Positions 1 through 64,000 of a DNA stretch of 64,000 bases are shown in pieces. The notes under the pieces are model-generated. The model was not told the DNA's origin. It ran no database searches and saw only the letters and a list, made by a program, of their open reading frames with translations. The first letter of the stretch is position 1; every line of letters starts with the position of its first letter. The position numbers and the translations under genes were made by a program. Origin of the DNA: a virus; IMG/VR virus record IMGVR_UViG_3300036845_000456, positions 1 to 64,000 of that record. One strand, given 5' to 3'.

Positions 1-1
1 G

Positions 2-505
2 ATGCTGCTGCTGTTGCACGCGCTCGGCATTGAGCCCCCGGCGATGGCGTGCGCCCCGTATCTGCGCGCGCAGCCGCGCACCGGCATCAAGAACGGGAAG
101 CGCACGGTCGGCATTGCATGGTCGGTCGGCGTGCCGAATGCCCAAGATTATCCCCGGCAAATCCCGCTGCCGATGCTGGTCGAGCATTTCGGCGCCGACG
201 TCGAATTAGTTTCGGTGCAGCAACAAGACGCCGAAACGGCACATGCGTTCGGTATCCGCACGTTGCCGTTTGCGGATTTCGCCGAGTGTGCCGATGTGAT
301 GCTGGCGCTCGATACGATTGTCAGCATCGATACGGCGGCGCTGCATCTCGCGGGCGCCATCGATCATCCGCATGTGATCGGGCTGTTGTCATACTGGCAC
401 AGTTGGCGCTGGCAGGCGCCGATATATGCGAACATGCGACTGTGCCGCCAGCGCGCGCCGGATGACTGGGCGAGCGCGTTACAGCAGGTTGTCGGAATAG
501 TCTAA
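2..505 (+). CDS. Glycosyltransferase family 9-like C-terminal domain (5' end outside window)
   Basis: The visible part has the signature of GT9/TPR-associated glycosyltransferases: a VGIAWSVG strand-loop, a DYPRQIPLP segment, a VSIDTAALHLAGA nucleotide-sugar-binding motif, a WHSWRWQAP stretch, and RLCRQ followed by DDWASAL near the C-terminus. Family members transfer sugars, usually to glycans or proteins; in a phage this could decorate virion proteins or modify host surface glycans, which is inference. The Met at position 2 is probably internal, because the family usually has a longer N-terminal half and the gene abuts the window edge. It ends just before a hexamer repeat patch and a membrane protein gene. 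Confidence 0.7.
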   Translation: MLLLLHALGIEPPAMACAPYLRAQPRTGIKNGKRTVGIAWSVGVPNAQDYPRQIPLPMLVEHFGADVELVSVQQQDAETAHAFGIRTLPFADFAECADVMLALDTIVSIDTAALHLAGAIDHPHVIGLLSYWHSWRWQAPIYANMRLCRQRAPDDWASALQQVVGIV

Positions 506-511
506 ACACCT

Positions 512-561
512 GCGTCGCCGTCATCGTCATCGGCCTCGCCCTCGTCTTCGTCAACGCCCAT
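512..561. repeat. Degenerate GTCNNC-type hexamer array, locus 1
   Basis: About 50 bases of tandem degenerate hexamers (units such as GTCATC, GTCTTC, GCCCTC, GTCAAC) lie between the glycosyltransferase stop and the next start codon. The same pyrimidine-biased pattern recurs on the + strand at four other loci (49.5, 54.9, 55.5 and 55.7 kb). In one frame the patch encodes hydrophobic V/A/L/I residues, but that frame has no convincing start. Confidence 0.6.
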
Positions 562-769
562 GGCCGACTTCCGCGATCGTATCAAACGCAGACATCTGGT
601 GGCGGCGCTGCTGATCATCATCGCCGGCTTGGTCGCCCTGTATTATTTCCAGCACAGCAACCCGGTCGAGGAAGCCAGCAAGTGTGCCACGAAAGGGCTA
701 GACATTTTTCAGGTGGGTAACGTCGAGATTTGCCGCGACCACGACACCGGCTTGTTGTACGCTCCATAA
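560..769 (+). CDS. Small single-pass membrane protein
   Basis: 69 aa. A charged N-terminus (MADFRDRIKRR) precedes one strongly hydrophobic segment (about residues 13-30, LVAALLIIIAGLVALYYF), then a soluble tail with two cysteines (SKCATKG and EICRDHD). The positive-inside rule predicts N-in, C-out. No family recognised. Starts directly after the hexamer patch and is followed after 3 bases by the next gene, so probably co-transcribed. Confidence 0.6.
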   Translation: MADFRDRIKRRHLVAALLIIIAGLVALYYFQHSNPVEEASKCATKGLDIFQVGNVEICRDHDTGLLYAP

Positions 770-772
770 GGC

Positions 773-1027
773 ATGCTGCTGCGCATCCGTGGACCGAATA
801 ATTTCGTCGGCGGCCTCGTGCTGGACGAGGACGATATGGTGCGGGTTTCCGCGCCGGATTTGCGTTGGTCGATCGGCCTCTCGGTGCATTCGCTGCGTGC
901 AGAACTGCAACGGCGCGGCTACACGGCAACCATCTGTCGCACGCTGACGCGGCCGGAACTGACCGGCAAGCCGAAGCGGCTCATTCGACCCGAGCGGGAC
1001 GACGACGATGACGGCAGCGAAACCTAA
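773..1027 (+). CDS. Hypothetical protein, acidic C-terminus
   Basis: 84 aa with no recognised domain. Alternating beta-type strands, then a basic helix with two cysteines and a short Asp run near the end (ERDDDDDGSET). Starts 4 bases after the upstream stop and overlaps the next start by about 20 bases, consistent with translational coupling. Confidence 0.55.
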   Translation: MLLRIRGPNNFVGGLVLDEDDMVRVSAPDLRWSIGLSVHSLRAELQRRGYTATICRTLTRPELTGKPKRLIRPERDDDDDGSET

Positions 1028-1244
1028 CGGCGGCGGGCTCGGCTGGAGCTACTTTTCCGAGCTACAAAGCATGAACGATTTCTTGTGCGAGCAGGCTTTC
1101 TACACGCCGATGGAAGCCAACACGTGGTTATTCGCAAAGCATAAACTGTTCGATGGCCTGACAGCGGCGCAAATGATCGCGCGCGGTCGTGCGGCCGAAG
1201 TCAGGCAAGTTATTGCGCAACTTAGGGACGGCGCATTCACGTAG
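1008..1244 (+). CDS. MbcA/ParS-type toxin-binding-like domain protein
   Basis: 78 aa. The C-terminal half (EANTWLFAKHKLFDGLTAAQ, then ARGRAAEVRQVIAQLRDG) resembles the DUF2384/MbcA-ParS-Xre antitoxin C-terminal pattern: a W plus short loop, a 'G.T..ml..Gr..ev...l..L..G' helix pair. No HTH precedes it and no RES-type toxin gene lies beside it, so it may be an orphan antitoxin-like protein or a coincidental fold. Overlaps the preceding gene. Confidence 0.5.
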   Translation: MTAAKPNGGGLGWSYFSELQSMNDFLCEQAFYTPMEANTWLFAKHKLFDGLTAAQMIARGRAAEVRQVIAQLRDGAFT

Positions 1245-1332
1245 ACGTCACGGGCCCCCAATAAGAAACTGGGAATTGAGGCAACTACCCGAAGCTTGGA
1301 AAGTCAAACAAACCGAAGAAGGGAATCTCAAG

Positions 1333-2046
1333 ATGCAGCCGTTTTTAGCTTTGATTACGCCACTTGGTGGTGGCGGTGGCGGTGGCGGCGGTCCCGTTGA
1401 TCCAGGATTCGGCGTGCCGGGCTGGCCGTCGCATCCGATCGCCCCCGGCGGTCCGCCTCCGGGCATCTGGCCCGGTCCTGGTTATCCGTCGCATCCGATC
1501 GCGCCCGGTGGGCCTCCACCGTGGGTATCGCATCCGATCCCGCCCGGTGTTTGGCCACAGCCTCCAGGGCAGGGCCCGGTTGATCCAGGGTACGGCGTGC
1601 CGGGCTGGCCCTCGCACCCGATCGCCCCGGGTGGTCAGCCTCCCGGCATTTGGCCGTCGCCAGGGCACCCGTCGCATCCGATCGCACCCGGCGGTCAGCC
1701 GCCCGGCATTTGGCCGAGCCCCGGTCATCCGTCGCATCCGATCGCGCCCGGTGGTCAGCCTCCCGGCATCTGGGGCGGTCCCGGTTCGTTGCCGCCGTGG
1801 ATGATGCCACCGATCTACATTCCGCTTCCTCCCGGCGAGCAACCACCAGAACCCGGTGACGGTTTGTCGCCGACGCACCCGATCGTCATCCCGCCGCCTC
1901 CTGGCGCCCCGGACACAGGCGATAAGGCATTGGTGCATGTCTTTGTCGTTGGCGTTGGTGGTGTTTGGTTTCTGATCCAGCCGCCCCCGCCCACGCCGAC
2001 GCATCCGATCCATGAACCGCCGTCGGGGACACCCAAGCCTGCGTAG
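1333..2046 (+). CDS. Pro/Gly-rich tandem-repeat protein
   Basis: 237 aa from the ATG at 1333, chosen because GAAGAAGGGA lies just upstream and earlier in-frame codons run through the previous gene. After a short N-terminus and a run of nine glycines come about eight copies of a repeat with the core PSHPIAPGGQPPGIWP. The C-terminal third contains HVFVVGVGGVWFLIQPP. No catalytic domain is visible; an extended extracellular or virion-surface protein is possible. The repeats are recognisable at DNA level and probably expand and contract by recombination. Confidence 0.7.
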   Translation: MQPFLALITPLGGGGGGGGGPVDPGFGVPGWPSHPIAPGGPPPGIWPGPGYPSHPIAPGGPPPWVSHPIPPGVWPQPPGQGPVDPGYGVPGWPSHPIAPGGQPPGIWPSPGHPSHPIAPGGQPPGIWPSPGHPSHPIAPGGQPPGIWGGPGSLPPWMMPPIYIPLPPGEQPPEPGDGLSPTHPIVIPPPPGAPDTGDKALVHVFVVGVGGVWFLIQPPPPTPTHPIHEPPSGTPKPA

Positions 2047-2118
2047 CTGATTCATTCAGCAAACAAACAGCGGGGCCGCATACGTGCGGCCTCGCGCCCT
2101 GTCCCGAAGGATTGCGCC

Positions 2119-2307
2119 GTGTCTCTCCATCGGGATCACAGATTTTGGTTTTGGTTGATTGTCCTGATCCTTGCCGCGCTGGCAATTTTCGTCGTCGCCC
2201 TCGCGGGCATGACCTTTCATCAACAATACGAGCGCACGGCCTTTGTGCCGGCCTTCATATCCGTGATGAGCAATGGCGTTTGCTGCGTGGGATTGCGCGC
2301 ATGGTGA
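2119..2307 (+). CDS. Small membrane protein (GTG start)
   Basis: 62 aa from a GTG at 2119, preceded by CCCGAAGGATT about 10 bases upstream. One long hydrophobic segment ([20 protein letters not shown], residues 9-28) and a weaker second one near the end. No family recognised. Its end overlaps the start of the first large fibre gene by 35 bases. Confidence 0.55.
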
Positions 2308-4645
2308 TGCGCCATCAGTTCCGTTGCCAGTCGGCAACACGGTCGCCATTGCCCCGTCCGATGACAGCGTTGACTCGAACCGAGTCAGCGTCAGCGGCAA
2401 CGGCTACATCTACTCGCTCGGGCCCGGCCCGGTCGATGACGACGGCAATCCCTGGTTCTGCACGAAGCTAGTTGTTTTTACGCCGACGTCGCCGACGCAG
2501 CCGATCGTGCTGGTGCAGAGCGCGACGCTACAGATGCTCGGCGGCGTCAGCCGCACCATCAGCGTGCCGTGCATCTGCAAGTTTCACTGGGGCGGCGTCG
2601 CCTGGACTGAAGAACAGTACACCGATCTAACAAACGCCAGTGGCGGCGGTGGTGGTGGCGGAACAGCCGGACCGCCTGGACCGGTTGGGCCGCCCGGGCC
2701 CGCTGGTCCCGCCGGCCCGCAAGGCGCAACCGGACCCGCTGGGCCACAAGGGCCGAAGGGCGACACCGGCAACACAGGCGCCACGGGCTCGCAGGGACCG
2801 GCCGGCAGCACAGGCGCAGCGGGCCCTGCCGGCCCCGGCTATCAGGCGACCAGCGGGTCATCGGTACAGGTCACCAATGGCTCGAAGACGTTTGTTACAC
2901 AAGCCGGGCTCGCCTACACGGTCGGCGCTCGCGCGCGAGCCGCGTCGGGCGGCGCACCAACAAATTGGGTAGAGGGACAAGTCACCGCGTATAGCGGGAC
3001 ATCGCTGGTCATCAACGTCGATCTAACAAACGGCTCGGGCACGTTTGCTGATTGGCAGATTAACCTCGCCGGCCAACAGGGCGCGCAAGGAACGCAAGGG
3101 CCAGCCGGCAGCACCGGGGCAACAGGTCAAGGCGTGCCCACGGGCGGCACCACCGGCCAAGTCCTGACCAAGAACTCGGCCACCAATTATGATTCGAGTT
3201 GGCAAGCTCCAACAGGAGGCACTGGTACCACCACGCCAGCCGATGCGTTTACCGCAACACTAAGTGCGGATCAGACTGGCATTGCTGCATCTACTTGGAC
3301 GAAAATTAATTTCAACACGGTGGGACTAAACCAGAATGGCAAATGGGATGCGACACATCTGCGCTGGGTGCCTTCGGCTGGGCAGATTCAAATAGAAGCG
3401 CAGCTTTCTTATTCTAATATCGCTACTACTGGTCAGAATGTTTATGCTGCGATTTACAAAAATGGAGTAATGTTGAGGACTGGGGTTATTTATGACCTTC
3501 CTTCTAATAGTGGCTTTCCGGTTGTTGTTGTTGTTGATAACGCTAATGGCACTGATTACTACGAATGCTATGGGTACTGCACTGCCGTTAGCACGATAAG
3601 TTCGGTTGCTACTCTTACTTTCTTCCAAGGCTTTGCCATTGCTCCAGCCGGTCCGGCGTCTACTGTTCCTGGTCCTGCTGGTCCCGGTTATCTGGGAACC
3701 AGCACAACGAATGTGCCGATTGCGACTGGTCCCGTTACAGTCACCACGCAAGCCGGACTTGCCTATCAGGTTGGAGCAAGGACACGGTTATCCGCAGATG
3801 CATCGAACTGGATGGAAGGAGTCATCACCGCATATAGCGGGACAAGTCTAACCGTTAATGTGGACTACACGAGCGCGATGGCGGCGAGTTCGCCAAACCC
3901 GGTCATTCCTGGCTCTCTCTTTGGATTGACACTGGCGAATGATGCAACGACGCCAGCTACGGTTCTCGACATTGCTCCAGGAGGTGCCACGTCAGACGAC
4001 AATCTGACAGCGATGGTTTTGTCAGCAACTGGATTTAAGAAGAACTGCAATGCCGCATGGGTCGTCGGGTCTGGCAATGGCGCGCTCGATAGCGGTTCAG
4101 CACTCGCGAACAATACTTGGTATCATGTATTTCAAATTGAACGCGTTGATACTTACGTTGTTGATGTACTGATCTCGCAAAGTTTGACCGCACCGATACT
4201 TCCAACGAACTACACGAAGAAGCGGCGCATCGGTTCATTTCAAACAGGTGGCAGCGCAGCGATCATTCCATTTCTTCAATCTGGTGATCAGTTCCTTTTT
4301 ACGACGACACCAACAGCTTATGACACAGCACTGAATTATTCAGCCAATGTCTCTACTTTAGTCGCAGTTAACACACCACCGGGAGTGCGAACAGTCGCTT
4401 TGATACATGCAACGAACCAGACTACTGCTGGACAAAATGTATCAGTGCGAACTCCAGATATTGCTAGCCCCAGTGCTGTCTACTTCAACGTTCCTCCGGT
4501 ATCTACGACAGGAGCTTCTTACAACTACGTTGATTTGCAGGTCCTAACAAATCTTAGCTCTCAAGTCGCCGTTTATTGTGGTAGCGCCGTCACCGGAGGC
4601 TTCAAGATGGTGGCGTACGGATGGATTGACTCTCGGGGCAAGTAA
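2273..4645 (+). CDS. Collagen-like / C1q-like tail fibre 1
   Basis: 790 aa. N-terminal beta domain (residues 1-122), a glycine run, then a collagen-like G-x-y block (about 130-190, [17 protein letters not shown]). A module that also occurs in the next gene and near 39 kb follows (GYQATS...GLAYTVGAR...AYSGTSL). After a second short collagen piece comes a C1q/TNF-like domain (about 320-455, [15 protein letters not shown] ... FFQGFAI), then a repeat of the AYSGTSL module and a C-terminal beta domain ([16 protein letters not shown] ... GWIDSRGK). Such trimeric, rod-plus-lobe architecture fits a receptor-binding fibre. First of three adjacent, mutually related fibre genes; overlaps the next by one base. 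Confidence 0.8.
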
Positions 4646-5712
4646 TGCCGAGTTCTTGGAACATTGATATTGCTGGCCAACTTGGCCAGCCTGGAGGACC
4701 ACCGGGCGCTCCAGGGTCTGTTGGTCCTACCGGCCCTGTAGGTCCAGGCTATCAAGCAACCAGCACGACCAATCTACCGCTGGCGCTTGGGCCGATCACC
4801 ATCGCGACGCAAGCGGGTTTGGCCTACACGGTCGGTGCACGGGTGCGGCTGGCATCAAACAGTGCACCGGGTCAATGGATGGAGGGACCGGTCACCGCCT
4901 ACAGCGGCACATCGCTGTCGCTGAATATCGATCTGCTCAGCACCGGTATCATGGTTGCTCAGTACGTGACACTGCCGAATTATCTCGGTGGCCTCACGTT
5001 ATCGAACGACGCGACCAGTCCGAACACGGTGCTTGATATTGCGACCGGTTGTGCCACGTCTGACGACAACACGACCACGATGCCGCTGGTGGCGGCGAAC
5101 TTCACCAAGAACTGCAACGCGGCATGGGCAGTCGGATCAGGCAACGGCGCTCTTGATACCGGAAGCGCGCTAGTAGCAAACGCGTGGTATCACGTGTTTC
5201 TGATAACTCGCACGGATACCGGCGTTGTTGATGTGCTGATCTCGACCAGCGTGTCAGCACCGACCCTGCCGACAAACTACACAAAGCGGAGGCGCATCGG
5301 CACAATTGCAACTAATGCTTCTGCACAAATTATTGCATTCACTCAATTTGGTGATCAGTTCCTTTGGACGACGGTTATCAATAATTATTCCAATGTCGGC
5401 GTTTCCCAGACACAGTCGCAACTGACGTTGTCAGTGCCACCCGGGATCAAGGTGATCGCAATATTTGGTGCGTGGTTTTATCCAAATGTAAATTCCACCG
5501 TGCTGTTTCAATCTCCCGATGTAACCAGTGGGCTGGCAGTCGGTAGTAATACCAACATCTCTATATGGGGAACAGCAGCCGGGCCGTTGGTTGGCTTTGA
5601 GTGTCAGGTTCGCACCAACACGTCACAGCAGATCAACATGGTTGCTCTCTCTACCACTACGAACGGGTTATACATAAACACTAGAGGCTGGATCGATCAT
5701 CGTGGAAAGTAG
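4645..5712 (+). CDS. Collagen-like tail fibre 2
   Basis: 355 aa; ATG overlaps the previous TAA. Short collagen stretch (GQPGGPPGAPGSVGPTGPVG, about residues 14-33), then the GYQATSTTNLPLALGPITIA / AYSGTSLSLNIDL module, then a C-terminal domain (NDATSPNTVLDIATG ... TLPTNYTKRRRIG ... RGWIDHRGK) closely similar to the end of fibre 1. It lacks the C1q-like part. Probably a paralogue from duplication and domain loss, carrying the same distal lobe. Host-recognition role inferred from architecture and position. Confidence 0.75.
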   Translation: MPSSWNIDIAGQLGQPGGPPGAPGSVGPTGPVGPGYQATSTTNLPLALGPITIATQAGLAYTVGARVRLASNSAPGQWMEGPVTAYSGTSLSLNIDLLSTGIMVAQYVTLPNYLGGLTLSNDATSPNTVLDIATGCATSDDNTTTMPLVAANFTKNCNAAWAVGSGNGALDTGSALVANAWYHVFLITRTDTGVVDVLISTSVSAPTLPTNYTKRRRIGTIATNASAQIIAFTQFGDQFLWTTVINNYSNVGVSQTQSQLTLSVPPGIKVIAIFGAWFYPNVNSTVLFQSPDVTSGLAVGSNTNISIWGTAAGPLVGFECQVRTNTSQQINMVALSTTTNGLYINTRGWIDHRGK

Positions 5713-5714
5713 TC

Positions 5715-7037
5715 GTGCCAAGTGATTGGAACGTCAATCTAGCCGGTGTGCCGGGTTCAGGTCCTGCTGGTCCACCAGGGCCGCCAGGAACGCCAGGGCC
5801 ACCAGCGGATGTATTCGTTGCCACGCTCAGTGCGGATCAGACGGGCGTTGTCGCAGCCACTTGGACGAAAGTTAATTTTAATACTGCGGTCTACAATCAG
5901 AATGGCAAGTTCAACGCCAGCACTTCACGGTGGACACCGAGTGCTGGACCGGTTCAGGTAGAGGCGCAAATCGTTTTTACTGTTGCCACTACAGTTTATG
6001 CTGCCATTTATAAAAATGGTGTTGCTTTAAGACAGATGCCCATTGGTAGCCAATCACGCATCACGGTTACGGACAATGCGAACGGCACAGATTATTATGA
6101 AGCTTGGATATATACCACCGTTGCTGGTGCGGTATCTTCAAATACCGTTAACAGTTTCTTCCAAGGCTTTGCCATCGCCCCGGCGGGTCCGCAAGGTCCG
6201 GTCGGGCCCGTCGCAGAAGCGCCGACTGATGGTCAGCAATACGCGCGGCAGAACGCAGCTTGGAGTGTCGTCGGCGCGGCGGCGGCTGTTCCCAGTTCGG
6301 GGAAACTCACCTACGTCAATGCCACGACGCTGAAGTTTGCGCCGTACAACGGCGACTTGATCAAGATCAACGGCGTCATCTATCAAATCCCGGCAGCGGG
6401 AATCGCCGGACTGAGCACGGCGGGTGTGTTCCTCAACGGCGTGGCCGGGCAGAATCTTGCTGGCGCCACGCTGTACTACGTCTATTGCTTCAACAACGGC
6501 GGCACGCTGACGGCCGACTTCTCGACCACGGGTCACGCGACCAGCACGACAACCGGGAATGTCGGGATCGAAATCAAAAGCGGCGACAACACACGCTCGC
6601 TAATTGGTTTGATCTATGTATCTGGTAGTCCTGTCAATTTTTATGATCAAAATACAGCGCGTTGGGTGCGCTCTTGGTTTAATCCGACGACGGCTGCATT
6701 GAGTATCGCCTCGGCAGGATCACTCAATGCGACTTCAGGTTGGGTTGCGTCTACAGGAGTAGTTCAATGGGTTCAATTTGCCGGGGAACTTACTTTTCTG
6801 CGATTTACCGGAGCCGTATATTTTCCAAGTGCGACTAATATGTATCAGACAATGTATGTTGATGGGGTTGGTGCTGGTGGAACAGGTACTTGTTATTCAA
6901 ATGCGACTTGGGCCTCATTTGCAATGGAAGTGCAAGGCTCATATGCCGAGGGATTTCATTCTTCTCAGGCAATGTATCAAGCGACTGTTGCGACAAGTAA
7001 CATGGCTGGCAGTTTGAACGGGTCTGTGAGTCGCTAG
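5715..7037 (+). CDS. Collagen-like / C1q-like tail fibre 3 (GTG start)
   Basis: 440 aa from GTG at 5715. The N-terminal MPSDWNVNLAG is related to the start of fibre 2 ([11 protein letters not shown]). Then a short collagen block (GPAGPPGPPGTPGPP) and the C1q-like domain shared with fibre 1 ([20 protein letters not shown]). A middle module (LIKINGVIYQIPAAGIAGLS ... [13 protein letters not shown]) recurs in the fibre gene ending at 40167. The distal end is unique. A hairpin follows at 7061-7100. Likely an alternative or co-assembled fibre tip. Confidence 0.75.
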   Translation: MPSDWNVNLAGVPGSGPAGPPGPPGTPGPPADVFVATLSADQTGVVAATWTKVNFNTAVYNQNGKFNASTSRWTPSAGPVQVEAQIVFTVATTVYAAIYKNGVALRQMPIGSQSRITVTDNANGTDYYEAWIYTTVAGAVSSNTVNSFFQGFAIAPAGPQGPVGPVAEAPTDGQQYARQNAAWSVVGAAAAVPSSGKLTYVNATTLKFAPYNGDLIKINGVIYQIPAAGIAGLSTAGVFLNGVAGQNLAGATLYYVYCFNNGGTLTADFSTTGHATSTTTGNVGIEIKSGDNTRSLIGLIYVSGSPVNFYDQNTARWVRSWFNPTTAALSIASAGSLNATSGWVASTGVVQWVQFAGELTFLRFTGAVYFPSATNMYQTMYVDGVGAGGTGTCYSNATWASFAMEVQGSYAEGFHSSQAMYQATVATSNMAGSLNGSVSR

Positions 7038-7060
7038 GGGCAAGAGCCTAAGATAAAATT

Positions 7061-7100
7061 CGGCAGGCACGTCCATCTCGCGACGGTCCTATGCCTGCCG
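7061..7100. terminator. Bidirectional hairpin between convergent genes
   Basis: Perfect 9-bp inverted repeat CGGCAGGCA / TGCCTGCCG with a 22-base loop, followed by TTTGG. It lies in the 80-base gap between the end of fibre 3 (+) and the end of the reverse gene at 7118 (-). The short T tract makes it a weak or Rho-assisted terminator. Confidence 0.55.
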
Positions 7101-7117
7101 TTTGGACGTCGGGTGTC

Positions 7118-7606
7118 CTAGTCCCCGGCGTCGATCGCGGCGAGCGCTTCCTTGCCTAGCAGCGGCATGCGGCGGCGCTCGCCGCTCACATTCGCCTTGC
7201 GGCGCTCGGCGCTGGCCCGCTTCTTGGCCGCCTTGCGCTCGGCTTGGTCTGCGGTGATCTCGACTCTCGCCGCCTCGTCTGCCGCATTGGGGACGCGACG
7301 CAGGAAGTCGGGAATGCCGGCGTCGTCATCGGTTAACGTCGTGGTGGCCGATGGCAAAGGTGGCGGCGCTGCCGCACCGCGATCAGCTATCGGTGGCGTC
7401 GCCACGCTCAGCTTCGATGCAGGAAGTGGAGCATTCGCCAGCGCTTCGTCGTAACGCCGCAACTGGCGCTCCAACTTCGGGATCAGGACCATCGCTTTGG
7501 CAATCGTCTTGTTGGCCTGATCCAGTTTCTTGTGCCAGCGCGTGAGCGTGGCAACCATCTTGGCGTGACGCCGCTCGCGCGGAGTCAGTTTGGTCTTCGG
7601 TTTCAT
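7118..7606 (-). CDS. Coiled-coil, basic/acidic hypothetical protein
   Basis: 162 aa. N-terminal helix rich in Lys/Arg (TPRERRHAKMVATLTRWHKK), heptad-like (ANKTIAKAMVLIPKLERQLR), then a Pro/Ala-rich linker and a C-terminal charged helix (QAERKAAKKRASAERRKANV). No domain recognised. It is the only reverse-strand gene in the first 42 kb, transcribed away from the head operon out of the shared region 7607-7782, a position typical of a regulator or a late-acquired gene. Confidence 0.55.
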   Translation of the reverse strand: MKPKTKLTPRERRHAKMVATLTRWHKKLDQANKTIAKAMVLIPKLERQLRRYDEALANAPLPASKLSVATPPIADRGAAAPPPLPSATTTLTDDDAGIPDFLRRVPNAADEAARVEITADQAERKAAKKRASAERRKANVSGERRRMPLLGKEALAAIDAGD

Positions 7607-7782
7607 GTTTGCTCTTTCAAATAGCCCGCCCGATCACCATGACCGAACGTGCTGACACTATAGCACATTGCAAATTTGCATTTGTTGTTGATCGACAAAC
7701 ATCAACGACTTAGCGGCGGGTCCGCACTGAACAACAACAACAATTGCTGCGCGGTTTTGTCGCAAATCGAGGATTGATGTAA
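7607..7782. promoter_or_regulatory. Divergent promoter region with palindromes
   Basis: 176 AT-richer bases between the reverse gene and the head operon. Contains a perfect 12-bp palindrome TGCAAATTTGCA (7669-7680), a GTGCT...AGCAC pair (7649-7653 with 7662-7666) and TTTGT...ACAAA flanking GTTGATCG. These are plausible operator sites. I could not assign a clean -35/-10 pair. Confidence 0.45.
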
Positions 7783-10146
7783 ATGAGCGACCGCCGCGCC
7801 AAGTGGCTCGAACTGAAGGCGCGCGCGCTGGCGGCCATCAATAAGTTCGACCCGGACGAGCCGCGCGATCCGAGCGGCAAGTGGACGGACGGCGGCGGTG
7901 ATGATGGCGATGGGGCGGCGGAAGATGCCGCTGCTGTTCCCGGATTGCCGGACACGATCAAGATTCACGATCCTGGGCTCAACGCAGCAATCGAGCGCGG
8001 CGTATGGGATATCACCGCCAAGCCGCGCGCTTACAGCAACGACAAGCCGGGTGATGCATACGATCTAACAGTTCGCGCAAAGCAAACAGCCGACACGCGG
8101 ACCTACAAGCGGCGTGCCGATGATAAAGTTGAGCGTCTCTACAATCCCAAGCTTGCGGACTTGGTTGTTGAGGACAAGGGCCAACCGTATGAATGGACGC
8201 GTGCGAAACTGAAGCCGGAATTTGAAAAAGATATTGTTCCGCTTGCGGATAAGGATGTGATCTATCGCGGAATGTCCGGTGAGGAATACGAGGCAATCCA
8301 AAAAACCGGAAAGGTCACGTCGCTCGGCAACTACAATCTGGAAGGTCAGGAGGGTCTAACATACTGGACTACTGATACATCGACGGCGGAAGCTTATGCC
8401 AATGGTTTTGCGCCGTGGTCATTCAAACCAACATTTGAGAAACCCGCGTACATAGTTGCCGCGAAACGGCCGGAGTCGAAGGACGTCAGCAATATTCAAG
8501 GCACGGGCGAAAATGAAGTAGGTGTCTCACGTCCGATCAAAAAATCAGAGATTGTCGCCGTCTGGCGCGGCGACGCTTACGACAACACGCCGGGCCAAGT
8601 TGATCTTGTTCGCATGGGTTATAGCGGGGACGACTATCGAACCGGATCAGCCAGCCACACGAGCACATCAGTTGCATGGTCAAAAGTGCCAGAGACGGAG
8701 CGCAAGGGTTTCGACCCGGACGAGCCGCGCGACGACGCTGGCAAGTGGACCGCTGGCGGCGGCGATGGTGGCGGCGGCGACGACAGCAAACCGGCACAAG
8801 GCGAGTTGTTCCCCGAACTGCCGCCGCTGCCGCCGGGCAAGGGCAAGAACAAGCTTGACGACTTCGCCAAGGATCAAGTGACGCTGGCGAGCGATGTGCG
8901 CAATGACAAGGAGAAGGCCGACAAGTTTCTGGAGCACTGGAACGAAAACGTTCGCGAAGCGCCCGCCGAATTCAAAAAAGAATTCCTCGGCGGAATGCCC
9001 GCGACCATGACGATCAAAAGCAACGACAATGGCGATGTATGGACGCTGACCGGCAAGTTGCAGGATGCCGATGGCGCCTCGATCGGCGAATACACGCGCA
9101 CGATTGATTTCGCTGAAAACCGAGCAGAGAGCGACTACTTCAAGCTCAACAAAACCGGTGGCGGCCTCGGCAAACAGATGCTCGCAGCCAACGTCGCCAT
9201 GTATCAAAAGCTCGGCCTCAGTGAAGTGGAAGTGCATGCCAACATCGACGTCGGCGGCTACGCCTGGGCTAAATACGGCTACGTGCCGACCGACGAGAGT
9301 TGGCGCAATCTCAGCGGCAGCATCAACGACAAGATCGATGAACTCGCGGGCGGCGGCGGCGGTTACGAGCCGAGTAGCTGGGAGGAAATGAGCGAGGATC
9401 AGCAAGACAGTGTTTTCAACGCCTGGGCGCGCGCCAGCGAAGACGAGTTTTACGAGAGCGAAGTCGAGAATTGGCGCGAGAGTGGTGGTGATCTCGCGCA
9501 AGCCAAGCAAAACTTGGCGGATACGTTTCTAGCATCGAGCACGTGGGCGCGTAATGCGCTGGAAGGGCACACGATCACGGTCGGTGAGGGCGATAATGAA
9601 AAAGCCGTCAAGGTCGCGTCACTGATCTCGGTCGATACGTTGTTGGAGAATACGACGGTTGATTTCAAAGACCGACGCGGCGACGGCAACGAAGACCCGG
9701 ACATTACGATTGACGATCAGACAACGTCGGAATTGACCGACGATCAGCGCGAGCAAGTTGAAAGCATCTTAGTCGAAGGCTTCAATAAGCAAGCGGAAAG
9801 CGATGCCTCCGACGTTGAGCCGCCGCCACACTTTCACGACAACATTCGCGATTCACAAAGCGAATACTGGTCGAGCATGCGCGACCGCGACAAGTTTCGC
9901 TGGGCCAGCGACAATGGCGAGCTACCTGAAGAAACAAGCGGCAGCGGCGAGATCGATGAAGACGCCGCGCAAGAGCTACGCGAATTAGCCGACGATTCCG
10001 ATCCCAAGGCGCTATGGGCAATTGCCGACAGCGAGCACGGCAAGGATGTGTTGTTGAATAGTGATTGGGTCGGTGTTCTCGATTTACATGATTCAGAAAC
10101 GATGGCGCGGTTCAATGCCTACGTCAACAAAAAGCCCAAAGCATAA
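7783..10146 (+). CDS. Putative virion-associated ADP-ribosyltransferase-like / GNAT-like multidomain protein
   Basis: 787 aa. The motif FDPDEPRDxxGKWTxGGG occurs twice (residues 22-39 and 310-327), each opening a domain. The first domain (about 150-275) has an ART-like pattern: VIYRGMS with R162, then YWTTDTSTAEAYANG around 195-208 and a possible ENEVGVSR catalytic-Glu region near 243-250. The second domain (about 360-515) has a GNAT-like acetyl-CoA loop (TGGGLGKQML, 458-467) and GGYAWAKYGYVPT (491-503). The C-terminal 270 residues are acidic and helical with no known domain. This dipeptide-like linker motif is common in phage proteins coded beside head genes. Position just before the protease-capsid gene suggests packaging in the head and injection; both enzymatic roles are inference. 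Confidence 0.6.
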   Translation: MSDRRAKWLELKARALAAINKFDPDEPRDPSGKWTDGGGDDGDGAAEDAAAVPGLPDTIKIHDPGLNAAIERGVWDITAKPRAYSNDKPGDAYDLTVRAKQTADTRTYKRRADDKVERLYNPKLADLVVEDKGQPYEWTRAKLKPEFEKDIVPLADKDVIYRGMSGEEYEAIQKTGKVTSLGNYNLEGQEGLTYWTTDTSTAEAYANGFAPWSFKPTFEKPAYIVAAKRPESKDVSNIQGTGENEVGVSRPIKKSEIVAVWRGDAYDNTPGQVDLVRMGYSGDDYRTGSASHTSTSVAWSKVPETERKGFDPDEPRDDAGKWTAGGGDGGGGDDSKPAQGELFPELPPLPPGKGKNKLDDFAKDQVTLASDVRNDKEKADKFLEHWNENVREAPAEFKKEFLGGMPATMTIKSNDNGDVWTLTGKLQDADGASIGEYTRTIDFAENRAESDYFKLNKTGGGLGKQMLAANVAMYQKLGLSEVEVHANIDVGGYAWAKYGYVPTDESWRNLSGSINDKIDELAGGGGGYEPSSWEEMSEDQQDSVFNAWARASEDEFYESEVENWRESGGDLAQAKQNLADTFLASSTWARNALEGHTITVGEGDNEKAVKVASLISVDTLLENTTVDFKDRRGDGNEDPDITIDDQTTSELTDDQREQVESILVEGFNKQAESDASDVEPPPHFHDNIRDSQSEYWSSMRDRDKFRWASDNGELPEETSGSGEIDEDAAQELRELADDSDPKALWAIADSEHGKDVLLNSDWVGVLDLHDSETMARFNAYVNKKPKA

Positions 10147-10408
10147 AGTCGGCAAAGAATTCTTCGTGCTGAAAAATAATCGGCGCGAAGATGCAGATTT
10201 GCATAACGCCATTCTGGCGGACGGCGACGACGCGGCAGCTAAGGAAGTTAGCGATGCCGTAGCGCGGCGTCTGAAAGTAAAACGCGAAGCCAAACGCAAG
10301 CTGGCCAAGTCGCTGTCAGATTGGACCCCGGTCGAGAACGCGCTGCGGCAAGGCGAATGGAAAGACACCAAAGCCCGAGCGCTGCGCGCGCGGCGGCGGA
10401 AATCTTAG
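10115..10408 (+). CDS. Small basic hypothetical protein
   Basis: 97 aa from ATG 10115, overlapping the preceding stop by 32 bases. Lys/Arg-rich helices (ARRLKVKREAKRKLAKS; ALRARRRKS at the end) and an acidic centre (ILADGDDAAAKEVSD). No recognised domain. Directly followed by the AGGAGG site of the protease-capsid gene, so it belongs to the head operon; a nucleic-acid-binding or internal head protein is possible. Confidence 0.6.
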   Translation: MPTSTKSPKHKVGKEFFVLKNNRREDADLHNAILADGDDAAAKEVSDAVARRLKVKREAKRKLAKSLSDWTPVENALRQGEWKDTKARALRARRRKS

Positions 10409-10417
10409 GAGGCAGAC

Positions 10418-13087
10418 ATGCCTATCAAGCCGGGTAAAGACGAATCGCAAACTGATTGGATGGCGCGATGCGTGCCAGACATGAAGGGCGACAACGGCGG
10501 CACTAAGAGGCCGCAGGAACAAGCAGTCGCTGCTTGCCTGACCATGTGGCGCGACGCCAAGGGCGGCAAGGAACCGGCCGATAAGGATATCGCGGCGCTG
10601 ATTCCGGGCTGGATCAGCAATCTGGTGCGGGCCGGTGTGCTCAAGGCCGCCGACGTCGAGTACGCCGATCCCGGCTATCGCGCTGATGGCGGGAAGCGTT
10701 ACCGGCTCGACAGCGAAGATCGTATCCGCGCGGCTTGGCATGCGATCAACAAGTCGGCTGATGCCTATACGCCGGAACAGGCGCGGCGCATCAAGGCGCG
10801 CGTCGTCGCTGCATGGAAAGACAAGATCGATAAAGCCGGGCCGCCGAGCGCGGACGACAAGGCGTCGATGGACACGTTGCGCGGCGAAGTCGTGCTGGCG
10901 CTCAAGTTCGATTGTCCTGATCCTGATGATGACGAAGCGCACGATGATTTCATCGATCGCTGCACAGACGAAGTCATGGGCGACGATCCCGATCGAGACG
11001 AAGACGAAGCCACGCAAGCCTGCCAGCTTCGCTGGGATGAGCAATCCGATCGCGGCGTCGGCGACATCGTGCATAAGACGCATGCGACACCGGCCACCGG
11101 CATGGAATTCATCTTGTCGGACGCGAGCGCGGACCGGTTCGGCGACATCATCGACGTCGCCGGCTGGGATATCAGTAATTTCGTCAAGAACCCGGTCGCG
11201 CTTTTCAACCACGACAAGGGCTTCGTCATCGGCAAATGGGAAAACTTGCGCATCGGCGACGATTTGCGCGGCCACTTGGTGCTGGCGCCGAAGGGCACCA
11301 GCCCGCGTATTGATGAAATCAGGCGACTAGTTGAGGCCGACATTCTGCGCGCCACCAGCGTCGGTTTCCGGCCGGTCGAGCACACGCCGATCAACGCCAA
11401 AGACCCATGGAGCGGCACCCACTATCTCAAACATGAGTTGGTCGAATGCTCCGTGGTCGCCGTGCCCGCCAACGTCAACGCGTTGGCCGTGGCCAAATCC
11501 CTGAACGTAAGCCCTGCAACTGTCCGTCTCGTGTTTGGCGAGCATGCCGACAACAACACGAAGCGACGCAGTTTCAACCGTCCGCCCGGTGGCGAGCATG
11601 CCGAGAAAAAGCCGGACAGCGTGACGCCTAAGCCCACTGGCGAGCATGCCGAAATCCATGAGAGCAAAACCAGGGGGAGTCCCATGTTGCTTTCGAAACG
11701 CATTACGGACGGCGAGAAGCGAGTCCTCGTGTTGCAGGATCAACTCGACGCGCATCTGGCGTCCATGGACGACGACAATCCGACTGACGAGCAAATGCTG
11801 GTGACCGAGGACCTGACCGCCAAGATCGAAATGGCGCAACGGCATCTCAACAGCATGAAGGCGATCGAGGCGAAGAACGGCTCGGGCGCCGAAGATGTTG
11901 GCGAGATCAGCCGCCGGGGCAACGGCACCGGCAACGGCAGCACCGCCGTCACCAAGGCACCGCAAGGAATCGTGCTGCGGCAGAAAAAGCCGGAACCGCT
12001 CGATTACTTCTGGCGTGCGGCATTGGTGAAGTGCAAGGCGCGTGCGGACGGTCAGTCGATTGACGACACCCGCCGTAAGATTTACGGCGACGACGAAGCC
12101 ACACGCGCGGTGTGCGATATCGTGTTGAAGGCGGCGAGTGCTCCAGCGCTCACGACAGTGAGCGGGTGGGCGGCGGAACTTGTTCAGCAAATTTACGCTG
12201 ACTTCATGCAAGTGCTACTCCCGCTTTCGGTCTACCCCAAGCTGGCGGCGGCCGGAATGTCGCTGACGTTCGGAAATGCTGGGCGCATCATCATTCCAAC
12301 TCGTAATCTGACTCCGTCACTTGCGGGTTCGTTTGTTGGTGAGGGAATGCCTATTCCTGTTCGCCAGGGCGCCTTCGCGTCTCAAGTTGTTGTTCCTAAA
12401 AAAGTTGCCGTGATCACGACCTGGACCAAGGAACTCGATGAGCATTCCATTCCCGCGATCGAAGGTCTGTTGCGGCAAGCTGTGCTTGAAGATACGGCGA
12501 TCGCGATCGATGCGGTGTTGTTGGACAACAATCCGGCAACAGCAATTCGGCCGAATGGTCTGCGTGTCTATCAGGCCGGGCTGACAGCGACAGTGGGCGG
12601 CGGCTTCAATGCTCTGGTCGGTGATCTCAAGTTGTTGCAGGGCTCGCTGCTGACGCTGACCCAAGGCAATGTGCGCAAGCCGGTAATCATGCTCAATCCG
12701 CAACAGGTGCTGAGCATCAGCTTGATCCAGCCACCGGCTGCGGCGACCGAACTGTTCCCGTTCCGCGCCGAAGTGGAAGCGGGCCGGCTCGGCCGCGCGA
12801 CCCTGATCGAGTCGTCAACCGTGCCGCTCGGCATGGCCATCGCGGTGGACGCAGCCGACTTCGTGTCGGTTGGTTCAGAAGGTCCGCGCCTCGAAATTTC
12901 GGACCAAGCCACCTTGCACATGGAAGACACGACGCCGCAAGACATCGTGGGCGGATCGCCGGGAGTGGCGGCCACGCCGGTCAAATCGATGTGGCAAACA
13001 GATTCGCTCGCCCTTCGGTTGATCATGCTCACCAACTGGATCATGCGGCGTCCAGTTGTTGCTTGGATGACCGGCGTCACGTGGTAG
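10418..13087 (+). CDS. Prohead protease - HK97-type major capsid protein fusion
   Basis: 889 aa, with AGGAGG 6 bases before ATG. Residues about 60-145 resemble the helical domain often fused to phage proteases (YRLDSEDRIRAAWHAINKSA). Residues 225-355 are an HK97-type prohead protease: H265 in LFNHDKG, S314 in ATSVGF, and HELVECSVVAVPAN at 339-352. A linker with three GEHA(D/E) repeats follows (about 373-410). From about residue 423 a coiled-coil delta-like region (ITDGEKRVLVLQDQLDAHLA) leads into an HK97-fold capsid domain ending TDSLALRLIMLTNWIMRRP. Normally these are two genes; here one frame runs through. A strong internal start at 11684 may release the capsid part. The protease would cleave the scaffold and mature the capsid. 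Confidence 0.88.
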   Translation: MPIKPGKDESQTDWMARCVPDMKGDNGGTKRPQEQAVAACLTMWRDAKGGKEPADKDIAALIPGWISNLVRAGVLKAADVEYADPGYRADGGKRYRLDSEDRIRAAWHAINKSADAYTPEQARRIKARVVAAWKDKIDKAGPPSADDKASMDTLRGEVVLALKFDCPDPDDDEAHDDFIDRCTDEVMGDDPDRDEDEATQACQLRWDEQSDRGVGDIVHKTHATPATGMEFILSDASADRFGDIIDVAGWDISNFVKNPVALFNHDKGFVIGKWENLRIGDDLRGHLVLAPKGTSPRIDEIRRLVEADILRATSVGFRPVEHTPINAKDPWSGTHYLKHELVECSVVAVPANVNALAVAKSLNVSPATVRLVFGEHADNNTKRRSFNRPPGGEHAEKKPDSVTPKPTGEHAEIHESKTRGSPMLLSKRITDGEKRVLVLQDQLDAHLASMDDDNPTDEQMLVTEDLTAKIEMAQRHLNSMKAIEAKNGSGAEDVGEISRRGNGTGNGSTAVTKAPQGIVLRQKKPEPLDYFWRAALVKCKARADGQSIDDTRRKIYGDDEATRAVCDIVLKAASAPALTTVSGWAAELVQQIYADFMQVLLPLSVYPKLAAAGMSLTFGNAGRIIIPTRNLTPSLAGSFVGEGMPIPVRQGAFASQVVVPKKVAVITTWTKELDEHSIPAIEGLLRQAVLEDTAIAIDAVLLDNNPATAIRPNGLRVYQAGLTATVGGGFNALVGDLKLLQGSLLTLTQGNVRKPVIMLNPQQVLSISLIQPPAAATELFPFRAEVEAGRLGRATLIESSTVPLGMAIAVDAADFVSVGSEGPRLEISDQATLHMEDTTPQDIVGGSPGVAATPVKSMWQTDSLALRLIMLTNWIMRRPVVAWMTGVTW
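11672..11686 (+). promoter_or_regulatory. Internal ribosome binding site for a separate capsid protein
   Basis: AGGGGGAG lies 4 bases before the in-frame ATG at 11684 (residue 423 of the fusion), exactly at the junction between the GEHA-repeat linker and the coiled-coil/capsid part. Initiation here would give a free 467-aa capsid protein (11684-13087) in addition to the full fusion. Confidence 0.6.
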
Positions 13088-13144
13088 GTCAAACGCGGCT
13101 GACGGAGGTTCGAAACTAATCGGCCGAGCCCCCGTTAGTAAGAC

Positions 13145-13168
13145 ACTGATCGGTAAATATTGATCAGT
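13145..13168 (+). other. Inverted repeat upstream of the Gln/Glu-rich protein gene
   Basis: ACTGATC and GATCAGT arms (7 bp) around a 10-base AT-rich loop, in the 106-base gap after the capsid stop. No T tract follows, so it is more likely an operator or an mRNA-processing/stability hairpin than a terminator. Confidence 0.4.
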
Positions 13169-13193
13169 TAATCAAACCAGAGGAGTCATCCAA

Positions 13194-13676
13194 ATGGCTG
13201 ACGAACGACAATCGCATAATCCGAATCCGTCGCAGCATCAGGGCGCTGCGCAGCCGCCACGCCCGAACCAGCCGGGTCAACAGCCCAACCCGCAGCCGCA
13301 CCAGCAGCCGGGCCAGCAACCGCACAACCCGCAGGAGACTCACGAGCAGCGCGAACAACGGGAGCAGCGCGAGCGGGAGCAGCGCGAGCAGCGCGAGCGG
13401 CGCGCAGATTCGGCCAAGAAGCAGAGCGACGAGGATCGCGAGAAGCGCCTCAAGCAATACGAGGACCGGCTTAAGGGCCGCCCGACGCCGACGCAGGAAG
13501 AACTCGACCAGATCGCCCTCGGCCATGCTCCCGAACAACTGTCGGAGGATGGTTCGGGTCCTGATCCGGCCGAAGAACTCAGCACCGTGCATCATATCGG
13601 CGGTGAACATCACTACGAACACCGGCAGATGCGAGCGAAAAGCGATCGAGGAATTAGCCGCGAATCGAGAAGCTAA
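13194..13676 (+). CDS. Low-complexity Gln/Pro/Glu/Arg-rich head-module protein
   Basis: 160 aa preceded by AGAGGAG. The N-terminal 55 residues are Gln/Pro/His/Asn-rich (QPNPQPHQQPGQQPHNP). A central run of REQ/ERE repeats follows (about 55-75) that should form a single charged helix, then a more ordered C-terminus. No known domain. Between capsid and portal genes, a scaffold-like, decoration or portal-associated role is possible but unsupported by homology. Confidence 0.6.
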   Translation: MADERQSHNPNPSQHQGAAQPPRPNQPGQQPNPQPHQQPGQQPHNPQETHEQREQREQREREQREQRERRADSAKKQSDEDREKRLKQYEDRLKGRPTPTQEELDQIALGHAPEQLSEDGSGPDPAEELSTVHHIGGEHHYEHRQMRAKSDRGISRESRS

Positions 13677-13682
13677 TCGCTG

Positions 13683-15128
13683 ATGCGTCTACCTGCGACC
13701 ATCCGTAATCTGGCGTCGGCCGTCCTCCGGGCGGCCGAAGGCCAGTATCGTCCCGGCCCGTGGTATTTGCCGGTCACGCACGGATGGCTGCCGGCTGACG
13801 TCGGCAATTCGATTAACTGGTGGCAGAACGGGCACACGCCACAGCTACTTGGCGCCAACCTCGCCATCATCGAGGCGTGCGTGTCGGCGTATGCACAAAC
13901 AGTGGCGATGTGTCCAGGGAACCATTGGCACGGCAACAACAAAGGCGGGCGCGACCGCGTCACCAACTCGGCGCTGTGCCGTATTCTGCGGCGGCCGAAC
14001 GACTATCAGACGATCAGCGATTTGTTGATGAATGTAACGCGCCAGCTTTACATGGAAGGCAACGCGTATTTGTTGTGCATGCGCAATGCCCGCTACGAGA
14101 TCAGCGAATTGCACATGATGGATAATCGCTATTGCCGCGCGTTGATCGACGGCGACGGCGAAGTACATTACACGCTTGGCGGCAATTGGATCGTGCAGAA
14201 CAGATACGGGCCGCTGACGACCGTGCCCGCGCGCGATGTGCTGCATATCAAGCTACACGTTGACCAGCTTCGCAATCCGCTGCGCGGCGAAAGCCCGCTC
14301 GCGTCCGCTTTTCTCGACGCCATGACCGCGCAATCAATCCTGGCGCAGCAATATCAGTTCTATCAAAACCAAGCCAAGCCCGGCTTCGTGCTTTCGACCG
14401 ATCTATTGTTGGACAAAGATCAAGTCAGCGCTTTGCGGGATCGCTGGATGGAGCAGACCAGCGGGCAAAACGTCGGTGGCACGCCGATCCTGACCGGCGG
14501 GTTGAAGCCGCAAGGCTTGCCGATGGCCACGTTCCGCGACGCGCAATTGGCGGAAGTGCTGAAGATGAACAACGAAGGCATCGCCATGGCTTTCCGCGTG
14601 CCGCCGCAAATTATCGGCATTGTCGAAAAGGGTTCATTCCGCTCGACCGAAGCACTGATGCAGGGGTGGGTGGCGAGCGGCCTGGGGTTCTGTTTGAACC
14701 ACATCGAGGAAGCGTTCGGCATGGCGTTCGGCTTGGATGGACAGCCAGATGATTATTTGGAGTTTGACACCAAGGCGCTGTTGCGCTCGGCGTTCAAGGA
14801 TCGCATCGACGGTTTGGTCAAAGCGGTGCAGGGCGGTGTCATGTCGCCCAACGAAGCCAGAAATGAGGAAGATTTAGACTCGGTCAAATTCGGGGACGAG
14901 CCGAGAGTCCAGCAGCAAGTCGTTCCCTTGTCCGCAGCGGCAGCCATCCCGAGCACGGGACCATCAACAAAAATTCCAGCATCGCCGCCTAGTCCCTCGC
15001 AACCCTCGCAGTCGCCTTCTTCTCCGGCGGCGCCAAAAATAGATGAGGCAGGACGCGATGCATTCCGACGACGAGTACACAACAAGTCACTCCAAATCGA
15101 ACGGGAGCGACAGCGGCAATTACAATGA
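13683..15128 (+). CDS. Portal protein (HK97-type family)
   Basis: 481 aa. Recognisable portal features are [10 protein letters not shown] (about 123-132), the [10 protein letters not shown] strand (179-188), a region rich in Q/Y/F helices ([18 protein letters not shown]) and [20 protein letters not shown] (about 306-325). Family members form the dodecameric DNA channel at the capsid vertex. The C-terminal 80 residues are Pro/Ser-rich, then basic. Starts 6 bases after the preceding stop. Its 3' end overlaps the collagen-like gene by 86 bases in another frame. Confidence 0.88.
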
Positions 15129-16602
15129 TGTGTTGGCGGATGAACTGGGCGACATCGTTGCTCAGTATCGGATGCAATGGGCGCGCGAGAAAGCAGTAAT
15201 CGAGGCGCAAAGCCGCGAGGCCGTTGCCACGCTGCGCGCTGAATTGCTGCAACTGCGCTATTCCTGGGAAGCCGCCTTCCATCAACGCCTCGCCCAACTC
15301 AAGGACGGCGAGCGCGGCGCCCCCGGAATCGATGGCACGCAAGGTCCGCAAGGGCTCCGGGGTGAGCCCGGCGAGCCCGGCGCCCCCGGAGAGCGGGGCG
15401 AGCCCGGTGAGCCCGGACGCAACGGACTCGATGGCCTAGCCGGCGCGATCGGCCTCGCCGGACCGAGCGGCGAGCGGGGCGAGCCCGGGGCCGTCGGCGA
15501 GCGCGGCTTGCAAGGGCCGCAAGGGCTGCCCGGTATCACAGGCGCCCCCGGCATCGCAGGCGAGCGGGGCGCCCCCGGTTTGCAAGGCGAGCGCGGGGAA
15601 CCGGGCGAGCCAGGGCGCAATGGCGCGGACGGCGCCATCGGGCCAGCCGGACTCATGGGGGTTCAAGGTTTGCCGGGCGAGCGAGGTTTGCCCGGGGAGC
15701 GCGGGGAAGCAGGCGAGCCCGGGCGCAATGGCGCCGACGGTATCGCCGGACCGCCCGGGCCGATGGGCCCGCCGGGGCCCACAGGGGCCGCTGGGGAGGC
15801 TATTCGGGGCGAGGTAGGCGAGCCGGGCAGGAACGGCGCGGAAGGCCGCCCGGGGCCGCCTGGGCCACGCGGCGAGCCCGGTTTGGCCGGACCGAAGGGC
15901 GAAACGGTCAAGGGCGACCAGGGCGAGCCCGGAAGAAACGGGCTCGATGGCGCCCAAGGGCCGATCGGGCTGCAAGGACCGCCGGGGCCGATCGGGGAGC
16001 GAGGCGCCCCCGGTCAGAACGGCCGTGACGGCTTGGCCGGGCAAGTCGGCCCGGTCGGCATGCAGGGCCCGCAAGGCGAGCGCGGGGAGCAAGGTCCGCG
16101 CGGCAGCGTCGGGAAAGTCCTGCCGTGGTCGGATCGGATTTTCTACGCCGGGGAACTGGTTACGCACGGCGGCGCGTGCTGGCAGGCGATCAACGACACC
16201 GCGAAAGAACCGACCGCCGTCGGCAAAGACTGGCAAGTCATTGCTGCATCTGGCGCCCCCGGCGCGTCGTTCACGGTGAGAGGCACCTATGACCCGCAGC
16301 AAGCGTACAAAACGCTCGATGTTGTGGTGGTCGATCACGGATGGTTCGTGGCTCGACGCGACAATCCCGGTGCCTGTCCTGGCGGCGGTTGGCAGTCAGG
16401 GCCCGTCGGTAAGCGCGGCGAAAAAGGCATCCCGGGCGAACGCGGCGCCAAAGGCGAGCCGGGCAAAACGGCGGCGCACTGGGTCGGCGTCAAGCTCGAC
16501 GGGTTCGACGTCGTCACGGTGATGTCGGACGGCACCTTCGGCCCGCGCTTTTCACTTGCACCGATGTTCGAGAAGTTCGAGGCCGAGCTACGGAGTCGGT
16601 GA
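15043..16602 (+). CDS. Head-module collagen-like protein with carbohydrate-binding-like modules
   Basis: 519 aa (ATG at 15058 is an alternative with AGGA 4 bases upstream). Residues 30-85 form a helical coiled coil. Residues about 88-365 are nearly uninterrupted G-x-y triplets ([13 protein letters not shown] repeated). Two short modules follow: [20 protein letters not shown] (about 367) and [20 protein letters not shown] (about 408), resembling CBM5/12-like Trp-containing sheets. A short second collagen piece and a C-terminal domain end the protein. Located between portal and connector, it is probably a capsid- or neck-attached fibre rather than a tail fibre; this is inferred from position. 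A ribosome reading both frames shares 86 bases with the portal gene. Confidence 0.75.
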
Positions 16603-17252
16603 TGCAACAACTTCTGAACGTGCTGACCCCGGCGGCGTCGCAGGACCTGATCAGTCTTGCCGACATGAAGATGAAGCTCGGCATTCCTAGCACCGACACG
16701 TCGAAGGATTTTCTGCTGCAAGAGTTGATCAGCAACACGTCGGAACTGATCGCCACGTTGTGCAATCGCGTGTTTGCTTACGAGGAAGTCAACGAGACGT
16801 TCTACCAACTCGATGACGGCTACAGCCGGCGGCTCTATCTTTCGCGGTGGCCGGTCAAGACCGCCGACATCACGGTGTTCACACAAGTCGATAGCGACAC
16901 TGACCTGTTGCCGACGCTCAATAGTGGTTGGTTCCTCGAAGAAAAAACCGGCACGCTCTACGGCCAGCCCGATCTTGGCTACTGGTATGGGACCGTCAGT
17001 GTCACTTATTCGGGCGGTTACAATCTGCCGACCGAAACACCGAACTCATTGTTGTTCGCATTCGAAGCACTGGTGCGTGAACAGTACATGAGTTGGATAC
17101 GCGCGCCGTCGTCGTTCGGGGTGAGGCAGATACGACATAAGGAATCAGCCATCGGTTACTACGGGCCAAACCTTTTCCCCACGACCGGCCTGCCCGCGAC
17201 GTGGACAGCCGTGCAAACCGTGCTCAACAAGTTCATGCGCCACTGGGTCTGA
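16602..17252 (+). CDS. Head-tail connector (gp6-like) protein
   Basis: 216 aa, ATG overlapping the previous TGA. The N-terminal pattern (LISLADMKMKLGIPSTDTSK followed by helices with LLQELISNTSELIATLCNRV) is typical of gp6-like connectors: short Asp-containing loop then paired helices. The middle beta region (LYLSRWPVKTADITVF; TVSVTYSGGYNLP) and the C-terminal helix (LLFAFEALVREQY) also fit. Family members form the ring below the portal that closes the head and accepts the tail. Confidence 0.78.
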   Translation: MQQLLNVLTPAASQDLISLADMKMKLGIPSTDTSKDFLLQELISNTSELIATLCNRVFAYEEVNETFYQLDDGYSRRLYLSRWPVKTADITVFTQVDSDTDLLPTLNSGWFLEEKTGTLYGQPDLGYWYGTVSVTYSGGYNLPTETPNSLLFAFEALVREQYMSWIRAPSSFGVRQIRHKESAIGYYGPNLFPTTGLPATWTAVQTVLNKFMRHWV

Positions 17253-17254
17253 TC

Positions 17255-18343
17255 ATGAAACATCAACAAGTCACCGCCGAGAGTGCCATTACGCTTAAGC
17301 GTCCAGCCGAATTCGTCTGGCGTGCGGCGGCGGCCACGCTGCGCGGCTTCGTCGGCGGCATGTCGCCGACAGTGATGGCGCGCAACATGTACGGCGACGA
17401 TCCGGTGACGCCGCTGGTGCTGCGCGGCGCCACCACGCAAGCCGTCACCAGCGTTCCGGCTTGGGCTGGGGCAGTGGCTTTCCAAAGCGTGTCGCGGGCC
17501 ATCGAGGAAGTCGTCGCCTTGTCGGCGATCGGCGCGGTGCTGCGCGCGGGCGCGCTCAATGTCGATCTTGGCCGCAACGCCTCAGTGCGCGTGCCCGGCC
17601 GCGCCACGTCGCCGGCTGACGCCGGGCAGTGGGTCCAAGAAGGCCATCCGATTCCGGCGCGCGCCCTCCACCTGCTGGGCGGTCCGGTGCTGTCGCCGAC
17701 CAAGCTGGCGGTGTTGGTCACCATGACGCGCGAGATGACAGAGGCGAGCAATATCGAGGATGTGGTGCGCATGTTGTTGACGGAGGCGGCCAGCATCGCC
17801 CTCGATGCCGCGCTGTTCTCGACCAATGCGGCGACGGCGGCCATGCCTGCGGGGATTCTGCTCGGCATCACGGCGTTGCCGGCGACCACCGGCACCGGGC
17901 TCGGCTTCGATGCCTGCGGCCAGGACCTTGGTAATCTCGTGCAAGACATCGCCTCGCGCGGCGGCGGCGCGCATGCGTACTTCATCGCCGCGCCGCATCA
18001 GTCAACCGCCATCCGGTTCTGGGCCGGTGGCCAATTCGGCCGCACCGTGGACGGCGACGTTCTGCCGGTCGCCGCGTCCGCCGGTCTGGCGGAAGGCACC
18101 GTGCTGGCGATCGAGCCCGCCAGCCTCGCGCTCACCTTGAACGATCCGCAGTTTTCGGTCGCCAACGTGGCGACCGTGCATCAGGAAGACACCACGCCGC
18201 TCGACATCGTCAGCGGTGGCACCGTGGCGACGCCGGTCAAATCGATGTTCCAGACCGACGCGCTGGCGCTGCGCATGACCTTGACAGCGAATTGGGGCAT
18301 GCGCGCGCCGCACGTGTCCTACATCACCGGAGTCGGCTGGTGA
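17255..18343 (+). CDS. Second HK97-type capsid protein paralogue (possible vertex protein)
   Basis: 362 aa, ATG two bases after the connector stop. It matches the capsid half of the 10418 gene over its length. Shared landmarks include the start of the E-loop/P-domain part (QWVQEGHPIP versus GSFVGEGMPIP), the helix with the LTEAASIALDAAL core, HQEDTTPLDIV versus HMEDTTPQDIV, and the end SMFQTDALALRMTLTANWGM versus SMWQTDSLALRLIMLTNWIM. It lacks the protease, linker and most of the coiled coil. Two capsid paralogues in one genome suggest specialised roles such as hexamer and vertex subunits, as in T4; this is inference. Confidence 0.82.
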   Translation: MKHQQVTAESAITLKRPAEFVWRAAAATLRGFVGGMSPTVMARNMYGDDPVTPLVLRGATTQAVTSVPAWAGAVAFQSVSRAIEEVVALSAIGAVLRAGALNVDLGRNASVRVPGRATSPADAGQWVQEGHPIPARALHLLGGPVLSPTKLAVLVTMTREMTEASNIEDVVRMLLTEAASIALDAALFSTNAATAAMPAGILLGITALPATTGTGLGFDACGQDLGNLVQDIASRGGGAHAYFIAAPHQSTAIRFWAGGQFGRTVDGDVLPVAASAGLAEGTVLAIEPASLALTLNDPQFSVANVATVHQEDTTPLDIVSGGTVATPVKSMFQTDALALRMTLTANWGMRAPHVSYITGVGW

Positions 18344-18741
18344 TCGACGTCAGCATCGATGTTGATGCGCTCACGGAAAAGCTCGCCGCCGAACTGGAAG
18401 CGCTCAAGGCGTTCGTTCCAGAGATGGCCGAAGAACTGACCGACTGGCAGCGGCAAGACATGCACCGCCAGTACCCCAACACGCAAGAAGATCAGGACTC
18501 GGCGTCTACGGATATCTGGCCGCGCTCGCGGCTCAGCGAGGAAGCCGTTCAGAAAGAGCGCGCCAACCGACGCGCCTACTTCATGCGCCGCCAGCGCAGT
18601 ATCAGAAATGTCGGGCCGCGCCGCCAGCCGGGCGGTGGGCAACGCTACCGAAGCCAGCGCCAGATTCTGCGCGATGTGTTGTTTGATCAACTCGAAGATC
18701 GCATGGACGCGCTGATGATCGAGAAACTCGGATGGCCGTAA
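18340..18741 (+). CDS. Hypothetical head/neck protein (gp10-like position)
   Basis: 133 aa from GTG 18340, which overlaps the capsid stop (GTGA). An N-terminal amphipathic helix (VDALTEKLAAELEALKAFVP) and a long basic second half (QKERANRRAYFMRRQRSIRN) are visible. Position between capsid and tail terminator genes matches tail-completion or neck proteins, but the sequence alone does not name the family. Confidence 0.6.
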   Translation: MIDVSIDVDALTEKLAAELEALKAFVPEMAEELTDWQRQDMHRQYPNTQEDQDSASTDIWPRSRLSEEAVQKERANRRAYFMRRQRSIRNVGPRRQPGGGQRYRSQRQILRDVLFDQLEDRMDALMIEKLGWP

Positions 18742-19088
18742 ATTTCGAAACCAGTCTCTATTCTCCCGAGCAGGATCAGTTCGGGCGGCCGATCACGGTC
18801 ACTCCAATCGCTTCGCAGCCCAACGTCGGGGCCTACGAGAACCGGGGCATTTACGATTCCGGGCCGATCAACATCCTGCTCGATGACGGATCGATCTTTT
18901 CCGACCAGCGCACAATCGTTGACATCTGCGCCGCTGAATACGCCGTGCCGCCGAAGCAACTAGATCAGATTTCGATTCCGTATGATCCGGCCAGCGGGCT
19001 CCCGCCGCTCGGCGACTTCGAGATCACCAACGTGATCGACAACGGCGGCGGCGAATTGACGTTGGAACTGAAAAAGATCGTGTCCTAA
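18732..19088 (+). CDS. Small head-tail joining protein candidate
   Basis: 118 aa; start overlaps the preceding gene by 10 bases. Beta-rich with FGRPITVTPIASQP, RGIYDSGPINILLDDG, a SDQRTIVDICAAEYAVPPKQ stretch and a final strand (GGELTLELKKIV). This organisation (barrel around 100 residues, 'DGS..SDQ...DI...E' motif) is common in small stopper/neck proteins between connector and tail terminator. Assignment rests mostly on gene order. Confidence 0.6.
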   Translation: MAVNFETSLYSPEQDQFGRPITVTPIASQPNVGAYENRGIYDSGPINILLDDGSIFSDQRTIVDICAAEYAVPPKQLDQISIPYDPASGLPPLGDFEITNVIDNGGGELTLELKKIVS

Positions 19089-19127
19089 GCCAGCACCCTA
19101 CTACTAAATACATATAAAGGGCCGAGC

Positions 19128-19505
19128 ATGACTGTCAGTTATGCCGCATCGTTGAGATCAGCGCGGATGCAAGCTGTCATCGCTGCGATCGATGCCAATG
19201 GTGCGGCCAGCTTGGAAATCGGCAGCAGCGGGATGGCAACGCTGTTGGTGACAATCGCCTTGCCGGCGCCGCCGTCGTTCACCGAAGCGAACGGCATCAT
19301 CACCATGGCCGGCGTGCCGCTGACCGGCGTGGCGGCGGCGATGGGCCACGCGCTCAGCGCGCAAATCAAAGACGGCGCCGGCAATGTCGTCGTGTCGGGA
19401 CTTATCGTCGGCGAATTCAGTGGCGACGTCATTCTCAGCGACGCGGATATCGTGCAGGGCGAGACCGTCACAATATCGAGCGCGATGATCACACACTCAC
19501 CATGA
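19128..19505 (+). CDS. Hypothetical virion protein
   Basis: 125 aa, with AAAGGGCC 5 bases before ATG in a 39-base gap. Hydrophobic, small-residue-rich beta protein (ATLLVTIALPAPPSFTEANG; VVVSGLIVGEFSGDVILSDA). No catalytic motif. Its pattern is typical of phage genes located between neck and tail terminator genes. Stop overlaps the next ATG by 4 bases. Confidence 0.6.
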   Translation: MTVSYAASLRSARMQAVIAAIDANGAASLEIGSSGMATLLVTIALPAPPSFTEANGIITMAGVPLTGVAAAMGHALSAQIKDGAGNVVVSGLIVGEFSGDVILSDADIVQGETVTISSAMITHSP

Positions 19506-20374
19506 GTATCGATTGCAGAATCAGAGCCGCCGAAGCGCCCGACACTTGCGCGGTAACGATCCTGCCCGGCGCGGTCGGCAGGATCGAAGCCAGCGAGGCG
19601 CCCGATATTTGCAACATCGCGGGCGAAGCCGGTGTCGTCGGTCTGTTGCCGCAGAGCGACGCCTACAACATCTGGCAGGCGTTCTTTGATCGCGTGTCGG
19701 TCGATAGTTTCTTTTCCGGTTACACCATCCGCCCGACCGTCATGTTGCCGGTGCAGGCGAACTTGCTTCCGTACCTTGGCATTTACATGGGTGACGAGGA
19801 TATGCGCCCCGATGGCGATGCCAATGCGGGCATGATCCGCTTCAACCATTCCGGCAAGATCGGCTTCTCGATCATCATCGCCAACAACAATCGCAAGCAA
19901 CTATTACAGCAAGTCGATGCCGCGTTCTGGCGCATCATGGGGCTGCTGTGGACCGATCAGGACTTGATGAACGTTCTGGTCAACAGCAATCCCGAAGGCG
20001 TCGGCATCGAAAGCATCCCGCGCGGGCAACGCAAATTCGTGTGGGGCTCGACCGGCGCCAACAACGAAACACCCTTCTGCGAGTGCCGCTACGACGTCAC
20101 CGCGTTCTGGCGCTCGGAATGGTGGCCGCCGATCACCGACACGCTGGACGAGATCAACATCAAGACCGGCGTGAAGATCGGCGAGACGCCGGCACAGATG
20201 GCACAGCGTCATCAAGTTGAAGTCGATATCGTTCTGCAAAGCGACGGCACAACGAAAGGATCAGGCAATGGTCAACGTCAGGTTTCAAGCCCATACTCAA
20301 CAAAGACGCCCGCGAGTCCCTATCGGCCGGACGCGTTACCAAAAGCCCGGCATCCGCGTCGAGCCCCGCGATAG
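19502..20374 (+). CDS. Tail terminator-region protein
   Basis: 290 aa, ATG overlapping the previous stop. N-terminal 40 residues hold two copies of a short repeat (AAEAPDTCAVTI and ASEAPDICNI), followed by a folded domain of about 190 residues (YNIWQAFFDRVSVDSFFSGY; IGIESIPRGQRKFVWG; CRYDVTAFWRSEWWPPI). A basic tail ends it (KARHPRRAPR). The position directly before the DUF2635-like gene and sheath matches the Mu gpJ/tail terminator slot. Function is inferred from synteny. Confidence 0.6.
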   Translation: MSIDCRIRAAEAPDTCAVTILPGAVGRIEASEAPDICNIAGEAGVVGLLPQSDAYNIWQAFFDRVSVDSFFSGYTIRPTVMLPVQANLLPYLGIYMGDEDMRPDGDANAGMIRFNHSGKIGFSIIIANNNRKQLLQQVDAAFWRIMGLLWTDQDLMNVLVNSNPEGVGIESIPRGQRKFVWGSTGANNETPFCECRYDVTAFWRSEWWPPITDTLDEINIKTGVKIGETPAQMAQRHQVEVDIVLQSDGTTKGSGNGQRQVSSPYSTKTPASPYRPDALPKARHPRRAPR

Positions 20375-20648
20375 CGACATGCGCCGCTTGTTGATGCATC
20401 CACAAGCCGGCAAGTTCCGCTCGCAAGGCTCGATCGAATGGCCCGACGATCAGTACACGCGCCGCCGCTTGGCCGATGGCTCGATCAAGCTCGCGCAGCC
20501 GCCGCAGCCGGCGCCAGCCGCAGAGCCGGCCGCACCAGCCGCAGAACCGGAGAAGCCAGCGCCGCCGCAACGGGCGCAGCCGCAGCAGTATAGAGCGCGT
20601 GAAACGCCAAAGCGCGAGACAAAGCCCGATCAAGAAACAAACGAATAG
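20268..20648 (+). CDS. DUF2635-like protein upstream of the sheath gene
   Basis: 126 aa from ATG 20268 (AAAGGATC upstream), overlapping the preceding gene by 107 bases in another frame. The core RVEPRDSDMRRLLMHP ... DDQYTRRRLADGSIKL matches the DUF2635 pattern 'v.p....lR.P..g.....G..vp....W.RR..DGdv', a family placed immediately before the Mu-like sheath gene. The C-terminal half is Ala/Pro/Gln-rich and charged. Role unknown. Confidence 0.7.
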   Translation: MVNVRFQAHTQQRRPRVPIGRTRYQKPGIRVEPRDSDMRRLLMHPQAGKFRSQGSIEWPDDQYTRRRLADGSIKLAQPPQPAPAAEPAAPAAEPEKPAPPQRAQPQQYRARETPKRETKPDQETNE

Positions 20649-20717
20649 CGTCTTCCGCCCCCAAGCCCCCCAACGAAGACGCTAAGCCGGTGTGGATACT
20701 CCCGTGTTCACACCGGC
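20647..20717 (+). terminator. Two consecutive hairpins before the sheath gene
   Basis: AGCGTCTTC / GAAGACGCT (20647-20655 with 20675-20683) and GCCGGTGTG / CACACCGGC (20686-20694 with 20709-20717), both perfect 9-bp stems. Neither is followed by a T tract, so they may act as mRNA-processing or attenuation structures rather than an intrinsic terminator. They separate the neck genes from the highly expressed sheath and tube. Confidence 0.5.
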
Positions 20718-20760
20718 ACTGATCTAACAAAACTAACAAACCAAACAAACCCGCCTGATC

Positions 20761-20775
20761 GCTCGGTGCGGAGCG
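20761..20775 (+). repeat. 15-bp leader hairpin, copy 1 (sheath gene)
   Basis: GCTCGGTGCGGAGCG, a CGCTC/GAGCG stem when the preceding C is included, about 28 bases before the sheath ATG. Identical to the sequence at 22723-22737 before the tube gene. Confidence 0.55.
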
Positions 20776-20802
20776 TGATCGCTCGATGCATGGAGAACCC
20801 CA

Positions 20803-22677
20803 ATGCCGATCAGTTTCGCCCAAATCCCGCAAAATCTGAAAGTCCCACTTTACTGGGTGGAGGTGGACCCCTCCATGGCTGGTCTGCCGTCGATCAACCT
20901 GCGTGCGTTGATTGTTGGTACGGCGACCGGCGGCACGGCTGAGATGAACATCACGATTCCGATCGGGTCGCAGGCGATGTCGTCGCAGTTCTTTGGCGCC
21001 GGGTCGGAGATCGACCGGATGTTCAAAGCGTACTACGCGAATAATTTCGCAAACGAGGTTTGGGGATTGCCTGTTCCGGCATCAGTCAACTCGGAAAAAG
21101 CCACAGGTGAAATCAAGATCACGTCGCCCTGTACGGCGGCGGGCACGATCGCACTCTACATCAGCGGCGAGCATGTGCCGACCAACATTGCCACCACCGA
21201 CACCACGGACGACATCGCCAATGCGATTGTTGATTCGATCAACAATTGGTTTGGGATCGGGACGATTGGCAATGCGACGTCGTTGCCGGTGACGGCGACG
21301 ATGACGCCAGCGGTGGCGAGCGCGTCGCAGGCCATCAACGCGGCGACGTGGAGCAACACGCCGACTGGGCAGGCGACCTACACCACTACGGCGCCGCACA
21401 ACTTCACGGTCGGCGAGCAGGTGCAAATCACCGGCATTACGCCAGCCTCCTACAATGGGACGTTCGTTGCCCAAACCGGCACGACCGGATCAACCATTGT
21501 CGTGCCGATGCTGAACAACCCGGGAACTTACGGCTCGGGTGGAAGTGCCGCCGGACCGCCGACGGCGCCGTCGCAAGTCAATCTGCTGTGCAACTGGGCG
21601 GGCATCAGCGGCAACGACATTCCGATGATGTTGAACTACTACGGCTCGCGCGGCGGCGACGTGACGCCGGTCGGGCTCGGCATCACGGTTGATCCGTTCC
21701 TGACGGGCGGCACCGGCACGCCGGACTTCACGACCGCGCTCAATTCGCTCGGGAATGAACCTTACGAATATGTTTGTATGCCTTACACGGACTCCGACAG
21801 TTTGTTTGTTTGGGAACAAGAATACGGGTTCTCAGACACGGGCCGTTGGGGTTGGGAGCGTCAACTATTTGGTCACATTTTCTCGGCGCGGCGTGGGGTC
21901 AGCACCGGCTCCGCCGACAACGGTTATCCCGATCTTGTGCTGTGGGGCGAGACAAACAATTCGGGCGTGGTGTCGGTGATGGCGTTCGAGAACGCCACGC
22001 AGTCGCCGATGTTCGAGGCTGCGGCGGCCTACACCGCCAAGGCGCAGCGGGCATTGGTCAATGATCCGGCGCGGCCGTTGCAGAGTCTGTCCCTCAATCA
22101 AATCAAGCTGGCGCCGATCCACCAGCGATTTGATTTCCCTGAACTGAATTCGCTCGCCAGCAATGGGCTCGCGATCCAGATGCCGGGCACCGACGGACAG
22201 CCGATGATCGCCCGCGAACAGACCACCTACCAGTGGAACCTGTACGGCGCCACCGACGACGCCTACGAGTTGGTCACGACGCTGGCGACCTTGGCCAAGC
22301 TGATGCGCAATCAGAAGGCCATGGTGACCAGTTCGTTCCCGCGCCACAAGCTTGCCAATGACGGCACCAAGTTTGGTCCAGGGCAAGCGATCGTTACGCC
22401 GGGAATCATCAAAGGCGCACTGGTCGCGCAATATCGCAATGATGAATTCAACGGCCTCGTGGAAAATGTGGAGCTATTCAAGCAGTTCCTGATGGTCGAG
22501 CGAGACAGCGTGGACCCCAACCGCGCTAATGTCTTGTATCCGCCTGACCTTATCAATCAGTTGCGTATCTTCGCAGTGCTGAATCAGTTCCGCTTGCAGT
22601 ACGGCCGTGGAGTTGATGAGGCAATCATCGGTCCGGCGCCGGGGCCGTTCCTGGCCTCGTCGCAGGCCAACGGCTAG
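20803..22677 (+). CDS. Contractile tail sheath protein (Mu gpL-like)
   Basis: 624 aa. The start SFAQIPQNLKVPLYWVEVDP and the RALIVGTATGGTAEMN / PIGSQAMSSQFFGAGSEIDR segments are characteristic of Mu-type sheath proteins. The second half has the conserved core (NEPYEYVCMPYTDSDSLFVW; YELVTTLATLAKLMRNQKAM) and the C-terminal strand region (VENVELFKQFLMVERDSVDP). Sheath subunits polymerise around the tube and contract to drive it through the envelope. Around residues 178-248 there is an extra beta module (THNFTVGEQ-type: PHNFTVGEQVQITGITPASY) often seen in surface-exposed phage proteins. Clear upstream leader with hairpins. Confidence 0.9.
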   Translation: MPISFAQIPQNLKVPLYWVEVDPSMAGLPSINLRALIVGTATGGTAEMNITIPIGSQAMSSQFFGAGSEIDRMFKAYYANNFANEVWGLPVPASVNSEKATGEIKITSPCTAAGTIALYISGEHVPTNIATTDTTDDIANAIVDSINNWFGIGTIGNATSLPVTATMTPAVASASQAINAATWSNTPTGQATYTTTAPHNFTVGEQVQITGITPASYNGTFVAQTGTTGSTIVVPMLNNPGTYGSGGSAAGPPTAPSQVNLLCNWAGISGNDIPMMLNYYGSRGGDVTPVGLGITVDPFLTGGTGTPDFTTALNSLGNEPYEYVCMPYTDSDSLFVWEQEYGFSDTGRWGWERQLFGHIFSARRGVSTGSADNGYPDLVLWGETNNSGVVSVMAFENATQSPMFEAAAAYTAKAQRALVNDPARPLQSLSLNQIKLAPIHQRFDFPELNSLASNGLAIQMPGTDGQPMIAREQTTYQWNLYGATDDAYELVTTLATLAKLMRNQKAMVTSSFPRHKLANDGTKFGPGQAIVTPGIIKGALVAQYRNDEFNGLVENVELFKQFLMVERDSVDPNRANVLYPPDLINQLRIFAVLNQFRLQYGRGVDEAIIGPAPGPFLASSQANG

Positions 22678-22722
22678 ACCAACAACAATCAAAAAACCAA
22701 ACAGTCAACCCAAGCTGACCAA

Positions 22723-22737
22723 GCTCGGTGCGGAGCG
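22723..22737 (+). repeat. 15-bp leader hairpin, copy 2 (tube gene)
   Basis: Identical to 20761-20775 (GCTCGGTGCGGAGCG). It lies 33 bases before the tube ATG in the 92-base gap between sheath and tube genes. Confidence 0.55.
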
Positions 22738-22769
22738 ACGTCGCATAACCGCAGCGAGGATATAACCCC

Positions 22770-23135
22770 ATGGCACAGCGCTTTGCTGGAATCGCCTTCC
22801 TAAACGTGGACGGCGCGCAACTGGCTTTGCGTGGAAATTTCACTGTGTCGCCATCTCCGGTCGAGCGAACCATGATCGCCGGCCAGGATGGCGTTCACGG
22901 CTATCAGGAACTTCCACGCGTGCCCTACATCGAGGGCGACATCTCGACCGTTCCCGGCTTCTCGTTGGAAGGGTTGCTAACAGAAACTGACAGTACTGTT
23001 GTTGCTCAATTGGCAAACGGGATGCAGTACACACTTTCTGGAGCAACTTGCAAAGGCGGCTTCGAAGCCAACACCCGCGATGGTCAAGTGCGGGTTAGGT
23101 GGGAAGGACTGATCTGCGACGAGTTGCCGATCTAA
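22770..23135 (+). CDS. Tail tube protein (Mu gpM-like)
   Basis: 121 aa. The start MAQRFAGIAFLNVDGAQLAL, a GNFTVSPSPVERTMIAGQDG loop and the strands PYIEGDISTVPGFSLEGL and GATCKGGFEANTRDGQVRVR match the Mu-type tail tube family, whose hexameric rings stack inside the sheath. Length is normal for the family. Follows the sheath with a 92-base leader. Confidence 0.88.
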   Translation: MAQRFAGIAFLNVDGAQLALRGNFTVSPSPVERTMIAGQDGVHGYQELPRVPYIEGDISTVPGFSLEGLLTETDSTVVAQLANGMQYTLSGATCKGGFEANTRDGQVRVRWEGLICDELPI

Positions 23136-23169
23136 CAAACAACTAATCCAAACAACAAGAAGGTGATGC

Positions 23170-23679
23170 ATGAACGAACACGTCGGTGCAATCAATCAGC
23201 TTACCGAGCAGCAGCGCCGTGCGGGCCAGCCGCGCGGGCGAGAGGGCTTTGTTCAAGGGCAGGTGCCAACCGCCGAGCCGACGCCGAAGACGATCGAGCC
23301 GCCCCGGCCACCGGCTCCGCATCCGGGGCCCGAGATCGAGGCGTCGCCAGCGGAGCTTGATGCGGCGGCGCCATCGACCGAAGAACTTTGGCCGATCGTG
23401 GTGAAGCTGTCGTTCAAGTCGATCCGCAACAACAAGGGCGAGACGGTCAACGAACTGTCGTTCCGCGAGCCCAAGGGCGGCGACATCAATCGCTATGGCA
23501 ATCCGGTGCGGATGAACAGCCAGGGCGATTGGGTGATCGAAGAACGCAAGATGCACTATGTCATGGCGGCACTCTCCGATATCCTGCCGCCGTTCCTCGA
23601 TCAGATGGACCCGCGCGACTGGAATTTCTGTGCCTATGAGTTGATGCGTTTTTTTCTTCCCAGTCGTCGGGTCTTGTAG
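23170..23679 (+). CDS. Tail assembly chaperone, zero-frame product
   Basis: 169 aa. Ala/Pro-rich N-terminus (about 1-70) then a conserved domain (WPIVVKLSFKSIRNNKGETV; NELSFREPKGGDINRYG; ALSDILPPFLDQMDPRDWN) typical of the gp41/gpE-type chaperones encoded between tube and tape measure in Mu-like phages. These chaperones bind the tape measure during tail assembly. The gene contains a slippery heptamer near its end, so a longer frameshift product is also expected. Confidence 0.82.
   Translation: MNEHVGAINQLTEQQRRAGQPRGREGFVQGQVPTAEPTPKTIEPPRPPAPHPGPEIEASPAELDAAAPSTEELWPIVVKLSFKSIRNNKGETVNELSFREPKGGDINRYGNPVRMNSQGDWVIEERKMHYVMAALSDILPPFLDQMDPRDWNFCAYELMRFFLPSRRVL
23649..23655 (+). promoter_or_regulatory. 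-1 ribosomal frameshift slippery site (T7)
   Basis: Exactly seven T residues in the phase T TTT TTT at the end of the chaperone gene, eight codons before its stop. A -1 slip opens a 61-codon extension that ends at 23840 and overlaps the tape measure start. This is the standard arrangement for phage tail assembly chaperones. Confidence 0.75.
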
Positions 23680-23840
23680 GCAACGAGGAAGACATCGTCC
23701 TCGATTGCTATCGGCTCGCCCACTACTATCACCAACCCCCCGACTTGTTTCTGGCCATGTCATTGGCCGACGTGCGTCTGCATTTGCGGCGCACATCGCA
23801 ACTCGCGCGCCTAATGCGACGGGACTCTGATGGCGACTGA
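23655..23840 (+). CDS. Tail assembly chaperone, frameshift extension
   Basis: The -1 frame after the slip encodes 61 residues: SSQSSGLVGNEEDIVLDCYR then LAHYYHQPPDLFLAMSLADV and a basic helix (RLHLRRTSQLARLMRRDSDG). It has no usable start of its own; read as a fusion it gives a 223-aa protein. The 'W/Y..PPd.f..ms..d......R' pattern is typical of the second domain (GpE-like) in these chaperones. Ends 11 bases inside the tape measure gene. Confidence 0.75.
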   Translation, partial: SSQSSGLVGNEEDIVLDCYRLAHYYHQPPDLFLAMSLADVRLHLRRTSQLARLMRRDSDGD

Positions 23841-26800
23841 GCAACAAGTTCTCACCCTCACCACGGAATTCAATGATCAGGCTTCGGCGGCCATCGCCGG
23901 GGTGCGGCAGGCTATTGACCAGTTGAGCGGGCCCGCTGTGCGCGAGGCGCAGCGGCGCGTGAATCAGGAGATGGGCGAATGGGAGAAGGCCGTTCGCAAT
24001 CTCGGCCGCGAGGCATTGGGGGTCGGGCGCGCGTTCGGTGATCTGGTCAAAGTCATCGGGCCGTTCCCGGTCGCGGCGGGGTTGGCTGGTTATGAGATCA
24101 CGCGGATCATTCGTTCGTCGGCGGAATGGTCGCGCGGTGTTGTTGAGATGAGCAACGCCGCCAAGATGGCGGGTCTGAGCTTCGGCGAATTCAAAGGCAT
24201 TTCTGAGCAGATGCAGCGCATGGGCCTGACGGCTCGGGAAGCTTCGGCTGGGATAGCCGGCTTCAATCGCGCCTATGCCGAAGTGCTGACGAGCGGCGGC
24301 AAGCGCGCCGAGATCATGAGCCTCGCGGGCATGGGCTATGCGCAGAACATGGCGCAAGTGTTGCTCAATCTGCGCGGTATTACGGACGAGACGGATCGGC
24401 TCAATGCGGTTCGGCAAGCTGGCGAGAATGTTTATCAGAATGCGGTGAATGACACGCACGACACGGTCATCGCCCGCTATCGCGAGCGGCAGTTCCTGGC
24501 AAAATTCAACGCCGAGTTTCTGATCAACATTCACCGCGATCTGAACAAGGAAGACGTCAAGCGCATGCAAGCGCGCGATGAGCTTAGCACGAAGGCGCGC
24601 GAGCTTAACGAGGCGATGACGGAGGAAGCGCAAACACGGGAAGAAATTAACGAAAAATGGAATGAATTTCTGGCTGGTCCAGAATTGAAGATGATCCAAT
24701 TGTTGATCGATATTGAAAAGAACATTCTGGCGCGGATGGAGCAAACGGCACCAGCATTTGGCGTCGGACCAGCAGCGCCAGCGCGGCCGGGTCAAACAAA
24801 CACGCCGGGTCCGAGCGAATGGTCATGGGGCTCAGCCTTCGGCATGGGCAAGCCTGCGTCGGCGCCATCGGCTGCGCCGCTTCCGCCGCCCCAAGGTCTT
24901 GCTGACCAGCTTGGACTTGGGACGCTCGGCGGCCCGGCGGCCGGGCCTGCGACCGGCGCGGCGAAGTTTTATGGATTCACTGATGCGGGAAACGGCGGCG
25001 GATCGATCGCCGACAACTGGCGCCAATCGGAGAACGTCGAGGACGATCGCAGCGGCCAGTTCGATCAGAACACCAACGAAGTTCGCCGGCTCAATGACAA
25101 CCTGCAACGGATTCTTACCCTGACCAAGCCCGGCGGCGGTCTGGCTGGGCAACTCGGCTTGGGTAACATCAGCAGCCTGGGTGGGGGCGGCGGCGGGGGT
25201 GGTGGTTATCGTGGCACTACGGGCACAACAGGCACGGATGGCACGAGTCCGACAACACCGCCCCCGCCTCCGGTAACCGGTCCGACAGGCACGCCGCTCG
25301 CGGCAGTGACGGGCGGCCAGCCGTTCGGCATCAACGTCAGCCCGGAACGGTTCAGCCAGATAACCGGCTTGCCGCCGAGCTTCATGAACGTCACGGCGGG
25401 GCAACGCGCCTACGCTCGCGGCATCAGCACGGGGATGGGGCCGGGCGGCGTAGGGGTTCGAGATGCTAAATTTGTAGGTGGGAAACCAGCGGCGGATTGG
25501 CCGACGACGGCGGCGCCCGGCAGCGGCGGCGGTTTTGGTGCGACCGGAACTGTAACGGGAACTGGTGCGAGTATCTCTGGGAGAACATCTATCGCTGAGC
25601 TTGAGAAAAATTCTCAGGCTCAAGCGGCGATTGCTAGGTTTGCCGCAGCGAATCCGAACGTCACGGATGCCAAGACTCAGCTTTACAGTCTAGTGGCAGG
25701 CGAAAGCGGCTTTGGCAGGGACATGAGTCCTGGCAGGAAGTACAGCGGCTACTTCCAAATGGGGCAGGAAGAAACTTTTGCCGCCACCGGCCAACGCATC
25801 TCCGGTGCACAATTGGCCGCTATGCCTTTTGACCAACAGCTAGATATCTATACCAAGTGGGTACATCACGCTTCCCCAAACGCAACCAACCTTGGTTTAT
25901 TTAACGCTGCCAGCAATCCGGCATTTCAGACCGCGTCAGATGACACCGTTGTCTATCATGCCGGTACTAGGGCGGCTCAGCAAAATGCAAAAACATGGGG
26001 TGCGAACAGTCCTGGTGGTCCAGGGGGCGACATTACTGTTGGTGGCATCAAAAAATACTATTCTCGCGGTGACACTGAAACAAATAGACAGATTGCAGCG
26101 GCAGGCACCCCGGCCGCGACTACCGCCGTAACATTCGCCGGCACGGGCGGCCCACAAGTTACTGAAACACTCCCGAGCGGCGCGCAAGTCATACGCGGCG
26201 CGGCGACTACGGCGGCGGTGACAGGCGTCAATCCGTTGTTAACAGGAATAAACCCGACCACTGGCGGTTCAATCGATAAAACGGTTCTGCAACAAGCCGC
26301 GCTAATAGCTGGATCAACCGGCAGCCATCAGGCAGTCTACAATTTCATCAAGAGCCAGGGCCTGACATATACCTCAGGTGAAAACTGCGCCGAGTTTGTC
26401 ACTGCGGTGCTGTCAAAGGGGGAGGGCCTCGCGCCCGGCCAGTTGCCGGCGGGCGTGAAGTCGGATTACCCGGCGGCTGCATCCTATACGCACTACGGCG
26501 ATGCGGTGGATGCGTTGCATGCTCAGCCCGGTGACGTCCTCGCTAGGCACGACGCGGGAGGCAGTCACGCGATGATCGTCGGGCCTGATGGCTACGACCC
26601 CAAGACCGGGACGCTGAATATCTTATCGGCCAACAACGATGCGAACCTTCATATTAAGGTCGGCCCAAATGGAAAGCTCCCGGGGTACTACGGCAACTTC
26701 CGCATCGGCCACCTGAACATTGGACCACCTAAGACTGCTACGACCGCGCAAGCTGCGGTTAGCTCGACCGGTCTTCCGACTGATCCCTTCGCGTGGCCTA

Positions 26801-27165
26801 GCGGTGCATCAGAAACTGCTGCTGATTCGATCAGGCGAATGAATGCGACTGCTTACGGGGGCGACAAGGGAATGACGCTCCCGAGCACAGATATCCTTCC
26901 CAAGAAGGATGACGTTCTGACGGGCAGTCGCTGGGATACCGGCGATGTCGAAGCCGATCGCGCGACTATTGATCAAACCGCGCAGGCTGCGCGGATCAAG
27001 CAACAAGCGCGCATTCATCTCAAGATCGCGCACAAGAACGCCCCGGCCGATGTGTCTGCCAAGGCTGACGGCGACGCCTTCAAGGGCCACACGATGGAGC
27101 GCACCAACGCGCCGCCGCCGGAAGCGCCGACCAAGTTTAAGGCCGGCGGGTTGGAGTTTGCCTGA
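23830..27165 (+). CDS. Tail tape measure protein 1 with two wall-hydrolase-like domains
   Basis: 1111 aa. The N-terminal 300 residues are helical with the tape-measure pattern EWSRGVVEMSNAAKMAGLSF and a long coiled coil. A Gly/Thr-rich linker follows. Residues about 595-720 look like a lysozyme/SLT-type domain (TQLYSLVAGESGFGRD ... YSGYFQMGQ), with E in the GESGF motif. Residues about 845-960 look like an NlpC/CHAP amidase (ENCAEFVTAVLSKGEG ... QPGDVLARH ... GGSHAMIVGPDGY), with C and H as the expected catalytic pair. Such enzymes locally open peptidoglycan during injection. The next gene is a paralogue. Length sets tail length in this family. Confidence 0.82.
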   Translation: MATEQQVLTLTTEFNDQASAAIAGVRQAIDQLSGPAVREAQRRVNQEMGEWEKAVRNLGREALGVGRAFGDLVKVIGPFPVAAGLAGYEITRIIRSSAEWSRGVVEMSNAAKMAGLSFGEFKGISEQMQRMGLTAREASAGIAGFNRAYAEVLTSGGKRAEIMSLAGMGYAQNMAQVLLNLRGITDETDRLNAVRQAGENVYQNAVNDTHDTVIARYRERQFLAKFNAEFLINIHRDLNKEDVKRMQARDELSTKARELNEAMTEEAQTREEINEKWNEFLAGPELKMIQLLIDIEKNILARMEQTAPAFGVGPAAPARPGQTNTPGPSEWSWGSAFGMGKPASAPSAAPLPPPQGLADQLGLGTLGGPAAGPATGAAKFYGFTDAGNGGGSIADNWRQSENVEDDRSGQFDQNTNEVRRLNDNLQRILTLTKPGGGLAGQLGLGNISSLGGGGGGGGGYRGTTGTTGTDGTSPTTPPPPPVTGPTGTPLAAVTGGQPFGINVSPERFSQITGLPPSFMNVTAGQRAYARGISTGMGPGGVGVRDAKFVGGKPAADWPTTAAPGSGGGFGATGTVTGTGASISGRTSIAELEKNSQAQAAIARFAAANPNVTDAKTQLYSLVAGESGFGRDMSPGRKYSGYFQMGQEETFAATGQRISGAQLAAMPFDQQLDIYTKWVHHASPNATNLGLFNAASNPAFQTASDDTVVYHAGTRAAQQNAKTWGANSPGGPGGDITVGGIKKYYSRGDTETNRQIAAAGTPAATTAVTFAGTGGPQVTETLPSGAQVIRGAATTAAVTGVNPLLTGINPTTGGSIDKTVLQQAALIAGSTGSHQAVYNFIKSQGLTYTSGENCAEFVTAVLSKGEGLAPGQLPAGVKSDYPAAASYTHYGDAVDALHAQPGDVLARHDAGGSHAMIVGPDGYDPKTGTLNILSANNDANLHIKVGPNGKLPGYYGNFRIGHLNIGPPKTATTAQAAVSSTGLPTDPFAWPSGASETAADSIRRMNATAYGGDKGMTLPSTDILPKKDDVLTGSRWDTGDVEADRATIDQTAQAARIKQQARIHLKIAHKNAPADVSAKADGDAFKGHTMERTNAPPPEAPTKFKAGGLEFA

Positions 27166-29984
27166 TGCCCTCGCGCACCGAAGAAGTCGTGTTGCGGGTC
27201 AGCCTGATTGCTGATGACGAGGCAACGAAAAAGGTTCAGGCGCTCAATCAGCAACTCAGCCAACTTGGCCAGCCGGCACAGCACGCGGCGCAGGCGGCGA
27301 CGAAGCAAGTTGGCGAATTCGAAAAAGCGCTCGGCAATCTGGCGCGCAGTGCGCTCGGCGTCACCAGTTCTTTAGTCGATCTGGCCAAGGTTATCGGGCC
27401 GGTCGGGGCCGGGGTGGCGCTGCTCGGCGTCGAGCTTTTCCGCAGCATCGGGCAGGCCAAGGAATGGGCCCGCGCCGTCGTGGACATGGGCAACGCGGCG
27501 CGCATGTCGGGGATGCAGCCGGGCCAGTTTCGCGATCTCGTTCAGCAGTTCCAGCGGGCCGGTGTCAGCGCGCAAAACGCGATGCAGACGATCGCGCAAT
27601 TCAATCGCGCGACCGCCGAGCTAACCATGGCCGGCAGCGCGCGGCGTGATTCACTGTTGCGGATGTCGGGCGCCTATCGCGACCAAATGGCCGATGCCAT
27701 CATTCGGGTTTCGACATATCGAACGACCTATGAAAAGTTCAACGAGGTTCGGCATCTCGGAGAGAATGCCTACAACAACGAACTAGAGAGATCGGGTGAC
27801 AAAACGCTGGCCCGTGAAAAGCAATTGATGTTGTTGGAGCAGTTTGGCGCATCGTGGCTGATCAACGTCAACAAAGACTTTACGCAGGCAGACGAGAGGC
27901 GTCTTCAGAATGCCGAAAAGGCATCCGAAAAGGCCAGCGAATTGAATGATGCGTTGACGGAGGAAGCGCAGACCCGCGAGGAAATTTTCAACAAAACATT
28001 AGGCTGGACGACTGATCTTGAAATCCGCATTGTCAAATTGGGAACCTTGCTTGAATCAAACATTTTAGATCGACTGAACCAAGTAACGGACCCGTGGGGT
28101 ACGCACCAAGGGGCCGGGGCACCCGCGCGACCAGCGCCGCCAGCGCAATCACTGGGTCAACGTTGGCGAAATGCGTGGGGCATTGGTGGCGGGCATCCGG
28201 CCGCGCAATTCCTCGGCGGCGACGCGGCAGATGTGCTGGGCCTTGCTCCGGGCTCGCTCGGCCATGGTGACATCACGAAAGGCTGGCGGCACTCGGAGAA
28301 CGTCGAGGATTCGCGCGATGCGCTCCAACAACATGTCGATGACGTCGCAAGGCATGGCACGGCGGTTGATACCAGCACCAAGGAATTCCACCAACTCAAT
28401 CAGAACGTCGAACGGCTCATAGACAACGGCGTATTTGGTCCGCCGGTCGCAATGGCTAAGGGCGGCGTTGTTAGAGGGGCCACGCATGCGCTTGTCGGCG
28501 AAGGGGGGCCAGAAGCGGTTATTGGCAGCAAGGGCGGAATGGCCGTCGTTAACAAACCGACACATATGGTTCTCGGTGCGGATCAAACACATGCGGTTGT
28601 GCCGCTTAAAACGGGCTACGGGACTGCTGCGGTTACGGAAGGCCAAGTGGCGTCTGCCGCAGGCGCGGCGCCACCACGGCCCCCTGGTGGTCCGGGTGGC
28701 GTAATATCGCCCGCAATCCTTCATGAAGCAGCGGCAATCGCCAAGACGGGTAATGAGGGAGCAGTCAAAGCATATATCCAATCCAAAGGTGTGCATGTTG
28801 ACGACGCTTGGTGCGGCGACTTCGTTGGCTCGATGATTAAAGCATCCGGCGGCGGTCTGCCCGAGGGATATGCGACCGGTTCAAGTTATTTGGCAAGGGG
28901 CTATCACGTTGATCCCGAGAACGTTCGACCAGGAGATTATGCAGCCTTCGAGATCGGCACGCACGGCAAATACAAAGGACTACCTGTACCGCCCGGAGAA
29001 GCCGGCGGTCATATCGGTGTTGTTGGTGAGGGCGGCTACAACCCGGAAACCAAACAATTTGAGATGGTTCAAGCCAATGTCTCGCGGGACTATTGGCGCT
29101 CGCCCCAAGGCATTGAATTTCGTCGCCCCTATGATGTTGGATCGGCTGATGCCGCCGCGATCGCCTATGGTCATGCGCTGTCTAGTACGCCTATGATGAT
29201 GGCCGAAGGTGGCACCGTTGTTCCGCAAGGTCACATCCCGCCGCGCTCACTGTTCTCAAAACAACAATTCCAAGATTATTTGGAACGCACGCAAGCCTTG
29301 TCGAACCCGGTCAGCGATATCGGTGCGGCGATGCAACGCGGCGCTGCCGGCGCGGCTCCGTGGCTCGGCCCGGTTTCCGATTATCGCGGCGCGGCGACAC
29401 CAGCCGAGGCGCTGAGTCATGCGACGTCGTCACGTTTATGGAGTGCATTCAGGGCCGTTGGTGGCGCAGCGGTGTCGCCGATTACGGGTGCTGTCGAAAC
29501 GACTGTCGGGCGCGCCTACGCGGCACTGACCGGGATGTCGCGCGAACAGGCAAACGAGGCCGCCGGCACGGCGGTTTCAGCGGCGCGTGGAATACCCGCG
29601 ATTAGTGATGTTACGCCGATGACTGGTGCCGCAAGAATGATCATGCAGGGGCTGAAACAAGGCGGGTCATTGGCGCCGCCGCAATCGCTCAGCGAGCTTG
29701 CCGGTGCTGGCGCGCTGCCCGCTGCCACCGGTCCTGCGACGGGCGCGGCAACGTTCACCGGGCGCGAGGACGATCGACGCGCGCTCGATCGTTCATTTGG
29801 TGGCGGTTTTGGCGGCGGCATGACCGAAGGCACGATCACGATCGAGCATCAGGAAACCGGGCGCAGTGGCCCGCGCAAGGCACCGCTGTTCCGCAAGCCA
29901 CAGATTGCTCGGCAAACGCAGATGCAGCCCGCCGAGCACGGTCCCGACAATCATTGGTCGAACAGTGAAGATGTGGTGCACTGA
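27165..29984 (+). CDS. Tail tape measure protein 2 (paralogue) with CHAP-like domain
   Basis: 939 aa; ATG overlaps the TGA of the first tape measure. The N-terminal 290 residues parallel the first protein (QAKEWARAVVDMGNAARMSG; SELNDALTEEAQTREEIFNK). A LVGEGGPEAVIGSKGGMAVV segment around 440-470 is typical of tape measures. Residues about 535-660 form a CHAP/NlpC-like domain (DAWCGDFVGSMIKASGGGLP ... GDYAAFEIG ... GGHIGVVGEGGY). The lysozyme-like domain of the first protein is absent. The C-terminal 250 residues are Ala/Gly-rich and helical. Two tape measures in tandem are unusual for Mu-like tails. Confidence 0.78.
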   Translation: MPSRTEEVVLRVSLIADDEATKKVQALNQQLSQLGQPAQHAAQAATKQVGEFEKALGNLARSALGVTSSLVDLAKVIGPVGAGVALLGVELFRSIGQAKEWARAVVDMGNAARMSGMQPGQFRDLVQQFQRAGVSAQNAMQTIAQFNRATAELTMAGSARRDSLLRMSGAYRDQMADAIIRVSTYRTTYEKFNEVRHLGENAYNNELERSGDKTLAREKQLMLLEQFGASWLINVNKDFTQADERRLQNAEKASEKASELNDALTEEAQTREEIFNKTLGWTTDLEIRIVKLGTLLESNILDRLNQVTDPWGTHQGAGAPARPAPPAQSLGQRWRNAWGIGGGHPAAQFLGGDAADVLGLAPGSLGHGDITKGWRHSENVEDSRDALQQHVDDVARHGTAVDTSTKEFHQLNQNVERLIDNGVFGPPVAMAKGGVVRGATHALVGEGGPEAVIGSKGGMAVVNKPTHMVLGADQTHAVVPLKTGYGTAAVTEGQVASAAGAAPPRPPGGPGGVISPAILHEAAAIAKTGNEGAVKAYIQSKGVHVDDAWCGDFVGSMIKASGGGLPEGYATGSSYLARGYHVDPENVRPGDYAAFEIGTHGKYKGLPVPPGEAGGHIGVVGEGGYNPETKQFEMVQANVSRDYWRSPQGIEFRRPYDVGSADAAAIAYGHALSSTPMMMAEGGTVVPQGHIPPRSLFSKQQFQDYLERTQALSNPVSDIGAAMQRGAAGAAPWLGPVSDYRGAATPAEALSHATSSRLWSAFRAVGGAAVSPITGAVETTVGRAYAALTGMSREQANEAAGTAVSAARGIPAISDVTPMTGAARMIMQGLKQGGSLAPPQSLSELAGAGALPAATGPATGAATFTGREDDRRALDRSFGGGFGGGMTEGTITIEHQETGRSGPRKAPLFRKPQIARQTQMQPAEHGPDNHWSNSEDVVH

Positions 29985-29987
29985 GCC

Positions 29988-30572
29988 ATGGCCTCGATCT
30001 TCGCCGTCAGCACCAAATATCATAAGCAATTCATCGGCAATCCATGGCGCGATGATCTCGTGCCAGCGTCGTTTCGCGGCGCCGAGTTTCATTGCGAAGC
30101 AAACAGTTTGGAGAGTGGCCGCCGCTTAGTGCAGCACGAATTTCCCAAGCGTGATATCAACTATTGCGAGGACATGGGACACAAAGCCATTAGCTGGACG
30201 GTGCGTGGCTATTTGATTGTCTATCCGGTGGACGTGACCGGGTCCGATCTTTATCAGCGCGACTACCGCACCCCGCGCGATGCGCTCTATCGGGTGCTGG
30301 CGGACGGCCAAGCTGGCGTTTTGCAGACGCCGACATATCCGCCGATCAGCGTATGGTGTCAGCGTTTTCGCTTTACTGAGGAAGAAAAGCTTGGCGGCTA
30401 CTGCACGGTCGATATGACGTTCTTCGAGGCGGGCACCGAAACCTACGCGCTGCAAGACACGCGCACCGCGCTGATCAACACATCGACTGACTTACGCGAC
30501 CGCGTAGTGACGCAGTTGATCGGCGTTCAGACGGGTGTCGCCACGCCGATAGCGCTAGTGCCGGGATCATAA
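29988..30572 (+). CDS. Mu gpN-like (DNA circularisation protein N-terminal) baseplate protein, part 1
   Basis: 194 aa. The N-terminal pattern NPWRDDLVPASFRGAEFHCE, then GRRLVQHEFPKRD and the ending TVDMTFFEAGTETY match the DNA_circ_N domain found at the N-terminus of Mu gpN, a baseplate hub-linked protein. In Mu this domain is part of a larger protein; here it is a separate gene and the following gene continues the remaining half. Confidence 0.8.
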   Translation: MASIFAVSTKYHKQFIGNPWRDDLVPASFRGAEFHCEANSLESGRRLVQHEFPKRDINYCEDMGHKAISWTVRGYLIVYPVDVTGSDLYQRDYRTPRDALYRVLADGQAGVLQTPTYPPISVWCQRFRFTEEEKLGGYCTVDMTFFEAGTETYALQDTRTALINTSTDLRDRVVTQLIGVQTGVATPIALVPGS

Positions 30573-30576
30573 ACAA

Positions 30577-31245
30577 ATGGACAAGGTTGACGCGCAAGAG
30601 GCCAGCGGCATCGTGATCCGCATGATGACGCAGCTTGCGGCGACCGTGCCGGCGAGCGGTGTCAGCGGCGCCAGCGCCAGGGCGGCGATCGGCGACGTCA
30701 CCGCCAACGCCTATATCTGGCTGCGCAACGATACGCTCGGGCCGCCGCTCAACAACGTGTTCCTGCTCGCGGTGCAGAACGGCTGTACCTATCAGCAAAT
30801 GGAGATCGTGCGCGCCTCGATCGTCGCCGAAGCACCGCAGACGCTGGGCGCCGTGCTGGTGCAGAATTGCGGCATCGAGCTATGCCTCGCCAGCGAAGGT
30901 GAGATCATCGCCAATACGGCGTTCGTCAGTCGGCAAGACGTGCAGATGATGAAGGAATCGATTCAGCAGCCGTTTCAGGATTCGATCGAGATTGCTGCCG
31001 ATGACATGGATCAAGAGACGTTCGCCGATATAAGCGCGCTCTACGCGGCGGTGACCAACCATCTTGTGGTGACCGCGCGGCCGTTGCCGCAGTTGCTGAA
31101 TTATCGGTTCAATCAAGTGCTGCCGACGCTGGTGATTGCGCAGCGGCTGTATGCCGATGCCAGCCGTGCCGACGAGATCAGGGCGGAAAATAAAATCGTC
31201 CATCCTTTGTTCGCGCCTGTCGAAGGCGTGGCGTTATCCGCGTGA
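30577..31245 (+). CDS. Mu gpN-like baseplate protein, part 2
   Basis: 222 aa, 4 bases after the previous stop. Helical protein with residue patterns of the C-terminal half of Mu-type gpN (YQQMEIVRASIVAEAPQTLG; VTARPLPQLLNYRFNQVLPT; LVIAQRLYADASRADEI). The assignment comes from order (after the circularisation-type domain and before gpP) plus these helices. Together with the preceding gene it would rebuild gpN from two polypeptides. Confidence 0.65.
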   Translation: MDKVDAQEASGIVIRMMTQLAATVPASGVSGASARAAIGDVTANAYIWLRNDTLGPPLNNVFLLAVQNGCTYQQMEIVRASIVAEAPQTLGAVLVQNCGIELCLASEGEIIANTAFVSRQDVQMMKESIQQPFQDSIEIAADDMDQETFADISALYAAVTNHLVVTARPLPQLLNYRFNQVLPTLVIAQRLYADASRADEIRAENKIVHPLFAPVEGVALSA

Positions 31246-31251
31246 ACTCAC

Positions 31252-32526
31252 ATGCCGCCAACTCAGTTCAAGCCGTCGGAAATCGCCACGCTTAATGTCA
31301 ACGGCATTAACTATCGAGAATGGGAAACGGTGTGGGCGCAAGAGCGCTGGAACGAATCGTTTTCGTTTTTTCGTTTCACCACGGCCGAGCGCAAGCCGAT
31401 CCCGCTCAGCGCGGCGATTACCTTGGCCGACATACAGGCAGGCATATTCGGGACGCAGCCGATTCCAGATATCCCGGTCTATGTCTGTGACAAGCTCGTA
31501 CTGACGCTAGGCGGTTCGCCTGCGATCGCTGGCTACGTCACGCAGCGCCAAGTCGCCTACGACAAAGAGCGCCATCAGGTATTGCTGATCGGCAAGTCGG
31601 CAACGTTCTGGCCGTTCAAGTCGCACATCAAGACCGAACAGGCCAAAATGGACGGCTTCGACATCATGAAGGTCGCCAATACGCTGATCGGCCCGCTCGG
31701 GGTGACAGTGCGGGCCGTTGGCGCTCCTGACTCGCGACCATTCGATAAATTGCAGGCGCCGCCGGGCGGAAACATTTGGGAGTTTTTGGAAAAGCTGGCG
31801 CGTCAACGCTCGGCGATTCTCGGCTCCAATGCGGCGGGCGAAGCGTTGCTGATCTTCGATCATACTTGGGGCTCGGCGGTCGATACCTTGGCCGAAGGCG
31901 TCAACATCAAAAAGATGCAGGCGGTCATTTCGATCGAGGACCAGTGGGGCGATATCGAAGTGCTCGGTCAGACGTCCGGCGACGACCAGAAAAATGGTCC
32001 CGACGCCAATGAAATGGTGGCCCATGCCAGCGGTCAAAGCTGTATCGCGGCCAATTGCGTCATCCCGGTCGAGGAACCGGTTCGCGGCCAGGATGAACTT
32101 CAGACGCGCGCCGACTTCGAAGCCAAGTGGACGGATGGCACGAAGAAAACAGCGTTGATCACGGTGTATGGATGGTTCAGCGCATACGGGCTTTGGCATG
32201 CTGGCCAGAATGTTGCTGTGTATTCGCCGAGCGTTCCGTTGAATGAAGTGATGAAAATCAAAACCTGCACCTGGACGCAGGACAGCGAGAACGGCACCGA
32301 AACCGTGCTCGAATGCGTGAACCCGGCCGCACTCAACGACGACACGCAAATCAACGTCGGCAATCCGCTTTCGACGGCCGATCCCGCGCCAGCGAATATC
32401 AAGAACGTTAAGTACAACATAACCGATATTCGCGCGGCGATAATCGGCGCGAGCGGCAGCGACATTTTCCTGAAGCAAGCGCTGGCGCCGAAAGACTTAC
32501 CAGAAACACCGATCCCAATGCCGTGA
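31252..32526 (+). CDS. Mu gpP-like baseplate hub protein
   Basis: 424 aa. Recognised by LNVNGINYREWETVWAQERW, the first domain motif (CDKLVLTLGGSPAIAGYVTQ) and SYDKERHQVLLIGKSATFWP-type strand (residues about 100-120), then VRAVGAPDSRPFDKLQAPPG and the C-terminal EVMKIKTCTWTQDSENGTET. Family members (gp27/gpD-like) form the trimeric hub that holds the central spike. Length is typical. Follows gpN parts and precedes the gp45-like spike. Confidence 0.85.
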   Translation: MPPTQFKPSEIATLNVNGINYREWETVWAQERWNESFSFFRFTTAERKPIPLSAAITLADIQAGIFGTQPIPDIPVYVCDKLVLTLGGSPAIAGYVTQRQVAYDKERHQVLLIGKSATFWPFKSHIKTEQAKMDGFDIMKVANTLIGPLGVTVRAVGAPDSRPFDKLQAPPGGNIWEFLEKLARQRSAILGSNAAGEALLIFDHTWGSAVDTLAEGVNIKKMQAVISIEDQWGDIEVLGQTSGDDQKNGPDANEMVAHASGQSCIAANCVIPVEEPVRGQDELQTRADFEAKWTDGTKKTALITVYGWFSAYGLWHAGQNVAVYSPSVPLNEVMKIKTCTWTQDSENGTETVLECVNPAALNDDTQINVGNPLSTADPAPANIKNVKYNITDIRAAIIGASGSDIFLKQALAPKDLPETPIPMP

Positions 32527-32535
32527 GGTAGAACC

Positions 32536-33447
32536 ATGGTGCATCGCGCAACAGGCCAAGCCACATCATTTCGCGGCTACATCGGCGGGGGCGCCCGCTC
32601 AAGCGTCGATACAATCAACGACACCACGCTCATGCAGAGCATGGCGGGCAACTTCATGAATGGCGAGTCGCGCGAGGGGATCGAGGCACCGCAGAACTAC
32701 GGCTCAAGCTCGATTTGTCTACCGGCAGTCAAGGATATCTTGGGCAAAATCCAGCAATGCGCGGAAGTCGTGCAGAACTTCATCGGTGGTAGCCGCTCGT
32801 ATCCAATCGCCGGTAACATGGATGATCGTCGCCACCGTCTCATGGGGCTTGACCCTGGCGACAACTCGATGTTCTCGACACAGGGCCGGAAGCAACAAAT
32901 CCAGATGGCTGTGGAAGGAATATTCCACAGCCTGCCGATGGATAAGACCATGCGTATGGCGCTGCTCGATGAGCAGACCGAGCAGGATATGAGCAGCAAG
33001 AGCTATCAGAATCAGCAGACGGCGCAGCAAGCTGGCGGGCGCGCGCATGAAGCGGCGCGGGAGGCGTTGCGTTTCGGCATTATCAAGGACCTGATGCAGC
33101 CGCTGGTCAAGCCGAGGCGCGGAGTGCCGACTCTGTATGACCCCGGCGGCACCGGCAGCGCCACGGAGGGGACCAACGCCTTCGGCAGCTACGGCGGCGG
33201 CAACCGCATGGGGCAGAAATCGCTGAAGGACAAAAATCAGCAGTCCAAGCGCTTCATGCATCTGACTCAGGATGAAGCGGCTTCGAGCGGCACCAACGTT
33301 CGGCACTATTTGGATGACGGCAACGGCTACTATGAAGTCAACACGGACAAGAATGTTTATGTGGGTGCGTTGAAGGGCAAGGGCAGCTTCGCAAAAATCG
33401 TCACGCTCAAGGGCCCGATGAAAAACGGCTTGGGCAAGATTGGCTGA
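32536..33447 (+). CDS. Mu gp45-like baseplate spike protein
   Basis: 303 aa. The N-terminal part carries an OB-type motif (DDRRHRLMGLDPGDNSMF) expected for baseplate spikes. The C-terminal region (RHYLDDGNGYYEVNTDKNVY then LKGKGSFAKIVTLKGPMKNG) resembles the spike's beta stem. The middle (about 150-215) is Gln/Ala-rich and helical, longer than in Mu gp45. The spike punctures the outer membrane after contraction. Confidence 0.78.
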   Translation: MVHRATGQATSFRGYIGGGARSSVDTINDTTLMQSMAGNFMNGESREGIEAPQNYGSSSICLPAVKDILGKIQQCAEVVQNFIGGSRSYPIAGNMDDRRHRLMGLDPGDNSMFSTQGRKQQIQMAVEGIFHSLPMDKTMRMALLDEQTEQDMSSKSYQNQQTAQQAGGRAHEAAREALRFGIIKDLMQPLVKPRRGVPTLYDPGGTGSATEGTNAFGSYGGGNRMGQKSLKDKNQQSKRFMHLTQDEAASSGTNVRHYLDDGNGYYEVNTDKNVYVGALKGKGSFAKIVTLKGPMKNGLGKIG

Positions 33448-33453
33448 TCGCCC

Positions 33454-34014
33454 ATGCCGCCAGTTCCCGCAAGACGCTGGGATGTGCCGGCGCCGAGCCC
33501 GTGCCCGGACATCCGGCTTGTCCAGAATCTCTACTTTCCGAAATACTCGGTCACGCTGGATTGGCGGTTGCTGGATGACGGTCGGCTTGACGATACGCAA
33601 GCGCTCGCCACCGCACTGTGCGTCGCGCTCGGCACCGACGGGCTCGCTTCGACCGACGATCAGCTTCCTGATCCTGACTCCAGCGACCGCGAGGGTTGGT
33701 GGGGCGACTTCGATGCTGGTCCGATCTGGAACGGCTGGCCGATCGGCTCGAAGCTGTGGTTGATGCGGCGCGCGGCGATCGAAAGCCCGAACGCCTTGCG
33801 CGGGGCGACCGTCGCGCGGATCAAGCATTACATCTTCGCCTGCGTGCAGCCGTTCGTGGATAACCGTATCGCCACGACCTACACGGTGAACGTCGTGCGC
33901 GCCGATGTGCAACGAATCGATGCTTTGATTGTCGTCTATCGCGGCAACACGCCAGCCGTCGAGTTGCGCTACGCGATTCTGTGGGACGAATTCGTCAGCA
34001 CCGCCTCCCGGTAA
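33454..34014 (+). CDS. Mu gp46-like baseplate protein
   Basis: 186 aa. The motif DWRLLDDGRLDDTQALATAL, then REGWWGDFDAGPIWNGWPIG and SKLWLMRRA are characteristic of the GP46 family (gpW/gp25-like role) in Mu-type baseplates. Start 6 bases after the gp45 stop. Confidence 0.85.
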   Translation: MPPVPARRWDVPAPSPCPDIRLVQNLYFPKYSVTLDWRLLDDGRLDDTQALATALCVALGTDGLASTDDQLPDPDSSDREGWWGDFDAGPIWNGWPIGSKLWLMRRAAIESPNALRGATVARIKHYIFACVQPFVDNRIATTYTVNVVRADVQRIDALIVVYRGNTPAVELRYAILWDEFVSTASR

Positions 34015-34022
34015 ACAATCCC

Positions 34023-35099
34023 ATGCCCTGGTCAACGCCGACTTTGCGCCAAGTGCGCAGCCTTGTGCGCGACAACGTCAACGCCATTCTCCCAGGCGCG
34101 GACGCGGCCGTGCCGAACAGCGTTTTGCGCGTCGTGTCTGATGTGACCGGCGCGACCTGTCATCTCACGCTGCAATATGTTGATTGGTTAGCTTTGCAGT
34201 TGCTGCCAGACACCGCCGAATCAATTTGGTTGGACCGGCACGCCAACATATGGCTGGTGAATGACGACGGCTCGATCGGCCGTAAGGTGGCGACGCTGGC
34301 CAGTGGCATCGTCAACATGAGCGGCAATATTTGGGCCGTCATTCCAGCCGGAACATCGCTGAACGTCGGTTCAGTTTACTACGAGACAACGCAGCAAGTG
34401 ACGGTGACATCAGGCTCGGCGCCTGTGCCTGTCCCGACGCGCGCGATTGATCCTGGCGCCGCTGGCAATCTCGATCCCGGCGCGACAATGGGCGTGAATG
34501 CGGCGGTTGGCATTGATCCGACCGCGACCGTCGTGACGATGCAGGGAGGCACCGACACCGAGACGGACGAGGAATTACGTTCGCGGGTGTTACTGCGGAT
34601 TCGCGAGCCACCAATGGGTGGCGATGCGACCGACTACGTTGAATGGGCGCTCGCGGTCCCTGGCGTAACGCGCGCATGGCCGTTCCCGCAAGAGATGGGC
34701 ATCGGCACGATGACCTTGCGCTTCATGATGGACGACTTGCGCGCGGGCAATGGCGGGTTTCCATTGCCGGACGATGTCGATGCGGTCGCCGCCTACATCA
34801 ACAAGGTACGGCCGGTCACCGTCAAAGACATGTTTGTCGTCTGCCCAATCCCCTATCCGGTCAACGCGCGCATCGCGTATCTGGATGCCGATAATCATGC
34901 GGTGCATGACGCCATCGTCACCAGCTTGTTGAACCAATTCCTGGTGCGCTCGAAGCCTGGGCAGACGTGGTATCGCGCGTGGCTCGATGAAGCCATCATG
35001 AGCGCGCCCGGCGTCAACGCGTATGATCTGATCGCCAGCGATGTTGCGATGCCAAGCAGCGGCTACATGCCCGTGCTGGGCGACGTGACTTATGGATAA
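34023..35099 (+). CDS. Baseplate J-like protein (Mu gp47)
   Basis: 358 aa from ATG 34023; a longer frame exists upstream but runs through gp46. Shows LRQVRSLVRDNVNAILPGAD, IWLDRHANIW, the domain core (TDEELRSRVLLRIREPPMGG) and VEWALAVPGVTRAWPFP, all typical of baseplate J. Forms the wedge that links hub to tail fibres. Confidence 0.88.
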   Translation: MPWSTPTLRQVRSLVRDNVNAILPGADAAVPNSVLRVVSDVTGATCHLTLQYVDWLALQLLPDTAESIWLDRHANIWLVNDDGSIGRKVATLASGIVNMSGNIWAVIPAGTSLNVGSVYYETTQQVTVTSGSAPVPVPTRAIDPGAAGNLDPGATMGVNAAVGIDPTATVVTMQGGTDTETDEELRSRVLLRIREPPMGGDATDYVEWALAVPGVTRAWPFPQEMGIGTMTLRFMMDDLRAGNGGFPLPDDVDAVAAYINKVRPVTVKDMFVVCPIPYPVNARIAYLDADNHAVHDAIVTSLLNQFLVRSKPGQTWYRAWLDEAIMSAPGVNAYDLIASDVAMPSSGYMPVLGDVTYG

Positions 35100-35102
35100 A
35101 TC

Positions 35103-35825
35103 ATGGCCGACCAACATGTGCGGCGCAGTGGCGACGATTACGCTCAAGGCATGCTTGAGCTACTGCCGCATGGTCAGGCATGGCCGCGCTCGCCCGATAG
35201 CACGCTCGTCAACGTCGTTGAAGGACTCGCTCAATATTGGGGATTTGTCGATGGCCGGGCCGCCGACTTGTTGGAGACTGAATCCGATCCGCGCAAAACG
35301 ATCGAGCTATTGCCGGATTGGGAGCGTGCCTGGGGCCTGCCTGATCCGTGCCTGATTAATCCGCCGCGCGACCTGACCAGCCGCCACAAGGCGCTGGTCG
35401 CCAAGATAACGTTGCTGGGCTCGCAATCGCGGGCGTTCTACATCGGCGTTGCGGCGGCGCTCGGCTATCTGATCACGATCACCGAATATTCGCCGTACAT
35501 GTGCGGCGTGTCGCGCTGCGGCAATCGCAGCAAGATTTTCAATCCCGACGATCCGACGCGGATGTTCTGGCAATTGGGCAAGCCGGAAATCCGCTATTAC
35601 TGGACCGTGCATGTCGCGGCGGTGAAGCTGGTCAAGTTCCGCGTGGCGTCGAGTCAGACTGGCATCAATCGATTGCTGGAAATCTACGGGCCCTATGATC
35701 TGGAATGCATCTTGAACAGATGGAAGCCGGCGCACACCGAAATCGTGTGGGACTTCTCGCCGTTGTGGGCGCTGGACTATACGAATCCATTCAATACGCA
35801 GTATCTGCCGATGGGGATACCCTAA
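35103..35825 (+). CDS. Mu gp48-like (YmfQ/DUF2313) baseplate protein
   Basis: 240 aa. The start MADQHVRRSGDDYAQGMLEL then LPHGQAWPRSPDSTLVNVVE and LPDWERAWGLPDPCL match the DUF2313 family. A cysteine pair in YMCGVSRCGN and a WTVHVAAVKLVKFRVASSQT strand follow. The gene completes the baseplate set gp45-48. Confidence 0.85.
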   Translation: MADQHVRRSGDDYAQGMLELLPHGQAWPRSPDSTLVNVVEGLAQYWGFVDGRAADLLETESDPRKTIELLPDWERAWGLPDPCLINPPRDLTSRHKALVAKITLLGSQSRAFYIGVAAALGYLITITEYSPYMCGVSRCGNRSKIFNPDDPTRMFWQLGKPEIRYYWTVHVAAVKLVKFRVASSQTGINRLLEIYGPYDLECILNRWKPAHTEIVWDFSPLWALDYTNPFNTQYLPMGIP

Positions 35826-36515
35826 ATGGCCGACAACAAACAAATCAAGGACGGGCTGGGCAATCTGTTCTATCTGCGCAGCCGCGACGTGTCAGCCGGC
35901 CAGGATGGCACCTTGCAGCGGTCGCTGTTCTTGGCCACGCCGTATGCGCTCGACTACAAGCCGGGCGGCATCTTTCAGCGCTGCGATACGAGCGGGGCGT
36001 TCCTGTCCGGCCTGGGCAGCTTGAGCCCGGTCTATTCGTTCCAGTGGACGGCCACGACCTTGGTCGCCGCGATCACGCGCCTGCGCTTCCAGGTTTGGTC
36101 GGGGGGCACGGCCTTCGCATCAACGGCGATCGGCACTTTCAATATGATCACAGCGCGAGGGTTTACGAGTCCTGATTCCGGCGGCACGGAAGATTACTTT
36201 GGCGACGGCAGCAATCGGCTGCGGGCGGATATGACGAATGCCGTGGCGGCGATCATGATCGCCAACAATTCTGCGCTCACGCCCGGCACGCGCACCTTGG
36301 ATTCGGCGCCGCTCGACCAACGCAGCTTCATGATCCCGACCACGGCCAACACGATGTTCAGCCCGGCGCCGATAACTCTGTTTGAGAAGTTGAACGGGGA
36401 GCATCCGTTGATCCTTCAGGCCAACGAGGGGTTCGTCGTCAGAGCGCAAGTTCCTGGCAGCGGGTCATGGAGCTTCGCCATTACGCTCGAATGGGCGGGC
36501 ATCCCGAATTACTGA
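35826..36515 (+). CDS. Baseplate/fibre-junction structural protein
   Basis: 229 aa, starting one base after the gp48 stop. Beta-rich with no catalytic motif (ITRLRFQVWSGGTAFASTAI; NGEHPLILQANEGFVVRAQV; final SWSFAITLEWAGIPNY). Located exactly where Mu-like genomes encode fibre-connecting proteins. Family unnamed. Confidence 0.6.
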   Translation: MADNKQIKDGLGNLFYLRSRDVSAGQDGTLQRSLFLATPYALDYKPGGIFQRCDTSGAFLSGLGSLSPVYSFQWTATTLVAAITRLRFQVWSGGTAFASTAIGTFNMITARGFTSPDSGGTEDYFGDGSNRLRADMTNAVAAIMIANNSALTPGTRTLDSAPLDQRSFMIPTTANTMFSPAPITLFEKLNGEHPLILQANEGFVVRAQVPGSGSWSFAITLEWAGIPNY

Positions 36516-36528
36516 GGGGAGATAACCA

Positions 36529-37836
36529 GTGCTCTACAATCAACCTTTTGATCAGCCTGCCAATCCCAATGCGCCATACGTCGATGGCGATCCCGACGCC
36601 GGGATCGAAGGCTCGATCGTGCCCGCAGGCGGTGTTGAGTTTGATCAACGCGAAGTGGTTGAAGTCATCAACGCGGCTTACACGCGCCATTACAGCGACT
36701 TCAGCAACACGGCGTGTGCGGCGCCGAGCAACGGCGACCTGACACAGCTACGCAAAGCGATCGAAGGCTTCATCCGTACTACGCCGATTCCGCAATGGTA
36801 CATCGACAACGTGGTGAACTATCAGGTGCACGGCACGGGCGCCAAGTATTTTGACTTGAACGTCGCGTTCGAGGACTTATCCAAGTTTATCATCACGCAC
36901 AACGGGTTCGTAACGTTGGCATGCGCGGCCGGCAAGTGGACCTATGGTGCGGTCGGAGTGTCGCTCGACCATCCGAACGGCAATCGCATCACTGTCGCGG
37001 GCGCCGCCATGTTGTCGCTGCCAGTGTCCACCGACTTCACTGTGACCGGCTATGACGCCACGTCGCGAGCGAATGATCGCAACAATAACCTCACCAGATT
37101 GCGGACGCGCTTCGCCACCGAATTCGATTTTAGTTCGGGGCAGGGTGTTTACGCCTCGTGCGTCGGCATGGCGTTCAAAAACATCTTGATCGTTGGGGAC
37201 CGCTCCGCGAAGGGCGGGTTTGGTGTGCTGCAAGGGCAACTGAACGTGGCCAATGTGTCGGTGTGGGGAGGCTATGTTGGCGTCGGCGGCGGTTTGTTGT
37301 CGCTCACGGATGGCAGCTTTTTCTCCGGGACTGGCAGCACTGGCCACGGCATCGGCCTCGCCAGCGGCGGCAACATGTGGCACGGCGTAAATACTCAGGT
37401 TTGGACCACGTCCAACGACAACAACGGAGTCGGGGCTGGCTTTGACTGCGGCGCCAATGGTTACGCGCAGTTCTTCGCCGAAGGCAATGCTTGGTCCGGG
37501 TTGATGTGCAGCATCATCGGTCAGTATCAGGTGGGGTCAAACTCGAAGTTCAGCTATAATGCGCAGCAAGGCGTGTTTTTAGATCAGGGCAGCTTCTACG
37601 CCGACAATTCTACGGGGGCCGCACAGTTCGTGAACAACGGTGGCCCGGCTGGCCTGTACGTGACAGTTCAATCGTCAGCCCAATGCCCCGGTGCGCAGTT
37701 CTCAGGCAATGGCGGTCCCAGTGTAACAGCGGGTTATGGCAGCATCATTAATGCGCCGGGGGCAGCGGGTGTCATTGGTACTTGCTCACCAGCGGCGAAT
37801 GTGCTGAGCGCCGACGGGTCATACATCTTGGTATGA
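36529..37836 (+). CDS. Tail fibre or spike protein (GTG start)
   Basis: 435 aa from GTG 36529, with GAGGGGAG upstream. N-terminal segment (EFDQREVVEVINAAYTRHYS; SNGDLTQLRKAIEGFI) resembles the N-terminus of fibres that attach at the baseplate. The remaining 330 residues are Gly/Asn/Ser-rich with short strand-turn repeats (GTGSTGHGIGLASGGNMWHG; FDCGANGYAQFFAEGNAWSG), consistent with a right-handed beta-helix depolymerase-type fibre. Receptor or polysaccharide binding is inferred. Confidence 0.7.
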   Translation: MLYNQPFDQPANPNAPYVDGDPDAGIEGSIVPAGGVEFDQREVVEVINAAYTRHYSDFSNTACAAPSNGDLTQLRKAIEGFIRTTPIPQWYIDNVVNYQVHGTGAKYFDLNVAFEDLSKFIITHNGFVTLACAAGKWTYGAVGVSLDHPNGNRITVAGAAMLSLPVSTDFTVTGYDATSRANDRNNNLTRLRTRFATEFDFSSGQGVYASCVGMAFKNILIVGDRSAKGGFGVLQGQLNVANVSVWGGYVGVGGGLLSLTDGSFFSGTGSTGHGIGLASGGNMWHGVNTQVWTTSNDNNGVGAGFDCGANGYAQFFAEGNAWSGLMCSIIGQYQVGSNSKFSYNAQQGVFLDQGSFYADNSTGAAQFVNNGGPAGLYVTVQSSAQCPGAQFSGNGGPSVTAGYGSIINAPGAAGVIGTCSPAANVLSADGSYILV

Positions 37837-37846
37837 GGATCAACAA

Positions 37847-38440
37847 ATGCTTTTGCTTTATTGCAACATAGCGAATGCGGCGATCGTCGCCATCCACGAC
37901 GATGCGCAAGCCCCCGTTCCGATGTCGGCCTACGGCGCCGCAGGCACCATCCGCATTGTTCCTTGGGCCGGGTTACGCGGCGATTTGCAAAAGTTAGGAA
38001 CGCCGCCGCCTGTTTCCAGTGATCCAACCGCGCAAATACCCGACACGCGCCCTTATGCGCAGCCGACCGAAACGCCGGCCATCCTGAAAGCCTATGCGGC
38101 GCAAGTCCGTTATAATTTGTCCGTGCAAGGCGTTTCGTTCACGCCGTCGGGCGGCGGCCAAATTACGGTCAATAGCGACCGAGAGAGTCAATCGTTGCTC
38201 AACAATCTGGCCTCACACGCGGCCACCCTGGCGCCCACCGCTTCGGTGGATTTCACACAAAACAACATGGCCTACACCATCACGGCGCAAGACGCGATCA
38301 ACATGTTCAACGCGGTCATGGCGCAAGTGCAGACCGTGCGCAACATCGAGGCCACCTGCATTGCGGATCAGAATGCGACGACGCCGAGCATGCGCGTGTA
38401 TGCCGACATCGACAACGCCTTCGCTGGCGCAAAGCGATAA
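37847..38440 (+). CDS. DUF4376-like fibre-associated protein
   Basis: 197 aa. An extended Pro/Thr-rich first half is followed by YNLSVQGVSFTPSGGGQITV NSDRESQSLLNN, close to the DUF4376 pattern ('...G..v.g..v.tDr.Sq..l.....'), a family found in proteins next to tail fibres. The C-terminal helices end in AQVQTVRNIEA. Possible fibre chaperone or tip-accessory protein. Confidence 0.6.
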   Translation: MLLLYCNIANAAIVAIHDDAQAPVPMSAYGAAGTIRIVPWAGLRGDLQKLGTPPPVSSDPTAQIPDTRPYAQPTETPAILKAYAAQVRYNLSVQGVSFTPSGGGQITVNSDRESQSLLNNLASHAATLAPTASVDFTQNNMAYTITAQDAINMFNAVMAQVQTVRNIEATCIADQNATTPSMRVYADIDNAFAGAKR

Positions 38441-38452
38441 TGAGAGGCCGCC

Positions 38453-38836
38453 ATGGCCGGTCCGACCTATTACGAAGCCACCGTCAACATCGCGATGAAC
38501 GAGGACTGGGTGGTCCCGTTCGTCTACGGCACGTTTGCGCCGGACGGCATAACCGTGGTGCCGTTTGATCTGACGGGCAGCACATTGAAGATGGAAATTC
38601 GGGTGCAGGAAGCCGACAACGAAGCAATCGTCTCGGTGAACTCGCCCGACAACGGCATCGAATTCTACAACAACGATCCGACGACCGGCGAATTCTTCAT
38701 CGCCATCACGCGCGACAAGCTCTGGCGCCTCTACCCGGGCAATTTCTTTATCGATTGCGTGCGCTTGACGCCGAGCGGCTATCAGGAACGGCTCTGGGAA
38801 GGCACGGCGACTGTGGTGCAGGGGACGACACGATGA
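38453..38836 (+). CDS. Fibre-module protein (BppU-like N-terminal pattern)
   Basis: 127 aa. Beta strands [20 protein letters not shown]-type ([16 protein letters not shown]), [20 protein letters not shown] and [20 protein letters not shown] resemble small baseplate/fibre N-terminal domains that start with 'D.tG..v...ir'. Its stop overlaps the ATG of the next fibre gene, so the two are translationally coupled. Confidence 0.55.
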
Positions 38837-40167
38837 CCGAACGATTTGGCCTCGGCAGTTCCGCAGCCTCGCGCATCAGCCTGTCGGCCAACGTGCAGCC
38901 GTTCCCGGGTGGGCCGAGCTTGATCGTGCCGCCGATCGGACCGCCGGGAAACACCGGGCCGGTTGGCCCTCCCGGCCCTCCTGGCGGTCCTGGCCCACAA
39001 GGCCCGCAAGGCGCCATTGGTCCTGTCGGCAGCATCGGGCCACAGGGTCCGGTCGGTCCGCAAGGTCCCGGCGGCTCGCTTGGCTACGGCGGCACATCAA
39101 CAACATCGCTGACGATCGCGACCGGGCCGCAGACGCTGACGACAACCACCAATCTCGCGTATCTGCCGGGGATGCGCGTTCGCATTGTCAGCAACGGCAC
39201 GCCGACAGCGTGGATGGAGGGCCAGTGCACGAGCTACAGCCCGAGCGGGACGGCGTTAGCGTTCAATTGCGACTTGACCAGTGGCAGTGGCGCCTATGCG
39301 GACTGGAATGTCGGACTCGGCGGGCAGCAAGGTCAAGTTGGCCCTACGGGGGCACAAGGCGCGCAGGGGCCATCGGGCGATATTCACGCGCCTCTAGGCG
39401 GGCGCCTGATGTTTGTCAGCGGGACGCAGTTGAGCTATTTGCCGTTCAATGGCGATTGCATCAAAATCAACGGGATAATCTATCAAATTCCGACGACCGG
39501 CATCGTCGGACTAAGCAACACGAATTGCATCATCGATGGCGCCCCCGGTAAGAATCTGACTGCCGCCCTCAACTATTACGTCTATGTGTTCAATAACAAT
39601 GGAACGTTGACGGCGGATTTCAGCACGACCGGCTACATCATTAGCCAAAACGCAGGCAACGTCGGCGTGGCGATCAAGAATGGTGATAATACCCGTAGTT
39701 TGATTGGGCTGATCTATGCTGCCACTGGCGGTGTCTTCTATGACAGTTCTCAGTATCGCTACGTGCGAAGCTGGTTCAATCGACGGCGCATCCATGTTGC
39801 TAGTGGTGCAGGGAACTGGGGTCCAGCCGGGTCTACAAATTGGGCGCAGACTGGGCAAGCGGTATGGGTTGTCATGTTTCCAGAAGACGTTTTGAATCTG
39901 ACCTATGGCAATATAATTTACACGAACAATCCTCTGTCAACCGTATTACTCGCGCTTGGCATCGACACACAGGGAATGTTTGGATTCGGCAACACGTATG
40001 CAGGCGTGACTTGCGAGGAAGCAGGTAGTTACTATTCAGCAACTTGTTCTTTGTCCGTATCTGGTCTTAGTGCTGGGGTGCATGGGATAATCGGTTATTA
40101 TCAAGTAACAAGCGCCGGTGCTTCGGCGGCCGGTTCACAGAATAGCATCACAGGGACGCTGACCTGA
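38833..40167 (+). CDS. Collagen-like tail fibre 4
   Basis: 444 aa from ATG 38833. Short N-terminus, a collagen block ([20 protein letters not shown], about 34-75), then the module seen in fibres 1 and 2 ([20 protein letters not shown] with WMEGQ). Next comes the module shared with fibre 3 ([20 protein letters not shown] ... [13 protein letters not shown] ... RYVRSWFN). The distal end is unique. Shows recombination of fibre modules over 32 kb. Confidence 0.78.
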
Positions 40168-40535
40168 TGTTTGATCTCGAACCAGAGTACGTCGAGGGCC
40201 TGAACATCATCGCGTGGTGGCACGGCGTGACCGTGGGCGACGTCATCCTACGCATCGCCACGCATCAGCCGCGCGGCATGCGCCCCGAGCTAATCGAGAA
40301 GGCGAAAGGCCATCCCGTGTTGGCCGAGCTTGGCGTTGAGCGGCATATTCAGAAATGTCAGCAAGAGCCGGTCGATCTCAGCATCGCGATCCGCTGGTTC
40401 GTGCACGATTTCTTCGTCAAGAAAACATGGCTGCGCGAGAAGCACGCACAGCAGGGTGCTTATAACCGCGCCGCTCGCCATGCCGCCGCGCCGCCGAAGA
40501 TGCACGTCGTGCGGCGGCCGGCCATCATGCGATGA
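40167..40535 (+). CDS. Hypothetical protein after the fibre gene
   Basis: 122 aa; ATG overlaps the fibre stop. N-terminal helix-rich segment (YVEGLNIIAWWHGVTVGDVI), middle (LSIAIRWFVHDFFVKKTWLR) and a basic Ala/Arg C-terminus (NRAARHAAAPPKMHVVRRP). No recognised domain; possibly fibre assembly or lysis-cassette related by position. Confidence 0.55.
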   Translation: MFDLEPEYVEGLNIIAWWHGVTVGDVILRIATHQPRGMRPELIEKAKGHPVLAELGVERHIQKCQQEPVDLSIAIRWFVHDFFVKKTWLREKHAQQGAYNRAARHAAAPPKMHVVRRPAIMR

Positions 40536-40553
40536 ACGCGATGGAATGCGGCG

Positions 40554-40778
40554 ATGAATATCGTGACGTTGATCGCCGTTCAGTTGATCACGCTCACCGG
40601 GCCGGACGGTCAGGTGATCGAGCTTAATCCGCTGACCGTGTCCACCGTTCGCACCGTGCGCGGAAGCGACCACTTCGTTACAGGAACGCACTGCATTATA
40701 TTCACGACGGACGGCAAGAACGTCAACGTCAATGAGACGTGCCAAAAGGTTCACGAACTGTTGGAGCAGGCAAAATGA
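40554..40778 (+). CDS. Small FlbD-like-pattern protein
   Basis: 74 aa. VQLITLTGPDGQVIELNPLT and IIFTTDGKNVNVNETCQKVH, then ELLEQAK at the end, resemble the FlbD-type pattern 'I.LT..dG..i.LN...I......T.I...dGk...V.E....v'. Phage copies are usually small accessory proteins of unknown role. Overlaps the endolysin start by 4 bases. Confidence 0.5.
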   Translation: MNIVTLIAVQLITLTGPDGQVIELNPLTVSTVRTVRGSDHFVTGTHCIIFTTDGKNVNVNETCQKVHELLEQAK

Positions 40779-42061
40779 CCAGGATCGTCGTATCAAGCGG
40801 CCATGGCACAAAAATCCGGGGCGCCGCAGGTTCCCCTCGGCCGCCGCAACATGATGAAGTCGATCAAGCAATCAAAATGATGAACGCCGTTGCGGCTAAG
40901 CTGAAGGCCGCAGGTGTCGAAGTCGTCACCTATACCGACACGGTATCAACAAGTCAGAGCGAAAATCTGGATCGTATTGTTGATTTCCACAATGCGCAGA
41001 CCCGCGATTTGGATGTGTCGATCCATCTTAACGCCTTCGATCATTCTGCCCATGGTGTAGAAGTTCTCTACGTGACCCAGTCGAGCCTTGCGTCGAAAGT
41101 TTCGGCCGCAATTGCTGAAGCTGGCGGCTTCACAAATCGAGGCGCCAAGAAACGAACCGATCTCGCATTCCTGAATGGCACGGAGGAACCGGCGATCCTG
41201 CTTGAGTGCTGGTTCTGCGACCATACTGGCGATTGCCAATCGGCCGATGCCAAGCACGACGCCATTGCGGAGGCCATCGCCGAAAGCATGAGCGGCTATG
41301 ACGTGCCAGACGAAGAACAGCCGTCCGAGCCGCCAACAGATTTGCCGCCGCAACCGCTGCCCGAACCGCCGACGGAAGCGAACCGCGTTGACATCGTCGG
41401 CTGGACTGAGGGCGACGTCGCGGTGGTGATCAACGGCACGCTGATCAACGGCAACGCGCGCTGTCGCAACATCGTCCGCATCCGCGCCACGATGACCGGC
41501 GACGTTGTTGTCAGTCTCAACGGCGAGGAATTCCACAACAAGCCGCCAGCGCCGGGTGAACCGGACGGGCCGACCGAGCCCGAGCCCGGCGAGGGCATTC
41601 CCGAGAATCAGAAGAACATCACCGCGACGGTTTTCGGTGGCGAGGCGGACAACGAATACTCGGCCTATGGGCCCTACGATTCTCAGGGGCGCGGGCCGTA
41701 TCTCAACGACACTGATCTTTATGTCAGCTTGCCGGTCAACGTGACCGACGCGGCCATGCGTGAGCGCGGCGTGCGCGTGTTCAGTGCCGACAATGAATTG
41801 AGCGCAGTCGGGCCGATCATGGACAAGGGACCGTGGGTGGTGAATGACGACGACTATGTGTTTGGTGATCAACGACCGATTGCCGAGACTTGCTATAAGA
41901 ACAAACAGCCGTTGCCATCAGGGAGCGGGAACAACGCAGGCAAGGTGCCCACGAATGACGCCGGCATCGATCTGTCGCCCGCCATGGCCGACATGCTCAA
42001 CATCGAGGGCAAGGGCAAGGTGTCGTGGATGTTCGTCAGTGAGGACGAAGACGTCGCATGA
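40775..42061 (+). CDS. Endolysin: N-acetylmuramoyl-L-alanine amidase (Amidase_3) with C-terminal double-psi-barrel-like domain
   Basis: 428 aa from ATG 40775. Residues 1-170 form an Amidase_3 domain: RIVVSSGHGTK (Zn-ligand H), LDVSIHLNAF (second H), EPAILLECWF (catalytic E). A Pro/Glu-rich linker with a small strand-rich module follows (GWTEGDVAVVINGTLINGNA). Residues about 285-425 resemble an RlpA-type double-psi beta-barrel (ATVFGGEADNEYSAYGPYDS ... DKGPWVVNDD ... AGIDLSPAMADMLNIEGKGK). The amidase cuts the peptide-glycan bond during lysis; the barrel may bind or cleave glycan. Directly before the holin candidate. Confidence 0.82.
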   Translation: MTRIVVSSGHGTKIRGAAGSPRPPQHDEVDQAIKMMNAVAAKLKAAGVEVVTYTDTVSTSQSENLDRIVDFHNAQTRDLDVSIHLNAFDHSAHGVEVLYVTQSSLASKVSAAIAEAGGFTNRGAKKRTDLAFLNGTEEPAILLECWFCDHTGDCQSADAKHDAIAEAIAESMSGYDVPDEEQPSEPPTDLPPQPLPEPPTEANRVDIVGWTEGDVAVVINGTLINGNARCRNIVRIRATMTGDVVVSLNGEEFHNKPPAPGEPDGPTEPEPGEGIPENQKNITATVFGGEADNEYSAYGPYDSQGRGPYLNDTDLYVSLPVNVTDAAMRERGVRVFSADNELSAVGPIMDKGPWVVNDDDYVFGDQRPIAETCYKNKQPLPSGSGNNAGKVPTNDAGIDLSPAMADMLNIEGKGKVSWMFVSEDEDVA

Positions 42062-42243
42062 CCCGCGTCGGCAAGAAAGTCGCGGTCAGTGTCGTGTTCG
42101 ACATCGTCAAGATCGAAGTAATCTGCGGCGATGACTATGAGGCGCAAGTTCTCTACGACGATATCTGCGACAGAATGAAAGCCGGCGAAGGCATCACACT
42201 GGCGCTATCACAGAATAGGAGCGTTTCGGAGGGCAAACCATGA
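42058..42243 (+). CDS. Small hypothetical protein in the lysis cassette
   Basis: 61 aa, overlapping the endolysin stop by 4 bases. Mixed alpha/beta (KVAVSVVFDIVKIEVICGDD) with an acidic helix (QVLYDDICDRMKAGEGI). No family recognised. Overlaps the following membrane gene by 4 bases. Confidence 0.6.
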   Translation: MTRVGKKVAVSVVFDIVKIEVICGDDYEAQVLYDDICDRMKAGEGITLALSQNRSVSEGKP

Positions 42244-42461
42244 GTATCGCTGGAATTCTGATCGGTGTTCTCAACTGCGTGCTGGTCGCGGCCATCTTGG
42301 TGTTGGTCGGTGCAATCGTCGTGTGGGTGGCATCGTTGTTTCAGTGGCCGATCCCCTGGAACATTCAGCGCATCTATTTGCTGATCGTGTTGCTGGTGTT
42401 CATTATCTGCGTGATCTCGTTACTCGTGGGGGCACCTATGGTGCATATCTTTCACTACTAG
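42240..42461 (+). CDS. Holin candidate, two transmembrane segments
   Basis: 73 aa with two long hydrophobic segments (ILIGVLNCVLVAAILVLVGA, about 5-30, and IYLLIVLLVFIICVISLLVG, about 45-65) joined by a short loop (FQWPIPWNIQR). Small two-helix proteins directly after an endolysin gene are commonly holins or antiholins. No charged C-terminal tail beyond HIFHY. Last + strand gene before a strong terminator. Confidence 0.65.
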   Translation: MSIAGILIGVLNCVLVAAILVLVGAIVVWVASLFQWPIPWNIQRIYLLIVLLVFIICVISLLVGAPMVHIFHY

Positions 42462-42551
42462 CGATCAGCCTGATTTCTATCCCGACTTGCCGCTACCGGC
42501 CGACGTGCCGCCGATCTGCACGCACTGCTAACCCGTTTCCTCCCGGACTTG

Positions 42552-42589
42552 CCCTGCCCTGGCCGCACCGCTGGGGTGGGGTTTTTTTT
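42552..42589 (+). terminator. Strong intrinsic terminator of the late operon
   Basis: A 12-bp stem (42552-42563 with 42570-42581, GC-rich with a few G-T pairs), loop CGCACC, then eight T residues (42582-42589). It closes the + strand structural/lysis operon. Confidence 0.8.
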
Positions 42590-42591
42590 GA

Positions 42592-42771
42592 TCAAACGGG
42601 CGGTTTGTTTTTCAGACGCTCGCGGAATTCTGCGTCCGTCTCTCGCCGATAGCCGTCTGGAATCGGTGTCGAGAATAACAATACCGGCGGCGGCGCCTCG
42701 CCGGGCTGCAACTTGATCAGCCGGCGAATTTCCATGGGCTCAGCCATCCAATCAAAAATATCGCGTGGCAT
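42592..42771 (-). CDS. Small hypothetical protein
   Basis: 59 aa from ATG 42771, chosen over a longer frame because AAGGAACAAGACA lies directly upstream. FDWMAEPMEIRRLIKLQPGE and a charged C-terminal helix (YRRETDAEFRERLKNKPPV). Its 3' end abuts the late-operon terminator of the opposite strand. No family recognised. Confidence 0.6.
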   Translation of the reverse strand: MPRDIFDWMAEPMEIRRLIKLQPGEAPPPVLLFSTPIPDGYRRETDAEFRERLKNKPPV

Positions 42772-42850
42772 TGTCTTGTTCCTTTCGTATGCTCTGCACT
42801 GAGGCACAGCGGGTTCTGACGCCCTTGTGTCTCCGGTTGTTCGGAAACTA

Positions 42851-42895
42851 AAAAAGGCCGCTCGATGGATCAAACCATCAGCGGCCTATTTTTTT
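42851..42895. terminator. Bidirectional intrinsic terminator
   Basis: AGGCCGCT-C-GATGG paired with CCATC-AGCGGCCT, loop ATCAAA, one bulged base. Seven T follow on the + strand (42889-42895) and at least five T on the - strand (A run 42851-42855). Lies between two minus-strand genes and stops transcription from either side. Confidence 0.8.
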
Positions 42896-43124
42896 ACTTG
42901 AGCGGGCGCAGTGCAGCGGCGTCTTCCAATGTGATTTTCTTCCGCACCATCGTGCGCAACAGCAGCGCCACGAGTTTCGGCACGGCATGGCCGCCGCTGG
43001 CGTAGTAGCGCACGGTGCGCGGATCGATCCCGAGAAAGTGCCCGCACCCGACTTGGCTCAAGCCAAGTTTATCAAGTGCGAGATTGAATTCATCGGGGGA
43101 CATGGGCAGCAGTTCGTTAGGCAT
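42894..43124 (-). CDS. Small HTH-type DNA-binding protein
   Basis: 76 aa from ATG 43124 (AAAGGACTTCACC upstream). The pattern FNLALDKLGLSQVGCGHFLG then IDPRTVRYYASGGHAVPKLV looks like an XRE-type helix-turn-helix with the recognition helix PRTVRYYASG. A likely transcriptional regulator of the accessory block. A hairpin of the invariant-loop family lies upstream at 43208-43235. Confidence 0.68.
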   Translation of the reverse strand: MPNELLPMSPDEFNLALDKLGLSQVGCGHFLGIDPRTVRYYASGGHAVPKLVALLLRTMVRKKITLEDAAALRPLK

Positions 43125-43207
43125 GGTGAAGTCCTTTCGTTTATAAGTCGGCTTGGCGATACGTGAGACGCCGCTGTTTCTTCGGGTCAGCGCGTTCTGA
43201 TCGCCAC

Positions 43208-43235
43208 GGCCCCGGGCGCTCCAACGTCCGGGGCC
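43208..43235 (-). other. Invariant-loop hairpin 1 (before the HTH gene)
   Basis: 11-bp stem (GGCCCCGGGCG / CGTCCGGGGCC, one G-T) with loop CTCCAA (TTGGAG on the coding strand), in the 116-base gap before the HTH gene. Member of a five-copy family with different stems and the same loop. Confidence 0.65.
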
Positions 43236-43240
43236 ACTCG

Positions 43241-43459
43241 CTATCGGAACCCTTCGATGAATGCCGCGACGCCGTTGCGGTCGCCATTGGCGGCGTACAT
43301 GACGCCGATCATTGCCAGTTCCGGCCGACATGGCGGAAGCCCTGGATAATTTTGGTTCATGTCAGAGATCATCGAGGCGACTGCATTGACGAGATCGCCG
43401 CGCTGCAAATATTCGCGGGCCCTGGCCTTACACCATTCCAACCGTTCGGCCTCTGTCAT
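43241..43459 (-). CDS. Small phage-family hypothetical protein
   Basis: 72 aa; AAAGGCACC before ATG. The sequence (ERLEWCKARAREYLQRGDL, VNAVASMISDMNQNYPGLPP, NGDRNGVAAFIEGF) belongs to a family I recognise from many Rhizobiales phages: 'A....W...RA.EY...Gdl.nA..Sm.SD'. Function unknown. Overlaps the preceding short gene by ATGA. Confidence 0.68.
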   Translation of the reverse strand: MTEAERLEWCKARAREYLQRGDLVNAVASMISDMNQNYPGLPPCRPELAMIGVMYAANGDRNGVAAFIEGFR

Positions 43460-43632
43460 GACAGGTGCCTTTCGTCTTCGCCGACGACAATCCGATGCGT
43501 CGCTTCATCGATGGTGACCGCAAGCTCAACCAGAGCTTCCACGATCAGCCGCGCCTCGAACGCGACTCGCCCCGACGTCGCCGTCTCGATCAGGGCCAGC
43601 CGGGCTTCGTGCCTTTCTTCCTTGGTTCGCAT
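43456..43632 (-). CDS. Very small hypothetical protein (58 aa)
   Basis: 58 aa starting MRTKEERHEARLALIETATS and ending VVGEDERHLS, mostly one charged amphipathic helix. Too short for most gene callers. Its stop overlaps the next ATG as ATGA and it directly follows the signal-peptide gene, which argues for a real, coupled gene. Confidence 0.55.
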   Translation of the reverse strand: MRTKEERHEARLALIETATSGRVAFEARLIVEALVELAVTIDEATHRIVVGEDERHLS

Positions 43633-43638
43633 GGGGGT

Positions 43639-44046
43639 TCATCTCCGGTTGTTGGGGTGGGCTCGCAGCCACGTGCCGAGCTTGCCGCAAAACTGCTCGT
43701 CTGGGTGGCCGTCGCAGAACGCCTCGATCGAAGCCTCGATGTCCGCTTGCTGGGCCGCCTCCTGCCGCGAGGGAGGCCGTGGGCTGCGTGGCGGCGGCGG
43801 GGCTTGTGAGAGTGGCGGCGGGTCGGGCAACGCCTCTGTGCGCCGCTGCGGCGGCGCGGTATAGACTTCCGGCCCCGGACCGGGCGGGAGGAAGGCCACA
43901 GGAGGCCGTACAGGCACGGGCACGGGTGGCCAATAGGGTGACGACCGGCAACCCCACGGATCGCACAGGAGGACGCCAGCGCCCGGCGCCGGGCCTGCCG
44001 AGAGGGCGCCGAGCACGATGCCGGCAATGAGGGGGGCGAGGTTCAT
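43639..44046 (-). CDS. Secreted Pro-rich hypothetical protein
   Basis: 135 aa. N-terminal signal-like segment (APLIAGIVLGALSAGPAPGA), then LLCDPWGCRSSPYWPP with a CxxxxC-type pair, a 50-residue Pro/Arg linker and a C-terminal helical domain (IEASIEAFCDGHPDEQFCGK) with two Cys, possibly a disulfide. Predicted periplasmic. Overlaps neighbours by 4 bases. Confidence 0.6.
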   Translation of the reverse strand: MNLAPLIAGIVLGALSAGPAPGAGVLLCDPWGCRSSPYWPPVPVPVRPPVAFLPPGPGPEVYTAPPQRRTEALPDPPPLSQAPPPPRSPRPPSRQEAAQQADIEASIEAFCDGHPDEQFCGKLGTWLRAHPNNRR

Positions 44047-44270
44047 GGCACCGTCTCCCCGGGGGCAAAGGCGATGCTGAGCAGGCGCACGCCGTTACCG
44101 TTGCCGTCGTCGGTGTAGACCGTCATTTCCCGGCGCTGCGTGTGCGGGTCGATCTCGACCACGACGCGGGCGCGGATGTCGGCTTCCATGAGGGTCAGGT
44201 AGCGGTCGATCAGGACGTCGCGGTTGATCATGATCTCGTAGCGTCCAAGATTGGTAGGCTCGGTGCTCAT
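44043..44270 (-). CDS. Hypothetical protein
   Basis: 75 aa with alternating strands (IRARVVVEIDPHTQRREMTV, YTDDGNGNGVRLLSIAF). No recognised domain. Couples by 4-base overlap to genes on both sides. Confidence 0.6.
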   Translation of the reverse strand: MSTEPTNLGRYEIMINRDVLIDRYLTLMEADIRARVVVEIDPHTQRREMTVYTDDGNGNGVRLLSIAFAPGETVP

Positions 44271-44683
44271 GTTGTTTCCTTTCGTTTGACTCGATGTCTC
44301 CAGTGATGCGTTGACCAGCCCGCGCGCGCAGCGGAGTAGCCCATGGCTTCAGCGCAATCGCCGTTGCAGAAGAACTCGTCCACGTAGGACTCGCCGTCCC
44401 AAGTCGTGTAGCTGTAGACGGTGCGGCGTCCACTTACGTGCCGCGTCCAGCGATTGTCGTAGATGTCTTCGGACGCGCGCTCGTGTTCCTCCTTCTCATA
44501 GTGGTACTTGACCGAGACGATTTGCTGATTGGTGCGCTTCTGTAGGTCCTCGCGCGTCACAAGTTCAGCGTCGAAGTCGAAGCGTCCCCTACCCATTGGG
44601 TGCTCAACGTAGTGCTGCGTTGTGTGCTTGCGGATCGGCTTGCCGCACATCCGGCAATATGGCTGAGTGTTTGATTTGAACAT
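44267..44683 (-). CDS. Zinc-ribbon-like hypothetical protein
   Basis: 138 aa from ATG 44683, chosen over an upstream frame that runs through the next gene. CRMCGKPIRKHTTQHYVEHP gives a CxxC pair, FFCNGDCAEAMGY a second CxxxC, so a bound zinc is likely. Beta-rich centre (RFDFDAELVTREDLQKRTNQ; VSGRRTVYSYTTWDGESYVD). Family unknown. Confidence 0.6.
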   Translation of the reverse strand: MFKSNTQPYCRMCGKPIRKHTTQHYVEHPMGRGRFDFDAELVTREDLQKRTNQQIVSVKYHYEKEEHERASEDIYDNRWTRHVSGRRTVYSYTTWDGESYVDEFFCNGDCAEAMGYSAARAGWSTHHWRHRVKRKETT

Positions 44684-44685
44684 CG

Positions 44686-44928
44686 TCAGTGCGTCTCCGC
44701 TTTGAGAGCCTTGCGGCCGTGGTCGGTGATGGTCACCCACAGGATCGGCCATCCGTAGGGAGGCCGGATGCGACGTTCATGGGGATGGATCAGGCCGCGC
44801 TCGATCAGGCAAAAGAGCGTGGCCGGCTTGACGTCGTGGCGGGTGACCAAGTTGAACTCGGTCGCCCCGGTCGGGCAGCCGTTGAGAATGTTGAGCACGA
44901 TGTGCTCAGACTCTGTCAGGGTTTTCAT
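44686..44928 (-). CDS. Winged-helix-like small protein
   Basis: 80 aa from ATG 44928. HIVLNILNGCPTGATEFNLV, then LFCLIERGLIHPHERRIRPP and a final strand/helix (VTITDHGRKALKAETH), which matches the 'll..l....g....el....G.v......' order of winged-helix regulators. DNA binding is inferred. Confidence 0.6.
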   Translation of the reverse strand: MKTLTESEHIVLNILNGCPTGATEFNLVTRHDVKPATLFCLIERGLIHPHERRIRPPYGWPILWVTITDHGRKALKAETH

Positions 44929-44935
44929 TTGATGA

Positions 44936-45304
44936 TCATCCCTGACACGTCGTGTACGGCAGGAATGCCCAACCCGTACCGATCGGCGATTGCACAAACC
45001 CCCAGTTGCCTGAGACGTCGAGCAACGCGAGCGCTGTACCGGGCGGCAGCGCGCCGACGATCGGACCATTGGGAACGACGCGCAGATTCAGCCACACCCA
45101 CGGCGGCCCGATGACGATGCATACGGGCGGCGGGGGAGGCGGTGGCGCGACGATGACCGGCGGTGGTGCCACGACTACAGGCGGCGGCGTTACGACGATC
45201 GGTGGTGGCGTCACCACAAAGGGCGGCGGTTGAATGACCACTTGCGCGGTGGTCGCGCCCGTCAACGCCAGCAGCGCGGCGAGCGCAGTCAGAGTGCGTT
45301 TCAT
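44936..45304 (-). CDS. Exported SH3b-like protein
   Basis: 122 aa from ATG 45304 (a longer frame would abolish the signal peptide). Signal peptide (KRTLTALAALLALTGATTAQ), then a Pro/Val repeat stretch (PPPIVVTPPPVVVAPPP), then a bacterial SH3 domain (LNLRVVPNGPIVGALPPGTA; GNWGFVQSPIGTGWAFLP). SH3b domains bind cell-wall peptides; here probably a periplasmic wall-contact protein. An invariant-loop hairpin lies just upstream. Confidence 0.65.
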   Translation of the reverse strand: MKRTLTALAALLALTGATTAQVVIQPPPFVVTPPPIVVTPPPVVVAPPPVIVAPPPPPPPVCIVIGPPWVWLNLRVVPNGPIVGALPPGTALALLDVSGNWGFVQSPIGTGWAFLPYTTCQG

Positions 45305-45326
45305 TTGATATGTTCCTCCGGGTTCG

Positions 45327-45388
45327 CCCGGCGCTCCAACGCCGGGGATGCAGCAGCGCATCATGGGGCCCCGCTCCAAATGGGGCCC
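45327..45388 (-). other. Invariant-loop hairpin 2 plus second hairpin
   Basis: First stem CCCGGCG/CGCCGGG (45327-45333 with 45340-45346), loop CTCCAA. Second stem GGGCCCC/GGGGCCC (45366-45372 with 45382-45388), loop again containing CTCCAA. Same layout as the pair at 46354-46411. Lies upstream of the exported SH3b gene. Confidence 0.65.
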
Positions 45389-45398
45389 GGTGCTACGC

Positions 45399-45548
45399 TC
45401 ACCATCTTTTTTTGAATGAAGATTTACGCTTGATCGCTCGCGTGTTGCAGAGTCGAATTCCGGTTTTCCTATCGAGAAAATAGACGCGGACTTTCCCGGG
45501 TTGGAACTTTTCCACATGAAATTGGAAACGAGTTGCTGCTTTGGTCAT
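45399..45548 (-). CDS. Very small basic protein (49 aa)
   Basis: 49 aa from ATG 45548 (AGGAGCAAGCA upstream). TRFQFHVEKFQPGKVRVYFL, then RLCNTRAIKRKSSFKKRW, strongly basic, suggesting nucleic-acid binding. Overlaps the preceding gene by 4 bases. Confidence 0.55.
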   Translation of the reverse strand: MTKAATRFQFHVEKFQPGKVRVYFLDRKTGIRLCNTRAIKRKSSFKKRW

Positions 45549-45754
45549 TGCTTGCTCCTGGGTTTTAGCTGTTCGAGCCGGGCGAATAGTCTCTGAATGC
45601 ATTCGACAGCGGCTCGCTCGCCCTTGAGGCCGAATTGCTTGAGCACGCGCCGGAAGTCATAGGCCGGCGCGTGGTGCTGCCCGCACACCGCGCAGAGATT
45701 GACGCGGAAGTGGCGCCTGCGGGGCGCGGGCAGCGCGATCGGTTCGAAGGTCAT
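45545..45754 (-). CDS. Zinc-binding small protein
   Basis: 69 aa. CAVCGQHHAPAYDFRRVLKQ (CxxC plus HH) suggests a metal site, followed by a helical C-terminus (ERAAVECIQRLFARLEQLKP). Overlaps both neighbours by 4 bases. Confidence 0.55.
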   Translation of the reverse strand: MTFEPIALPAPRRRHFRVNLCAVCGQHHAPAYDFRRVLKQFGLKGERAAVECIQRLFARLEQLKPRSKQ

Positions 45755-46326
45755 CGCAACCGGTCGCCGCGCGGTGCACTGGTGGTGCCAAGCACGTTGC
45801 CGCGCGCGTCGTAGTCCTTGGTGGTGTTGCCGGTTGTTGTTGACGTGCCACGGCTGTTGCCACGGGCGTCATAGAACCGGTTCGAGCCGTCGCCTTGCGG
45901 CACGACCGTGCCGATGCTGCGGCCGTCCGGCGCGTAGACCCGGCTTTGCTCGGCCGCCCCCGCGTTCGTGACTATGGCCAGCAAGAGCAATCCCGCCAGC
46001 ATGACTCCGACCAACGATAGCCAGAACCACATCGCGGTTCTGCTCATGGGCTCGATGTAGGCAGGCTCCATGCTGACCGGTCGCGGCTTGACGATCTCGC
46101 CGGTTGACCAATCGACGGCCTTCCAATTCACGCCACGTTGCGGCTGCGGCTGCCACTGACGATCGGGATTGGTCCCGAGCAACAGCAGCAACAACCACGC
46201 CAACAGCGGCGAGATCAGGACAGCTAGGACGAACCAACCGAAACCGGAGCGTTGATAGTGACGTGTGGCCGCAATGCTGACGGCGATTGCGAACACGATC
46301 CAGATGATGAAGCAGACGAATGACAT
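45751..46326 (-). CDS. Membrane protein with YDARGN repeats
   Basis: 191 aa from ATG 46326. At least three hydrophobic segments (FVCFIIWIVFAIAVSIAA; FGWFVLAVLISPLLAWLLLL; MWFWLSLVGVMLAGLLLLAI), then a soluble C-terminus with RFYDARGNSRGTSTTTGNTT and KDYDARGNVLGTTSAP repeats, a pattern common in phage and host exported proteins. Predicted inner-membrane. A two-hairpin leader precedes it (46354-46411). Confidence 0.65.
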   Translation of the reverse strand: MSFVCFIIWIVFAIAVSIAATRHYQRSGFGWFVLAVLISPLLAWLLLLLLGTNPDRQWQPQPQRGVNWKAVDWSTGEIVKPRPVSMEPAYIEPMSRTAMWFWLSLVGVMLAGLLLLAIVTNAGAAEQSRVYAPDGRSIGTVVPQGDGSNRFYDARGNSRGTSTTTGNTTKDYDARGNVLGTTSAPRGDRLR

Positions 46327-46353
46327 TGTCGTTTTCCTTCGGGGTTTGATTGA

Positions 46354-46411
46354 CCGGCGACTCCAATCGCCGGGATGCGAGCGCATCATGGAGTCCGTCG
46401 CACACGGACTC
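46354..46411 (-). other. Invariant-loop hairpin 3 plus second hairpin
   Basis: CCGGCGA/TCGCCGG (46354-46360 with 46367-46373) with loop CTCCAA, then GAGTCCG/CGGACTC (46391-46397 with 46405-46411). The A-T pair at the stem top is changed together on both sides relative to copies 2 and 5. Confidence 0.65.
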
Positions 46412-46438
46412 GGTGCTGCACTTTTAGGTTTGTCTGAT

Positions 46439-46579
46439 TTAGCCGAACAACTGCCCGATGAAGGTGATCAAATCCACAATCGAGAGCAGGGTGGCCCACT
46501 TGAACGGGCCTTTGATCCGCTTCGGATCGGCGCGGTAGTCCTCGCTGAGTTGTTGTAGTGGCGACTTACGCTTTTCCAT
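46439..46579 (-). CDS. Very small hypothetical protein (46 aa)
   Basis: 46 aa from ATG 46579. KRKSPLQQLSEDYRADPKRI (basic) then a hydrophobic end (WATLLSIVDLITFIGQLF), so possibly membrane-bound. Overlaps the preceding gene start by 14 bases. Confidence 0.5.
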   Translation of the reverse strand: MEKRKSPLQQLSEDYRADPKRIKGPFKWATLLSIVDLITFIGQLFG

Positions 46580-46769
46580 GTTCAGGTTCCTTCGCGGTTT
46601 GAGCCCACGTCTTCGGCAGAAAGCCTTCCTTGCACAGCCAGCTATCGAGCGCGCCGAATAGCTCGGCCATCTCGACGGCCATGTCGGTGCAATCGTCGTC
46701 CGCGTCATAGGCGGCGTTGATCTCTCCGATTAGCTCACGCAATCGGGTTAGTGTTGCTTCCGGGTCCAT
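46566..46769 (-). CDS. Small acidic hypothetical protein
   Basis: 67 aa from ATG 46769. Helical, acidic (LTRLRELIGEINAAYDADDD; CTDMAVEMAELFGALDSWLC). No family named. Embedded in the overlapping gene run. Confidence 0.55.
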   Translation of the reverse strand: MDPEATLTRLRELIGEINAAYDADDDCTDMAVEMAELFGALDSWLCKEGFLPKTWAQTAKEPEHGKA

Positions 46770-47274
46770 GTTCGACTCCTTCGGGTGGATTGGGATAGAG
46801 CGGTCCGTCGCTCTCGTAGATGTAGCGGCGTTCACCGGTAGCCTGAAAGTGTTGCTCATTCTTCGCCAAGCGAGCCGCACGCGTGTCGCTGCGATCGGCA
46901 ATGTAGGCGTCGATCTTAGCAACGACGCGCTTCAGTTCCTCGTGGGCGTGGTTCGAGCCCGTAAGGATGTCGCGCGCCAACTGGGCAAGCACAGATGCGT
47001 ACTTGTGTTCAGTCCAATGCTTGCGATTCTTTGCAGTGCGCTCGCAGATGCTTTCGTACACTTCCTGCTCGCTGGGATAGTTGAGCCGCGCGGCCTTGTG
47101 CTTTGCCTCATTGATGTTTTTGGCAAAGCCAAGCCGCTCGTTGTAGTACACGCTATCGATGCGCCAGCCGGTGTTGCCGTTGCGGTCGATCATCGCTACG
47201 GCCATGCCGTTCTGGCGAACGCCGTAACGGGCATTGATGCCGACACCATCGATGTGGTGAAGTGTGATGCTCAT
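46735..47274 (-). CDS. Hypothetical protein with helical C-terminus
   Basis: 179 aa. A short beta N-terminus (ITLHHIDGVGINARYGVRQN; GNTGWRIDSVYYNERLGFAK) is followed by helices (SVLAQLARDILTGSNHAHEE; DTRAARLAKNEQHFQATGE). No catalytic motif seen. An invariant-loop hairpin lies 22 bases upstream. Confidence 0.58.
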   Translation of the reverse strand: MSITLHHIDGVGINARYGVRQNGMAVAMIDRNGNTGWRIDSVYYNERLGFAKNINEAKHKAARLNYPSEQEVYESICERTAKNRKHWTEHKYASVLAQLARDILTGSNHAHEELKRVVAKIDAYIADRSDTRAARLAKNEQHFQATGERRYIYESDGPLYPNPPEGVEHGPGSNTNPIA

Positions 47275-47295
47275 TCAGAAACCCTCCGGTTTGAA

Positions 47296-47311
47296 CCGCA
47301 CTCCAATGCGG
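47296..47311 (-). other. Invariant-loop hairpin 4
   Basis: CCGCA/TGCGG (5 bp) with loop CTCCAA, immediately before the gene starting at 47274. The stem differs from the other copies but pairs perfectly. Confidence 0.6.
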
Positions 47312-47324
47312 CGCTCCTGTTTGT

Positions 47325-47807
47325 TCAAAGCGGCCGTTGTTTGAGGCCGGGCGCCTTGAAGTTGTGATCATAGTTCACGTCACGGCTGTCGAAGCCGAGC
47401 GGGAAACGCCATGTCGGATCGCGATAGCCCCACAGATGAAACTTGTTGGACGTATCGACCTTGCGGCTTTCCGCCGGGTATAGTTCGACGGCTTCGCACT
47501 CGGCGCCGAGCAATTGGTTCTTGATCTCTTGCAAGTGCCGCCAGTCGCGAATGATCGCACCGTCGCGGCGGCGGATGTTCAGATGCAGCAAGCCCGCATT
47601 GTCATGATGGCGCACTTGCACCTGATAGAGATCATTGAGCCAATATTCGCAGCCCGCCTCGTATTCATCGAGCCGAGCCTTCGCTTCCGTTTCGCTCACG
47701 TTCCATAGCTTGGCGGCATAGGCCAGACTTTCGCCCGGCTCGATGCTCGGCCGCGACGCTGGTCTGAGCGGAGTCCAGTGTCGCGGCTTTTTGCTTCCGT
47801 TGGACAT
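47325..47807 (-). CDS. Phage/bacterial hypothetical protein (DUF7694-like)
   Basis: 160 aa. The core segments DGAIIRDWRHLQEIKNQLLG, AECEAVELYPAESRKVDTSN and FHLWGYRDPTWRFPLGFDSR are a pattern I recognise from a family widespread in phages and mobile elements. Function unknown. The N-terminal 50 residues are Ser/Pro-rich. Confidence 0.62.
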   Translation of the reverse strand: MSNGSKKPRHWTPLRPASRPSIEPGESLAYAAKLWNVSETEAKARLDEYEAGCEYWLNDLYQVQVRHHDNAGLLHLNIRRRDGAIIRDWRHLQEIKNQLLGAECEAVELYPAESRKVDTSNKFHLWGYRDPTWRFPLGFDSRDVNYDHNFKAPGLKQRPL

Positions 47808-47809
47808 GT

Positions 47810-48706
47810 CTAAGACATGAACCTGGAGACATCAGCCAAGATTTCCTCGGCTGACTTCTGCACGACGGCGCGAACGTCATCGTTGTTGCGGAGAACCGGC
47901 GCTTCCTCCGCGCAAAGTTCGTGCTTGATCCGCTCGGTGATCGCGGTCAGCGCCGGATCATCTTGCAGATTGAAGGCTGGCAACAAGTCGGCAAGCTCGC
48001 GTACGTTGGCGACCAGCGAGTCGGTGAAGAACTTGCGGCCTTCGCCTTCGCCGTTGGTCTTGTACTCGCCGAGCTTCTTGGCCATGTGCCCGACCACCTT
48101 GGTGATCTGGTCAACGGTGTCGCGCGTCGAGCGAACCTCCGCTTGCTCGGACGCCGCCGTGATCTCGGCGCGGATGTCGGCAACCGTGTCGGCATCCAGC
48201 ACGTCGGACCGGAAGTCGTCCGCCTCGGGCAGCGGCATGAAGGTCAAGTCGAGCTTGAACTTCGTGCGGATTTCATCGGCGCTCGGGTAGTCTTCGGCCT
48301 TCCACAAGCCGTTGAGTCTCTGCTTGGCTTCCTCCACGAATATCGGATAGTCGCGGCAGAAGTCGTCGGCAGCCGTATGAAAGTCCCGTTTGATCTCGCG
48401 GAACTGGCCGGTGAACTTCGCGTACAGCACATTCGGCAGAATGCGCGGGCCTTCATCGGCCCACGGCTTGGTCATGCGATAGTGCAAGTCGCGCGCCCGG
48501 CTGACCAACTCGGTCAGGCGCTTCAGCCGCTCGGCGTTGAGCAGCAACTTGTTGTAACGCCCGGCGTCGGCGCTCGCATTGTGCGCCTGATTGACTTCGT
48601 CGGTCACCTTCTTATCGAGGCGACGCGCCGTCCACATCGAGATGTTGACGGCGACAAGCACCGCCTTCCGCGACAGCGGCGAGGCGATTTTGGTGTTGGC
48701 TAACAT
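47810..48706 (-). CDS. DUF3150-like protein of the MoxR/VWA module
   Basis: 298 aa. The order of helices with AVLVAVNISMWTARRLDKKV, ERLKRLTELVSRARDLHYRM, TKPWADEGPRILPNVLYAKF and FHTAADDFCRDYPIFVEEAK is characteristic of DUF3150, which occurs in phages beside a MoxR-type ATPase and a VWA-metallopeptidase gene, exactly as here. Function unknown; probably part of one complex. Confidence 0.72.
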   Translation of the reverse strand: MLANTKIASPLSRKAVLVAVNISMWTARRLDKKVTDEVNQAHNASADAGRYNKLLLNAERLKRLTELVSRARDLHYRMTKPWADEGPRILPNVLYAKFTGQFREIKRDFHTAADDFCRDYPIFVEEAKQRLNGLWKAEDYPSADEIRTKFKLDLTFMPLPEADDFRSDVLDADTVADIRAEITAASEQAEVRSTRDTVDQITKVVGHMAKKLGEYKTNGEGEGRKFFTDSLVANVRELADLLPAFNLQDDPALTAITERIKHELCAEEAPVLRNNDDVRAVVQKSAEEILADVSRFMS

Positions 48707-48761
48707 GGTAGGCTCTCCGTTTTGTTTGGTAGGCTGAAGGTTGAAGGGGAAACGGGACGGA

Positions 48762-50333
48762 CTAGGCGTCCGTCCCGACGTCGATCACGTCGCCCCAAGG
48801 CAACGTGCTTTTCAGGTAGGTCACGATGCGAGGGTCGCCATACGCCGCCCAAAGGACGGGCGCCTGCGGTTCCGGGCCAGGGTCGCCAATCTCAAGATCG
48901 GTCAGCGCCACGATCAGCGAGCAGTCTGGATCGTTTTCATCAATCCACTGGAACGCTGGTCGCAAGTCCGTGCCGCCACGGCCGACCGCCTTGAACTCGA
49001 CTTGGTCGCCGTCGAGATAGCGATCGACCGCATTGACCCGCGTGTCGTTGTAGACGACCACGGCTTCCGAGATGATGCCCGCGTCCATCGCCGCCTGAAC
49101 CTCGTTGCCGACTTTGTTCAGGACGTCGTCAGACATGGACAGCGACGTATCAACAAGAAACGCGACTTTGTTGATGCCGTCGCGCTGCGTGCCGGGCAGC
49201 ACGAACCCGGTGTGTGCGAACCGGCGATTCGGTCGGTTCCACGTTTCTGAGCGGCTGGCGCCCGCGTCGAAAAACTGGCGCATTTCTTCGCGCCAATCCT
49301 CGGTCGGCGTCTTGCGCCGCTCAAGTTCCGACTCCCAATGGCCGGGCAAGCAGCCGGCCTTCTTGGCGAGCGCAGCGGCTTGATGCGCGATGACGTCCCA
49401 ATGCGCGTCGAGATCGGGGGCCTGTTCAGCGGGCGCGTCGAGCACGCCACCGCAATCCCAAGCCTGTTGCTCATAGCCGGGGCGCGGCGTAGCATTGCCC
49501 TCCCCGTCAGCGTCTGCGTCCTCGCCCACGTCCTCGCCGACGTCAGCGCCGTCGCCTTCGCCTTCGTTAGTGCCGCCGTCCTCGTCACCGTCGTTGCCCT
49601 CGTCGCCGTCTTCGTTTTCGTCAACGTCGCCGTCACCGCCAGCGCCATCGGCACCGTCGTCGGCATCGCCGTCGTCAACGTCGCCGCCGTCGGCATCGTC
49701 CGCGTCACTGTCTGCGTCACCGTCAGCGTTTGCGTCAGCGGCTTCGTCTTCGTCACCGGCATCGCCGTCGTCACCGTCAGCGTCATCGGCAACGTCGTCG
49801 TCAGCGTCTCCGTCTTCGTTGCTGCCAGCGTCATCGCCATCGTCTGCGTCCACGGCATCGTCTTCGTCACCGCCAGCGTCATCGGCAGCGTCTTCTTGTT
49901 GCTGCTGTTGCTGTTCCTCGATTTCCAAGACGCGGTAGATGTCTTCGGTCGCCATGCCGGCAAACTCGGGACGGTTCAGCACCCAATCGGGGAGCTTGAA
50001 CCCTTCCGCGAGAATGTCAGGGTTGATCGAATAATCGCACGCCTTGTTCCAACGCAGCGGATCGCGCCCACGGCGCCGCGTCGAATGGTGGCGGGCATCG
50101 TGTTCGCTTTCGTGAACTTGGATGCCTTCCAGGAACTCTTGCGACAACTCGCAAACGAATTGCGGGTTGTAGTAGTGTTTGATCGAGTCGGTGGCCATGC
50201 GTGGAATTGACCAGCATGGCACCGGCTCGACGTTCGCGACCAGCACGCCATAAAACTTGCGTGCTTGAATGATGGCCGCGCGCGCCTTCATCACCTTGTC
50301 TTTGGCGACGCGCTCCATTTCGAGGCGGTTCAT
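48762..50333 (-). CDS. DUF2201-like putative metallopeptidase with acidic linker and VWA domain
   Basis: 523 aa. Residues 1-135 carry an HExxH zinc motif (VHESEHDARHH, H74 and H78) and RWNKACDYSINPDIL. Residues about 147-278 are an extremely acidic D/A/G/E linker. The C-terminus (about 380-523) is a VWA domain with MIDAS DTSLS (395-399), GGTDLRP and LIVALTD. The layout resembles CobT-type VWA partners of MoxR ATPases, but no chelatase set is present. The linker is encoded by the degenerate hexamer array seen elsewhere. Sits between a MoxR-type ATPase and DUF3150 genes. Confidence 0.82.
   Translation of the reverse strand: MNRLEMERVAKDKVMKARAAIIQARKFYGVLVANVEPVPCWSIPRMATDSIKHYYNPQFVCELSQEFLEGIQVHESEHDARHHSTRRRGRDPLRWNKACDYSINPDILAEGFKLPDWVLNRPEFAGMATEDIYRVLEIEEQQQQQQEDAADDAGGDEDDAVDADDGDDAGSNEDGDADDDVADDADGDDGDAGDEDEAADANADGDADSDADDADGGDVDDGDADDGADGAGGDGDVDENEDGDEGNDGDEDGGTNEGEGDGADVGEDVGEDADADGEGNATPRPGYEQQAWDCGGVLDAPAEQAPDLDAHWDVIAHQAAALAKKAGCLPGHWESELERRKTPTEDWREEMRQFFDAGASRSETWNRPNRRFAHTGFVLPGTQRDGINKVAFLVDTSLSMSDDVLNKVGNEVQAAMDAGIISEAVVVYNDTRVNAVDRYLDGDQVEFKAVGRGGTDLRPAFQWIDENDPDCSLIVALTDLEIGDPGPEPQAPVLWAAYGDPRIVTYLKSTLPWGDVIDVGTDA
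49503..49898. repeat. Degenerate GTCNNC-type hexamer array, locus 2
   Basis: About 395 bases of GTCNNC/GCCNNC hexamers read on the + strand. On the coding (-) strand they specify the D/A/G-rich acidic linker of the metallopeptidase-VWA protein. The + strand frames encode V/A/I-rich or P/S/T-rich low complexity, but no gene is expected there. Confidence 0.75.
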
Positions 50334-50352
50334 TTCTGACTCCGGGTTTGTT

Positions 50353-51384
50353 TTACTGGACAGTCACGTCCGAATTTTCGACCGCCCATTTGCTGTAGGC
50401 GGCGACGTTGGCCAGCTTGTCATCGCGCGACACCGCGTCGGTCACCGTGAGAACTTCGAATTCACGCGGCAGCCGCTTGGCGTAGGCGATCACGTTCGGG
50501 AATGTCTTCCGGTCAGCAAGTCTGGCGATTGCCGTGCACACGGCGTAACGCTCGCTCGGCTCGCTCGGCACTTTGGCCGTTGCCGGGCTGGCCAAGATAT
50601 CGTCAATGTTTGTCAGCGACTGATACATCGCCACAAACGCTTCCATCTCGGACGCCACGGTCTTACCGACCATTGCGGTGAACGCGCGCAAGCGGCGCGC
50701 GGGTGGCTGTTTGATGTAGGGCCCGCAGCGATAGATCGTGCGCGGGTTGGCCGACGCGTTCTGATCGCCGTCGGCGTCGCGGTACAAGCAATCCGGCCGA
50801 AACCGGATGAACGCGACAAGCTCGGGCGCCAAGTTGGTCGCCTTGGCGTGGGCAATCCACGACGGCACGTCCACAATCATCGTGTAGTGGGCGAAGCGGC
50901 GCCGCAGCGGGACCGGCATCTGAATGACGGCGCGCGAGTCCTTGCTGCGGTTGCCCGCCGCCAGGATCACGCAATTGTCGGGCAGCGTGTAGTCGCCGAC
51001 GCGGCGATCGAGCACGAGTTGCATCATGACGGACATCATTTGCATCGTGCCGGTGTTGATCTCGTCAATGAACAACAGCGTCGGGCCGTCGCTGCCGTCA
51101 GACTTCGGCAGTTCCTTCGGCGCCAGCCACACCGTCGTGCCGCTGGCGAGATCGGGCACGGGCAAGCCGCGCACGTCCACGCTTTCGCGGATGTTGGTGT
51201 GGAAGGGGATCAACTTACTGGCCATCTTTTGCGCAATCTGATGCGCAAGTTCGGACTTGCCGATGCCGCTCGCGCCCCACAACATGACGGGCTGGCCTTC
51301 GAGCAGGTGCATGATGATTTGATCGACCGCGTCGAGCGCGGTGATCGCGTTCTCGACTTCGAGGTTAATGTCGTTGGTAGGCAT
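50353..51384 (-). CDS. MoxR-type AAA+ ATPase
   Basis: 343 aa. Walker A GASGIGKS (37-44), Walker B LLFIDEIN (103-110), sensor-1 region AAGNRSKDS (142-150), arginine finger candidates RRRF (161-164). The IRESVDVRGLPVPDLAS segment before Walker B is typical of MoxR/RavA-type ATPases, which act with VWA proteins as chaperone-like motors. Upstream gene of the three-gene module. Confidence 0.88.
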   Translation of the reverse strand: MPTNDINLEVENAITALDAVDQIIMHLLEGQPVMLWGASGIGKSELAHQIAQKMASKLIPFHTNIRESVDVRGLPVPDLASGTTVWLAPKELPKSDGSDGPTLLFIDEINTGTMQMMSVMMQLVLDRRVGDYTLPDNCVILAAGNRSKDSRAVIQMPVPLRRRFAHYTMIVDVPSWIAHAKATNLAPELVAFIRFRPDCLYRDADGDQNASANPRTIYRCGPYIKQPPARRLRAFTAMVGKTVASEMEAFVAMYQSLTNIDDILASPATAKVPSEPSERYAVCTAIARLADRKTFPNVIAYAKRLPREFEVLTVTDAVSRDDKLANVAAYSKWAVENSDVTVQ

Positions 51385-51408
51385 GTTTCGTTTTCCTTCG
51401 GGGTTTGG

Positions 51409-51428
51409 CCCGGCGCTCCAACGCCGGG
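51409..51428 (-). other. Invariant-loop hairpin 5 (before the AAA+ gene)
   Basis: CCCGGCG/CGCCGGG with loop CTCCAA (51409-51415 and 51422-51428), 25 bases before the MoxR-type gene. Followed on the coding strand by CAAACCCCGAAGGAAAA, the shared leader seen with other copies. Confidence 0.65.
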
Positions 51429-51442
51429 CACTGAGATCGATT

Positions 51443-51916
51443 TTATTTCTTGCGGCTGATCAGGTCCGACAGCGCGACCGCTGTAGGCGCATCTTTCGGG
51501 CGCCGCAGTTCCCAACCATCCGCGTTGTCATAGCCGGACAGTCGGCGAATGGCGGCGCCGCGAATAGCGTCGATGATCCGATACGCCAGCGAGGCTTCAT
51601 AATCATCGGTTTCGCACGCCTGATAGTCGAAGCAGTCGCAGGCTTTCAGAACCGTGAGCGCTTGCTTGCCCTGCGGCATCATCAGGAAAGGCTCGAACCG
51701 GCGAAACTGATAGCTCGGGAGATCGTCGTCATCGCCGTAGCGATGGCGAACAGAGCGTTCGTTCTCGGTCAGCAAGATAGCGCCGATCTCGCTCGCATTG
51801 GTGCGATCGAAATAGACGCGCTCGTGTGCTCCCGGAACGTAGTAGCTGAGCTTGTGTTCGACAGCGAAAGTCAGCAGGCCATCGATATGATCGTGGCCGA
51901 CGATAAAAGCAGACAT
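51443..51916 (-). CDS. Hypothetical protein in the AAA+ operon
   Basis: 157 aa; AAAGGAAACACC before ATG. Begins SAFIVGHDHIDGLLTFAVEH, then YQFRRFEPFLMMPQGKQALT, with CDCFDYQACETDDYEAS-type cysteines. A family I recognise from Rhizobiales phages; function unknown. First gene of the minus-strand block after the divergent control region. Confidence 0.6.
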   Translation of the reverse strand: MSAFIVGHDHIDGLLTFAVEHKLSYYVPGAHERVYFDRTNASEIGAILLTENERSVRHRYGDDDDLPSYQFRRFEPFLMMPQGKQALTVLKACDCFDYQACETDDYEASLAYRIIDAIRGAAIRRLSGYDNADGWELRRPKDAPTAVALSDLISRKK

Positions 51917-52375
51917 GGTGTTTCCTTTCTCGGGTTTGCATCTCGAAGCGGCGCGTGTGCCAAAAACGGAGCACGCTTACAGTCATTCGCGACCGTCCCA
52001 AAAGCGATGACGTTCACCGCCGCTTGGAGATGCAGCGCGCTCGTAAGCGCGCTGTATTGATTATTTGCTCAAGTAAATGTTTTGGAGGTTCGTTGCGTTG
52101 GCGGCGATTTTGATCGTGTCACGTTGGACATGGTCGATCAGGCTATTGCGGTCGCGTTGGACATTCGCCAGCACGCACGCCAGACCCGGTGCACTCCGTT
52201 TCTTCTCGACGCCTCGGCGCCTTTACTAACCATCACCGGCCTACCGTGATCACCGCGATCCTCGCGCCTTGCGGCGCTACTGCGGGAACGGCCCTAGCCA
52301 GTTCTGGCGCCCGGACTTAAGCCTGCTAAGGTGTCCGGGGAACCCGACCCCCTCCCGGGGGCAACACTGTATATA

Positions 52376-52392
52376 TAGGAACGATATTCCTA
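52376..52392. promoter_or_regulatory. Operator-like palindrome 1
   Basis: TAGGAA/TTCCTA arms, perfect, separated by 5 bases, overlapping an AT-rich TGTATATATAGG stretch that could be a -10 region. Typical size for a repressor half-site pair. Confidence 0.5.
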
Positions 52393-52461
52393 GGGTCAAG
52401 GGCCCTATAGGGTAATTCGTTACCACTGCGGGCTGGCGGTATATTCTGCCGAATAACGGGG

Positions 52462-52493
52462 GCAACCGTCAACATTTCGTTGACACGGGTTGC
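52462..52493. promoter_or_regulatory. Operator-like nested inverted repeat
   Basis: GTCAAC-ATTTC-GTTGAC (52468-52484) nested in GCAACC...GGTTGC (52462-52467 and 52488-52493). Overlaps TTGACA at 52480. Located 30-60 bases before the first + strand early gene. Confidence 0.5.
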
Positions 52494-52519
52494 GCCGTAT
52501 TGCAACGGTTGCGGGCGAG

Positions 52520-53125
52520 ATGATTCCCATGACAGAAAATCACCGGACCTGTGGCACGTGTACCCAATGCTGCAAGCTTCTCCCGATGCAGAAGGGTAGC
52601 GATGCGCGCCATCCTGAGATCATGGCCATGGTTGCCGTGCCCGGGATGATTCGAGATTTCGATAAGCCGGCCGGCAAGCGTTGCAAGCACCAGCGCCACG
52701 GCAAAGGCTGCGCGGTTTACGATTATCGCCCGATGGGCTGCCGCATCTGGTCCTGCCGCTGGTTGGTCGGCGACGACACCGCAGACCTACGGCGGCCCGA
52801 TCGGTCGCACTACGTCATCGACATCATGCCGGATTTTATCGGCGTCGATGATAACCGGATGCAGGTGATTCAAATCTGGATCGATCCCGATTATCCAGAC
52901 GCGCATCGCGATCCGGCCTTGCGCGAGTATATCGAGCGGCGCGGCCGTGACGGCATCGTCGCATTGGTCCGCTTCAGCCCGCGCATCGGAATGTTGTTGG
53001 TGCCTCCGAACATGGCGAGCGATGGGCAATGGCATGAAGTTGTTCTGCCGGAAGCAACGGCGCCGCAATGGGGGCTCTGGCCCGACGAGTTTCGCAAGGA
53101 ATTGGCAAGCAATGATCAGGGATGA
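52520..53125 (+). CDS. YkgJ-type cysteine cluster protein
   Basis: 201 aa from ATG 52520 (52529 is an alternative). The cluster CGTCTQCCKLLPM, then KRCKHQRHGKGCAVYDYRPM and GCRIWSCRWLVG matches the YkgJ/zinc- or iron-chelating domain ('C..C..CC....C....Y..RP..C'). The rest (IGMLLVPPNMASDGQWHEVV) is beta-rich. Metal binding is well supported; physiological role unknown. First gene of the + strand early block. Confidence 0.72.
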   Translation: MIPMTENHRTCGTCTQCCKLLPMQKGSDARHPEIMAMVAVPGMIRDFDKPAGKRCKHQRHGKGCAVYDYRPMGCRIWSCRWLVGDDTADLRRPDRSHYVIDIMPDFIGVDDNRMQVIQIWIDPDYPDAHRDPALREYIERRGRDGIVALVRFSPRIGMLLVPPNMASDGQWHEVVLPEATAPQWGLWPDEFRKELASNDQG

Positions 53126-53411
53126 CGATCCGCTGTTGATCCAGCCCAAGAACACCATGCCGCGCATCGATGCGATATGGGCGTTTCTGTCGGTTGATGA
53201 AAAGGATGGCAACGAAGGCGTGACGGCTGCGACGATGAGCGGTCAACTCGTGCCGCTGATCGCCGCCGACGAAAAGCGGTTGGCCTCGCTGCGGCCGATC
53301 GCGCAGAACATGGTCGAACGGTTTGGTATGAAAATCAGGCTGGTCAAGTTTCACGTCCGCGAAGTGATCGAGGAATATAGCCCAACCTCAAACCCGAAGG
53401 AGTCAGCGTGA
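53112..53411 (+). CDS. Hypothetical early protein
   Basis: 99 aa from ATG 53112. IDAIWAFLSVDEKDGNEGVT, AATMSGQLVPLIAADEKRLA and FGMKIRLVKFHVREVIEEYS. Recognisable compositional match to a phage family with 'm.riDaiwaflsvDe.gnEGV' start. Function unknown. Overlaps neighbours by a few bases. Confidence 0.6.
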   Translation: MIRDDDPLLIQPKNTMPRIDAIWAFLSVDEKDGNEGVTAATMSGQLVPLIAADEKRLASLRPIAQNMVERFGMKIRLVKFHVREVIEEYSPTSNPKESA

Positions 53412-53776
53412 CCGAGAAGCTTCTGCATGTAAGCCTGTTGGTAAAAGAAAATCATGTGTGGGATTTGCTCCGCACATTTGACGAGCACAAAGTCGGCAAT
53501 GTTGAAGTGACGGCCGTGGTGCCGCCGCCACTGGCATTGCCGGCGCCAGAGCGGCAGCGTGCAAAGTCAGCGGGTCGAGTGCCGGCCGGGCAAAACAAGG
53601 AAGCCGTGCTCGCTGCCACCAAGCCCGGCGAAACGTTCAGCGCGCGCGACGTCAGCGCCAAGACCGGGATCACCACCAAGCAAGCGTCAAGCGCACTCTA
53701 CAATCTGATGCTCAACGGCATGGTGCGCCGTGCCGGTTTCGGCAAATTTCGACTCACCGCAGCGGGGACCAAATGA
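53408..53776 (+). CDS. Winged-helix-like early protein (GTG start)
   Basis: 122 aa from GTG 53408 (AAGGAGTCAGC upstream). N-terminal beta part, then GETFSARDVSAKTGITTKQA SSALYNLMLNGMVRRAG-type helix-turn-helix. The 'a..v....g.t..qas.aL..L...G.v.r' layout is typical of winged-helix regulators. Confidence 0.65.
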   Translation: MTEKLLHVSLLVKENHVWDLLRTFDEHKVGNVEVTAVVPPPLALPAPERQRAKSAGRVPAGQNKEAVLAATKPGETFSARDVSAKTGITTKQASSALYNLMLNGMVRRAGFGKFRLTAAGTK

Positions 53777-54096
53777 CATTCAAAGCCTATAAAAGTTACC
53801 AGTTTGTTGACAAGGACCCGGTGATCGACGTGGTCCGCACGGCGGTGCAGGACTCCAAGCTGAGCTATACCGACATCCACGATCTCAGCGACGTGTCGGT
53901 CAGCACCATGTATAATTGGTTTCACGGCCAGACTCGCCGGCCGACGCATGCGGCGGTGGCGGCGGTGCTCGGGGCGCTCGGCTATGAACTGACGCTGGCG
54001 CGGAAACGCGCGGCTAAGGTGATCCAACTCGATGCCGAACGGGCACAGCGGGCGCGAGCCAGGGCGGCCAAGCAGAAACGGCAAGCGGCATCGTAA
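53773..54096 (+). CDS. XRE-like HTH protein
   Basis: 107 aa. VRTAVQDSKLSYTDIHDLSD then VSVSTMYNWFHGQTRRPTHA is an HTH with recognition helix VSTMYNWFHG, followed by ALGYELTLARKRAAKVI and a basic Ala/Arg tail. Probable DNA-binding regulator of the early genes. Confidence 0.7.
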   Translation: MTFKAYKSYQFVDKDPVIDVVRTAVQDSKLSYTDIHDLSDVSVSTMYNWFHGQTRRPTHAAVAAVLGALGYELTLARKRAAKVIQLDAERAQRARARAAKQKRQAAS

Positions 54097-54112
54097 ACGA
54101 AATAGGACGGGC

Positions 54113-54535
54113 ATGGGGATGGATACCGGTTATCTGATTGATCCGAGCTTGCAGCGGGTCAGCTTGATCGAGCTTGAAACGCCAGTGGTGGCCACCATCG
54201 AGCGGTTGATCGGCGACAGCTACGGCATCGATCATGCGACGATCAGCGATGTCGGCGACATGATCTGGGTCGCGGGCGGGAGCTTGCTGGCGCAGAAGCC
54301 GGTCTATGCGTTTCGGTTGCCGGTGCAGCGCGATCCGTTTGCGGGCAAAGCGATCATCATCGGCGGCGATGACCAGCACAAACCGATCATTCCGATCGAC
54401 GTGGTGAAACAGGACATCGAATGGCTCGGGCTGATCGTGCCGACCGTCACCGTCATCAACGAAGAAACTGAATTGTTCGGCCGGAAAGCAATCCGGCATC
54501 GCGCCGTCGTCACTTACGAAAGGCCCAAGAAATGA
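54113..54535 (+). CDS. Hypothetical early protein
   Basis: 140 aa from ATG 54113 (AGGACGGGC upstream; 54119 is an alternative ATG). Alpha/beta with VSLIELETPVVATIERLIGD, then TISDVGDMIWVAGGSLLAQK and KAIIIGGDDQHKPIIPIDVV. Resembles a small phage family with 'yliDp....i.......l..i...ig'. Function unknown. Confidence 0.6.
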   Translation: MGMDTGYLIDPSLQRVSLIELETPVVATIERLIGDSYGIDHATISDVGDMIWVAGGSLLAQKPVYAFRLPVQRDPFAGKAIIIGGDDQHKPIIPIDVVKQDIEWLGLIVPTVTVINEETELFGRKAIRHRAVVTYERPKK

Positions 54536-54762
54536 GCACTACTGAGATTGAGCGCCCGCACGTGCAGACTATCGATGATGCCGATCTGGTCTTGCTCGGC
54601 ATGCTGGTCGATGCCCACGGCTTGCCGGAAGTGCTATGGGGACTGGCGCGTGTTTGCTCGGATCGCGCGGAAGCCATCGCCAAGGACGACGCACACCGGG
54701 CCAATGAGTGGATGTCGCATTCGGTGCAATTAGATGATCTCGCTGCCGAGATCGGAGAATGA
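54532..54762 (+). CDS. Small hypothetical early protein
   Basis: 76 aa. IDDADLVLLGMLVDAHGLPE, VLWGLARVCSDRAEAIAKDD, then a helical end. Overlaps both neighbours, so translationally coupled. Confidence 0.6.
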   Translation: MSTTEIERPHVQTIDDADLVLLGMLVDAHGLPEVLWGLARVCSDRAEAIAKDDAHRANEWMSHSVQLDDLAAEIGE

Positions 54763-55186
54763 ATTGCGCGACGTGTTGATCATCGCGCCGCTGGCGTTCG
54801 GCGTCGGATTCTTTATCGGGGATTCCTGGCAAGACTCTGCGCCGGTCGCGGTGTCCAGTGGCGGCCTCACGATCGTGCAGCGGTTGGCGCCAACGCCATC
54901 GTCAACGCCACCGCCATCGCCGACGCCCACGTCAACGTCTACGCCTTCGATCTCGGCCTCGCCCACGCCGTCGCCAGCGTCAACGTCTCTGTCTGCGGCC
55001 ACGGCTACGTCATCGCCTCCGTCAACGTCCACGTCAACGCCTTCGCCTTCGCCATCGCCAGCGTCCTCGCCTTCGTCTGCGGCAGCGTCCTCGCCTTCGT
55101 CAACGCGCAATATCTGCTCGCCCGGGTGGCGCGAGAATTTCTATCGCCACGGAGTTCTGCACTGGCGGTGTCGCTATGGCCGATGA
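54734..55186 (+). CDS. Membrane-anchored Ser/Pro/Thr-rich protein
   Basis: 150 aa (TTG 54764 is an alternative start with GGAG upstream). One hydrophobic segment (VLIIAPLAFGVGFFIGDSW, about 13-31), then about 85 residues of S/P/T/A encoded by hexamer array 3, then a basic, Cys-containing end (NICSPGWRENFYRHG). Could be an exported, extended envelope protein. The antisense frame is acidic, but flanking genes are all on +. The repeat may also simply be noncoding. Confidence 0.45.
   Translation: MISLPRSENELRDVLIIAPLAFGVGFFIGDSWQDSAPVAVSSGGLTIVQRLAPTPSSTPPPSPTPTSTSTPSISASPTPSPASTSLSAATATSSPPSTSTSTPSPSPSPASSPSSAAASSPSSTRNICSPGWRENFYRHGVLHWRCRYGR
54892..55115. repeat. Degenerate GTCNNC-type hexamer array, locus 3
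   Basis: About 220 bases of the same hexamer pattern as loci 1, 2, 4 and 5 (GTCAAC, GCCTTC, GCCATC units). Located in the 3' half of the membrane-anchored S/P/T-rich protein. Confidence 0.75.
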
Positions 55187-55370
55187 TCAATGGACCGCGC
55201 AAGACAAGTTGGCCTGCATCGAGCGCGAATTGCGCTACCGGCTGCGCGTCTATCCGCGCCGGGTGGCCGAAGGCAAAATGACAGAACAGCAAATGCGGCG
55301 CGAGATTTCCATCATGGAAGCAATCGTCGCCGATCTGCGGGCCAATGCTGAGAGGGACCGGTTGATATGA
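55176..55370 (+). CDS. Small helical protein
   Basis: 64 aa from ATG 55176. MADDQWTAQDKLACIERELR YRLRVYPRRVAEGKMTEQQ-type charged helices ending AIVADLRANAERDRLI. Overlaps upstream by about 10 bases and the next ATG by 4. Too short for confident family assignment; similar small proteins are common in Rhizobiales phages. Confidence 0.6.
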   Translation: MADDQWTAQDKLACIERELRYRLRVYPRRVAEGKMTEQQMRREISIMEAIVADLRANAERDRLI

Positions 55371-55654
55371 CGGATCAGGAAACGGAAACGGGATACGGGC
55401 TGACGGTCGGCTTTGATCCGCTGTTGCGCAGCTTGCGCCGCCATTTTCTCAAACCACGCTACGACATTCCTGATAAGACAACCGCGCGCGCCATCAAAAC
55501 TTCGCCGACGTCCTCGTCAGCGTCTACGCCGACGGCCTCGTCATCGTCATCGCCCACGTCAACGCTCTCGCCACCGCCCCTGCCTTCGCCAACGTCGTCG
55601 CCATCGTCACCGCCCTCGCCAGCGCCAACGTCTTCGCCCTCGGTGCGTCCGTGA
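55367..55654 (+). CDS. Hypothetical protein with S/P/T tail
   Basis: 95 aa. Folded-looking start (ETGYGLTVGFDPLLRSLRRH; FLKPRYDIPDKTTARAIKTS) then a 50-residue Ser/Pro/Thr tail encoded by hexamer array 4. The frame stays open after the stop into array 5, where it is hydrophobic. Either a real short gene truncated by the array, or the array is noncoding and the gene ends inside it. Confidence 0.5.
   Translation: MTDQETETGYGLTVGFDPLLRSLRRHFLKPRYDIPDKTTARAIKTSPTSSSASTPTASSSSSPTSTLSPPPLPSPTSSPSSPPSPAPTSSPSVRP
55502..55645. repeat. Degenerate GTCNNC-type hexamer array, locus 4
   Basis: About 140 bases of the hexamer pattern; ends the short S/P/T-rich gene. In the -1 frame it reads V/A/L/I-rich with a FADVLVSVYADGLVIVIAH-like hydrophobic stretch but no start codon. 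Confidence 0.7.
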
Positions 55655-55671
55655 TCCAGCATCTACGGCAT

Positions 55672-55812
55672 CGACTATGTCCTCGTTACCGTCATCGTCT
55701 CCGTCAATGCCCGCGCTAGAGCCGACGCCACCGCCTACGCCGACGCCAACGCCCTCGTCATCGCCGACGCACCGTCAACGCCTTCGCCGACGTCTTCGCC
55801 AACGTTCTAACC
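55672..55812. repeat. Degenerate GTCNNC-type hexamer array, locus 5
   Basis: About 140 bases, 25 bases after array 4 and directly before the ribosome binding site of the RAMP-like gene. No gene of its own assigned. Confidence 0.7.
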
Positions 55813-55829
55813 ACGGGAGTAACTAAGCC

Positions 55830-56486
55830 ATGCAGCGCGCCTACCAAATCGCATTCATCAAAGGCTACATCGCGCATCCGTACTGGCCGCAGCGCGAGCG
55901 GCTGATCAACATCCAGAAGGAGTCCGGGACCAAGCGCGTGCGCTCGGAGGAAAAGCGCGTCAAGGTCTTGCGCGACTATCTGGCCACCAAAAACATGAGC
56001 ATGGCCGATTACGAAGCGCTTGAGGAAGAAGCCGATCGCCAGTTCTATACGGCGGCCGATCTCGACAATGCCGACGGCCACGACACGACCGAGATTGTGA
56101 TCCCGGCGCATCAGATATACGGCATGGCGGCGCAAGCTTGCGGTCTGGCCTCAAGTTCGATCCGCATTGCCCGCGCCGAAAATCTGCGCACGGTCCTGAC
56201 CGTGTCCGACATATTCACCGGCAAGCACAAAGCAGACGGCGTATGGGAGCGTTTCGTCGTCGTCACCGCTGGCGCCGGCAACAAGCTGAGCAATCAAAGA
56301 GCGCTGCGCAGCAACGAGTATGTTGGTCCGTTTCAGGCGACATTTGAAGTGAAGTTCAGCGAGGAAGTCATCGATCCGAAAAAGGTTGACGATTTTCTCG
56401 GCTTCTGTGGCCGCGAGATCGGCGTTGGCGCCAGCCGCAAGCTCGGTTGGGGCCGCTTCGAGATCGGCAAGGCCAAAGCCAAATGA
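55830..56486 (+). CDS. RAMP-like (ferredoxin-fold, glycine-loop) protein
   Basis: 218 aa, GGGAG upstream. The C-terminus REIGVGASRKLGWGRFEIGK resembles the G-loop of RAMP proteins such as Cas5/6/7 ('G.G..r..G.G.f'), preceded by strands FQATFEVKFSEEVIDPKKVD. The N-terminus is helical and charged; the middle (TAADLDNADGHDTTEIVIPA) is unassigned. No CRISPR array or other cas gene is present in the window. RNA binding is a reasonable guess only; alternatively a single-stranded nucleic-acid-binding early protein. Confidence 0.5.
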   Translation: MQRAYQIAFIKGYIAHPYWPQRERLINIQKESGTKRVRSEEKRVKVLRDYLATKNMSMADYEALEEEADRQFYTAADLDNADGHDTTEIVIPAHQIYGMAAQACGLASSSIRIARAENLRTVLTVSDIFTGKHKADGVWERFVVVTAGAGNKLSNQRALRSNEYVGPFQATFEVKFSEEVIDPKKVDDFLGFCGREIGVGASRKLGWGRFEIGKAKAK

Positions 56487-56671
56487 TACACAAACAAGAA
56501 GCTGAGTTGCTGGTAGCAACTATCGCCAAGCTTTCTAACGTAATTGTGCCTGTGGAAGCGGCGTTGGAAGCGATGTACGCCGTCGAACTCGCACGGTATG
56601 ACCGGACAAAGAATCGGGGTGTGCATTATAAACCGCAAAGGTCATCTGCAACCTTAGAAGCCGCAGAATGA
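56483..56671 (+). CDS. Small helical protein
   Basis: 62 aa from ATG 56483 overlapping the previous stop. ELLVATIAKLSNVIVPVEAA, LEAMYAVELARYDRTKNRGV and an acidic end. No family named. Confidence 0.55.
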   Translation: MIHKQEAELLVATIAKLSNVIVPVEAALEAMYAVELARYDRTKNRGVHYKPQRSSATLEAAE

Positions 56672-56674
56672 ACC

Positions 56675-56947
56675 ATGCCCATGAACTTTGAAGTCCAGCG
56701 GCGCCAGTGCAAAACCTGCATCTTCCGAGCAAAGCACTGGCCGCCCGGTTTCCTTGAAGCCAAGCTCGATGACATCAGGGACCCGGCCATGGCTGGGTTT
56801 TTTCTGGGCTACAGAATATGCCACCACAGCAAGGCCGCATGCTGCGCCGGATTTTGGGCCCGGCACAAAGACGACTTCACGTTCGGGCAGATAGCGCAGC
56901 GCCTTGGCTTGGTGGAATACGTGGACGACGATCAGCTTGACGGTTGA
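56675..56947 (+). CDS. Cys/His-rich zinc-binding-like protein
   Basis: 90 aa. CKTCIFRAKHWPPGFLEAKL, then FLGYRICHHSKAACCAGFWA and RHKDDFTFGQIAQRLGLVEY, a family pattern I recognise from phage and host genomes ('C.tCifr....l.......g...G.RiChhs....CC.gFw'). Metal-binding site probable. Last + gene of the early block, followed by a strong terminator. Confidence 0.62.
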   Translation: MPMNFEVQRRQCKTCIFRAKHWPPGFLEAKLDDIRDPAMAGFFLGYRICHHSKAACCAGFWARHKDDFTFGQIAQRLGLVEYVDDDQLDG

Positions 56948-56991
56948 AACGCTGCGTCGCTAAGATCAACCGTCGAGTTTGGTAGGCTCGC

Positions 56992-57040
56992 AAAAGCTGG
57001 CGGCGTCCGTCGTGGTGTTCGGACGTTCGCCAGCTTTTTT
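56992..57040. terminator. Strong intrinsic terminator of the early operon
   Basis: Perfect 11-bp arms AAAAGCTGGCG (56992-57002) and CGCCAGCTTTT (57028-57038) with an internal GTCCG/CGGAC pair (57005-57009 with 57020-57024), followed by two more T. Works for the + strand and, by its A run, partly for the other. Confidence 0.85.
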
Positions 57041-57425
57041 AATGCCCCGATCGCACTGGACCGAATCAGCATCGAATCAGGAACGAATCGGTCGCTGGCC
57101 TAAAGTCTGGCAAGTTATGGATTAGCTTTCGGGGAAGTGCCGCCGTCGGCAATGGAAGTCCGGGCTTCGCGCCTACATTGGCCGGCGGCGGCGATCTCGG
57201 CACCTTGCCGTTGGGCGTCAAGCGCCTACTGGCCGAGATCATGGCGTTCGGGTAAAGGACCGCCGCCATCGCTGTTTTGAGGCGACGGTCCTTCCCCTCT
57301 GGCGCCCCTGGCGCGGGCTCATCGAAAGTGCGCCGGGGCTAACCTGTCAACGGAAAGTAGACACCTTTGCGGGAGACTGTCAACCGGACGGAGACAGCTT
57401 CCGAGAATTGGTGCCTCGGTGGTCA
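57041..57425. other. Intergenic region with gene remnant and possible IS-end-like repeats
   Basis: 385 bases without a convincing gene. A + frame ending at 57255 reads like a protein C-terminus (FAPTLAGGGDLGTLPLGVKR LLAEIMAFG) but lacks a start. A perfect hairpin AAGGACCG/CGGTCCTT follows (57255-57262 with 57286-57293). At 57344-57398 two similar blocks (CTGTCAACGGAAAGTAGACA and ACTGTCAACCGGACGGAGAC) resemble the subterminal repeats of some insertion sequences. This could be a scar of an element, but no transposase is present. Confidence 0.35.
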
Positions 57426-58253
57426 TCATGCGGCGGGCAGCAATTGCAGCGCCCGCTGGTACTGAGAGTCTAGCTCTTTGTTGGCCGCCGCGTCGGCGAG
57501 GACCATCTTGCGCAGCAGCGGCATTCCGCTATCGATCGACTCCAACACTTCGGCCCGCGTCGCCGGCCGCCCTTCTCGATAGTAATCGATCCGCTTGGGC
57601 TCACCGAGCCGGATCAGAAAGCCTGCCTTGCCTTGGCCGACCGGGAACGCGGAATAAGTCAGCGTGATGTAGATCGCGCAGGCGCCGGGATTGCGGTCGA
57701 GATGTTCGCCGGGCGGGGCGATGACCTCGCCGCTTTCCAGCATCTCGGCGATGCCCTTGGCGTTGCGGCGCATGCGCGGCTGGCTCAGAAACGGGCACGC
57801 CTTGACGCCATATTCTGCGCATTCCAGATGCGATGGCGGTTCCGACGTGACGCGGTTAACCACGCACATCGGCCCGATCACGAAAGCCAAATGCCGTCCG
57901 AGCGTTTGCCCGCACAGCCAGCATAGTTTCTGATGCACCGCGCGCTTGTACTTGCGCATATCAGCGGCGCGAAAATCATAGCTGCCGTCGTCGCCGCGCG
58001 TCACAAACCACGGCACGACATAGCCGTTCTCGGCGATCGGCAGATGCCGCATGCGGCGCGGGATCGGGATGGCAAGGCTGCGTTCATTCAGTTGGTTCAT
58101 CGGGTTGCCCTTTAGTTTTGGAAGTTTGATTGTTCCCATATCGAGTTTTTTCATCAGTTCGACCGCCATCTCAGCTTCTACAAGCGGAATGCGTCGATCA
58201 CTGATGCGCAGTTCCCAAAGATGCCGTTCCCTTTTCATCATCAGGCTCTGCAC
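57426..58253 (-). CDS. Cys-rich hypothetical protein
   Basis: 275 aa from ATG 58253. The usual family start is probably the inner ATG at 58100 (AAAGGGCAACCCG upstream; starts NQLNERSLAIPIPRRMRHLP), since 'IPrRMRHLP...Gy.vPwFV' is a pattern I recognise from many Rhizobiales phages. A metal site is suggested by LCWLCGQTLG ... CVVNR ... CAEYGVKACPF. The C-terminal half (AIYITLTYSAFPVGQGKAGF) is beta-rich, then a helix. Function unknown. Confidence 0.6.
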   Translation of the reverse strand: MQSLMMKRERHLWELRISDRRIPLVEAEMAVELMKKLDMGTIKLPKLKGNPMNQLNERSLAIPIPRRMRHLPIAENGYVVPWFVTRGDDGSYDFRAADMRKYKRAVHQKLCWLCGQTLGRHLAFVIGPMCVVNRVTSEPPSHLECAEYGVKACPFLSQPRMRRNAKGIAEMLESGEVIAPPGEHLDRNPGACAIYITLTYSAFPVGQGKAGFLIRLGEPKRIDYYREGRPATRAEVLESIDSGMPLLRKMVLADAAANKELDSQYQRALQLLPAA

Positions 58254-58572
58254 TCTCTAATCGCCGCAACGTCTCAGCGATGATCTCATGCCCGATCTTC
58301 GCGTCATCCCAAGTGGCAAAGTTCCAGCGACAGCCCCCGTATTCGCCGCCAAAAACTTCGGTTTCGAATAGCAGCGGCGGTCCGTCGCTCGGCACAAGAT
58401 CGAGCCCGGTGAAAATCGTGCTGACGCTGATGCCGTCAGCGATCCGCGTCAGCCCAACCCGGCGATTGCCGATGTCCTGATACCACGCGAACCATTTGTC
58501 ATCATTCACGCACGGCACCGGCCGATGCTCGGCATCGAGCCAGTAGGTGAACTGATCCATCACGCCATTCAT
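58198..58572 (-). CDS. Hypothetical protein
   Basis: 124 aa, GAGGAAAT before ATG. FTYWLDAEHRPVPCVNDDKW, FAWYQDIGNRRVGLTRIADG, STIFTGLDLVPSDGPPLLFE. Beta-rich; no catalytic motif seen. Overlaps the next gene by 56 bases if that gene uses its long start. Neighbour of several zinc-ribbon genes. Confidence 0.58.
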   Translation of the reverse strand: MNGVMDQFTYWLDAEHRPVPCVNDDKWFAWYQDIGNRRVGLTRIADGISVSTIFTGLDLVPSDGPPLLFETEVFGGEYGGCRWNFATWDDAKIGHEIIAETLRRLESAEPDDEKGTASLGTAHQ

Positions 58573-58955
58573 GCTAATTTCCTCAATCTTGCTCCGTGTT
58601 TGGCGAGAACGGCCTGGATGCGCGCGATGACTTGGTCGCCGACGCCGGGCGCGGCGCGCAATTCGGCTTCGCTGAGCATCAGCAAGTCGCGAATGAACGT
58701 CAACGGCCGTGGCTCTGCTTGGTGCTTCTCAAACTTATTCCAACTGTTGAACGCGTTCATCAGCCGCTTCTGATAATCGAGCCCCCAATCGACGGCTTCC
58801 AGCGGGACTTCAAGGAACGCTAAATCCAATTCGACCGTCTTGCCATCGGACGCGTCGGTTGGCGTGAGTCGCAATGCGGTTTGCAGCAATTGCAGCGCTT
58901 CAGATATTTTCTGCGTCGCTTCCAGAACCATCATGATCGGCGAATTCTCAGTCAT
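58569..58955 (-). CDS. Helix-hairpin-helix / alpha-CTD-like protein
   Basis: 128 aa. Helical N-terminus (VLEATQKISEALQLLQTALR; DWGLDYQKRLMNAFNSWNKF), then a C-terminal LLMLSEAELRAAPGVGDQVI ARIQAVLAKHGARLR region with the 'L...pgvG......i...L...G' pattern shared by helix-hairpin-helix domains and the RNA polymerase alpha C-terminal domain. DNA or RNA-polymerase binding is an inference. Confidence 0.5.
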   Translation of the reverse strand: MTENSPIMMVLEATQKISEALQLLQTALRLTPTDASDGKTVELDLAFLEVPLEAVDWGLDYQKRLMNAFNSWNKFEKHQAEPRPLTFIRDLLMLSEAELRAAPGVGDQVIARIQAVLAKHGARLRKLA

Positions 58956-59137
58956 CCGAGAACCCCTAATCGTCGGCTACGCGGCGGTGGATTGCCGAAT
59001 CTGGTCAGCAGTCGCTGCATGAGCGCGAGATAGGTCCCGGCCAGTTGCTCGGCTGCGGCGTCCATCGTCGGTTCTTCGGACAGAATAGCATATAGTTGGT
59101 CCGTTAGTTCCTGGAGTCGTTCTTCTTTCGATTGCAT
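58952..59137 (-). CDS. Very small helical protein (61 aa)
   Basis: 61 aa. Acidic helix (ERLQELTDQLYAILSEEPTM), then AAAEQLAGTYLALMQRLLTR and a basic end. No family recognised. Overlaps the next gene by 4 bases. Confidence 0.5.
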   Translation of the reverse strand: MQSKEERLQELTDQLYAILSEEPTMDAAAEQLAGTYLALMQRLLTRFGNPPPRSRRLGVLG

Positions 59138-59160
59138 TTGAGTCCCCCGTTTGTGAGCAC

Positions 59161-59197
59161 CGCCGCCGGACCAGGGTAGCGTGGAAGTCCGGCGGCG
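59161..59197 (-). terminator. Hairpin between small genes
   Basis: CGCCGCCGGA/TCCGGCGGCG perfect 10-bp stem (59161-59170 with 59188-59197). No T tract; likely a processing or stability hairpin. A CTTAAGG palindrome lies nearby at about 59211-59227. Confidence 0.4.
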
Positions 59198-59237
59198 GCG
59201 AGCCTCGCGATCTTAAGGCCCCTTAAGGCCGCGCGGC

Positions 59238-59582
59238 TTAGGCTTCGCCGCTCTCGGCGGCGCGCAGTTCGTCGGCGGCGCGCTGAATCGCCGACGCGAT
59301 TTCTGAGCCGCTGATCTTTTCGCTGCCGGTGATGTTCTTCGCCACCGTGGCACCGAGCTTTTCGGCGTCGTCCCACACCAAACGTTTCAGGCTATCAGCA
59401 ATCATTTTTAGATCGCTGCTGCCTTTGTTTGTCAGGAACGAGCTACGCATGTGCGGCGGCTTGAATTGTTCCGGCGGCGATGGCGCTGGCGCCGACTCGG
59501 CGCGCATGTCGTCGGAAAGTTTCTGTAGATTGACCGGCGCTGGGCGCGGCGGTTCGCGGTGCTGTGCAGATTGGTCAGTCAT
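59238..59582 (-). CDS. Hypothetical protein
   Basis: 114 aa. Pro-rich first half (QHREPPRPAPVNLQKLSDDM), then helices (DLKMIADSLKRLVWDDAEKL; GSEIASAIQRAADELRAAES). No recognised domain. Confidence 0.5.
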   Translation of the reverse strand: MTDQSAQHREPPRPAPVNLQKLSDDMRAESAPAPSPPEQFKPPHMRSSFLTNKGSSDLKMIADSLKRLVWDDAEKLGATVAKNITGSEKISGSEIASAIQRAADELRAAESGEA

Positions 59583-59585
59583 CGT

Positions 59586-59894
59586 CTACTTCCTCCGTGG
59601 TGTTGAACTCTGGGTGGACTTGGCGACTTCGGATTGGTGAGCTTTCAGATGCTTCATCACGCGATGCGCGTGTTGCAGTTTGCGAATGCGCGGATCGGCG
59701 GCGGCCTCGCGCTTTTCGTCTTCGGTCAACGCGCGCGGCGTTAGTGTTTCATCAAATGCCAGCATCTCGCCGCAGTCGATGCACATCGTCCAATCGCCCA
59801 CGCGGGGGCTTGCGTCGCCGACCGCGTTGGTGGTGGCAGTGAACGCTAAACCGCACGCGGGACAGTTGGATTCCAGCATTCTGCGAGTTGCCAT
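59586..59894 (-). CDS. Zinc-ribbon protein
   Basis: 102 aa. CPACGLAFTATTNAVGDASP and MCIDCGEMLAF give two CxxC pairs 25-30 residues apart, a classical zinc ribbon. C-terminal charged helix (EDEKREAAADPRIRKLQHAH). One of several such proteins in this block. Confidence 0.68.
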   Translation of the reverse strand: MATRRMLESNCPACGLAFTATTNAVGDASPRVGDWTMCIDCGEMLAFDETLTPRALTEDEKREAAADPRIRKLQHAHRVMKHLKAHQSEVAKSTQSSTPRRK

Positions 59895-59946
59895 TTCAGT
59901 CCTCGCGTTTTTTTAATTTGTCCGCGCAAAGGGGCATCATCGTCTG

Positions 59947-60183
59947 TCACCGTTCCTGTTGGTCAGGTACGAGCACTAGTTGCTCGCCGTTGAAGATATG
60001 AATCAGTCCATCGTCATTCTCGACGGCGTACCGAGGACTGCCGCTGCGCTTGGAAAAGGCGGCCAGCACCACACCAGCAAACGAATAATCCCCGCCGCGC
60101 TTGGCTACCCGGTCCCCCTCGTGGAAGAAAAACGGGATCGCGTTAGCGGCCCTATATTTTGGATCTCTGGTTACGTCACGCAT
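59947..60183 (-). CDS. Hypothetical SH3-like barrel protein
   Basis: 78 aa from ATG 60183. HEGDRVAKRGGDYSFAGVVL, AAFSKRSGSPRYAVENDDGL and IHIFNGEQLVLVP match a phage pattern with 'GDrV.k.gGdY.F.G.vv..f.K.sG..Ry.VEn..GllHIf'. Function unknown; small beta-barrel likely. Confidence 0.65.
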   Translation of the reverse strand: MRDVTRDPKYRAANAIPFFFHEGDRVAKRGGDYSFAGVVLAAFSKRSGSPRYAVENDDGLIHIFNGEQLVLVPDQQER

Positions 60184-60491
60184 TACGTAGTCTTGCCTAA
60201 TCTGACTAGCGTTTCGATGGCACACTGCTCTGGTGATTTGCCTTCGATCACAGCGTGTAGTCGGCGTAGCGCGCGCTGAAGATAGTCTTCGGTAATCGTC
60301 ACAGGAACAAACCACAAGCCGTCGTCATTGGCTTGGTCATCAACCACAGCTTTGATCGCAGCCTCGTCCATCTGTCCGCGCAGGGCAGCTTCAGCTAGGC
60401 GAATGGCTTCCGGGAGCGCTGGCCAGCCAGCATTCGGATAAATATCTCTGTACTCTTTGACCAGAGCCCTTGCAGCGCGCTCTATATCCAC
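60183..60491 (-). CDS. Hypothetical helical protein (GTG start)
   Basis: 102 aa from GTG 60491. RALVKEYRDIYPNAGWPALP, EAIRLAEAALRGQMDEAAIK, WFVPVTITEDYLQRALRRLH. AAAGGAATAG before the start. A structured RNA candidate lies directly upstream. No recognised domain. Confidence 0.6.
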   Translation of the reverse strand: MDIERAARALVKEYRDIYPNAGWPALPEAIRLAEAALRGQMDEAAIKAVVDDQANDDGLWFVPVTITEDYLQRALRRLHAVIEGKSPEQCAIETLVRLGKTT

Positions 60492-60508
60492 GGGACTATT
60501 CCTTTCTC

Positions 60509-60637
60509 GGAACTTAGAGGCGACCTAACCGGGCGGTTCATTCTCTCGTACTAGTTTGGCTATCAGAGAGCCTTGCCGACCAAACCCCGACCCTGCTTGC
60601 ATGGGTGGCAGATGCCGATAGATCGCTTCTAAGTTCC
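60509..60637 (-). ncRNA. Structured RNA candidate / 5' leader element
   Basis: A 15-base arm GGAACTTAGAGGCGA (60509-60523) pairs with TCGCTTCTAAGTTCC (60623-60637), 14 of 15 positions plus one G-T, enclosing about 99 bases with further internal stems (GGCT/AGCC and CCAAAC/GTTTGG pairs). The coding-strand sequence also holds CTAGTACGAGAG, the core of the 23S sarcin-ricin loop region with one mismatch further on. It sits between a tiny gene and the ribosome binding site of the next one. Confidence 0.45.
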
Positions 60638-60649
60638 TACTGGCGTTTC

Positions 60650-60823
60650 TCACTCTGTTGGCTTTGGAGAATATTCACTGACAGCCCTTACAATAAAATC
60701 TCGTTCCTCGACCGTGATGTAGTTCGGTAACTCAACGATCCTCAATCCGCCGCCCATGTCTCGCACTTGCGGTTCGAAGAATTTGGCAATGATCGCGTGA
60801 CGTAGTTTCTCAGGTTGTTCCAC
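60650..60823 (-). CDS. Very small hypothetical protein (57 aa, GTG start)
   Basis: 57 aa from GTG 60823 to TGA 60650. EQPEKLRHAIIAKFFEPQVR, then RIVELPNYITVEERDFIVRA. Too short for typical gene callers but has good coding character and GAAAGAAGCCC upstream. Lies just 5' of the structured RNA. Confidence 0.45.
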   Translation of the reverse strand: MEQPEKLRHAIIAKFFEPQVRDMGGGLRIVELPNYITVEERDFIVRAVSEYSPKPTE

Positions 60824-60888
60824 GGGCTTCTTTCACAGTGTTGGTGGGGCGGGCCGCCGAGCCGGGCTCGGACTCCGAAGGCTATCGA

Positions 60889-60922
60889 CCGCCCCTGCTA
60901 AGTGCCCCATATCCAGGGGCGG
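60889..60922 (-). other. Hairpin in the 113-base gap
   Basis: CCGCCCCTG/CAGGGGCGG perfect 9-bp stem (60889-60897 with 60914-60922) with a 16-base loop. Next to it CGAGCC/GGCTCG. Between small genes; function unknown. A 16-base block CGGGACTATTCCTTTC at 60931 and 60490 flanks this area. Confidence 0.45.
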
Positions 60923-60936
60923 GAATTTCGTCGGGA

Positions 60937-61164
60937 CTATTCCTTTCCCGCAAGGACTGATTGAGCGTACTCGATTGCGTTGCGCTTGGCAGTCCATTGC
61001 AGACATCCAGGCTTCAGCGACCAGTTTGCCTCATTCGCAAAATCTTGGATCACACGCCGATATCGCTCTTTTTCTCCTACAAGCTGATCATAGACTTGAC
61101 GAAGGCGCTCATTCTCGCGCTCAAGCCTATCGATGCCCCATTCGTCCAGCCTGGAAACCGTCAC
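60937..61164 (-). CDS. Coiled-coil hypothetical protein (GTG start)
   Basis: 75 aa from GTG 61164, chosen because AGGAGACAGC lies upstream and a longer frame would overlap the next gene. DRLERENERLRQVYDQLVGE KERYRRVIQDF-type coiled coil, then AKRNAIEYAQSVLAGKE. Ends TAG at the 16-base repeat. Confidence 0.5.
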   Translation of the reverse strand: MTVSRLDEWGIDRLERENERLRQVYDQLVGEKERYRRVIQDFANEANWSLKPGCLQWTAKRNAIEYAQSVLAGKE

Positions 61165-61178
61165 CGCTGTCTCCTGTC

Positions 61179-61364
61179 CTACGCGAAAAGTTGGCTTTGG
61201 AGGTCGATATACTCGCTTTCGGTGGCCCACACCTGCCAGACTTTACCGGCGCTATTAGCACGGACACGGAATCCGCTACGCTCAGCAACCCCAGCAAGTC
61301 TCTTTGGGACGGTGCGCCATTCCAGGGCGTCCTCTCGGCGAACTGCAAAGGGCGATTTGTTCAT
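61179..61364 (-). CDS. Small hypothetical protein
   Basis: 61 aa. PFAVRREDALEWRTVPKRLA, GVAERSGFRVRANSAGKVWQ, VWATESEYIDLQSQLFA. No family named. One copy of a 22-bp repeat lies directly before its ATG. Confidence 0.5.
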   Translation of the reverse strand: MNKSPFAVRREDALEWRTVPKRLAGVAERSGFRVRANSAGKVWQVWATESEYIDLQSQLFA

Positions 61365-61386
61365 AACCGGTGTCCGATATGTCCTA
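61365..61386 (-). repeat. 22-bp direct repeat, copy 1
   Basis: A 22-base block (core CCGGTGTCCGATATGTCC) identical to 61884-61905. Here it ends at the ATG of the 61364 gene, so it may contain promoter or leader information. Confidence 0.55.
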
Positions 61387-61668
61387 TCCTAGCCCTTCGA
61401 GTCGGTTATGGTTGTCGGAGCGGCGCCGCACCCGACAGGCGTTCCAGAAATTTCGTTCTCCGTGGACACCGCGTGCAAATCCTTCGATGAAGGCGACCCT
61501 TTGAGCTTTCGCGACAGCGGTATCGTCGGGGTATTCGTAACAAGCTATTTCAGAGGCCATGAGGCGAATCCAGCCATCATCTTCGTCTAGATTGACAGGG
61601 CGAAATTCGCCAGTGAGTACGTTCATGTATCCGATCAAACGTTTCATAGGTGTCTCACGCCCTGTCAT
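61384..61668 (-). CDS. Hypothetical protein
   Basis: 94 aa (an inner ATG at 61647 is possible). RLIGYMNVLTGEFRPVNLDE, DDGWIRLMASEIACYEYPDD, AFIEGFARGVHGERNFWNAC. The 'a..egF..G' end resembles small phage proteins of unknown role. Confidence 0.52.
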   Translation of the reverse strand: MTGRETPMKRLIGYMNVLTGEFRPVNLDEDDGWIRLMASEIACYEYPDDTAVAKAQRVAFIEGFARGVHGERNFWNACRVRRRSDNHNRLEGLG

Positions 61669-61671
61669 TTC

Positions 61672-61827
61672 TTAGTTTTGCGGTGCTTTAGCGTTGCGGT
61701 CGATATCCGCAAGCACCCGCAAGGCATTTGCCGCATTACATGCCGCCTGCGCGAAGTTCACAGCCTCAGGGGCTGCCGCCGCGCTTGCAGCTTTTTCCAA
61801 CAACGTCTCAACCACTTTCGAGTCCAT
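61672..61827 (-). CDS. Very small helical protein (51 aa)
   Basis: 51 aa from ATG 61827. SKVVETLLEKAASAAAAPEA then NFAQAACNAANALRVLADID. Hydrophobic, helical, Ala-rich. Open frame with normal composition, no family recognised. Confidence 0.42.
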   Translation of the reverse strand: MDSKVVETLLEKAASAAAAPEAVNFAQAACNAANALRVLADIDRNAKAPQN

Positions 61828-62050
61828 CGGGTTCTAGCTCCGACTTCATGGGGGCCGACGACTTAAGTCCGGTGCATCGGCGAAACCGGTGTCCGATATG
61901 TCCTAACTGCGACATCTGTATGGGTGAGCCGCCAGACAAACCAGGGTTACCCAAGGCTCCCGCCCAACCGTGCACGCGCAGCACCCACGCCCCGGGCGCG
62001 TTGGCTGGCGAGCGATAGATCGCCCACACGGTGGCAACAAGTTCAGTCAC
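61808..62050 (-). pseudogene. Truncated paralogue of the gene at 63084
   Basis: 80 aa. The first 35 residues (TELVATVWAIYRSPANAPGA WVLRVHGWAG) align with the start of the 63084 gene (TDDLLTIWVIYQNPRDFPGK WVLRGQDALPG), after which the sequence becomes unlike it (frame or content lost near the 22-bp repeat at 61884-61905). Probably a decayed duplicate; it might still be translated. Confidence 0.45.
61884..61905 (-). repeat. 22-bp direct repeat, copy 2
   Basis: Identical to 61365-61386. It lies inside the truncated paralogue frame, about 57 bases before the ATG of the 51-aa gene. The two copies are 519 bases apart. Confidence 0.55.
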
Positions 62051-62300
62051 GATATTTTTCCACTTCCTTTCGTTGCTCGTCGGTCAGGCCGCCAAACTCG
62101 ATTTTTTTGCCTGCGGCCTGGGCGGCGCGGATTTCTGTTTCGCAGCATTGCATGCAGAGGATTAAATCGGCTTCCGGCGACGACAGCGCGCGCCACACCG
62201 GCTTGCCGCACTCGCCGCAGCTATCCACGCTGCTGGTCACGGGCGGATCGATATCGGCCACGCGACAGCAAACGAGCACGGTTTGGTCTTCGGCCTTCAT
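62043..62300 (-). CDS. Zinc-ribbon-like protein
   Basis: 85 aa from ATG 62300 (AGAAGGTGACGG upstream). SSVDSCGECGKPVWRALSSP and LILCMQCCETEIRAAQAAGK give CxxC...CxxCC. The C-terminal helix is charged. Metal-binding small protein. Confidence 0.62.
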   Translation of the reverse strand: MKAEDQTVLVCCRVADIDPPVTSSVDSCGECGKPVWRALSSPEADLILCMQCCETEIRAAQAAGKKIEFGGLTDEQRKEVEKYRD

Positions 62301-62563
62301 GCCGTCACCTTCTCGCGGTCCTTGCATGGCAGCTTGATCGAGCGCGGATCATCCTGGCGCCCGGCAACCGTGATCATCGCTTTGAACCCGCATCTGTTAC
62401 ACTCAACAACATAGTAGCCGCAGCGCGGCGCGGGATACGGCACGTTCTCTTTGCAGCCCTTGTTCCCGTGCGTGAGATCAAGATCAATGCCGCGCGGATA
62501 CGCCGGGTCCGGTTGCTGCGTGGGCGATACGCCGCGATCGATGAAGTTGACGCGGAAGCTCAT
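62297..62563 (-). CDS. Zinc-binding hypothetical protein
   Basis: 88 aa from ATG 62563. SFRVNFIDRGVSPTQQPDPA, GCKENVPYPAPRCGYYVVEC NRCGFKAMITV gives several Cys (C, C, CxxC). Predicted small zinc-binding beta protein. Overlaps neighbours by 4 bases. Confidence 0.58.
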   Translation of the reverse strand: MSFRVNFIDRGVSPTQQPDPAYPRGIDLDLTHGNKGCKENVPYPAPRCGYYVVECNRCGFKAMITVAGRQDDPRSIKLPCKDREKVTA

Positions 62564-62832
62564 GCCGTGCCCTTCAGTTCCGGTTGCCCCTCGAAGCGCG
62601 CAAGCTGTTCCTTGAGCAAGATGATAATGTCGTCGCGGTTGGCGTTGCTGATGTAGTTGGCGCGGCCGCCGAAGTCTGCGAACGGGAATATCATCAGGCA
62701 AAATCCGGTCTTGCGATCATCGCCCGTGGCGCCGTCGTTCAAAACTGAATCGAGGACACGCGCGAGCCGTTGCATCTGGTCGCGATATTTCTGCTCAATC
62801 GGCTGGTCGCCGAGTGTGTGATCTTCGGGCAT
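62560..62832 (-). CDS. Phage-family hypothetical protein
   Basis: 90 aa. QKYRDQMQRLARVLDSVLND, KTGFCLMIFPFADFGGRANY, ISNANRDDIIILLKEQLARF. A pattern I recognise from phage genomes ('gf.l..f.fg..gr..yisNa.r.d....l.e'). Function unknown. Confidence 0.65.
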   Translation of the reverse strand: MPEDHTLGDQPIEQKYRDQMQRLARVLDSVLNDGATGDDRKTGFCLMIFPFADFGGRANYISNANRDDIIILLKEQLARFEGQPELKGTA

Positions 62833-63100
62833 CTTGTTCCTTCTCGTTGATCGCGATCAGCGGGTGCATGCACTCAAGATGCATTTGCAGCATTGCTTCG
62901 CGGAACTCGGTGGTCGCTTTGGGATTGTCAAGAACTCTAAAGCCGGCGAGCCAAGTCGCCAGCAAGTCGGCGAGCGCGCCGCCAACGATATCTGGCTCGC
63001 GACCAGCAAAGAGCGGGCGAATCTGCTCCACCAGCGCCACGATTTCCAGCACGTCGGGATTTGTCAGGCTTGTCAGCGGCGTGTCAGAGCCAGACTTCAT
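62795..63100 (-). CDS. Hypothetical helical protein
   Basis: 101 aa. NPDVLEIVALVEQIRPLFAG, DIVGGALADLLATWLAGFRV, EFREAMLQMHLECMHPLIAI. All-helical; overlaps the next gene by 38 bases. No domain named. Confidence 0.58.
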   Translation of the reverse strand: MKSGSDTPLTSLTNPDVLEIVALVEQIRPLFAGREPDIVGGALADLLATWLAGFRVLDNPKATTEFREAMLQMHLECMHPLIAINEKEQDARRSHTRRPAD

Positions 63101-63314
63101 AAATCACCGGATCATCATCGGGGTGGCGCGTCAGCATCGCCAAGCCGGGCGGCACATGTTTGCGCGCCTGCTCCAACGTTTCGCAGATAAAGCCATTCGC
63201 GTGCGGCCGGACCACGCGGCCGGGCAATGCGTCCTGCCCGCGCAGCACCCATTTGCCCGGGAAATCGCGCGGGTTTTGATAGATCACCCATATGGTCAGC
63301 AAGTCGTCGGTCAT
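63084..63314 (-). CDS. Hypothetical protein, full-length paralogue
   Basis: 76 aa from ATG 63314, chosen over a long frame reading through the preceding gene. DDLLTIWVIYQNPRDFPGKW then VLRGQDALPGRVVRPHANGF, ICETLEQARKHVPPGLAMLT. A small family seen in Rhizobiales phages ('..iWvIY..PrDfP...V.R'). A decayed copy lies at 61808. Confidence 0.62.
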   Translation of the reverse strand: MTDDLLTIWVIYQNPRDFPGKWVLRGQDALPGRVVRPHANGFICETLEQARKHVPPGLAMLTRHPDDDPVIYEVWL

Positions 63315-63322
63315 GGTGTCCT

Positions 63323-63772
63323 TCACTGAATCTCGAACGTATCGACACCAATTTCGTCCTGCATGGCCTCGCGCAGTTTCGGCATCAGAGCCCACGGGCC
63401 GAGATTTTTGCAGGCTGGACAGAACGCGGCCACTGCGCCTTCCGTTGCCTCGCCCGTCTTGGCTGTCGGAGAGATGATGGCGATCCCGCCAAGCCCATCC
63501 CCGCCGTCCTCGATCGTCGTCAGGGCCCGCCCGCATTGGAAGCAAGCCGGGCGCACGTTCTGTTTGGCCGCCTGATCGATATTTCTAGCCCAATTCGCGA
63601 ATATGATGACAGATTTCCGCGCGTCTTCGTCGCCGCCCTCCGCAGCCTCCATCATGGCATCGAGGTGATCGACCGGAATCATCTCGACGGTGCATACTGC
63701 CGCGCCATCGTTTGCAGCAATCGCCTCGCGGAAACAGTCAAACCAATCTTCGCCAAGTGGATTGTTGCTCAT
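63323..63772 (-). CDS. Zinc-ribbon-like protein
   Basis: 149 aa. Helical N-terminus (DWFDCFREAIAANDGAAVCT), then PACFQCGRALTTIEDGGDGL and AAFCPACKNLGPWALMPKLR: two CxxC pairs typical of a zinc ribbon. No catalytic residues seen. Confidence 0.62.
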   Translation of the reverse strand: MSNNPLGEDWFDCFREAIAANDGAAVCTVEMIPVDHLDAMMEAAEGGDEDARKSVIIFANWARNIDQAAKQNVRPACFQCGRALTTIEDGGDGLGGIAIISPTAKTGEATEGAVAAFCPACKNLGPWALMPKLREAMQDEIGVDTFEIQ

Positions 63773-63975
63773 GCCAATGCCCTCTTGCGTTCTTCCTCGA
63801 TCGCCGTACGCAGGATCGTGACCATGCTTTCGTGTAGGCTGGGATGATCGTGCGCCGCCAGCTTGGCCGCCGTCACCAGCAAAGCTGGGATCGCGTCCGT
63901 GGAATCAGTGCCGTTGGTTTGCAGCCAATCCAGCAATTGCTGGGTGACGCGTTCGGCAGACGTGAGACTCGGCAT
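63769..63975 (-). CDS. Small helical protein
   Basis: 68 aa from ATG 63975 (AAAGGAAAGTCTTG upstream). SAERVTQQLLDWLQTNGTDS, AIPALLVTAAKLAAHDHPSL, MVTILRTAIEEERKRALA. All helices; family unknown. Last gene before the window edge, 4-base overlap with the preceding gene. Confidence 0.55.
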   Translation of the reverse strand: MPSLTSAERVTQQLLDWLQTNGTDSTDAIPALLVTAAKLAAHDHPSLHESMVTILRTAIEEERKRALA

Positions 63976-64000
63976 CAAGACTTTCCTTTGCGGTGAACAA

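What the first reader, a model, noticed from the sequence alone, without database searches (positions are those of the whole stretch)
7783..10146. ART-like plus GNAT-like polyprotein with a repeated linker motif beside the head genes
Two candidate enzymatic domains, each opened by FDPDEPRDxxGKWTxGGG, plus a third unknown domain, are coded immediately upstream of the protease-capsid gene. This resembles polyvalent phage proteins that ride in the capsid and act in the host at infection start, by ADP-ribosylating or acetylating host targets. The ART R/E pair is only partly visible.
Basis: partly seen in the sequence, partly recalled or inferred. Interest (0 to 1): 0.6.

Follow-up and report, generated by a model that had tools for sequence, protein, structure and literature searches.

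The report
Tagged two-enzyme phage head effector protein
A virus of bacteria carries, beside the genes for its head, one long protein made of two enzyme-like modules, each preceded by the same short tag; the same modules and tag recur fused to head proteins in many other phages, which suggests that the protein travels in the virus particle and alters the host cell when infection starts.

Summary
Window 7783-10146 encodes a 787-aa protein with two near-identical 18-aa motifs. AlphaFold and Foldseek support both fold calls. Module 1 is ADP-ribosyltransferase-like (closest: CC0527/DUF952), with R162 and E245 invariant in 34 aligned family members. Module 2 is GNAT-like (all 50 listed PDB hits are GNATs). 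The 'third domain' is a helical insertion inside the GNAT fold. Neither family matched Pfam, NCBIfam or PHROGs. 198 viral stretches encode the GNAT module; in 58 of 80 loci head genes (portal, MuF, protease-capsid) are fused or near. The same ART is fused to portal and MuF elsewhere. An unnoticed small partner gene (10115-10408) follows or is fused to 62 of 86 GNAT ORFs and is absent from 165 other loci. The motif is widespread: its HPRDxxG[KR]FT form gave at least 120 hits against 2 for a scrambled control; of 20 random carriers 14 had a Pfam domain, 9 of these MuF, portal, toxin, ART or anti-defence. Best reading: a virion-packaged, injected two-effector protein. Packaging, catalysis and targets are untested. 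New variant of a known kind.

The parts
7783..10146 (+). 787-aa two-module protein (P0001)
   Evidence: dN/dS 0.23 against L003
7846..7899 (+). tag/linker copy 1, FDPDEPRDPSGKWTDGGG (residues 22-39), near the N terminus
7942..8709 (+). ART-like module (residues 54-309): N-terminal beta-rich part, then ART-like core with R162, T197, E245
   Evidence: AlphaFold pLDDT 86.5; Foldseek 2o0q prob 1.00; conservation
8266..8268 (+). codon of R162 (YRGMS motif)
   Evidence: invariant in 34-row alignment A5
8515..8517 (+). codon of E245 (NEVGV motif), proposed catalytic Glu
   Evidence: invariant in 34-row alignment A5
8710..8763 (+). tag/linker copy 2, FDPDEPRDDAGKWTAGGG (residues 310-327), between the modules
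   Evidence: a tag lies within 130 aa before the GNAT match in 44 of 73 relatives
8872..9333 (+). GNAT core, first part (residues 364-517), with acetyl-CoA-loop-like TGGGLG (458-463) and invariant DVGGYAW (489-495)
   Evidence: AlphaFold pLDDT 93.8; listed top 50 PDB hits all GNAT; alignment
   Evidence: secondary structure of the model; short-form relatives such as L082, L086, L093 lack it
9997..10143 (+). C-terminal part of the GNAT module (DPKALWAIAD...LLNSDWVGVLDLHD...RFNAYV) with the last strand
10115..10408 (+). small partner gene (97 aa, ...GKEFFVLKNNRREDADLHNAILADGDDAAAKEVS...), overlapping the 3' end of the effector gene by 32 nt; start codon inferred
   Evidence: homologue directly downstream of 60 of 86 unique GNAT ORFs, fused in 2 more, none in 165 loci without a GNAT match
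10418..13087 (+). prohead protease (S78)-major capsid fusion gene (context)
   Evidence: Pfam, PHROGs, NCBIfam
13683..15128 (+). portal gene (context)
   Evidence: Pfam PF04860, E 3.7e-67

Best explanation
The gene encodes a head-packaged, injected two-effector protein. Shown by computation: two modules with ART-like and GNAT-like folds, each preceded by a copy of a short tag; tag and both modules recur as fusions to portal and MuF proteins in many phages; a small partner gene follows the GNAT module. Inferred: the protein is made with the late genes, is taken into the prohead through the tag and/or through the GNAT module with its partner, leaves the head with the DNA, and in the new host the ART module transfers ADP-ribose from NAD+ (R162, T197, E245) while the GNAT module acetylates a target, so that transcription, translation or a defence protein is altered at the start of infection. 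The repeat arose because modules that each carry their own N-terminal tag were fused head to tail.
For: ART: model pLDDT 86.5; best PDB match CC0527/DUF952, prob 1.00, TM 0.61 by target, weaker MTX toxin and DarT, phage RNA 2'-phosphotransferase; R162 in 56 of 59 and E245 in 55 of 56 aligned segments that cover them, some of these being short secondary hits, both invariant in 34. GNAT: model pLDDT 93.8; 50 of 50 listed hits GNAT; weak Pfam GNAT matches in 8 of 46. Head link: 58 of 80 GNAT loci have S78-capsid, portal or MuF near or fused, with portal fusions (L017, L027, L037, L070, L079, L083) and MuF fusions (L043, L082, L086); the same ART fused to portal in L098-L101 and to MuF in L117 and L120. 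Tag: at least 120 against 2 hits for a scrambled pattern; positions not in the pattern conserved (W/F at -5 in 116 of 127, E at -3 in 105 of 127); carriers include MuF, portal, Zeta toxin, ARTs, PBECR, Acb1-like, SAM lyase, InPase, while tag-free neighbours are mostly ordinary structural genes. Precedents: T4 Alt, polyvalent proteins, MuF toxins (PMC5512222, PMC5576092, PMC9503650).
Against: No virion proteomics or biochemistry. Foldseek E-values against the PDB do not reach 0.001 (1.9e-3 for ART, 5.9e-3 for GNAT). No profile similarity of the ART to an ART-PolyVal or a PF03496 sequence. The usual GNAT general-acid Tyr position holds Trp in all 46 aligned members, and the acetyl-CoA loop is degenerate in many close relatives.
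Confidence: 0.6

Rival explanations
1. The GNAT-like module is not an enzyme at work in the host but a docking module inside the head: it sits on portal or MuF, or binds the capsid interior, and together with the small partner domain recruits tagged effectors. Only the ART is a true effector here.
For: The module is the constant part, with variable N-terminal parts of up to about 1300 aa; the partner is nearly obligate and in about 12 loci is itself fused ahead of a tag and further sequence, in one case a Zeta toxin; Trp replaces the usual general-acid Tyr in all 46.
Against: Portal and MuF fusions keep the module although they are already in the head; the acetyl-CoA loop is canonical (Q/R-G-x-G) in distant MuF-fused members; DVGGYAW is nearly invariant, as an active site would be.
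Confidence: 0.3
2. Toxin-immunity pair: the effector protein harms the cell and the small downstream gene protects the producing cell, as proposed for MuF toxins.
For: Small overlapping gene directly downstream, median 8 nt; MuF toxins have small downstream immunity ORFs (PMC5576092).
Against: The partner tracks the GNAT, not the variable effectors; it is fused ahead of other tagged modules in about 12 loci and to the GNAT ORF itself in 2, unlike an immunity protein.
Confidence: 0.12
3. The protein acts during assembly on phage head proteins and is not injected.
For: Late-gene position next to protease-capsid; P1 DarA-Hdf shows that head-internal proteins can serve capsid assembly as well (PMC12810830).
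Against: The exchangeable set of Zeta toxin, ART, Acb1-like, nuclease and SAM lyase domains on the same tag points to host targets.
Confidence: 0.1

Closest known systems
Phage polyvalent proteins (Iyer et al. 2017, PMC5512222)
   Same: Several unrelated effector domains in one polypeptide; ART and GNAT as neighbours; virion-gene context; related domains fused to MuF and portal
   Different: The ART there is H-Y-D (Tox-ART-HYD2), here R-T-E and without profile similarity; the tag before each module, the split GNAT and the partner gene were not found in the parts of that paper read here
MuF polymorphic toxins (Jamet et al. 2017, PMC5576092)
   Same: Head protein fused to variable effectors; small gene downstream
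   Different: No MuF domain in the window protein; the constant GNAT module is C-terminal and the effector N-terminal; the small gene tracks the constant part
T4 Alt (head-packaged ART)
   Same: Proposed packaging in the head and ART activity on host proteins
   Different: Other ART family, no GNAT, no such tag; packaging here not shown
DUF952 / CC0527 (PDB 2o0q)
   Same: Closest solved fold to the ART core (prob 1.00, TM 0.61 by target)
   Different: 19% identity, 114 aa, lacks the N-terminal beta part
Large polyvalent protein of Planktothrix phage Pag-Yong1 (OL906435)
   Same: Contains the same ART family, about 40% identity
   Different: 2772 aa with other domains and no GNAT module of this family

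Membership tests
Phage polyvalent proteins | two or more unrelated effector domains in one polypeptide | tested here: met
   two different folds in one ORF
Phage polyvalent proteins | coded among virion genes | tested here: met
   next to S78-capsid and portal genes
Phage polyvalent proteins | packaged in the virion and injected | not testable with these tools
   only indirect: portal and MuF fusions of the same modules
ART-PolyVal (PF18760, H-Y-D ART) | match to the family profile and H-Y-D residues | tested here: not met
   no Pfam match; hhalign prob 0.4% against an ART-PolyVal member; residues are R-T-E
ADP-ribosyltransferase superfamily | ART fold | tested here: met
   AlphaFold 86.5; DUF952 prob 1.00, weaker DarT, MTX, phage KptA-like; moderate strength, best PDB E 1.9e-3
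ADP-ribosyltransferase superfamily, R-S-E type | conserved R, S/T and E | tested here: met
   R162 and E245 invariant in 34; S/T at 196-197 common but not universal
ADP-ribosyltransferase superfamily | NAD+-dependent transfer | not testable with these tools
   needs an assay
GNAT superfamily | GNAT fold | tested here: met
   pLDDT 93.8; 50 of 50 listed PDB hits GNAT, prob 0.95-1.00
GNAT superfamily | acetyl-CoA loop R/Q-x-x-G-x-G/A | tested here: inconclusive
   window TGGGLG; first position Q or R in 23 of 46, fourth G in 19 of 46; canonical in distant members
GNAT superfamily | general-acid Tyr before the G-F of the last motif (used by many, not all, GNATs) | tested here: not met
   Trp in 46 of 46; position inferred by eye
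GNAT superfamily | Pfam GNAT model above cut-off | tested here: not met
   8 of 46 members weak, best E 0.0026; none for the window protein
MuF polymorphic toxins | N-terminal MuF domain | tested here: not met
   absent in the window protein; present in relatives such as L086

The most novel reading that the evidence does not exclude
The short element [WF]-[DN]-[EP]-x-x-[HE/Q]-P-R-D-x-x-G-[KR]-[FW]-T-x-G-G-G is a general virion-targeting tag (or prohead-protease site) that marks phage effectors for packaging, as MIX or RIX motifs mark type VI effectors, and the split GNAT with its small partner is a dedicated two-part docking or effector unit of tailed-phage heads.
Probability: 0.3. Interest if true: 0.85.

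Novelty: new variant of a known kind. Interest (0 to 1): 0.6.

Why it matters
Injected head proteins are the first tools a phage uses against its host, but they are hard to recognise because their enzymes vary quickly. A shared short tag and a constant GNAT-partner pair would give a sequence handle for finding such effectors, many of them unannotated, and would make the question of how cargo enters a phage head directly testable. The ART and GNAT families met here have no usable model in Pfam, NCBIfam or PHROGs as searched.

Tried and rejected
Pfam, NCBIfam, PHROGs and PDB sequence searches with the whole protein gave nothing useful. A plasmid search with the ART gave nothing. The L018 ORF that joins the GNAT module to the S78-capsid region was not counted as a fusion, because the stretch between may be only an open frame. 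Membership in ART-PolyVal was considered and rejected. An independent third enzyme domain was rejected. No paper in the held library contains the tag or DVGGYAW strings searched. A DUF6294 hint at residues 410-440 (E 0.05) was treated as chance. The partner gene has no match in the phage records searched.

Full report
The object. The window is part of an 80,967-base virus record. ORF 7783-10146 (+) codes for 787 aa. It carries FDPDEPRDPSGKWTDGGG at residues 22-39 and FDPDEPRDDAGKWTAGGG at 310-327, identical at 15 of 18 aa and 43 of 54 nt, with unrelated flanks. The motif occurs nowhere else in the window. Pfam, NCBIfam, PHROGs and the PDB sequences give no usable hit. A prohead protease-capsid gene (10418-13087) and a portal gene (13683-15128) follow.

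Module 1. tblastn found residues 120-314 at about 40% identity in the large polyvalent protein of Planktothrix phage Pag-Yong1 and two records with the same match. Two collection scans gave 6 and then 45 viral loci. Across the aligned domains the pattern is Y-R162-G-M, [YF]-[WFY]-[STG]-[TS], Y-A-x-x-F-[AT]-P and E245; R162 and E245 are invariant in the 34-row alignment. The AlphaFold model has mean pLDDT 86.5. Its best PDB match is CC0527/DUF952 (2o0q, prob 1.00, TM 0.61 by target), followed at much lower probability by the mosquitocidal ART toxin and DarT; in the viral library a putative RNA 2'-phosphotransferase (KptA type, an ART-superfamily member) is among the hits. That DUF952 is grouped with ARTs in Pfam is from memory, not tested. 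With the R-T-E residues this supports an ART-superfamily fold at moderate strength. There is no profile similarity to an ART-PolyVal or a PF03496 sequence, so this is a separate family.

Module 2. Residues 409-504 resemble the N-terminal part of MuF-type 'minor head' proteins of Alteromonas phage R7M and Pseudomonas phage AIIMS-Plu-RaNi. An alignment-based scan found 198 viral stretches; the best 80 were kept. The AlphaFold model of residues 359-787 has pLDDT 93.8, and all 50 listed PDB matches are GNAT acetyltransferases. Eight of 46 members match Pfam GNAT models weakly. The strand at 762-767 comes after a helical insertion of about 220 residues that short-form relatives lack; reading it as the last GNAT strand is inference from order and from the short forms. 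The acetyl-CoA loop is TGGGLG here and Q/R-G-x-G in distant members; the position of the usual general-acid Tyr is Trp in all 46. Catalysis is plausible but not established.

Architecture. In relatives the GNAT module is constant and what precedes it varies from about 90 to about 1300 aa: Zeta toxin (L029, L030), this ART (window, L062), other segments, and whole head proteins. Portal proteins are fused ahead of it in L017, L027, L037, L039, L041, L046, L070, L079 and L083, MuF-type proteins in L017, L043, L073, L082 and L086; 58 of 80 loci have S78-capsid, portal or MuF fused or near, several of the rest being contig ends. The ART is likewise fused to portal in L098-L101 and L104 and to MuF in L117 and L120. 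In bacterial genomes the module lies in long form in Bradyrhizobium sp. SRL28, in a prophage-like setting, and in MuF-type proteins of Flavobacterium, Dyadobacter, a Helicobacteraceae genome and Glycomyces. The Bradyrhizobium case hints at an alphaproteobacterial host for the window virus (inference).

Partner gene. A small domain, E-[FL]-[FHY]-Y...D-A-x-L-H-x-x-I-L, coded at 10115-10408 and overlapping the 3' end of the effector gene, follows directly after 60 of 86 unique GNAT ORFs (median 8 nt from GNAT stop to domain start) and is fused in 2 more. None was found in 165 loci without a GNAT match. In about 12 loci it is the N-terminal part of a longer protein with the tag and further sequence, for example a Zeta toxin in L040.

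The tag. In 73 relatives 63 tags were counted against 0.1 in shuffles; in 44 a tag lies within 130 aa before the GNAT match. Positions that the pattern did not specify are conserved: W or F at -5 in 116 of 127, E at -3 in 105 of 127, glycines after it. About half lie within 60 aa of the start of the open frame. Pfam on 20 carriers, chosen at random among those of 350-1100 aa with the upstream aromatic residue, gave a domain in 14: MuF (3), Mu portal (2), Zeta toxin, two kinds of ART, 2H/Acb1-like with topoisomerase IB, and in the other five NUDIX, topoisomerase IB or a kinase; inorganic pyrophosphatase, SAM lyase and PBECR nuclease occur as second domains of MuF or portal carriers. Two of the 20 look like copies of one protein. 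Ten tag-free ORFs from the same loci were capsid, terminase, protease-like, baseplate or unknown, with one NUDIX. The samples are small. No description of the tag was found in the held library.

Mechanism. The simplest reading is that modules with their own N-terminal tag were fused head to tail, and that the protein is a head-packaged, injected ART-GNAT effector. Fold, residues, tag and genomic context are shown by computation; packaging, ejection, activity and targets are inferred from precedents: T4 Alt, polyvalent proteins and MuF toxins (PMC5512222, PMC5576092, PMC9503650), P1 DarA-Hdf inside the head (PMC12810830), T4 internal proteins against restriction (PMC12373910). The main rival is that the GNAT-like module and its partner are a docking unit rather than an enzyme.

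Novelty. The concept is known; the ART family, the split GNAT family with its partner, and the tag appear undescribed in the libraries searched. Hence 'new variant of a known kind', interest 0.6, with a higher ceiling if the tag proves to be a packaging signal.

Noticed in passing
window 10418-13087 and 17201-18343: Two HK97-type capsid genes in one virus: a protease-capsid fusion and a separate capsid paralogue (both PHROG 617).
   Followed up: no
window 2273-7037 and 15043-16602: Collagen-like Gly-X-Y repeats in several ORFs, one of them right after the portal gene.
   Followed up: no
L120:2965-5979 (+): MuF-like protein with the ART inserted and what looks by eye like a Hint/intein segment (CICPGTVIEG...) in its cysteine motif.
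   Followed up: no
L016, L027, L037, L033, L043, L057, L138 (7367-9022): A second recurring module (GGRRLDAFDTxLPxLYxxxGFxAVARLxF...DVVFMV), GNAT-like by eye, is joined by the same tag.
   Followed up: no
L074, L243, L138, L009, L011: A DUF7178-type module (YPNFR...YAALSPxxDWDxNV...) recurs with the tag (Pfam in L074 and L243, by eye in the others), twice in one protein with this ART.
   Followed up: partly
L008:5712-6224 (+): A second, ordinary R-S-E ART (PF03496) stands directly after this ART family in one protein with three tags.
   Followed up: partly
L040:6190-8076 and L015:1754-3559, partner domain: Sub-threshold Mrr_N match (E about 2e-4 and 4e-4) overlapping the partner domain.
   Followed up: no
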